Notes under the pieces: generated by a model
What the model was told of the DNA's origin: nothing
The model's input: only the letters and a program-made list of their open reading frames with translations
Database searches by the model: none
Position numbers and translations under genes: made by a program
Shown here: positions 1 to 33,202 of the stretch, piece by piece
How positions within the stretch are numbered: the stretch's first letter is position 1
How the letters are laid out: the number at the start of each line of letters is the position of its first letter
Origin: Sphingomonadaceae bacterium
GTDB taxonomy: Bacteria; Pseudomonadota; Alphaproteobacteria; Sphingomonadales; Sphingomonadaceae
Length of the DNA: 33,202 nucleotides
Assembly (NCBI GenBank): GCA_013001755.1
Contig: JABDLY010000052.1
Coordinates: forward strand, 1-33,202
Direction of reading: 5' to 3'

Positions 1-289
1 TTTCAGGCTTCATCCAATTGGCGAGATTTTTCTTCGCGTGCTTCACCGCGCCGATCGTCGAGACGACATCGGCGATCATCGACTGTTTCGGGCTTCGGTG
101 GCCGAAATCCTCGCTCATCGCCTCGCACATCGCATCGGCATGATCGATCAGCAGCTGCTGAACGCGGGTGAGCCGGTCCTTGCGCGTTTCGAGACTGACC
201 GGGAGCTCGGCGGTGAAAGCCGCACGCTGTTTCTCGAGCGCGGCGAGCATTGCGTCCTTGTCGGCAATTTGCGGGTCGGCGTCTGCCAT
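1..289 (-). CDS. Coniferyl aldehyde dehydrogenase family protein, N-terminal part (runs off the left edge)
   Basis: Reverse-strand reading from ATG (CAT at 287-289): MADADPQIADKDAMLAALEKQRAAFTAELPVSLETRKDRLTRVQQLLIDHADAMCEAMSEDFGHRSPKQSMIADVVSTIGAVKHAKKNLANWMKPE; typical N-terminus of CalB-type ALDH. Open to the window edge. Confidence 0.8.
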   Translation of the reverse strand, partial: MADADPQIADKDAMLAALEKQRAAFTAELPVSLETRKDRLTRVQQLLIDHADAMCEAMSEDFGHRSPKQSMIADVVSTIGAVKHAKKNLANWMKPE

Positions 290-363
290 GGTGCGATCCT
301 CTCTGTTGCGATTTGCAACCTAGCTAGCGCGATGCCGCGTTTTTGGCGAGTCGTTCGCGGTGG

Positions 364-1353
<990 letters not shown>

Positions 1354-1436
1354 TCACAGCATAATATCGTTCGGGCAAGGCGGCGATCATTAAACTTGCG
1401 GGTGACGGCAAAGGCCTGTCTGGCTAGTATCGGGCC

Positions 1437-2483
1437 ATGACCGACGAACTCCTTACATCCATCGACGGCAAGGCCGCGCGGCTGCGCCTCAACCGCCCCA
1501 AGGCGCTCCACGCGCTGACCACCGCGATGTGCGAAGCGGCGATCGAGGCATTGCAAAGCTGGCGCGGCAATCTCGCCATCGAAGCGGTGATGATCGACCA
1601 TGCTGAGGGGCGCGGTTTCTGTGCTGGCGGCGATATCCGGATGCTCGCCGAAAGCGGCGCGAAGGACGGCGTCGAGGCGCGCGCATTCTTCCATACCGAA
1701 TATCGGATGAACCATCTGCTGTTCACTTACGCCAAGCCGACAATCGCTTTCATGGACGGCATCACCATGGGCGGCGGCGTCGGCCTTTCGCAGCCGTGCA
1801 AATATCGCGTCGCGACCGAACATACGCGCTTCGCGATGCCCGAGACCGGGATCGGCCTGTTTCCCGATGTCGGCGGCGGCTGGTATCTGTCGCGGCTGCC
1901 GGGGCGGACGGGGCAGTTCCTCGCGCTAACCGGCGCACGGATCGATGGGGCGGAATGTCTGGCGCTCGGGCTGGCGACGCATTATTTGCCGAGCGATACG
2001 CTCGAGGATGTGAAAGCGAAGATCGCCGATGACCCGCAGGCGATCGAAGCAATTCTTGAAGCGGCATCGGTCGAACCGCCCGAGGCGCGCATCACCGGCA
2101 ATCGCGAAGAGATCGACCGGCTCTTCGCCTCGGATCGCTATGAGGACATTCTCGCGGCGCTCGAAACCGATGGCTCGGAATGGGCGCTCAAGGAGCTCGA
2201 AACGCTCGCCACCAAATCGCCGCAGACCTGCAAGGTTGCGCTCGAACTCCTCAAGCGCGGCGCGCGGCACAAGGATTTCGCCGACGAGATGCGCGTCGAA
2301 TATCGCGTCGGCGCGCATGTCGTGCAGCGGCATGATTTTCTCGAAGGCGTCCGCGCGTTGATCGTCGACAAGGACAATGCGCCGAAATGGAACCCGGCGA
2401 CGCCCGAAGAGGTCACCGAAGGCCTGATCACCGACATCTTCTCACCGCTCGACGCGGATCAGGAATGGACGCCTTTGAGGTAA
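1437..2483 (+). CDS. 3-hydroxyisobutyryl-CoA hydrolase / enoyl-CoA hydratase-isomerase family
   Basis: 348 aa; crotonase fold motifs GRGFCAGGDIR, MDGITMGGGVGLS, PETGIGLFPDVGGGWYLSRLPG. Confidence 0.9.
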   Translation: MTDELLTSIDGKAARLRLNRPKALHALTTAMCEAAIEALQSWRGNLAIEAVMIDHAEGRGFCAGGDIRMLAESGAKDGVEARAFFHTEYRMNHLLFTYAKPTIAFMDGITMGGGVGLSQPCKYRVATEHTRFAMPETGIGLFPDVGGGWYLSRLPGRTGQFLALTGARIDGAECLALGLATHYLPSDTLEDVKAKIADDPQAIEAILEAASVEPPEARITGNREEIDRLFASDRYEDILAALETDGSEWALKELETLATKSPQTCKVALELLKRGARHKDFADEMRVEYRVGAHVVQRHDFLEGVRALIVDKDNAPKWNPATPEEVTEGLITDIFSPLDADQEWTPLR

Positions 2484-2508
2484 AGCTGCCGGTGTAGAAA
2501 ACCGATTA

Positions 2509-2583
2509 CCCTGAGCTTGTCGAAGGGTTGTCCTTATTTTTCCGGCGTCGAAGGGGAAGAACAGCCCTTCGACAAGCTCAGGG
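2509..2583. repeat. Inverted repeat CCCTGAGCTTGTCGAAGGG ... CCCTTCGACAAGCTCAGGG between convergent genes
   Basis: 19-bp arms, exact reverse complements (2509-2527 and 2565-2583), 37-nt loop; lies in the gap between convergent CDSs. Confidence 0.9.
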
Positions 2584-2596
2584 ACATCGGTTGGGG

Positions 2597-4056
<1,460 letters not shown>

Positions 4057-4060
<4 letters not shown>

Positions 4061-5535
4061 TATACCCGCTCCCCGAGCCATGTTTCGAGTCGCGCTTGCT
4101 CGTCCTCGTCCATCGCCAGCCCCATCTTGCTGCGCCGCCAGAGGATATCGTCGGCGGTTTTCGCCCATTCCTCGGCAATCAGATAGTCGACCTCGCGTTG
4201 CGTCAGCCCGCCGCCGAAATGTTCGCCGAGTTCGCCCAGGCTGCGCGCATCGCCGATTACATCCTTGATCCGCGATCCATAGACGCGCGCCATGCGCTTG
4301 GCGTCGGCCCAGTCGAGAAACGGGTAGTCGGCCTCGACCGCTTCGAAAAATGCATCGAAATCGCCGCCGATTTCGCCGCCCGGGAGCAAAGCCTCGCGCG
4401 TCCAGGCGCTACCGTCCAATGCCGCCGCTTCGGCGATTCGGTCAGCGGCATCTTCGGCCAGGGCGCGCGCCGTTGTGATCTTGCCGCCGAACACCGAAAG
4501 CAAAGTCGGCGCGCCGCTTTCATCGCCGCCGTCCATCTCAAGCACATATTCGCGGGTGACTTCGGACGATTCTTCGGCGCCGTCGTCATAGAGCGAACGC
4601 ACGCCCGAATAGAGCGACACGACGTCGTCGGGCGTCGTCTGCACCGCGAAATAATGGTTCACCGATTTGCAGAGATAATCGACTTCGTCGGTCGTCATCA
4701 CCGCATCTCCCGGATCATCGACCGCGACATCGGTCGTGCCGATCAGCGTGAAGCGGTCAAGATAGGGCATCGCGAAGACGACGCGCTTGTCGGGTTGCTG
4801 CAGGATATAGGCATGGTCGCCGGCATAGAGTCGCGGGACGATGATATGGCTGCCGCGCACAAGCCGGACCTTGGCATCGCTCGCGACACCGAGTTTGTCG
4901 CCGAGCACCTCGCTGACCCATGGCCCGGCGGCGTTGACGATCGTCCGCGCCTCGACACTGCGTCCATCGCTGAGCCTGGCCGTCCACGCCGCGCCGCTGC
5001 GTTCGGCCGACAGCAATTCGGTATACGTTGCGATCTCGGCGCCTTTGTCGCGCGCGTCGATCGCGTTGGCGACAACGAGCCGCGCATCATCGACCCAGCA
5101 ATCCGAATAGGCGAAACCCTTCACATCGGGATTGGCGAGCGGCGACCTGTATTGCGGATTGGCCTTGCCGAGCTTGCGCGTACCGCTGAGCGTCCGTTTG
5201 CCACCGAGAAAATCGTAGAGCAGCAGCCCGGCGCGGATCATCCAGAAGGGCCGCGCCATTTCCTCATGCGGAAGCACGAAGCGCATCGGCTTGATCAGAT
5301 GCGGCGCCGATCGCAGCATCACCTCGCGCTCCTTGAGCGCCTCGCGGACCAGGCGGAATTCATAATATTCGAGATAACGGATGCCGCCATGGATCAGCTT
5401 CGACGAGGCCGAGCTTGTATGGCTCGCCAGATCGTCGCGCTCGACGAGCAAGGTCTTCCAGCCACGCCCCGCGGCATCGCGGGCAATCGCCGTGCCGTTA
5501 ATCCCGCCGCCGATGATCAGGAGGTCATAGGTCAT
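4057..5535 (-). CDS. glpD: Glycerol-3-phosphate dehydrogenase (FAD-dependent)
   Basis: 492 aa; N-terminal FAD motif DLLIIGGGINGTAIARDAAGRG, SSKLIHGGIRYLEYYEFRLVREAL. Confidence 0.95.
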
Positions 5536-5566
5536 TGGAGGCTAGATTAGCGGAATATTTCCTGTC

Positions 5567-5750
5567 GTCATCCTGAACTTCTTTGAGGATGCAATTTTTG
5601 GGGACAGTTGGCATTCACCGATGTCGTTATTGCGAGGAGCCGAAGGCGACGCGGCAATCCAGAGCCGCGAGCGCCGACGCGCGCGGCTCTGGATTGCTTC
5701 GCTTCGCTCGCAATGACGGATGGGCTCCAAAAAACAAGTTCAGCATGACG
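5567..5750. repeat. Composite nested palindromic repeats in the glpD/rnr divergent intergenic region
   Basis: Outer arms GTCATCCTGAACTT (5567-5580) and AAGTTCAGCATGAC (around 5736-5749). Inner imperfect palindrome 5623-5717, gtcgttattgcgaggag...gcaatccagagc / gctctggattgcttcgcttcgctcgcaatgac. Confidence 0.85.
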
Positions 5751-5779
5751 GCAACCCTCAACCCACGTATAGCTTCCCA

Positions 5780-8140
5780 ATGTCCTCACCTCTCCCCACC
5801 CAACAGCAAATCCTCGATTTTATCGCTAGCTCCGACCAACCGGCAGGGAAGCGCGAGATTGCGCGTGCTTTCGGCATCAAGGGACAGGACAAGATCGCGC
5901 TCAAGGCGTTGATGCGCGATATGGCGGACAAGGGATTGCTCGAAACCGGACCCGGCAAGAGCGTCCACAAGGGCGGCGGTTTGCCCAAGGTTACGGTGCT
6001 GCGCGTTGCGGACGTCGACGATGACGGCCAGATTTTCGCAACGCCCGAACGCTGGGACAGCGACGCGCCTGCGCCGCGGCTGCGGGTGAAGGAACGCGGC
6101 AAGCGCAGGCCGCTCGGTATCGGGCAACGCATCCTTGCGCGGACCGAGGAAGCAGGGAAGGGCTGGATCGCCCATCCGATGAAGATATTGCCCGCGGCGA
6201 GCGACGAGCTGATCGGCGTGGTCCACGAAGAAGGCGGCAAGCTCTGGCTCAAAGGGCTCGAAAAAAGCAGCCGGCGCGATCTTCCCGTGACGGATGCCAA
6301 CCGCGCGAGTGCAGGCGATCTCGTGCAGGCCGAGCGCAGCGGCGGCGGAGCGCGCGCAGGCGCGCGCGTCACCAGAATTCTCGGCGATCCGTTTCAGCCG
6401 AAAAGCTTCTCGCTGATCGCAATCCATAAGCACGAAATCCCGCATGTCTTTTCCGGGGAATTGCTCGAAGAGGCCGGGCGCGTCGCCAAGCTCGATCTCG
6501 GCGAGCGCGAGGACCTGACGTACCTGCCCATCGTCGCGATCGACCCCGCCGATGCACGCGATCATGACGATGCGATCTGGGCCGAGCCGGATGGCCGGGG
6601 CGGGTTTCGCGCGATCGTCGCGATTGCCGATGTCAGCTATTATGTCCGTCCGGGATCGCAGCTCGACCGCGAAGCGCGGCGGCGCGGCAACAGCGTCTAT
6701 TTTCCCGACCAGGTCGTGCCGATGCTGCCCGAAATACTTTCGGCCGAAATCTGTTCGCTCAAGGCGGGCAAAGACCGTGCGGCGATGGCCTGCCATCTCG
6801 AAATCGACGCGCAGGGCAAGCTCGAACGCTGGCGCTTTTCGCGCGCGCGCGTCCGGCTCGCAGCCAATATTGCCTATGAAGATGCGCAGGCGGCGATCGA
6901 CGGTACCTCTCCCCTCCCGCTCCCGGGAGGGGCCGGGGGTGGGGCCGGAACGAGCATAAGCGAGCGTGAAAGTGGTTCGGGCTCACCCACCCCTAACCCC
7001 TCCCGCAAGCGGGAGGGGGACTCGGTAGAGCTTGCCTCTTCACCTTGTGCAATGCCTGAGCTGGAGCGGGCCGATCTTGTCGAACAGACGCTCAAACCCC
7101 TTTGGGCCTGCTGGAAATTGCTCGCCAGGGCGCGTGCCGCGCGCGGGCCGCTCGATCTCGACCTTCCCGAGCGCCGGATCGAACTCGACGAAACCGGGCG
7201 TATCGAATCGGTCGCGCCGCGCGACCGGCTCGATGCGCATAGGCTTGTCGAGGATTTCATGATCGCCGCCAATGTCGCGGCCGCCAAGGCGCTGGAGGTC
7301 AAGGCTGCCGCCGTCATGTACCGCGTCCACGAGCCGCCGAGCCGCGAAAAACTCGTCGCGCTCAAGGAATATCTCGCCAGCCTCGATATGCCTTTTGCGA
7401 TGGGGCAGGTGATTACGCCTGCAACCTTCAACCGCGTGATCGAGCGCGTGCCCGACGAGAACATATTGCCGCAGGTCATGGAGCAGATTCTGCGCAGCCA
7501 GACGCAAGCCTATTACACACCCAAAAATGCCGGCCATTTCGGCCTCGCGCTTGGCAGCTATGCGCATTTCACCTCTCCGATCCGCCGCTATGCCGATCTG
7601 CTCGTCCATCGCTCGCTGGTCGGCGCGTACAAGCTTGGCCCCGACACCGGCGATACGGGGCTGACCGCCAAGGAAGCCGAAACGATGGAGGCGACCGGCG
7701 ACAAGATTTCGAAACTCGAACGCCGCGCGATGGAGGCCGAGCGCGAAACCAACGATCGCTATATCGCCGCCTATCTGGCCGAGCATGTCGGCGAGATCGT
7801 CAAGACGCGGATCACCGGCGTCCAGTCTTTCGGTTTTTTCGCCACCGTCGAGGAGTTTGGCGGCGACGGCTTGTTGCTCGCGCGCGATCTCGGCGCCGAA
7901 TATTTCCGCTACGACGAGACGCTCCACGCGCTCGTCGGCGAACAGACCCGCACGCGCTATGCGCTGGGCGATCGGCTCGAGCTCAGGCTGATCGACGCGA
8001 ATCCGGTAAGCGGCGGGCTGCGTTTCGAGCTCCCCGAAGGCAAGGGCGGTGGCGGTTCCTCGCGCTCGAAACGCTCAGACCGTCGGGATAAGGGCAAAGG
8101 CAAGCGAAAGGATCGCGGAAAAAAGCGCAGGCGGCGTTAA
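5780..8140 (+). CDS. rnr: Ribonuclease R (RNB-family 3'-5' exoribonuclease), carrying an in-frame palindromic-repeat insertion
   Basis: RNB active-site motif DPADARDHDDAIWAEPD, HFTSPIRRYADLLVHR, C-terminal S1 domain ITGVQSFGFFATVEEFGGDGLL and basic tail. Probable start MSSPLPTQQQILDFI at 5780. Confidence 0.95.
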   Translation: MSSPLPTQQQILDFIASSDQPAGKREIARAFGIKGQDKIALKALMRDMADKGLLETGPGKSVHKGGGLPKVTVLRVADVDDDGQIFATPERWDSDAPAPRLRVKERGKRRPLGIGQRILARTEEAGKGWIAHPMKILPAASDELIGVVHEEGGKLWLKGLEKSSRRDLPVTDANRASAGDLVQAERSGGGARAGARVTRILGDPFQPKSFSLIAIHKHEIPHVFSGELLEEAGRVAKLDLGEREDLTYLPIVAIDPADARDHDDAIWAEPDGRGGFRAIVAIADVSYYVRPGSQLDREARRRGNSVYFPDQVVPMLPEILSAEICSLKAGKDRAAMACHLEIDAQGKLERWRFSRARVRLAANIAYEDAQAAIDGTSPLPLPGGAGGGAGTSISERESGSGSPTPNPSRKREGDSVELASSPCAMPELERADLVEQTLKPLWACWKLLARARAARGPLDLDLPERRIELDETGRIESVAPRDRLDAHRLVEDFMIAANVAAAKALEVKAAAVMYRVHEPPSREKLVALKEYLASLDMPFAMGQVITPATFNRVIERVPDENILPQVMEQILRSQTQAYYTPKNAGHFGLALGSYAHFTSPIRRYADLLVHRSLVGAYKLGPDTGDTGLTAKEAETMEATGDKISKLERRAMEAERETNDRYIAAYLAEHVGEIVKTRITGVQSFGFFATVEEFGGDGLLLARDLGAEYFRYDETLHALVGEQTRTRYALGDRLELRLIDANPVSGGLRFELPEGKGGGGSSRSKRSDRRDKGKGKRKDRGKKRRRR
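6906..7022. repeat. Palindromic repeat element inside the rnr reading frame
   Basis: Two hairpins CCCCTCCCGCTCCCGGGAGGGG (6911-6932) and CCCCTCCCGCAAGCGGGAGGGG (6997-7018); the whole half-arms are also mutually inverted (about 28 of 33 positions). Stays in frame and encodes TSPLPLPGGAGGGAGTSISERESGSGSPTPNPSRKREGDS. Confidence 0.85.
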
Positions 8141-8141
8141 C

Positions 8142-9143
8142 TTATTCGCTTGGCCGGGATTCGCGGTCGCCGGCGGTTACGCGCCGTTGCAGCGCCAGCC
8201 TTCCGCCGAGTTTCTCGATCATGGCTTCGAGATTGCGGCGAAGCTGCGCAGGCCTGCCGGTCGTCGATTCCCAATCGGGATAATTGCCGCGTATCTGCGT
8301 GAGCGCGGCGGCAATCTGGCTCTCGGTGGCGACATCGTCGTCGATCAGGTCGTTGATCACCAGGGTGCGCATGAAGTTGAGATAGGCGGTCTGGTTGGCG
8401 ACAAGTAGGTTCGCCGGACCCTGTTCGCCATGGCCGGGATAGAGCGTGACATTCGGAAAATCGCGCGACAGCCGTTCGAGAGCGCGCGGCCAGCTATCGA
8501 GATCGGCATCGGCCATATTGGGGTGCATGCCGCTGACGACGAGATCGGACGCGAGCAGCGCATTCTGGCTTGGAACGGCGAGCATCAGGATTGGCGAGGC
8601 TTCGGCTTCGTCGACGATGCTGACCGTCATTGGTACGCCCGACAGGTTGAGCTCTTCGCCGCCCGTCAGCAGCCCGTCGGCCTCGGGCATCCCGCCGAAA
8701 TCCTCGCCATAGAGCGCCGCGACCTGTTCGACATAGCCCGACGGATCCTCGGACAGCTGTTCGGCCACGGCTTCGGGCATCAGGATCCGGGCGTCGGGAA
8801 ACGCTTCGGCCAGATAGGGCAGCCCGGCGAAATGATCGGCGTGATAATGGCTGACGATGATCGCGATGACGGGTTTGCCGGCCTGCTCGATCTCGCTGGC
8901 GAAGCGGGCCGCGAGATCGGGGTCGCGCTGCGTGTCGAAGATGACGATCCCGTCCGATCCCTCGATCCAATAGGCGTTGACCGAGCCTGGGCCGGTACGG
9001 GTCTCACGGTGGATGGTGAGCGTGGGCAGGCCCTGTTCGGCCGCCCGGACTTCGCCGGGGTCGCGCGAATCGCTTTGGCCGCAGCCAGCCAGCGCCAGCA
9101 AAGCGGCGGGCAGGGCATATCTCAACAGGGCGGCCGCGCGCAT
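8142..9143 (-). CDS. MBL-fold metallo-hydrolase, probable lipoprotein
   Basis: SHYHADHFAGLP metal-binding motif, LYPGHGEQGP; N-terminal lipobox-like LALAGC. Confidence 0.88.
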   Translation of the reverse strand: MRAAALLRYALPAALLALAGCGQSDSRDPGEVRAAEQGLPTLTIHRETRTGPGSVNAYWIEGSDGIVIFDTQRDPDLAARFASEIEQAGKPVIAIIVSHYHADHFAGLPYLAEAFPDARILMPEAVAEQLSEDPSGYVEQVAALYGEDFGGMPEADGLLTGGEELNLSGVPMTVSIVDEAEASPILMLAVPSQNALLASDLVVSGMHPNMADADLDSWPRALERLSRDFPNVTLYPGHGEQGPANLLVANQTAYLNFMRTLVINDLIDDDVATESQIAAALTQIRGNYPDWESTTGRPAQLRRNLEAMIEKLGGRLALQRRVTAGDRESRPSE

Positions 9144-9257
9144 GGTCGGATCGTCTCCGTTCCTTTGGACATAGCGATAAAGACCTTCGCGCGAGCACGC
9201 AATTTTGCTGGCGTAAAAGCGGTGGACGGCGAGCTATTTCGACGCTCCAGTCCGAAC

Positions 9258-9812
9258 CTACAGCTTGGGCAGCGTTACGCCCCGCTGTTTCATATATTTG
9301 CCCGCGCGGTCGGCATAGCTCGTTTCGCAAGGTTCGTTGCCCTGCAGGAACAGGAACTGGCAGGCCCCCTCATTGGCATAGACTTTGGCCGGGAGCGGTG
9401 TGGTGTTCGAGAATTCGAGCGTCACATGGCCTTCCCAGCCGGGCTCGAGCGGCGTGACGTTGACGATGATCCCGCACCGCGCATAGGTCGATTTGCCGAG
9501 GCAGATGACGAGGATATCGCGCGGCACGCGGAAATATTCGACAGTCCGCGCCAGGGCAAAGCTGTTCGGCGGGATGATGTGACACTCGGCCGTGCGATCG
9601 ACGAAGCTGTTTTCGGCGAAATTCTTCGGATCGACGATCGCATTATCGACATTGGTGAAAATCTTGAAATCCTCGGCGACGCGCGCGTCATAGCCATAGG
9701 AGGAAAGGCCGTAGCTGATCGTTCCCTCGCGGCGCTGGCCGTCGACGAACGGCTCGATCATGCCGTTCTTCTGCGCGTTCGCGCGAATCCATTTGTCCGA
9801 CATGATCGCCAT
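9258..9812 (-). CDS. dcd: dCTP deaminase
   Basis: 184 aa; [73 protein letters not shown]. Confidence 0.96.
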
Positions 9813-9821
9813 GGCTTGCTC

Positions 9822-10508
9822 TTAGCCCGGCGGGCCGGGGCGCACCACATTCCAGCGGGCCGGGTTTTCCACACCCTCGACGCGCAGAATGTCTGTCGCT
9901 TCCCACATCACCCAGGGCGCGGCGCCGTAATCGGGCTTGAACAGCCGCCGCTGGAGCCAGAAGCTGCGCTCGACGCGGCTTGTGATGCCATAGGCTGCAT
10001 CGAAATCGCCAGTGACGTAAAGCAGGGCGGGGTTTTCGCTATGCGCTTCGATCATAGCGAGGAAGGTCGCGAGTTCGGAGATCATCACATCGACATCGGG
10101 CCGATCCGCGCAATTGCCCTTGAAGCGCAATATCACCGCCGGGGGAAGTGCGGCTTCATCGGCGGGGACGTTGGCGATGAAATTGGTCGCCTGGTCGGGC
10201 GCGAGGCGGCAGAGCTGCCAGATATGGATCGCGCCATAGCGCATCCCGGCATCGCGCGCGCCGGCCCAGTTATTGGCGAAGGCGGGATCGCGACCGGTAT
10301 CGCCATCGGTCGCGAGGATATAGGCGAAATCGGCGCCCGCCGCGTGCAAGGTCGGCCAGTGTACCTCGCCCTGTTCCGCGGTAATGGTGATGCCCTGGAC
10401 CGGATATCGATCGGCCGACGGCCGCCAGTGGATCGCGGCATAGAAAAGCCCCGCCGCGACAATCGCGGCCAGCACCAGCCATGCCATCCCCCATTTAAGC
10501 GCCTTCAT
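9822..10508 (-). CDS. GH25 (lysozyme-like) family protein with N-terminal membrane anchor; catalytic motifs appear lost
   Basis: GH25-like pattern ADFAYILATDGDTGRDPAFANNWAGARDAGMRYGAIHIW...LPPAVILRFKGNC...PALLYVTGDFDAAY; N-terminal hydrophobic segment WGMAWLVLAAIVAAGLFYAAI. Confidence 0.8.
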   Translation of the reverse strand: MKALKWGMAWLVLAAIVAAGLFYAAIHWRPSADRYPVQGITITAEQGEVHWPTLHAAGADFAYILATDGDTGRDPAFANNWAGARDAGMRYGAIHIWQLCRLAPDQATNFIANVPADEAALPPAVILRFKGNCADRPDVDVMISELATFLAMIEAHSENPALLYVTGDFDAAYGITSRVERSFWLQRRLFKPDYGAAPWVMWEATDILRVEGVENPARWNVVRPGPPG

Positions 10509-10509
10509 C

Positions 10510-10992
10510 TCACCCCCGGATATGCAGGACGCAGATCAGCGTGAAAAGGCGGCGCGCGGTATCGAAATCGACGTCGATCTTGCCTTCGAGCCGTTCCTTC
10601 AAAAGCTCCGCCGCGTCATTGTGAACACCGCGCCGCGCCATATCGATCGTTTCGATCTGCTGCGGCGTTGCCTGGCGGATCGCCTGAAAATAGCTGTCGC
10701 AGATCGCGAAATATTCGCGGATCGGGCGGCGGAAACGCGTGAGCCCGAGCACGATCGTCTCGAGCAGCGCATCGTTTTCGGCTGAAATATCGAGCGCCAG
10801 CCGGTTTTCCTCGACGCGCAATTTCAATTTGTACGGCCCGTCATATGCTTCGGGATAGCCTTTTTGCGGATCGAAATGATTGCCCTCGAGCAGATCGAAA
10901 ATCGCAATGCGCCGCTCTTGCTCGATATCGGCATTGCGCCAGATAATCGTCGCTTCGTCGAGTTCGACGTCGATGATGCGCGGGTCGCCCAT
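10510..10992 (-). CDS. UPF0262 family protein
   Basis: 160 aa; matches remembered UPF0262 pattern ([91 protein letters not shown]). Confidence 0.88.
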
Positions 10993-11085
10993 GGGCGAGG
11001 ACTTAGGGGGAAGGGCCGCGCTTGGGAATAGCTTGGCTGGGACGGCATGTTTGCCTTAGGGTTTGATCGTAACGGGAGAGATGCT

Positions 11086-11895
11086 TTGGACAATTTCAAG
11101 GGCAAGACCGTCGCCATCACCGGCGGCGCGACGGGTATCGGCTTCGCGCTGGCCGAGGCGTTCGGCGCGGAAGGCGCTAACATCGTAATCGGTGAGCCGC
11201 GGCAGGAACGATTGACCGAGGCCGCCACCGCGCTCGGCGCGCTCGGTATCGAGGCGCGTTCGATGGTGATGGATGTCGCCGAGCCGGAGAGCGTGGAAGC
11301 CTTTGCCGATTTTGCATGGGCGCAATTTGGCGGCGCCGATATCCTGATCAACAATGCCGGTATCGCCATTCCGATGAAGCCGCTGACCGAGCTGCGGCTC
11401 GATGCGATGCGCAAACTGTTCGACGTCAATCTCTTCGGCGTCTGGCATGGCTGCGCGAGCTTCGGCCGGCGGATGATCGCGCGTGGCACCGAGGCCGCGA
11501 TCTACAATGTCGCCTCGGAAAACGCCTTCTTCACCGCCGTTCCCAACTCGGCAGCCTATGTCGCGTCGAAGCACGCCGTGATGGGGCTGACCGAGGCTTT
11601 TCGCGAAGAAATGCCCGATCACATCACCGTCGGCACGATCTTCCCCGGCTGGGTGAAATCCGAAATCTCCCCGCCCGAATTCAACAAGCTGGCAATGGAC
11701 ACCGATCGCTTCGCGGCGATCGTGCTCGACCAGATAAAGGCCGGCGAGAAATTCGTGGTGAGCCATGCCTTCAATATCGAGCACATCGATCGCCGGTATC
11801 GCGAACTTTCCGAAGCGTTCGAAAAATACGCACCGCGCTATGACGGCGACGATGAATATGATGTGCCGACGGTGATCGGACGGATGTCGGAATAG
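11086..11895 (+). CDS. Short-chain dehydrogenase/reductase (SDR)
   Basis: GKTVAITGGATGIGFALA Rossmann motif, NNAG, YVASKHAV catalytic Tyr/Lys. TTG start at 11086 preceded by GGGAGAG; an in-frame ATG at 11047 is an alternative start. Confidence 0.88.
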   Translation: MDNFKGKTVAITGGATGIGFALAEAFGAEGANIVIGEPRQERLTEAATALGALGIEARSMVMDVAEPESVEAFADFAWAQFGGADILINNAGIAIPMKPLTELRLDAMRKLFDVNLFGVWHGCASFGRRMIARGTEAAIYNVASENAFFTAVPNSAAYVASKHAVMGLTEAFREEMPDHITVGTIFPGWVKSEISPPEFNKLAMDTDRFAAIVLDQIKAGEKFVVSHAFNIEHIDRRYRELSEAFEKYAPRYDGDDEYDVPTVIGRMSE

Positions 11896-11908
11896 CGCAC
11901 GGACCCCC

Positions 11909-12000
11909 CGTCATTGCGAGCGCAGCGAAGCAATCCAGAGCGGCAAACGGCATCGCTTGTGGCTCTGGATTGCTTCGTCGCTTCGCTCCTCGCAATGACG
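11909..12000. repeat. Palindromic intergenic repeat, same family as 5623-5717
   Basis: cgtcattgcgagcgcagcgaagcaatccagagc ... gctctggattgcttcgtcgcttcgctcctcgcaatgacg; imperfect inverted arms. Confidence 0.88.
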
Positions 12001-12075
12001 AGATATTGATCGACCAACAGCATTTCCACAGCCTTGTCGGCTTGAGCCGCGAGGCGTTTCGCGCGACAAGGGCGC

Positions 12076-13581
12076 ATGGCCGATTCCCCCCTCCAACTTG
12101 TAAGCGAAAAAGAGGAGGGGCCACCGGCGCTTCCGCACAATATCGACGCCGAGGCCGCTTTGCTCGGCGCGCTGCTTATCGACAACCGGCTCGTCGACGA
12201 TGTCCAGCGGATCATCCGCGAGGAGCATTTCTTCGAGCCGACCCATGGCCGGATCTACGATGCGATCATCCGCATGGTCGTCGACAAGAACATGGTCGCC
12301 AATCCGGTGACGCTTAAACCGATCTTCGAAGCCGACGAAGCGCTCAAGGCGCTTGGCGGCGTCTCCTATCTCGTCAAGATCACCGAGAGCGGCGTCGCGC
12401 TGATCGGCGCACGTGATTTCGCGCAGCAGATTTACGAGCTCGCCATGCTCCGCGCGCTGATCGGCGTCGGGCGCGACATGGTCGAAAAAGCCGTCGATAC
12501 CAGCGAGGCCGTCGATCCGCGCGAGCAGATCGAAGAGGCCGAGATCGCGCTCTACGAAGTCGCCGAAAAGGACGGCGAGAGCGGGTCGACCAAACAGTTC
12601 GTCCGCGCGGCCGCCGAATCGGTCGAAATGGCACGGATCGCGATGAATTCGGGCGGCGGCGTTTCGGGCTATACGACGGGCTTCGAGAGCCTCAACCGGC
12701 AGCTTGCGGGCCTTCACAAATCGGACCTGATCATCCTCGCCGCGCGCCCTGGCATGGGCAAGACGGCGCTGGCGACCAACATCGCGTTCAACGCCGCGCA
12801 GCGCCACGCGCGCGATCAGGAAGACGGGATCGAGGAGTCGATCGGCGCGCCGGTCGCGTTCTTCAGCCTCGAAATGTCGGCCGACCAGCTGGCGACGCGT
12901 ATCCTGTCCGAGCAATCGGGGATCAGCTCCGAAAAGCTCCGCAAGGGCGCGATCAGCCAGAGCGAATTCCGCGATCTCGCGCGCGCCGCGAGCGACCTCG
13001 AAAGCCTGCCTTTCTATATCGACGATACGCCGGGCCTCACCATCGCGGCGTTGCGGACGCGCGCGCGGCGGCTCAAGCGACAACGCGGTATCGGCATCAT
13101 CGTCGTCGACTATCTCCAATTGCTCCAGGGATCGACGCGCACCGCCAACCAGAACCGCGTCCAGGAGATTTCGGAAATCAGCCGCGGGCTCAAGACTCTC
13201 GCCAAGGAGCTCGAAGTGCCGGTGCTCGCATTGTCGCAGCTCAGCCGCCAGGTCGAGCAGCGCGAGGACAAGAAACCGCAGCTTTCGGACCTGCGCGAAT
13301 CGGGCTCGATCGAGCAGGACGCTGATATCGTCCTCTTCATCTATCGCGAGGATTATTATCACAATTTCGGCGAGCCCGGCATGATCACCGACAAGAGCAC
13401 GCCTGAAGAAATCGCCAAACGCTCCGAATGGGAATCGAAGAACCAGGAGATTCATGGCCAGGCGCAGGTCATCGTCTCGAAGCAGCGCCACGGCGCGACG
13501 GGCGTCGTGACGCTGCGCTTCGAACCCGAATTCACCAAGTTCAGCGATCTGGCGTTCGAGGACCAGCGGCCGCAATATTAG
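12076..13581 (+). CDS. dnaB: Replicative DNA helicase
   Basis: LPHNIDAEAALLGALLIDNR, Walker A ARPGMGKTALATNIA, FFSLEMSADQLATRILSEQ, IIVVDYLQLLQG, ALSQLSRQVEQREDKKPQLSDLRESGSIEQDADIV. Confidence 0.97.
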   Translation: MADSPLQLVSEKEEGPPALPHNIDAEAALLGALLIDNRLVDDVQRIIREEHFFEPTHGRIYDAIIRMVVDKNMVANPVTLKPIFEADEALKALGGVSYLVKITESGVALIGARDFAQQIYELAMLRALIGVGRDMVEKAVDTSEAVDPREQIEEAEIALYEVAEKDGESGSTKQFVRAAAESVEMARIAMNSGGGVSGYTTGFESLNRQLAGLHKSDLIILAARPGMGKTALATNIAFNAAQRHARDQEDGIEESIGAPVAFFSLEMSADQLATRILSEQSGISSEKLRKGAISQSEFRDLARAASDLESLPFYIDDTPGLTIAALRTRARRLKRQRGIGIIVVDYLQLLQGSTRTANQNRVQEISEISRGLKTLAKELEVPVLALSQLSRQVEQREDKKPQLSDLRESGSIEQDADIVLFIYREDYYHNFGEPGMITDKSTPEEIAKRSEWESKNQEIHGQAQVIVSKQRHGATGVVTLRFEPEFTKFSDLAFEDQRPQY

Positions 13582-13584
13582 GCG

Positions 13585-14364
13585 TCAGAAGACAGGCTGG
13601 TTCGCCTCGTCGTCATCGCCGCCGCCGTCGATCGGCGAATGGATGCCGCATTCGGTCTTGTCCCAGCCGCGCCAACGGCCGGCGCGCGGATCCTCGCCGG
13701 GCGCTACCTTCGAGGTGCACGGCGCGCAACCGACCGAAAGATAGCCTTGTTCCTCGAGCGGATGCCGCGGCAGATCATGCTCTTCGAAATAGGCTTCGAG
13801 ATCGTCCTTCACCCAATCGCCGAGCGGATTGATCTTGAGCCGGCCGTCTTCGATTTCGAATCGCGGCAGGTTTTCGCGGGTCACCGACTGAAACGCCTTG
13901 CGGCCCGAAATCCATGCGTCGAGCCCGTCCTTGGCGCGCGCCAGCGGCTCGACCTTGCGGATCGCGCAGCAGCCATCGGGATCGAACGACCAGCGCAGGC
14001 CGTTGGCGTCTTTCTCGGCGAGCGTCTCCGCATTCGGGGTGACAACGGAGGCAGCGGTCAGGCTAAGCCGTGCGATCAGCTGCTCGCGATAGGCAAGCGT
14101 TTCGGGAAACATTTTGAGCGTATCGACGAAGATGACCGGGAGTTCTTTGTCCACCCGCGAAACCAGATGAAGCAACACGGCGGCTTCGGTGCCGAACGAC
14201 GAAACGAGCGCAATCTTGCCAAGCGCGCCTTCGCCGATCAGCGTGCCAAGCATCGTCTTCGCATCGACGCCCTCGAAGCGCGCATTGAGCCGGTCGGCGT
14301 CGGCTTGCGTAAAGGCGGGCCGGCTGTCGATAATGTCGAGGACGCGAGCAGCATTACTGGCCAT
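13585..14364 (-). CDS. cysH: Phosphoadenylyl/adenylyl-sulfate reductase
   Basis: SSFGTEAAVLLHLVSRVDKELPVIFVDTLKMFPETLAYR, CCAIRKVEPL and CAPCTSKV Cys pairs (as in Fe-S APS reductases), C-terminal KTECGIHSP. Start taken as ATG at 14364 (MASNAARVLD). Confidence 0.93.
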   Translation of the reverse strand: MASNAARVLDIIDSRPAFTQADADRLNARFEGVDAKTMLGTLIGEGALGKIALVSSFGTEAAVLLHLVSRVDKELPVIFVDTLKMFPETLAYREQLIARLSLTAASVVTPNAETLAEKDANGLRWSFDPDGCCAIRKVEPLARAKDGLDAWISGRKAFQSVTRENLPRFEIEDGRLKINPLGDWVKDDLEAYFEEHDLPRHPLEEQGYLSVGCAPCTSKVAPGEDPRAGRWRGWDKTECGIHSPIDGGGDDDEANQPVF

Positions 14365-14782
14365 GACGTTTGTTCCAAATCGGCTGGCGGTCATCGGCCG
14401 CGTGTTGATAGACATGGTTCCAGCGGGCGAGCGCTTTTTCGGCATCGCCGGGATCGAGCGGTGTTTCCGGCGAGAAGCTGTCGAAACCGCAGCGCCGCAT
14501 AAAGGCAATTTGGTCGATTAGGACATCGCCTTGCGCGCGGATTTCGCCGTCGAACCCGTGTTCGCGCAAGATACGCGCGGCGGAATAGCCGCGGCCGTCG
14601 CCAAAGGCCGAAAAGCCGATCTCGATCAGCGCGAGCCGATCGAGAAAGGGAAGCAGCTGGCGGGCGTCTTCGCCATCTTCAAGCCGCACGGCGGTGGCGT
14701 TCGACTGATCGAGAAATCCGTCGAGCGTGACGGCGGGTTCCTCATGCGCCTCGTCATCGCGGAAGCGAAGGAGATTATCCAT
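14354..14782 (-). CDS. DUF934 domain-containing protein (sulfur assimilation operon)
   Basis: MDNLLRFRDDEAHEEPAV...ATAVRLEDGEDARQLLPFLDRLALIEIGFSAFGDGRGYSAARILREHGFDGEIRAQGDVLIDQIAFMRRCGFDSF; typical DUF934 and context between cysI and cysH. Confidence 0.88.
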   Translation of the reverse strand: MDNLLRFRDDEAHEEPAVTLDGFLDQSNATAVRLEDGEDARQLLPFLDRLALIEIGFSAFGDGRGYSAARILREHGFDGEIRAQGDVLIDQIAFMRRCGFDSFSPETPLDPGDAEKALARWNHVYQHAADDRQPIWNKRHGQ

Positions 14783-16406
14783 AAAGCGCCTCCTTGAAGC
14801 GATCCATTCCGACGCGGCGATAGGTATCGAGGAAGCGTTCGCCGTCCTCGCGCTCGGCGACGTAGACATCGGTCACTTTCTCGACCGCATCGACGATGCC
14901 GTCTTCGTCGAAGCCCGGGCCGGTGATCTTGGCGAGGCTGACATCTTCGGCGCCAGAACCGCCGAGCAGCAGTTGGTAGTTCTCGGTGCCTTTGCGGTCG
15001 ACGCCGAGAATGCCGATATGGCCGGCATGGTGATGGCCGCAGGCGTTGATACAGCCGGAGATTTTCAGTTTGAGCTCGCCAAGTTCCTTTTGCCGGTCGA
15101 TCTCCTTGAAACGCTGCGCGATCTTCTGTGCGACCGGGATCGAGCGCGCGTTGGCGAGGCTGCAATAATCGAGGCCCGGGCAGGCGATGATATCGCTGAT
15201 CAGGTCGAGATTGGGGCTGGCGAATTCCGCTTCGACCAGCTTTTGCCATATCGCGTGGAGATCCTGCTTGCGGACATGCGGCAACACGATGTTCTGCGAA
15301 TGCGTCACCCGGCATTCGTCGAAGCTGTAGCGCTCGGCGAGATCGGCCATCAGTTCCATCTGCGCCGAAGACGCGTCGCCGGGAATGCCACCGGTCGGTT
15401 TCAGGCTGATAACCGCGATCGCATAGCCGGGCTGTTTATGGGTATGGACATTCTGGTCGAGCCAGACGGCGAAATCGGGATCGGAGCGGTCGATCTCATC
15501 GGACAAACCGGTTTCGAACGCCGGGTCTTCGAAATAGCCTTTGATGCGCTCTAGCTCGGCGGCAGGAGCATCGATATTCTGGCCTTGGAGATGAGCGAAC
15601 TCGGCCTCGACCTCTTCGATGAACTTTTCCGCACCCATCTCATGGACGAGGATCTTGATCCGCGCTTTGTACTTATTGTCGCGGCGACCGTAGCGGTTGT
15701 AGACGCGCAATATCGCCTCGGCATAGCTGACGAGATCGGCGACGGGCACGAAATCGCGGATCAGTGGGCCGATCATCGGCGTCCGGCCCATGCCGCCGCC
15801 GGCATAATAGCGCGCGCCGATTGCGCCGTCCTGCTCGACCATCTGGATGCCGATATCGTGGAGCCGCATCGCCGCGCGGTCTTCGTCCGAGGCGATCACC
15901 GCGAATTTGAACTTGCGCGGCAGGAACGAAAATTCCGGGTGAAAGCTCGACCATTGCCGCAGCAGCTCGGCATAGGGGCGCGGGTCGACAAGCTCGTCGG
16001 CCGCGGCGCCGGCATATTGGTCGGAGCTGATATTGCGGATGCAATTGCCGCTGGTCTGGATCGCGTGCATCTCGACGGTCGCCAGATCGGCGAGGATATC
16101 GGGTGCGTCCTCAAGCTTGATCCAGTTATACTGGATATTTTGCCGCGTCGTAAAATGCCCGTAATCGCGGTCGTATTTGCGCGCGATATGCGCGAGCATC
16201 CGCATCTGTTCGGAATTCAGCGTGCCATAGGGGACGGCGACGCGCAGCATATAGGCGTGGAGCTGGAGATAGAGGCCGTTCATCAGCCTCAATGGCTTGA
16301 ACTGATCCTCGGTCAGCTTGCCCGCGATGCGGCGCTCGACCTGATCGCGAAATTCCGCGACGCGCGTGTAGACCATTTCCTGATCGTAATTGTCGTATTT
16401 GTACAT
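14775..16406 (-). CDS. cysI: Sulfite reductase hemoprotein subunit (nitrite/sulfite reductase family)
   Basis: 543 aa; siroheme/4Fe-4S motifs CPGLDYCSLANARS and CINACGHHHAGHIGILG; TSGNCIRNISSDQYAGAAADE. Confidence 0.93.
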   Translation of the reverse strand: MYKYDNYDQEMVYTRVAEFRDQVERRIAGKLTEDQFKPLRLMNGLYLQLHAYMLRVAVPYGTLNSEQMRMLAHIARKYDRDYGHFTTRQNIQYNWIKLEDAPDILADLATVEMHAIQTSGNCIRNISSDQYAGAAADELVDPRPYAELLRQWSSFHPEFSFLPRKFKFAVIASDEDRAAMRLHDIGIQMVEQDGAIGARYYAGGGMGRTPMIGPLIRDFVPVADLVSYAEAILRVYNRYGRRDNKYKARIKILVHEMGAEKFIEEVEAEFAHLQGQNIDAPAAELERIKGYFEDPAFETGLSDEIDRSDPDFAVWLDQNVHTHKQPGYAIAVISLKPTGGIPGDASSAQMELMADLAERYSFDECRVTHSQNIVLPHVRKQDLHAIWQKLVEAEFASPNLDLISDIIACPGLDYCSLANARSIPVAQKIAQRFKEIDRQKELGELKLKISGCINACGHHHAGHIGILGVDRKGTENYQLLLGGSGAEDVSLAKITGPGFDEDGIVDAVEKVTDVYVAEREDGERFLDTYRRVGMDRFKEALYG

Positions 16407-16407
16407 C

Positions 16408-16704
16408 TCAGATCACCCAGTTTCCGGCGGCGGGGTCCGGCGGCGAGATTTTGAGATCGGGGCGCACCGTCGGGCCCGTCGCGCGGATCTTTTCCTTGAT
16501 ATGGATCGGAAGTACGCCGTCATCTGTCTTTTCCGCTTCGACCGTGTAGCAGTCGCTGACCGCGCGCTTGGCGATCTCGCGCGCGATGACATCCGTCACA
16601 TTGTCGTAGACCGGGACGGCATCGGATACGTGGCGCGACCAGTCATAGCCGGTCCACCAGACGACATCGCCGGTCTTGAGGTCGTTGCCGGTCAATATCT
16701 TCAC
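16408..16704 (-). CDS. DUF2849 domain-containing protein
   Basis: GTG start at 16704: VKILTGNDLKTGDVVWWTGYDWSRHVSDAVPVYDN...DLKISPPDPAAGNWVI; GTGA overlap with the upstream cobA stop; position typical of alphaproteobacterial cys operons. Confidence 0.85.
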   Translation of the reverse strand: MKILTGNDLKTGDVVWWTGYDWSRHVSDAVPVYDNVTDVIAREIAKRAVSDCYTVEAEKTDDGVLPIHIKEKIRATGPTVRPDLKISPPDPAAGNWVI

Positions 16705-17507
16705 GTCACCGTCTCCGCACCGCGCGCGATCGCGACCAGCCTGTCTTCGGCATTCGAACGATCGACGACTTCGCCGACGATAATCACCGCCGGGCTCTCG
16801 ACATGTTCGCGCGCAACGAGGTCGCCGAGATCGGCGAGCAGCGAGCGCATCGCCCGTGCATCGGGGCGCGTCGCGCGCTCGACGATCGCGACGGGCATAT
16901 CGGGCGATACGCCGTCGGCGATCAATTTCTCGGCGATATCCGGCGCTGTCGCGACGCCCATATAGATGACGAGCGTACGGCCTTTGCCCGCAAGTCCTGC
17001 CCAATTCTGGTCGGACAGGCCCTTGCATTGGCCGGCGACGAAGGTGACCGCGCTCGAGGCTTCGCGATGGGTGAGCGGGAGCGCGGCATCGGCCGCAGCG
17101 CCGAGCGCCGCCGAAATGCCCGGAACGATCTCGACCGGAATGTCGGCCTTGCGCAAATCCTCGGCCTCTTCGCCGCCGCGCCCGAAGATAAACGGATCGC
17201 CGCCCTTGAGGCGCACGACATTCAATCCTTCGCGCGCTTTTTCGATCAATAGCGCATTGATGCCGGGTTGCGGCATTGTGTGACGGCTGCGTTGCTTGGC
17301 GACCGAGATGCGCGGCGTGGCGCCCGGGATCAGATCGAGCACGTCCTGGCCGACGAGCCCGTCGTGCACGACGAGATCGGCCTCCTGCAGCTCCCGCAAA
17401 GCGCGCAGAGTCAGTAGCTCGGGGTCTCCCGGCCCGGCGCCGACGAGCAAGACGCGGCCCGTTTTGAGATCGTCCATTTCCATGGCAGCAAAATGGCCAT
17501 GTCGCAT
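16701..17507 (-). CDS. cobA: Uroporphyrinogen-III C-methyltransferase
   Basis: VLLVGAGPGDPELLTLRALRELQEADLVVHDGLV, VVRLKGGDPFIFGRGGEEAEDL, GISAALGAAADAALPLTHRE. Likely true start ATG at 17483 or 17477. Confidence 0.93.
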   Translation of the reverse strand: MRHGHFAAMEMDDLKTGRVLLVGAGPGDPELLTLRALRELQEADLVVHDGLVGQDVLDLIPGATPRISVAKQRSRHTMPQPGINALLIEKAREGLNVVRLKGGDPFIFGRGGEEAEDLRKADIPVEIVPGISAALGAAADAALPLTHREASSAVTFVAGQCKGLSDQNWAGLAGKGRTLVIYMGVATAPDIAEKLIADGVSPDMPVAIVERATRPDARAMRSLLADLGDLVAREHVESPAVIIVGEVVDRSNAEDRLVAIARGAETVT

Positions 17508-17545
17508 GGCACAAACAAATGATGGTTGCTTGGAGCGGGTTTAGC

Positions 17546-19018
17546 TCAGCTTTCGGGCTCGGCTTTGCGCTCGTAATGCGGGTCTTTGAGACCGATGCCG
17601 ATCGACGCGCGCGCCGACGGGGCTTCGGCGGAAGCGACCGGATAGGCGCAATAATCGGCAGCGTAAAAGGCGCTCGGCCGATGATTGCCCGAAAACCCGA
17701 CGCCGCCGAACGGCGCGGCGGAGGACGCACCGTTGGTCGGATTGTTCCAGTTGACGATGCCCGCGCGGATATTGGCCCAGAACGTATCGTAGAGATCGGG
17801 CGACCCGCTGATCAGCGAGGCCGACAGGCCGAAGCGGGTATTGTTCGCTTCGGCGAGCGCGGTTTCGAAATCGGGCACGCGGATGATCTGCAACAGTGGT
17901 CCGAACACTTCCTCGTCGGGCCGGTCGGCGATATCGGTGACGTCGATCAGCCCCGGCGTCAGGAACGGCTTGTCTTCTTCGGGGCGCCGCATATGGACGA
18001 TCGGCTTGCCGCCTTTCAGCAGCATGCCCAGAAACGCATCGTTGACGATGGTCGCCGAGTCATTGTCGATGACGGGTCCCATGAACGGCGCGGGGTTCGC
18101 ATGCGGCTCGTCGACGATGATCCGTTTGGCCAGTTTCGCGATAGTTTCGATCAGCGCTTCATGCTCGCCATCCTTGACGATCAGCCGCCGACCCGCCGTG
18201 CAACGCTGGCCGGCGGTGGTGTAGGCCGATTGAATGGCCATCGTGGCAGCGGCTTCGATATCGGGCGCATCCCAGACGACAAGCGGATTGTTGCCGCCGA
18301 GTTCGAGCGCGAGGATCTTGTCCGGCCGGTCGCCGAATTGCCGGTGTAGCGCCATGCCCGCGCGTGCCGATCCGGTGAACAACAATCCGTCTATTCCGTC
18401 ATGGCTCGCCAGCGCGCGGCCTTCCTCCGGGCCGCCGATGACGAGTCGGGCAACGCCCTCGGGTACGCCTGCCTCATGATAGCATTTGATCAGATATTCG
18501 CCGACCGCCGGGGTCTTTTCCGACGGCTTGAACACCACCGCGTTTCCCGCGATCAGCGCGGGCACCATATGACCATTGGGCAGATGCGCCGGAAAGTTGA
18601 AAGGACCGAGCACCGCGAGCACGCCATGCGGCTTATGCCGCAGCGCGCTGTGCGCTCCCATCTCGCCTTCATTCTTCTGGTTAGGCGTCCGCTCGAAATA
18701 GGCGGTGACCGAAATCTCCACCTTGTTCGACACCGCGTCGACCTCGGTTCGCGCTTCCCAGAGCGGCTTGCCGGTTTCGCGGGCGATCAGATCGGCGAAT
18801 TCTTCGCGTTTTTCGCGAACGACATTCACGAAACGGCGCAGCGTTTCGATACGATAGCTGTGCGATCGCGCCGCCCAATCGGCCCAGTTGTCGCGCGCGA
18901 CAGCAACCTCGGCATCGATATCGCCGATTGCGGCTTGCCAAAGCTGCTCGCCCGTTGCGGGTTCCATTGAAATAAGCGTGTCGGTCAAAGACTGTTTCCT
19001 TGGATCGGCTCCCAACAT
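17546..19018 (-). CDS. astD: Succinylglutamate-semialdehyde dehydrogenase
   Basis: ALDH with LALELGGNNPLVVWDAPD and TTAGQRCTAGRRLIV catalytic motifs; GPFNFPAHLPNGHMVPALIAGNAVVFKPSEKTP typical of AstD. Confidence 0.9.
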   Translation of the reverse strand: MLGADPRKQSLTDTLISMEPATGEQLWQAAIGDIDAEVAVARDNWADWAARSHSYRIETLRRFVNVVREKREEFADLIARETGKPLWEARTEVDAVSNKVEISVTAYFERTPNQKNEGEMGAHSALRHKPHGVLAVLGPFNFPAHLPNGHMVPALIAGNAVVFKPSEKTPAVGEYLIKCYHEAGVPEGVARLVIGGPEEGRALASHDGIDGLLFTGSARAGMALHRQFGDRPDKILALELGGNNPLVVWDAPDIEAAATMAIQSAYTTAGQRCTAGRRLIVKDGEHEALIETIAKLAKRIIVDEPHANPAPFMGPVIDNDSATIVNDAFLGMLLKGGKPIVHMRRPEEDKPFLTPGLIDVTDIADRPDEEVFGPLLQIIRVPDFETALAEANNTRFGLSASLISGSPDLYDTFWANIRAGIVNWNNPTNGASSAAPFGGVGFSGNHRPSAFYAADYCAYPVASAEAPSARASIGIGLKDPHYERKAEPES

Positions 19019-19062
19019 GGTTCGTTATGGGAGGTCAAGTTATCATCATGAATATCTATCGG

Positions 19063-20472
19063 TTAGCCAAAGCGCATAGCTTCGCCCATCCGGCGAATTG
19101 TGGCGATTTTTTCGTCAAAATCGGACCAGTCATCGGCTTCGTCGATCCGTGCCCAAATCGCTTCGAGTTCCTCGATATGCATCGAACAGGGCGCATCGCC
19201 TGACCAATGGGAATGGCGCGGCGCTGCGTTGTCATAGGTCTCGAGTTTCATAGCCACATCGACAAAGAGGTCGGCTTGGTAATCCTGATCGGCAGGCGAG
19301 GGGCCGCGCCGCTGCCCGCCGCGCCAGTCGAAGAAGAAGCGGTCGATCGTGACCTCGCTTTCGAGCAGCGCTTTCTCGATCGCCGTCAGCAGGTCGATAT
19401 CGTGCTTTTTGCCCCGCGCTTCGACGCCGAGACGCCAGAGCATGCGTTCGCGATAGGCGTCCTGATAATGGTCGCCGAAGCTTTCGATGGTCGCGATTAA
19501 GGGCTCGGCGTCCTCGATCAGGCGCAGCGATACGGCGAGCTGGGCGATGTCCCAGTGGATCGCCTCGGCCTGGCGCGCGAAGCTGTAGAGCCCGTTCTGA
19601 TCGAAATAGGCGGCGGTGAAATGCGGCCGCCATTGCGGCGTGAAGCGCCATGGGCCGTAATCGAAACTTTCGGTCGTGATCGCGATATTATCGCTGTTGA
19701 GCACGCCATGGACGAAACCCGCCGTCATATAGCTCGCCGCCAGCTTGGCGCCGCCGCGCACGACATGGTCGAGCAGCCGCACCGGACCGTCGTCGCCCGG
19801 TTGCTCGCCGAAATAATGTTTGAGGCAATAGGCGAGCAGCTTTTTCATGTTTTCCGGTTCGCGCAGCGTTGCCAGACGCTGGAAGCTGCCGATCCGGATA
19901 TGGCCGTGGCTCAGCCGCACGAGCACAGACGAGCGGGTGGGGGAGGGCTCGTCATTGCGTTCGAGCGCCTCTCCGGTCTCGATCAGCGAGAAGGATTTCG
20001 ATGTCTCGACGCCGAGCGCTTCGAGCATTTCGGTCGCCAGCACCTCGCGTATGCCGCCCTTCAGCGTCAGTCGGCCGTCGCCGAAGCGGCTATAGGGCGT
20101 TTGCCCCGATCCCTTGGTGCCGAGATCAAGCAGCCGACCCCCGTTTTCTTTGGGGCCGTCGCGCAGCTGTGCGAACAGAAAACCGCGGCCGTCGCCGATA
20201 TCGGGATTGTAGTTGCGAAACTGATGGCCGTGATAGCGCAGCGCGAGCGGCTGCTCGAGATTGTCCGGCAACGGTTCGAAGCGCCCGAAATGCGATACCC
20301 ACTGCGCATCGTCGAGTTCCGCCAGCCCCACTGTTTCCGCCCAACGGTCGTTGCGGAAGCGCAGGATCGCCTCGGGGAAATCCGCCGCTCCGACCGGATC
20401 GTAGAATTCATCGCCAAGTTCGAGGATCGCGGGATCGGCTGTGTACACTGATGCTTGCGGCAGAATCGTCAT
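19063..20472 (-). CDS. selO: Protein adenylyltransferase SelO family (YdiU-like)
   Basis: YHGHQFRNYNPDIGDGRGFLFAQL, LDLGTKGSGQTPYSRFGDGRLTLKGGIREVLATEMLEALGV, HGVLNSDNIAITTESFDYGPWRF. Confidence 0.93.
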   Translation of the reverse strand: MTILPQASVYTADPAILELGDEFYDPVGAADFPEAILRFRNDRWAETVGLAELDDAQWVSHFGRFEPLPDNLEQPLALRYHGHQFRNYNPDIGDGRGFLFAQLRDGPKENGGRLLDLGTKGSGQTPYSRFGDGRLTLKGGIREVLATEMLEALGVETSKSFSLIETGEALERNDEPSPTRSSVLVRLSHGHIRIGSFQRLATLREPENMKKLLAYCLKHYFGEQPGDDGPVRLLDHVVRGGAKLAASYMTAGFVHGVLNSDNIAITTESFDYGPWRFTPQWRPHFTAAYFDQNGLYSFARQAEAIHWDIAQLAVSLRLIEDAEPLIATIESFGDHYQDAYRERMLWRLGVEARGKKHDIDLLTAIEKALLESEVTIDRFFFDWRGGQRRGPSPADQDYQADLFVDVAMKLETYDNAAPRHSHWSGDAPCSMHIEELEAIWARIDEADDWSDFDEKIATIRRMGEAMRFG

Positions 20473-20509
20473 GCGCCGATATGGGGGGTTGTGGCAGGAG
20501 GGCGCAAGC

Positions 20510-21370
20510 GTGGCCGAATATGAAGACGGTGTCTGGTGGTCGAACGACGGGTTGCGGCTGCATTATCGCGCCTATGCCGGGCCGGCCGGCAAGCCGCCGA
20601 TCCTGTGTCTCCACGGGCTGACGCGCAACGCGCGCGACTGGGAGCCGGTCGTCGAGCGACTGGCGGGCGATTGGCCGATTTTCTGCCTCGACATGCGCGG
20701 GCGCGGCGAGAGCGCTTATTCGCCCGATCCGATGACCTATAATGGACTGGTCTATGCCCAGGATATCGAGGCCTTCCTGCTCGACCGGAAGATCGAGCGC
20801 TACATTTCGTTCGGGACGTCGATGGGCGGGATCATCACGATGCTGATGGCGGGGACGCGGCCCGAACGTTTCGCCGGGGTTCTCCTCAACGATATCGGGC
20901 CGGTCGTCGAGGAGGCGGGACTCGATCGCATTCGCGGCTATGTCGGCAAGGGCGGGCAGTTTCCGACCTGGCTCCATGCGGCGCATTATCTGCGTACGGG
21001 CTTTTCGGATACCTATCCCGGTTGGGCGCTCGAAGACTGGCTGGCGATGGCGAAACGGCTCTGCAAGCTGACGCAATCGGGCCGGATCGGTTTCGATTAC
21101 GACATGCGGATAGCCGAACCGCTGCGCGTCGCGGCCGGCGATTCGGGAATCGATATGTGGGCGGCGTTCGAAGGGCTGAAAGACACGCCGGCGACTGTCG
21201 TGCGCGGCGAAAAATCGGATATTCTCTCGGCCGCCACCGCTGAGGAGATGCAGCGGCGCAAACCCGATCTCGAGATCGTCGAAGTGCCCAATGTCGGTCA
21301 CGCACCAGTGCTCGACGAACCGGCCGCGATGGCCGCCATCGACGCCTTGCTGTCGCGGGTTGCGGTTTGA
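20510..21370 (+). CDS. Alpha/beta hydrolase
   Basis: LCLHGLTRNARDWEPVV, FGTSMGGIIT nucleophile elbow, VRGEKSDIL, NVGHAPVLDEP. GTG at 20510 preceded by AGGAGG; upstream in-frame ATG at 20471 would overlap the selO start. Confidence 0.9.
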   Translation: MAEYEDGVWWSNDGLRLHYRAYAGPAGKPPILCLHGLTRNARDWEPVVERLAGDWPIFCLDMRGRGESAYSPDPMTYNGLVYAQDIEAFLLDRKIERYISFGTSMGGIITMLMAGTRPERFAGVLLNDIGPVVEEAGLDRIRGYVGKGGQFPTWLHAAHYLRTGFSDTYPGWALEDWLAMAKRLCKLTQSGRIGFDYDMRIAEPLRVAAGDSGIDMWAAFEGLKDTPATVVRGEKSDILSAATAEEMQRRKPDLEIVEVPNVGHAPVLDEPAAMAAIDALLSRVAV

Positions 21371-22494
21371 GCGAACCAGTCCGCATCCTCCACCTCCACT
21401 CGACCTTCATGCTCGGTGGGAAGGAGGCGCGCGCCGTCCAGTTGATGAACCATTTTGGCGGCAGGGCGCGCCACACGATCCTCAGCGCCGTGCCCGATGC
21501 GCTGGCGGCGCGCGAGGCGATCGACCCCGGCATCGCGGTGAACTTTCCGGAAGAGGCACCGCCGCTTGCTGGCAAGCCGGGGCTGGCGCGCTATCGCGAC
21601 ATTCGCGCCTATATGCGACGCTTCGATCTGGTGCTGAGCTATAATTGGGGATCGATGGACGGGGTGATGGCGCATCGGCTCGGCGGCGCGGGCCTGCCGC
21701 CGATTGTTCATCATGAGGACGGTTTCAACGCCGATGAGTCGGAAAAGCTCGACTGGAAGCGCAATGCTTTCCGCCGGCTGGCCTTTCCAACGCTTTCGAA
21801 ACTGGTGGTGCCGTCGAACCGGCTGCGGACGATCGCCCGCGATGTGTGGAAACAACCCGATAGCCGGGTCGAGCAGATCGCCAACGGCATTCCGGTCGCG
21901 CGCTATTCCGAACCGCCCGAACCGGGCGCGATTCCCGGCTTTGTTCGCTCGGACGATGATGTCGTCATCGGAACCGTGGCGGGTCTGCGCGAAGTCAAGG
22001 ATATTCCCCGCCTCGTCCGCGCGGTGGCGATGTTGCCCGATCGGGCGCGATTGGTCGTTGTAGGGGAGGGGCCCGAGCGTGAGGCGATCGAAACCGAAGC
22101 GCAAAGATGCGGGATAGCGGACCGCGTGCTGCTCGCCGGGTTCCTCGACCGGCCGTGGCGCTATGTCGGCCATTTCGATATTTTCGCGCTGTCGTCGAAA
22201 AGCGAGCAATTCCCGATATCGGTCGTCGAAGCGATGGCGGCGGGGTTGCCGGTGGCCGCGCCCGATGTCGGCGACGTCCGTTCGATGATTTCGGGACCAA
22301 ATCGGCGCTTTATCGGCGGCTCGCTGGCCGAGTCGCTCACTGCCTTGGTAGCGGACCGGCAGTTACGCGCGGATTTGGGCGCGGCCAACCGATCCCGAGC
22401 CTCCGCCGATTTCGACGAAGCGGCGATGTTTGCGCGCTATCGCCAAGTTTATGGGGACATTTTGGGCGACCCGGGCGTTCTCTGTCCTGAATAA
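21367..22494 (+). CDS. Glycosyltransferase (GT4-like)
   Basis: VPSNRLRTIARDVW, IGTVAGLREVKDIPRLVRAVAMLPDRARLVVVGEGPER, GFLDRPWRYVGHFDIFALSSKSEQFPISVVEAMAAGLPVAAPDVGDV. TTG start overlapping the upstream TGA. Confidence 0.9.
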   Translation: MSEPVRILHLHSTFMLGGKEARAVQLMNHFGGRARHTILSAVPDALAAREAIDPGIAVNFPEEAPPLAGKPGLARYRDIRAYMRRFDLVLSYNWGSMDGVMAHRLGGAGLPPIVHHEDGFNADESEKLDWKRNAFRRLAFPTLSKLVVPSNRLRTIARDVWKQPDSRVEQIANGIPVARYSEPPEPGAIPGFVRSDDDVVIGTVAGLREVKDIPRLVRAVAMLPDRARLVVVGEGPEREAIETEAQRCGIADRVLLAGFLDRPWRYVGHFDIFALSSKSEQFPISVVEAMAAGLPVAAPDVGDVRSMISGPNRRFIGGSLAESLTALVADRQLRADLGAANRSRASADFDEAAMFARYRQVYGDILGDPGVLCPE

Positions 22495-22552
22495 AAAATT
22501 CGCAAGGGCGCGCCAAAGCGCCTATATGCGCCAAAACGCGGGTCGGAGTGAT

Positions 22553-23956
22553 ATGTTCAAAGGGTTGCAATCCATCAATTATGGCGGACGCGAGGTCCTG
22601 CCGCTTATCGAGGGCGGCAAGGGCGTTGCGGCCACCAATCACATGAGTTCGGGCGCCTGGGCCGCTGCGGGCGGTATCGGGACGGTATCGGCGGTCAACG
22701 CCGACAGCTATGACGAGCAAGGCCGTGTCATCCCGCAAATCTTCCACGAAAAAACGCGCAAGGGCCGTCACGAAGAGTTGATCCAATACGCCATCGACGG
22801 CGCTGTCGAACAGGTGCGCCGCGCCTTCGAGGTCGCCAATGGCAATGGCGCGATCAATATCAACGTGCTGTGGGAAATGGGCGGCGCGCAGAATGTGCTC
22901 CACGGTGTGCTCGAAAAGACCAAGGGGTTGGTATCGGGTGTCACCTGCGGCGCGGGGATGCCCTACAGGCTATCCGAAATCGCCGCGCAATATGAGGTTC
23001 ACTATCTGCCGATCATCAGCTCGGCGCGTGCTTTCGGGGCGCTGTGGAAGCGCGCCTATTCCAAGGCTGCGGAATGGCTTGGCGCCGTCGTCTACGAAGA
23101 CCCGTGGAAGGCCGGCGGTCATAACGGGCTCTCAAATGCCGAAGATCCCGAAGATCCGCAGGATCCCTATCCGCGCGTAAAGGCGCTGCGCGATACGATG
23201 CGTGAGGGCGGTATTTCGGACGATTTGCCGATCGTGATGGCGGGCGGCGTCTGGTATCTGCGCGACTGGGAGAACTGGATCGACAATCCAGAGCTTGGCC
23301 AGGTCGCCTTCCAATATGGAACGCGCCCACTGCTGACGCAGGAAAGCCCGATCCCGCAGGCGTGGAAGGATGTGCTGCCGACGCTCGAAGAAGGCGATAT
23401 ACTGCTCCACAAATTTTCGCCGACCGGCTTTTATTCTTCAGCCGTTTATAACACTTTCCTGCAAAATCTTGAGTCGCGATCTGAGCGTCAGATTGCGTTT
23501 TCGCTCGAAGCCGCCGGCGATCATCAATATCAGCTCGATGTCGGAGTAAAGGGCAAGAATTTCTGGGTGACGCGCGGCGATCTGTTGCGCGCCCGCGAAT
23601 GGGACGCGCTCGGCTTTCGCATGGCGCTCAAGACGCCCGATAACACGCTGGTTTTCGTGACACCCGAAGAGGCGGCGATCATCCGCAAGGATCAGGCCGA
23701 TTGCATGGGCTGCCTCAGCCACTGCCAGTTCTCGTCATGGAAGGACAAGGACAACAACACGACGGGCAAGCTCGCCGATCCGCGATCGTTCTGCATCCAG
23801 AAGACGCTACAGGATATCGTCCATGGCGGGTCGATGGAGCATAATCTGATGTTTGCGGGGCATAACGCCTATAATTTCAAGACCGACCCCTTCTATTCGA
23901 ACGGCTTTGTCCCGACCGTCCAGCAACTTGTCGATCGGATCGCGACCGGCGATTGA
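22553..23956 (+). CDS. Nitronate monooxygenase / 2-nitropropane dioxygenase-like protein
   Basis: IEGGKGVAATNHMSSGAWAAAGGIGTVSAVNADSYDEQG, GLVSGVTCGAGMPYRL, PIVMAGGVWY, QVAFQYGTRPLLTQESP. ATG at 22553 with upstream GGAGTG. Confidence 0.88.
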   Translation: MFKGLQSINYGGREVLPLIEGGKGVAATNHMSSGAWAAAGGIGTVSAVNADSYDEQGRVIPQIFHEKTRKGRHEELIQYAIDGAVEQVRRAFEVANGNGAININVLWEMGGAQNVLHGVLEKTKGLVSGVTCGAGMPYRLSEIAAQYEVHYLPIISSARAFGALWKRAYSKAAEWLGAVVYEDPWKAGGHNGLSNAEDPEDPQDPYPRVKALRDTMREGGISDDLPIVMAGGVWYLRDWENWIDNPELGQVAFQYGTRPLLTQESPIPQAWKDVLPTLEEGDILLHKFSPTGFYSSAVYNTFLQNLESRSERQIAFSLEAAGDHQYQLDVGVKGKNFWVTRGDLLRAREWDALGFRMALKTPDNTLVFVTPEEAAIIRKDQADCMGCLSHCQFSSWKDKDNNTTGKLADPRSFCIQKTLQDIVHGGSMEHNLMFAGHNAYNFKTDPFYSNGFVPTVQQLVDRIATGD

Positions 23957-23960
23957 TGCC

Positions 23961-24323
23961 ATGTTGGCCGAGCGCATCTGCTGGATCGTCCTCGCGCTCA
24001 TTCACGTAACGCCTGCCGCTACACTCTTCGCGCCATCCTTGCTGTCGCGGCACTATGGTATTGATGGCGGGTCGGATATCGTGCTGTTGCTCCAGCATCG
24101 CGGCGCGCTCTTCGGGGTTGTCGCCGTCGCCTGTATCTGGGCGGCGTTCGCGCCGGGTGTATCGAAACTCGCTGTGGCGATTGCAGCGGTTTCGATGCTG
24201 AGCTTTCTCGGGCTCTATTTGACGGCCGGACCGCCGCATGCATTGCGCGGCATTGCCATTGCCGACCTGATCGGCCTGCCTTTTCTGCTCTATCTCGGCT
24301 GGCGCGCGTTCATCGCTGCCTGA
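23961..24323 (+). CDS. Small polytopic membrane protein of unknown function
   Basis: About 120 aa; MLAERICWIVLALIHVTPAATLF..., several hydrophobic segments; starts 4 nt after the upstream stop codon, in the same orientation. Confidence 0.75.
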   Translation: MLAERICWIVLALIHVTPAATLFAPSLLSRHYGIDGGSDIVLLLQHRGALFGVVAVACIWAAFAPGVSKLAVAIAAVSMLSFLGLYLTAGPPHALRGIAIADLIGLPFLLYLGWRAFIAA

Positions 24324-24326
24324 GTC

Positions 24327-25637
24327 CTATTCCCAGTCCCATGCCTTTTCGCCATGCTGGCCGAGATCAAGGCCGTTATGTTCGTCCTCCTCGGTCGCGC
24401 GCATCGGGAAGACAATGCCGACAAGCCAGGCAAGCGCGGCGGTGGCGAAGGCCGACCACAGCGCAACCGCGCCGATGCCCGTCAACTGGGTGACAAGCTG
24501 CGAGACCATCGAATTGCCGCCGGCATAACCGACACCGCCAAGGCTTGGCGCGACGAACACCGCCAATAATAACGCGCCGAGCATCCCGCCAACGCCGTGG
24601 ACCGCGAACACGTCGAGCGAATCGTCGATCTTGAAGCCGCGCTTCACAAGCCCGACGGCGACGAAGCAGATCGCACCGGCCAGCACGCCGAGCGCCATCG
24701 CGCCACCTATGCCTACAACATTGGCCGCCGGCGTAATCGTTGCGAGACCGGCGATGACGCCCGTCGCGACACCGACACCAGTCGATTTGCCGAAACGGAT
24801 TTTCTCGATCAGCGCCCAGGTCAGCGCCGCAGCGCTCGCCGCGACATGGGTGTTGAGGATCGCCGCGCCGGCATCGAAATTGGCGGCGAGGCCCGATCCG
24901 CCGTTGAACCCGAACCAGCCGACCCAGAGCATCGCCGCGCCGGCCATCGTCAAGGCGGCGCCATGCGGCGGAATCATTTTCTCGGGAAAGCCTTTGCGGC
25001 GGCCCAGCAGCAGCGCGACGACAAGAGCCGAAACGCCCGCCGTCGTATGGACGACGATACCGCCGGCAAAGTCCATTACACCGAGCGCCGCGAGCCAACC
25101 ACCGCCCCAGACCCAGTGCGCGACCGGAATGTAAACGATCAGCAGCCAGAGCGCGGAAAACGCCATCACCCAGCCGAAGCGCGCGCGCTCGACCCAGGCG
25201 CCGATCATCAGCGCGGGCGTGATGATCGCGAAGGTCATCTGGAACAGCGCGAAGCTTGTTTCGGGGATCGTTGTGCCGGGGAAAACTTCGCCAAGGCCCG
25301 AAAGCATCGTCAGACCAAGCCCACCGATAAAGGGCGAGCCTTCGTCGAAGACGAGACTGTAGCCGACGGTAACCCAGATCAGCGAAACGAGACAGGTTAT
25401 GCCGAAACATTGCATGACGACCGAGAGAAAGTTCTTGGTTCGCACAAGTCCGCCGTAAAAGAGCGCGAGCCCCGGCAAGGTCATGAACAGCACCAGCGCG
25501 CTCGCCGTCAGAATCCAAGAGGCATCGCCCGAGTTCATGATCACCGGCGCGGTTGGCAGAGCTGCCGCGGCAAGCGCCGGCTGTGCGCCGACAAGCGTCA
25601 GCAACGGGACGAGGGTATTACGCAGGGCGAGTTTCAC
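24327..25637 (-). CDS. amtB: Ammonium transporter
   Basis: MTLPGLALFYGGLVRTKNFLSVVMQCFGI, AGGIVVHTTAGVSALVVALLLG, DSLDVFAVHGVGGMLGALL; N-terminal signal-like segment. Confidence 0.95.
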   Translation of the reverse strand: MKLALRNTLVPLLTLVGAQPALAAAALPTAPVIMNSGDASWILTASALVLFMTLPGLALFYGGLVRTKNFLSVVMQCFGITCLVSLIWVTVGYSLVFDEGSPFIGGLGLTMLSGLGEVFPGTTIPETSFALFQMTFAIITPALMIGAWVERARFGWVMAFSALWLLIVYIPVAHWVWGGGWLAALGVMDFAGGIVVHTTAGVSALVVALLLGRRKGFPEKMIPPHGAALTMAGAAMLWVGWFGFNGGSGLAANFDAGAAILNTHVAASAAALTWALIEKIRFGKSTGVGVATGVIAGLATITPAANVVGIGGAMALGVLAGAICFVAVGLVKRGFKIDDSLDVFAVHGVGGMLGALLLAVFVAPSLGGVGYAGGNSMVSQLVTQLTGIGAVALWSAFATAALAWLVGIVFPMRATEEDEHNGLDLGQHGEKAWDWE

Positions 25638-25701
25638 GAAGCTTCCCCTTAAACTGGTCTGTTTGATTAGCTATGCGAGCGCGCGGCTTTGCTCAACGTT
25701 C

Positions 25702-26691
25702 TTATACCCAGCCTTCGAGGACCTGATCGGGCGGACGATGGCCGTCGGCCCAGATGCGGATATTGGCAATCACCTTGTCACCCATCGCCTCGCGGCCTTC
25801 GAAGGTCGCCGAACCGAGATGCGGCAGCAGCACCACATTATCGAGGCCGAGCAGGCGCGGTTCGATTTCGGGTTCGTTCTCGTAAACGTCGAGTCCCGCG
25901 CCAGCGATCTGGCCGTTTTCGAGGACGGCGGCGAGCGCGGCCTCGTCGATAATCTCGCCGCGCGCCGCGTTGATGACGTAGACATCGCGGCCAAGCAGGC
26001 CGAGCCGCGCTTCGTCGATCAGGTGATGTGTCTCACTGGTATAGGGGCAGTTGATCGTCAGGATATCTATTTCGGCGAGCATGTCGTCGAGATCGTCATG
26101 CCATTGCGCATCGAGCGTCTGTTCGACGGCTTCGGGCAGCCGGTGGCGGTTGTGATAATGCACCGAGAGGCCGAAGCCGCGCGCGCGCCGCGCGATCGCC
26201 TGTCCGATACGGCCCATGCCGATAATGCCGAGGCGTTTGCCGTTGACCCGGTGGCCGAGCATGCCGGTCGGTCTCCAGCCTTGCCAGCCACCCGCGCGCA
26301 CCAGTTTTTCACCCTCGGCAAGGCGGCGGGGGACCGACAGGATGAGCGCCATCACCATATCGGCCGTATCTTCGGTGAGCACGCCGGGCGTGTTGGTGAC
26401 GATCATGTTCTTCGCCCGCGCCGCCGACAGGTCGATATGATCGACGCCGACGCCGAAATTGGCGATCAGTTTGAGCTGGTCGCCTGCTGCTTCGAGGATA
26501 TCCGCCGAAATATCATCGGTGACCGTCGGGACGAAGACTTCGGCGCGCGCCACGGCATCGCGCAGCTCGTCTTCGGTCATCGGCGTGTCGTCTGCGTTGA
26601 GTTCGACATCGAACAATTCGGCCATCCGCGCTTCGACGGCAGAGGGCAGTTTCCGGGTGACGATCGTCTTTGGGCGCTCGATTTGGGACAT
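25702..26691 (-). CDS. D-2-hydroxyacid dehydrogenase (glyoxylate reductase-like)
   Basis: GMGRIGQAIARRARGFGLSVHYHNR, NAARGEIIDEAALAAVLENGQIAGAGLDVYENEPEI, LLPHLGSATFEGREAM. Start taken at ATG 26691 (MSQIERPKTIVTRKLP). Confidence 0.92.
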   Translation of the reverse strand: MSQIERPKTIVTRKLPSAVEARMAELFDVELNADDTPMTEDELRDAVARAEVFVPTVTDDISADILEAAGDQLKLIANFGVGVDHIDLSAARAKNMIVTNTPGVLTEDTADMVMALILSVPRRLAEGEKLVRAGGWQGWRPTGMLGHRVNGKRLGIIGMGRIGQAIARRARGFGLSVHYHNRHRLPEAVEQTLDAQWHDDLDDMLAEIDILTINCPYTSETHHLIDEARLGLLGRDVYVINAARGEIIDEAALAAVLENGQIAGAGLDVYENEPEIEPRLLGLDNVVLLPHLGSATFEGREAMGDKVIANIRIWADGHRPPDQVLEGWV

Positions 26692-26804
26692 AGCGACGAT
26701 GAATTGGCCGCAACCCGCTGAACGGTCAAGCACCTGACGTCTTGATCGTATGGCGCGGCTCGGCCTATTTGCGCTAGCAAGCCTGCCAAAAGGGGACATT
26801 GTGT

Positions 26805-27284
26805 ATGCGTTTCGTTGCGTTCTTGATCGCGTTGCTCGCCATGCTGGCGGCGCCGCTGCCTGCTGCCGCGCAGGATCGCGAAACCCCGTATTGGGCGTCT
26901 ATCTCGGCTGACCGGGCGCGGATGCGCACCGGGCCGGGCACGAATTTTCCGACGAGCTGGCTGTATCGCCGCTCGGGCCTTCCTGTGCGCGTCGTCGAAG
27001 TCTACCGGAACTGGCGCAAGGTCGAGGACCCGGACGGGACGCAGGGCTGGATGATCGTGAATCTGTTGAGCGCGGATCGTACGGCGATGATCGAGGGCGA
27101 TATCCGACCGATGCGCGCTTCGCCCGAGGCCGGCTCTCGCATCCGTTATCGTGCCGAACCCGGCGTTGTCGGGCGCATCCGCAATTGCCGCCGCGGCTGG
27201 TGTGAATTCGATGTGCGGGGGCGTGTTGGTTACGTCGAAGCCGCGCATCTTTATGGTGTGGCCGAAGACGAAAGGATCGAATAG
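26805..27284 (+). CDS. SH3-domain (bacterial SH3-like) exported protein
   Basis: Signal peptide MRFVAFLIALLAMLAAPLPAAAQ; RMRTGPGTNFPTSWLYRRSGLPVRVVEVYRNWRKVEDPDGTQGWM typical of SH3_4/YgiM-like domains. Confidence 0.87.
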   Translation: MRFVAFLIALLAMLAAPLPAAAQDRETPYWASISADRARMRTGPGTNFPTSWLYRRSGLPVRVVEVYRNWRKVEDPDGTQGWMIVNLLSADRTAMIEGDIRPMRASPEAGSRIRYRAEPGVVGRIRNCRRGWCEFDVRGRVGYVEAAHLYGVAEDERIE

Positions 27285-27347
27285 CGCGATCCTTGACGGC
27301 GTTAGCGGAGAAGACCTGTTTCGAATGCGCCCGGCCTTTTCGATAGC

Positions 27348-28118
27348 GTGTTGGCGATCGCACCGGTCTGGCGCGCGATCGGCGGCGCGGTGCTCGGCGC
27401 GATCATCGGCAGCTTTCTCGCCACCCTTGTTGTGCGATGGCCAACGGACAAAAGCGTCGTCGCCGGCCGATCGCGATGCGATGGCTGCAATCGCGCGCTT
27501 CGCCCTCATGAGCTGATCCCGCTCTTCTCCTACCTGATACATCGCGGGCGCTGCGCGCGCTGCGGCGCGCGAATCGATCCGGTGCATTTTCTGGCCGAGC
27601 TTGTCGCGGCCGGGATTGGCGCAGCGTCATTCCTGTTCCTGTCCGGCGTTGCTGCGATTACCGCTGCGCTGCTCGGCTGGGCGTTGCTCGTGCTGGCGGC
27701 GCTAGATCTCAGGCATTTCTGGTTGCCCGACCGCATCACCTTGCCGCTCGTTTTCGCCGGCCTCGGTTTTTCCTTCTTGCCGGGCGGAGCCGCGCCGCTC
27801 GATGCCGCTATTGCAGCAACCGCCGGCTTCGCACTGCTTTTCCTGCTCAACACGCTTTACCGTATGCTCAGGGGGCGGGACGGACTGGGGTTAGGGGACG
27901 CGAAGCTGTTTGCTGCTGCGGGAGCCTGGTTAGGCTGGCAGTTGCTGCCCTTCGTCCTACTGTTGTCGAGCGCCGCGGCGCTGATCGCTATCGCTATTCG
28001 GGCGCTACGCAGCGGGGCACCGTCGGTTACGGAGAAATTTCCGTTCGGCGCCTTTCTCGCGGTATCGATATGGGTGGTCTGGGTCGCTGAGGATTCGCTG
28101 CGACACTATATCGGCTAG
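27348..28118 (+). CDS. Prepilin peptidase (A24 family, type II secretion/type IV pilus)
   Basis: CDGCNRALRPHELIPLFSYLIHRGRCARCGARI tetracysteine region, DLRHFWLPDRIT and GLGLGDAKL catalytic Asp motifs, multiple TM segments; GTG start. Confidence 0.92.
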   Translation: MLAIAPVWRAIGGAVLGAIIGSFLATLVVRWPTDKSVVAGRSRCDGCNRALRPHELIPLFSYLIHRGRCARCGARIDPVHFLAELVAAGIGAASFLFLSGVAAITAALLGWALLVLAALDLRHFWLPDRITLPLVFAGLGFSFLPGGAAPLDAAIAATAGFALLFLLNTLYRMLRGRDGLGLGDAKLFAAAGAWLGWQLLPFVLLLSSAAALIAIAIRALRSGAPSVTEKFPFGAFLAVSIWVVWVAEDSLRHYIG

Positions 28119-28141
28119 TACGATTTGGATCACGAGCGAAT

Positions 28142-28315
28142 ATGAACGATCCGATGAGGGGCAGGATCAGAGAGTTATTGCGCGTCGACAGTGAAGCCGA
28201 AACTTCGACCAAGCGGCTTTTGGCGATCGTGGGCGTCGGCGCGGCACTGTTGTTGCTCACGCTCTGGCTGTTCAGCGGCGGCGTTACAAGACATTGGAAT
28301 GGCATGAGTCATTAA
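28142..28315 (+). CDS. 57-aa single-TM small protein (absent from the supplied ORF track)
   Basis: ATG at 28142, TAA 28313-28315: MNDPMRGRIRELLRVDSEAETSTKRLLAIVGVGAALLLLTLWLFSGGVTRHWNGMSH; lies between prepilin peptidase and gspC. Confidence 0.6.
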   Translation: MNDPMRGRIRELLRVDSEAETSTKRLLAIVGVGAALLLLTLWLFSGGVTRHWNGMSH

Positions 28316-28382
28316 ACCGTCCTAAAAGGCTTCTAATCGTGTAACTTTGGCCGCATGGCGGGGACGGACCTTAGGATTTTCT

Positions 28383-29231
28383 ATGCGCTTATCGCTTGAC
28401 GCCCGGGCACAGCGGCTTGTGCGACGGCTGCCACGGACCACCATCTATTCGGCGTTGGAGATTTTGCTCCTCACCGTTTTGGCCGTCCAGTGCGCGCGGC
28501 TCGTCTGGGCGGTGGTAACGCCGGTCGGGCCATTGGGCGATTGGCGCAGCGATGGCGGCATGACTGTGTTGGCCACGCCCGACAGCGCCTATTTCGAGAG
28601 CTTCGATCCGTTTTTCCGGCTCGAGGGAGGCGGCGCTGTCGTCGTCACCGATCTCAATCTGCAGCTTTTCGGTATCCGCGAGGACCGCGCGACCGGACGC
28701 GGTTCGGCGATCATCGCGACGCCCGATGGCGAACAGAACAGCTATCTGGTGGGCGACGAGGTGATGCCGGGCGTCATCCTCCACGCCGTCGATTTCGATT
28801 CGATCACGATCGAACGCGGCGGCGTGCGCGAAACCGTCTTTCTCGACCAGTCGAGCGCGCCGCCGGTTCCGAGCACGGCTGCCGCAGCGCCAGTGATTGC
28901 GCCCACAGCGACGCCCTCGCGCACAGCGCCCGCGCAAGCGACCACGCCGCAGACGGTGACACCGAGCCAATTGGCGCGTGGAACGCAAATCTCGCCGCGC
29001 CGCGAGGGCAACCGCCTGACCGGGATTATCCTCCAGCCGACCGATGACGGCTCCGCCTTGGCATCGGCGGGCTTCCAGCCGGGCGATGTGATCGTCGCTA
29101 TCGATGGCGAGCCTATTCAGGATATGGGGCAGGCGGCTACCTTCGCGACGCGGATGGCAAGCGGCAATGCGATGGTCCAGGTCGAACGCGGTGGCGAGAC
29201 GGTCTCGGTTCGGGCAAGGGTCGCCCAATGA
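28383..29231 (+). CDS. gspC: Type II secretion system protein C
   Basis: N-terminal TM, periplasmic HR-like domain (LNLQLFGIREDRATGRGSAIIATPDGEQNSYLVGDEVMPGVILHAVDFDSITIERGG), C-terminal PDZ (FQPGDVIVAIDGEPIQD). Confidence 0.92.
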   Translation: MRLSLDARAQRLVRRLPRTTIYSALEILLLTVLAVQCARLVWAVVTPVGPLGDWRSDGGMTVLATPDSAYFESFDPFFRLEGGGAVVVTDLNLQLFGIREDRATGRGSAIIATPDGEQNSYLVGDEVMPGVILHAVDFDSITIERGGVRETVFLDQSSAPPVPSTAAAAPVIAPTATPSRTAPAQATTPQTVTPSQLARGTQISPRREGNRLTGIILQPTDDGSALASAGFQPGDVIVAIDGEPIQDMGQAATFATRMASGNAMVQVERGGETVSVRARVAQ

Positions 29232-31372
29232 AACGCCTGGCCGTCTTTTTCGCGCTGATCGCAATCGCCGCTGCGCCGCTCGCACCCATACAAGCGCAGC
29301 ATGTGCTCAACCTGCGCAATGCCGATGTCCGTGCGTTCATCCAGGATGCCTCGCGCGTAACCGGGCGGACCTTCGTCATCGATCCAGCGGTAAGCGGGAC
29401 GGTCACCGTGGTGACCGATCGCCCGCTGTCGCGTTCCGAATATTTCGAGATTTTCCTGTCTACCTTGCGCGCCAATGGTCTCGTCGCCGTCCCGACGGCG
29501 GGCGGTGCGCTGCGTATCCAGCCAACCGCGTCTGCGGCGTCGCAACCCTCGCGCGTCGGCGCCCGCGCGATATCGAACAATGCGTTCGTGACCGAGATAT
29601 TCCGGCTCAGGAACATCCCGGCGGTATCGGCAATCGAAACCTTGCGGCCCTTGGTCAGCCCTGAGGGTTCGATCACCGCAAACACCGCCGCCAACTCGCT
29701 CGTCATCGCCGATTTCGGCGACAATGTCCGCCGGATGCGGCAGCTGATCCAGCGGATCGACGTCGATAGTACGGCAAGCCAGATCATCCCGCTGCGCAAC
29801 GCCGGCGTGCGCGAGATTGCAGCGGCGCTGCAGGGTCTGGTGACGACGGGCGCGGAAGGTGCGGTTTCTCCGGCGACGATTATCCCGGTCGACAGTTCGA
29901 ACTCGCTGCTGCTGCGCGGCGATCCGGCGACGGTTTCGCGGCTCATCGAACTGGCGCGCGATCTCGATCTGCGCGCAGAAAGCGGCACCGAAATTCGCGT
30001 TATCTTCCTCGAATATGCGGATGCGGCGCAGATTTTGCCGGTTCTCGAGCGCGTGACAGGACAAGCGGCGAATGTCTCGGCTGCGACATCGAGCGGCGCG
30101 CCCGCGCCCAATGGCGATGGAGGTGCCGCCGGGGGCACGTCTGTGGCGGTCACGACGTCGGGTGCCGGCTTCAGCCGGCCCGGGCAGGAGGTCATCGTCA
30201 CCGGCTATGAAGGTGCGAATGCGATCATCATCTCGGCGTCGCCCGAAATGCAGCGGACGCTCGGCGAACTTGTCCGACAGCTCGATACGCGCCGCGACCA
30301 GGTTCTCGTCGAGGCGATCATCGTCGAAATCTCCGATCGCGCTGCGCGCGAGCTCGGCGTGCAGTTCCTCTTCGGCGGCGAGAATGCGCCCTTCGCCGTC
30401 ACCAACTATTCGAACGTCTCACCGCGTATTCTCGACCTGGCGGGCGGCGCGCTGGCCGACGATATCGACCAGACGACGACGATCATCAACGGCGATGTCG
30501 TTACGACGACGACCAATTCGGCGACGGGCGATTTGCTCCGCCAGAATGCCGCGCAGGCCATTCTGGGCGCGCGCGGCGGCTTTGCCGGATTCGCGACCGG
30601 GCTGGGCGGCGATCTTATCTTCGGCGCGATTTTGAACGCGGTTCAGGAAGATACCGATTCGAACATCCTCTCGACGCCGTCGATAACGACGCTCGACAAC
30701 CAGGAAGCCAGCATCCTTGTCGGGCAGGAAATTCCGATCTCGACCGGCGAAGCGCTGTCGAACAATTTCGACAATGCCTTCCGCACGATCCAGCGCCAAA
30801 ATGTCGGTATCGAGCTGATCGTCACGCCGCAGATCAATGCCAATGGCGCGGTGCGGCTCGCGATCCAGCAGGAAGTGAGTTCGGTCGCCGGGCCGGTGTC
30901 GGACGATTTCAACGAGCTGATCCTCAACAAGCGCGAGATCAACACGACGGTTACCGTCAACAACGGCGAAATCATCGCCCTGGGCGGCCTGCTCGACGAC
31001 AATGAGCGGCGGACTATCCAGCGGATACCGATCCTTGGCGATATTCCGATTATCGGAGAGCTGTTCCGCTCGCGCGGCCGTGCGCGGACGCAGACGAACC
31101 TGATGGTCTTTATCCGTCCGACGATTCTGAGCTCCGCCGCCGATCGCCGCGAAGTGTTCGAGCGGCGCTACGGCTATGTCCGCTCGCGGCAATATCTTGC
31201 CAACCCCGATGCCGAACCGAGCATCGATACGCTGGTGCGCCAATATCTCGGCATGACGCCGCCTGGCCGTCCGCCGAACGTGCCGCCGCCGGCCGATCCC
31301 GAAATCATCGTCCCCGAAGTCAGCACGACGACAACGACTATCCGGCAGGTTCCCGTACCGGAGGCCGAGTGA
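29228..31372 (+). CDS. gspD: Type II secretion system secretin
   Basis: Signal peptide, VLNLRNADVRAFIQDASRVTGRTFVIDP N0 domain, secretin core VQEDTDSNILSTPSITTLDNQEASILVGQEIPI, GGLLDDNERRTIQRIPILGDIPIIGELFRS; ATGA overlap with gspC. Confidence 0.96.
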   Translation: MKRLAVFFALIAIAAAPLAPIQAQHVLNLRNADVRAFIQDASRVTGRTFVIDPAVSGTVTVVTDRPLSRSEYFEIFLSTLRANGLVAVPTAGGALRIQPTASAASQPSRVGARAISNNAFVTEIFRLRNIPAVSAIETLRPLVSPEGSITANTAANSLVIADFGDNVRRMRQLIQRIDVDSTASQIIPLRNAGVREIAAALQGLVTTGAEGAVSPATIIPVDSSNSLLLRGDPATVSRLIELARDLDLRAESGTEIRVIFLEYADAAQILPVLERVTGQAANVSAATSSGAPAPNGDGGAAGGTSVAVTTSGAGFSRPGQEVIVTGYEGANAIIISASPEMQRTLGELVRQLDTRRDQVLVEAIIVEISDRAARELGVQFLFGGENAPFAVTNYSNVSPRILDLAGGALADDIDQTTTIINGDVVTTTTNSATGDLLRQNAAQAILGARGGFAGFATGLGGDLIFGAILNAVQEDTDSNILSTPSITTLDNQEASILVGQEIPISTGEALSNNFDNAFRTIQRQNVGIELIVTPQINANGAVRLAIQQEVSSVAGPVSDDFNELILNKREINTTVTVNNGEIIALGGLLDDNERRTIQRIPILGDIPIIGELFRSRGRARTQTNLMVFIRPTILSSAADRREVFERRYGYVRSRQYLANPDAEPSIDTLVRQYLGMTPPGRPPNVPPPADPEIIVPEVSTTTTTIRQVPVPEAE

Positions 31373-31397
31373 TGCCCGGCCCGGAGGCAGAGCAATG
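31352..31397 (+). repeat. 23-nt imperfect tandem duplication spanning the gspD stop / gspE start
   Basis: CCCGTACCGGAGGCCGAGTGATG (31352-31374) directly followed by CCCGGCCCGGAGGCAGAGCAATG (31375-31397); 18 of 23 identical; both units end in ATG. Confidence 0.8.
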
Positions 31398-32975
31398 AGA
31401 GTCCGCCGCGGCGACGAGAGCGATGCGCAGGAGCTAATTCTCGATGCCGGCGATGCCGCGGCAGAAGATCCGGTTGAAGCGGCAATCTTGCCGGTCAATA
31501 TTCCCTATGGCTTCGCGCGCAAATTCGGCGTGGTGCTGCTCGATAGCGATAACGGCCAACTGAAGGTGGCGCAGCGCGATGGCGAAGACCCGCGCGCATT
31601 GATCGAAGTTCGTCGCTTCCTGAGCCGTGCCTTCGACCTCGAATTCGTCCCTGCCGACCGCTTCGATGCGATCCTATCGGAACGTTATGCGATGGACGGG
31701 CAAGCGGCGGCCGATGCGGCGAGCGGGCTCGGAGCGGCGAGCGATCTCGATCATCTGGCCGGCGATATCCCGACAGCCGAGGACCTCCTCGACACCGCCG
31801 ACGATGCCCCGGCTATCCGGCTGATCAACGGCATCATCGCCGATGCCGCGCGCCAGGGCGTCTCGGACATCCATATCGAACCTTATGAGTCGGGCCTGGT
31901 TTTCCGGATGCGGGTCGATGGCGTGTTGCATGAGACTTTGCGGATGCCGCCGCATGTCGCGCCGGTGATCGTATCGCGCATCAAGGTCATGGCGCGGCTC
32001 GATATCGCCGAAAGGCGCGTCCCGCAGGATGGCCGGATATCGCTGACGCTGGCGGGCAAGCTGCTCGACGTGCGCGTCTCGACACTGCCGAGCCGGGCCG
32101 GCGAGCGCGTCGTGCTGCGTATCCTCGACAAGGACAATGCCGGGATCGGGCTCGAACAGCTCGGCATGCCCGAGGCGATCGACAAGGGCTTCCGCCGCGC
32201 ACTGGCCGAACCCAATGGTATCATCCTCGTTACCGGCCCGACGGGATCGGGCAAGACGACATCGCTCTATGCCGGGCTCAGGCTGCTCAACGATGGCTCG
32301 CGCAATATCCTCACCGTCGAGGACCCGGTCGAATATGCGATCGAGGGCGTCGGGCAGACGCAGGTCAATCCCAAGGTCGGCCTCGATTTTGCGACCGGGC
32401 TGCGCGCCATCCTGCGGCAGGATCCCGACACGGTGATGGTCGGCGAGATCCGCGATCGCGAGACCGCCGATATCGCCGTGCAGGCGTCGCTCACCGGTCA
32501 TCTGGTGCTGTCGACCGTGCACACCAACGACGCCGTCGGCGCGATCACACGGATGCGCGACATGAAGATCGAACCGTTCCTGCTCGCCTCGACGCTGCGT
32601 GCCGTTATCGCCCAGCGGCTCGTGCGCCGGCTTTGCGCGAACTGCCGCGAACCCGTTGAGGCGTCGAGCGCGGTCGCTGCGCTGCTTGGACTCGATGCCG
32701 GAACGACGATCTATGAAGCGCGCGGCTGCGACGCGTGCGGGCACACCGGCTATACCGGTCGGACGGGTGTGTTCGAGATCATGAGCATCGACCGCGACCT
32801 TCAGCGCATTATCGGTTCGAATGGCGACGAATCGCAGATCGCCAATTATGCGTTTCTCAGGGCACCCAGCCTCGGCGCGTCGGTGCGCGCGCTGGTCCGG
32901 GACGGCATTACCAGTGTCGGCGAGGCCGTGCGGGTCTCGCGCGCAGAGACGCAAGTCGCGAACGGCGTTCAATAA
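31395..32975 (+). CDS. gspE: Type II secretion system ATPase
   Basis: Walker A GPTGSGKTTSLYAGL, AILRQDPDTVMVGEIRDRETADIAVQASLTGHLVLSTVHTNDA, C-terminal CANC...CDAC tetracysteine motif. Confidence 0.96.
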   Translation: MRVRRGDESDAQELILDAGDAAAEDPVEAAILPVNIPYGFARKFGVVLLDSDNGQLKVAQRDGEDPRALIEVRRFLSRAFDLEFVPADRFDAILSERYAMDGQAAADAASGLGAASDLDHLAGDIPTAEDLLDTADDAPAIRLINGIIADAARQGVSDIHIEPYESGLVFRMRVDGVLHETLRMPPHVAPVIVSRIKVMARLDIAERRVPQDGRISLTLAGKLLDVRVSTLPSRAGERVVLRILDKDNAGIGLEQLGMPEAIDKGFRRALAEPNGIILVTGPTGSGKTTSLYAGLRLLNDGSRNILTVEDPVEYAIEGVGQTQVNPKVGLDFATGLRAILRQDPDTVMVGEIRDRETADIAVQASLTGHLVLSTVHTNDAVGAITRMRDMKIEPFLLASTLRAVIAQRLVRRLCANCREPVEASSAVAALLGLDAGTTIYEARGCDACGHTGYTGRTGVFEIMSIDRDLQRIIGSNGDESQIANYAFLRAPSLGASVRALVRDGITSVGEAVRVSRAETQVANGVQ

Positions 32976-33048
32976 TGGAGTCTTATCGCGTACCGGTCGA
33001 AACCTGTCCTTGTCGGGCCGCTTCTCTTCCAGACGCGCGGAGCCGGCA

Positions 33049-33202
33049 GTGACCCTAGGACGACTATCTACGCTGATCGCGCTCGATCGCGATGCGCCAA
33101 GCTCGCCTGCGCGGCTGGCTGTCATTCTGGTCTCCGGCGCGGTTTTGCTCCTGCTCGCATTGTGGCTGTTCGCGGCGGATGACGTCCCGCGAGATCCTGT
33201 CG
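33049..33202 (+). CDS. N-terminal part of a membrane-anchored protein, truncated by the window end
   Basis: GTG at 33049: VTLGRLSTLIALDRDAPSSPARLAVILVSGAVLLLLALWLFAADDVPRDPV..., open to the edge; GGAG upstream. Resembles the 57-aa ORF at 28142. Confidence 0.5.
   Translation, partial: MTLGRLSTLIALDRDAPSSPARLAVILVSGAVLLLLALWLFAADDVPRDPV

Follow-up and report, generated by a model that had tools for sequence, protein, structure and literature searches.

The window analysed here is a stretch of 33,202 nucleotides, contig C121 in the genome of a Sphingomonadaceae bacterium (hereafter G000; 2.49 Mb in 244 contigs, 90.5% complete). It carries rnr, the gene for RNase R, in an open reading frame that spans 5720-8140 and has a likely start at 5780. 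This is the only rnr match in its genome, and Pfam recognises both CSD2 and, with E=2e-92, an RNB domain at residues 243-614. The nearest named RNase R belongs to an uncultured Parasphingopyxis (73% identity), and the host genome is itself Parasphingopyxis-like. The RNB domain is split by an insert of about 113 bp. The features of the locus are as follows.

5780-8140, forward strand: rnr, encoding RNase R, with CSD2 and an RNB domain split by the insert (Pfam; E. coli RNase R, 5xgu, aligned on both sides of the insert).
6902-7027, forward strand: codons of the inserted peptide with the host junction, GTSPLPLPGG...SRKREGDSV (from translation; predicted to be disordered).
6908-7020, forward strand: two-hairpin palindromic element, an in-frame insert (TCT-CCCC...GGGG-GA; ends from an alignment of about 83 copies, with further support from genome copies and from absence in relatives).
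6911-6943, no strand assigned: left long arm, 33 nt, an inverted repeat with 6986-7018 (85% complementary).
6911-6932, no strand assigned: left hairpin, CCCCTCCCGCTCCCGGGAGGGG (from the sequence).
6944-6985, no strand assigned: variable spacer between the arms; a DUF559 gene occupies the equivalent place in full-length copies elsewhere (comparison of copies).
6986-7018, no strand assigned: right long arm, an inverted repeat with 6911-6943.
6997-7018, no strand assigned: right hairpin, CCCCTCCCGCAAGCGGGAGGGG (from the sequence).
7022-7075, forward strand: remainder of the host-derived loop, SVELASSPCAMPELERAD, common to three same-genus relatives.

The element consists of two half-elements in inverted orientation; in each, a C/G-rich hairpin comes first, then TTA or CCG, then GGGGTGGG. 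Both hairpins are present exactly as an earlier, sequence-only reading of this DNA had given them, and translation confirms its statement that the rnr frame stays open throughout the insert (GTSPLPLPGGAGGGAGTSISERESGSGSPTPNPSRKREGDS). The computed RNA fold of the region is very stable, at -85 kcal/mol (z = -5.7; none of 200 shuffles was as stable). The same reading had set the extent at 6906-7022. The element is real, but its ends are better placed at about 6908 and 7020, because some 83 aligned copies share conserved ends, CT/CCCC...GGGG/GA, with no conservation outside them. In many of these 83 copies the loop of the left hairpin is complementary to that of the right one, e.g. GCTGGC with GCCAGC, which suggests that the palindrome is retained or copied as a whole. 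A search of Rfam gave no match for the element.

The borders say little about how such elements move. No target-site duplication of fixed length was detectable in 96 copies, where the best match reached 34% against 25% expected, and no insertion motif was found at the borders of the approximately 83 aligned copies. The mechanism of movement is therefore unproved, and old or imprecise copies could mask a duplication in this test. A repair-based or a single-strand route would be compatible with the lack of duplications, which proves neither. A 5-bp repeat, CGGTA, surrounds 6906-7022 and was considered as a target duplication. It is probably due to chance, as removal of 122 bp would break the rnr frame, and no fixed duplication is seen in the 96 copies.

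Where does the insert fall in the protein? Alignment with E. coli RNase R (5xgu) runs as far as 'WHILQG' and restarts 10 residues on; the insert loop lies at this point, so its earlier assignment to an RNB loop was correct. A protein model had been suggested as a check, and in the AlphaFold prediction the RNB core is well predicted and residues 384-425, which lie between the helices at 366-374 and 430-455, have a pLDDT below 50. The insert is thus predicted to form a disordered loop linking two RNB helices. The three nearest relatives, all of the same genus, keep the host loop xVELASSPCxM (the SSPC loop) on the right side. Hence the net gain in rnr is only about 33-35 codons; an insertion had rightly been inferred, but its estimated size of about 39 codons was too large. 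The element is absent from RNase R in all 29 of the parsed relatives (same genus, family and order), as the comparison of relatives had been expected to reveal. The loop is hypervariable and differs in length among relatives. Conservation of the peptide in RNase R of distant Sphingomonadales, which would have refuted the sequence-only reading, was not seen.

Sphingomonas jeddahensis G39 has the same element in the same RNase R loop (APLPLAGGVGGGPVDIDRTLADKPSPSPSREREGD). In other sphingomonads (loci L129, L107, L097 and L121) this loop encodes debris or remnants of different palindromic repeats, and in L129 it contains a nearly perfect long inverted repeat that starts with CGTCACCCC. From these two kinds of occupant we infer that the RNase R loop is a recurrent acceptor. 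The rnr insertion itself is known from one fragmented assembly, G000.

A lack of other genomic copies would likewise have counted against the insert being a repeat, and copies are present both in its own genome and in the genus. Three nearly whole copies in G000 lie directly after a stop codon (C134:829-942) or between genes (C62:1627-1718 and C105:4328-4427), and degenerate copies or variants also occur, e.g. on C205; the copy counts for this genome come from searches only. Across the genus, hairpin counts per genome range from 0 (G001) to 50 (G008), and the sample holds 36 two-hairpin elements. An unbiased survey of hairpins in the genus recovered full in-frame copies in rnr, glyS, ileS (two species, same site), carA and truB. 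In this set the core length is a multiple of three in six of six intragenic copies, while the remaining 30 two-hairpin copies split 10/10/10 between the three length classes. Palindromes of this type had been described as normally intergenic; intergenic copies do exist, but the family is often intragenic.

Profile searches of 200 family genomes added valS, uvrA, mfd, ppdK, ligA, dnaE2, gcvPB and a transporter, and the in-frame host genes in other Sphingomonadales are carA, valS, ileS, glyS, uvrA, mfd, ligA, dnaE2, truB and ppdK. Representatives were identified with NCBIfam/Pfam and the rest by shared flanking motifs. The family-wide gene counts are lower bounds that depend on the profile, and the excess of lengths divisible by three in this larger set is biased by the profile used. 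In carA the element has entered one and the same linker in five genera, a single valS site is used in four genera and a single ileS site in three species. At the shared loop of carA, and likewise at that of ileS, the reading frame in which the element is used differs between genera, which points to separate insertion events. A single preferred reading frame, suggested by the six of six genus copies, was dropped once a frame-B profile search returned carA, ileS and ligA in the other open frame. The valS gene of G136 (L341/L360) and the dnaE2 gene of G197 (L348) each contain two palindromic insertions in frame. As far as sequence comparison can establish it, we have shown that the insert belongs to a dispersed family with many in-frame gene insertions and conservation of frame.

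Other explanations of the insert must be set against these copies. Ordinary growth of a low-complexity loop, combined with a chance palindrome, would suit the variable loop length in relatives. It is already refuted by the genome copies: the match to dispersed copies, including intergenic ones, is at the nucleotide level, and the inverted-arm architecture is common to about 83 of them, which leaves this account practically untenable. It could also be that a repeat was stitched into rnr during assembly, a concern in a genome of 244 contigs without read data. We think this very improbable, however, as the sequences on either side are parts of a single rnr gene, the reading frame is preserved and the loop is a tolerant site; the same configuration is present in a named isolate, S. 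jeddahensis, and other genes are likewise affected in the single-contig genomes G136 and G190. A further possibility is that the insert is under selection, its RNA hairpin or peptide regulating rnr expression or altering RNase R, itself a degrader of structured RNA. The stability of the fold is in keeping with this, as are the reuse of the loop in S. jeddahensis and by other palindromic repeats in other sphingomonads, and the recurrence of DNA-repair and tRNA genes as hosts, both here and in the report of Di Nocera et al. (2013; PMC3733652). Yet nearly all RNase R genes lack the element, the loop is hypervariable, and the variation of the peptide, with the use of two frames at one and the same site in carA and in ileS, speaks against a specific function of the peptide. 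The preference for these genes is general, since the host genes that Di Nocera et al. report for other palindromes are nearly the same. Selection is in our view improbable, and we infer that the inserted peptide is probably near-neutral.

The reading of the insert as a mobile palindrome raises the question of what moves it. In two genus genomes (G004, contig C15; G008, contig C37) a DUF559 gene lies between two half-elements of the same hairpin type, with arms that match the rnr element. A plasmid of Qipengyuania citrea also carries a DUF559 gene flanked by the rnr hairpin type and by matching arms. These three cases meet the arm-match criterion for the kind of element that we propose, a DUF559-linked palindromic element. 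Among 63 DUF559 loci from 60 Sphingomonadales genomes, 50 have inverted hairpin flanks, compared with 6 of 240 ordinary control genes, at a threshold above the 99th percentile of 1058 random positions. An independent definition of hairpins places them on both sides of 40 of the 63 loci and on one side of 17, and on both sides of none of 959 random windows. Every one of the 63 loci is supported by at least one of the two flank measures.

The association extends well beyond the order. Sampling across the class Alphaproteobacteria gave 21 DUF559 loci, 17 of them flanked, and flanked genes occur in plasmid records of Sphingomonas parapaucimobilis, Azospirillum lipoferum and Sinorhizobium meliloti; in Azospirillum brasilense and Sinorhizobium K101 the hairpins are found on one side only. 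Outside the Proteobacteria, plasmid records likewise showed flanked DUF559 genes, with lineage-specific GC-rich hairpins, in two Deinococcus (L428 and L431) and in the cyanobacteria Pseudanabaena and Picosynechococcus (L429 and L430). The Picosynechococcus flanks were judged by eye and their alignment score is modest.

The type of hairpin follows the DUF559 tree, with 15 changes compared with 32.3 when shuffled (0 of 200 shuffles as low), and the three-part hairpin type forms almost one clade. In this genus, common descent accounts for some of the DUF559 loci, several of which are vertically inherited at one site; others are unique. The DUF559 gene on contig C11 of G004 is a close relative of the copies at a site shared by G000, G005 and G008 and sits at a different locus, which suggests movement. 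At another site, the same in both genomes, G000 (L257, C128) and G008 (L275, C3) carry DUF559 genes from different subclades, as if one had been replaced or reinserted. At L013 (G000, C32) the TAA stop codon of the DUF559 gene is supplied by the half-element. No DUF559 copy with exactly the rnr hairpin type was found in the 90.5% complete G000 assembly, and G002, which has 20 hairpins, gave no DUF559 hits. Judged from genomic data alone, the linkage of DUF559 to the half-elements and its co-variation with hairpin type are nevertheless well demonstrated. A literature search that mostly lacked subscription journals brought up no paper that connects DUF559 with palindromes, and the existence of one is not excluded.

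What kind of protein is DUF559? Sixty aligned domains conserve E16, D45, E56, D58, H62 and R72. The predicted structure (pLDDT 89.8) matches NGO0050, the homing endonuclease I-Bth0305I (Foldseek E 3.5e-5 to 3r3p) and Vsr (1cw0). With this Vsr-like predicted fold and conserved residues of catalytic type, the domain meets the EDxHD/Vsr test, in the absence of activity data. Caulobacter cells that lack a cytosine methyltransferase depend on a DUF559 protein, VsrA, for a DNA-damage response (PMC12907096).

We propose that full-length copies carry a DUF559 gene between their half-elements, that the encoded Vsr/EDxHD-type endonuclease would cut target DNA, and that repair would then copy the element in. 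Short copies such as the one in rnr would have moved in trans. Here, a palindrome of two half-elements would have entered a surface loop of the RNB domain, to be transcribed and translated (translation is inferred) as a disordered Gly/Pro/Ser/Arg linker; selection would spare those copies that lie in flexible loops and leave the frame intact. We consider it likely that 6908-7020 is such a non-autonomous copy of a mobile palindromic element, inserted in the RNB surface loop of RNase R and belonging to a DUF559-mobilised family. On the narrower point that DUF559 mobilises the family our confidence is evenly balanced, as it is inferred from linkage, co-variation and fold, and no transposition has been shown.

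It may also be that the palindrome is mobile but DUF559 merely travels with it, or serves as a structure-specific repair nuclease for which hairpins are tolerable or required, while another enzyme, e.g. a Y1 (RAYT) transposase, moves the family. The accepted model for palindromes is the RAYT-REP pair, duplications are absent as they are with Y1 enzymes, and Caulobacter VsrA has been proposed to be a mismatch-repair endonuclease (PMC12907096). However, Y1_Tnp genes are missing from G000 and number only two in ten genus genomes, both flanked by unrelated sequence or repeats, whereas the DUF559 linkage is near-universal and tracks the hairpin type. This alternative is unlikely, if far from negligible. 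RAYT as the mobiliser of the rnr family was rejected: neither of the two genus genes has the rnr-type hairpin at its flanks, which makes RAYT an unlikely source. A separate RAYT-like unit was observed at L135 (G006, C142), where a Y1 transposase gene lies between long inverted repeats containing CGTATTTCGGTGACAGTGCACTTAATTC.

Several known systems resemble the DUF559-linked family in part. Rickettsia palindromic elements (RPEs) are palindromes of about 100-150 bp found in frame in unrelated conserved genes, with the peptide at tolerant sites (Ogata 2000, 2002, reviewed in PMC10969869 and PMC2229807). The rnr element satisfies the size and fold criterion (about 113 bp, 33-nt arms and the stable fold given above) and the multi-gene criterion (rnr, carA, valS, ileS, glyS, uvrA, mfd, ligA, dnaE2, truB and ppdK), and truB is a host in both systems. 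It differs from RPEs in its alphaproteobacterial order, its GC-rich hairpin, its many intergenic copies and its link to DUF559. That it works like an RPE is well supported as a statement of kind only, without sequence comparison with RPE families. The Rickettsia-like interpretation of the sequence-only reading, a dispersed palindrome turned coding at a length-tolerant RNB loop, holds.

GTAG and CGTC REPs are found inside uvrA, dnaE2, DNA ligase, tRNA synthetase and truB genes, and no transposase is recorded for CGTC REPs (PMC3733652). They share with our family a nearly identical list of host genes and hairpin units in inverted pairs, which in our genus sample make up the 36 two-hairpin elements; they differ from it in that ours has long arms bearing GGGGTGGG and is linked to DUF559. 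No GTAG or CGTC tag was found at the hairpin base in the approximately 83 aligned copies, where the flanking bases are CT and GA, so the rnr family is neither a GTAG nor a CGTC REP. The REP/REPIN-RAYT systems (PMC3116915, PMC2817692) likewise combine non-autonomous palindrome pairs with a related single-gene nuclease that has the same flanking hairpins, and nuclease and hairpin types co-vary in both. The nuclease here is a Vsr/EDxHD-fold DUF559 rather than a Y1 HUH transposase, and no Y1 transposase gene with rnr-type hairpin flanks was found (none at all in G000, two in the genus without the hairpin). DUF559 resembles I-Bth0305I and Vsr in its predicted fold and its conserved acidic, His and Arg residues; its gene lies between palindromic half-elements, not in an intron. 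Enterobacterial RU-1/2/3 (PMC2759123) and other coding MITEs are also short mobile repeats fused in frame to genes, but the rnr family has no detected target-site duplication, another sequence and a different nuclease partner. The fixed-length duplication that defines classical DDE-type MITEs is not met in the 96 copies.

Coding palindromes as such were already known; what is new is the presence of DUF559 genes inside paired half-elements. With our results, the protein-coding palindromes of Rickettsia and those of the GTAG/CGTC REPs are joined by a separate family, found in free-living Sphingomonadales, which has used the same loops of the same enzymes recurrently. The open question of how palindromes without a partner transposase are mobilised also receives an answer that can be tested. 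Should DUF559 prove to be the mobiliser, a role would be assigned to a very common 'endonuclease domain-containing protein', and repeat families would become explainable and possibly usable as insertion tools. More tentatively, and with slightly less than even confidence, we suggest that DUF559 genes with inverted hairpin half-elements make up a class of autonomous mobile element in bacteria that has not been recognised before and is driven by a nuclease of the homing type (Vsr/EDxHD). Its internally deleted copies would be the GC-rich palindromes seen across Alphaproteobacteria, Deinococcus and Cyanobacteria, which have repeatedly become coding, as in RNase R.

The window also contains palindromic dimers of another type, which resembles the CGTC-type REPs. 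One lies just upstream of rnr at 5627-5720 (GTTATTGCGAGG...CGCAATGACGG), and a second of the same type is found at 11909-12000 (CGTCATTGCGAG...CTCGCAATGACG).
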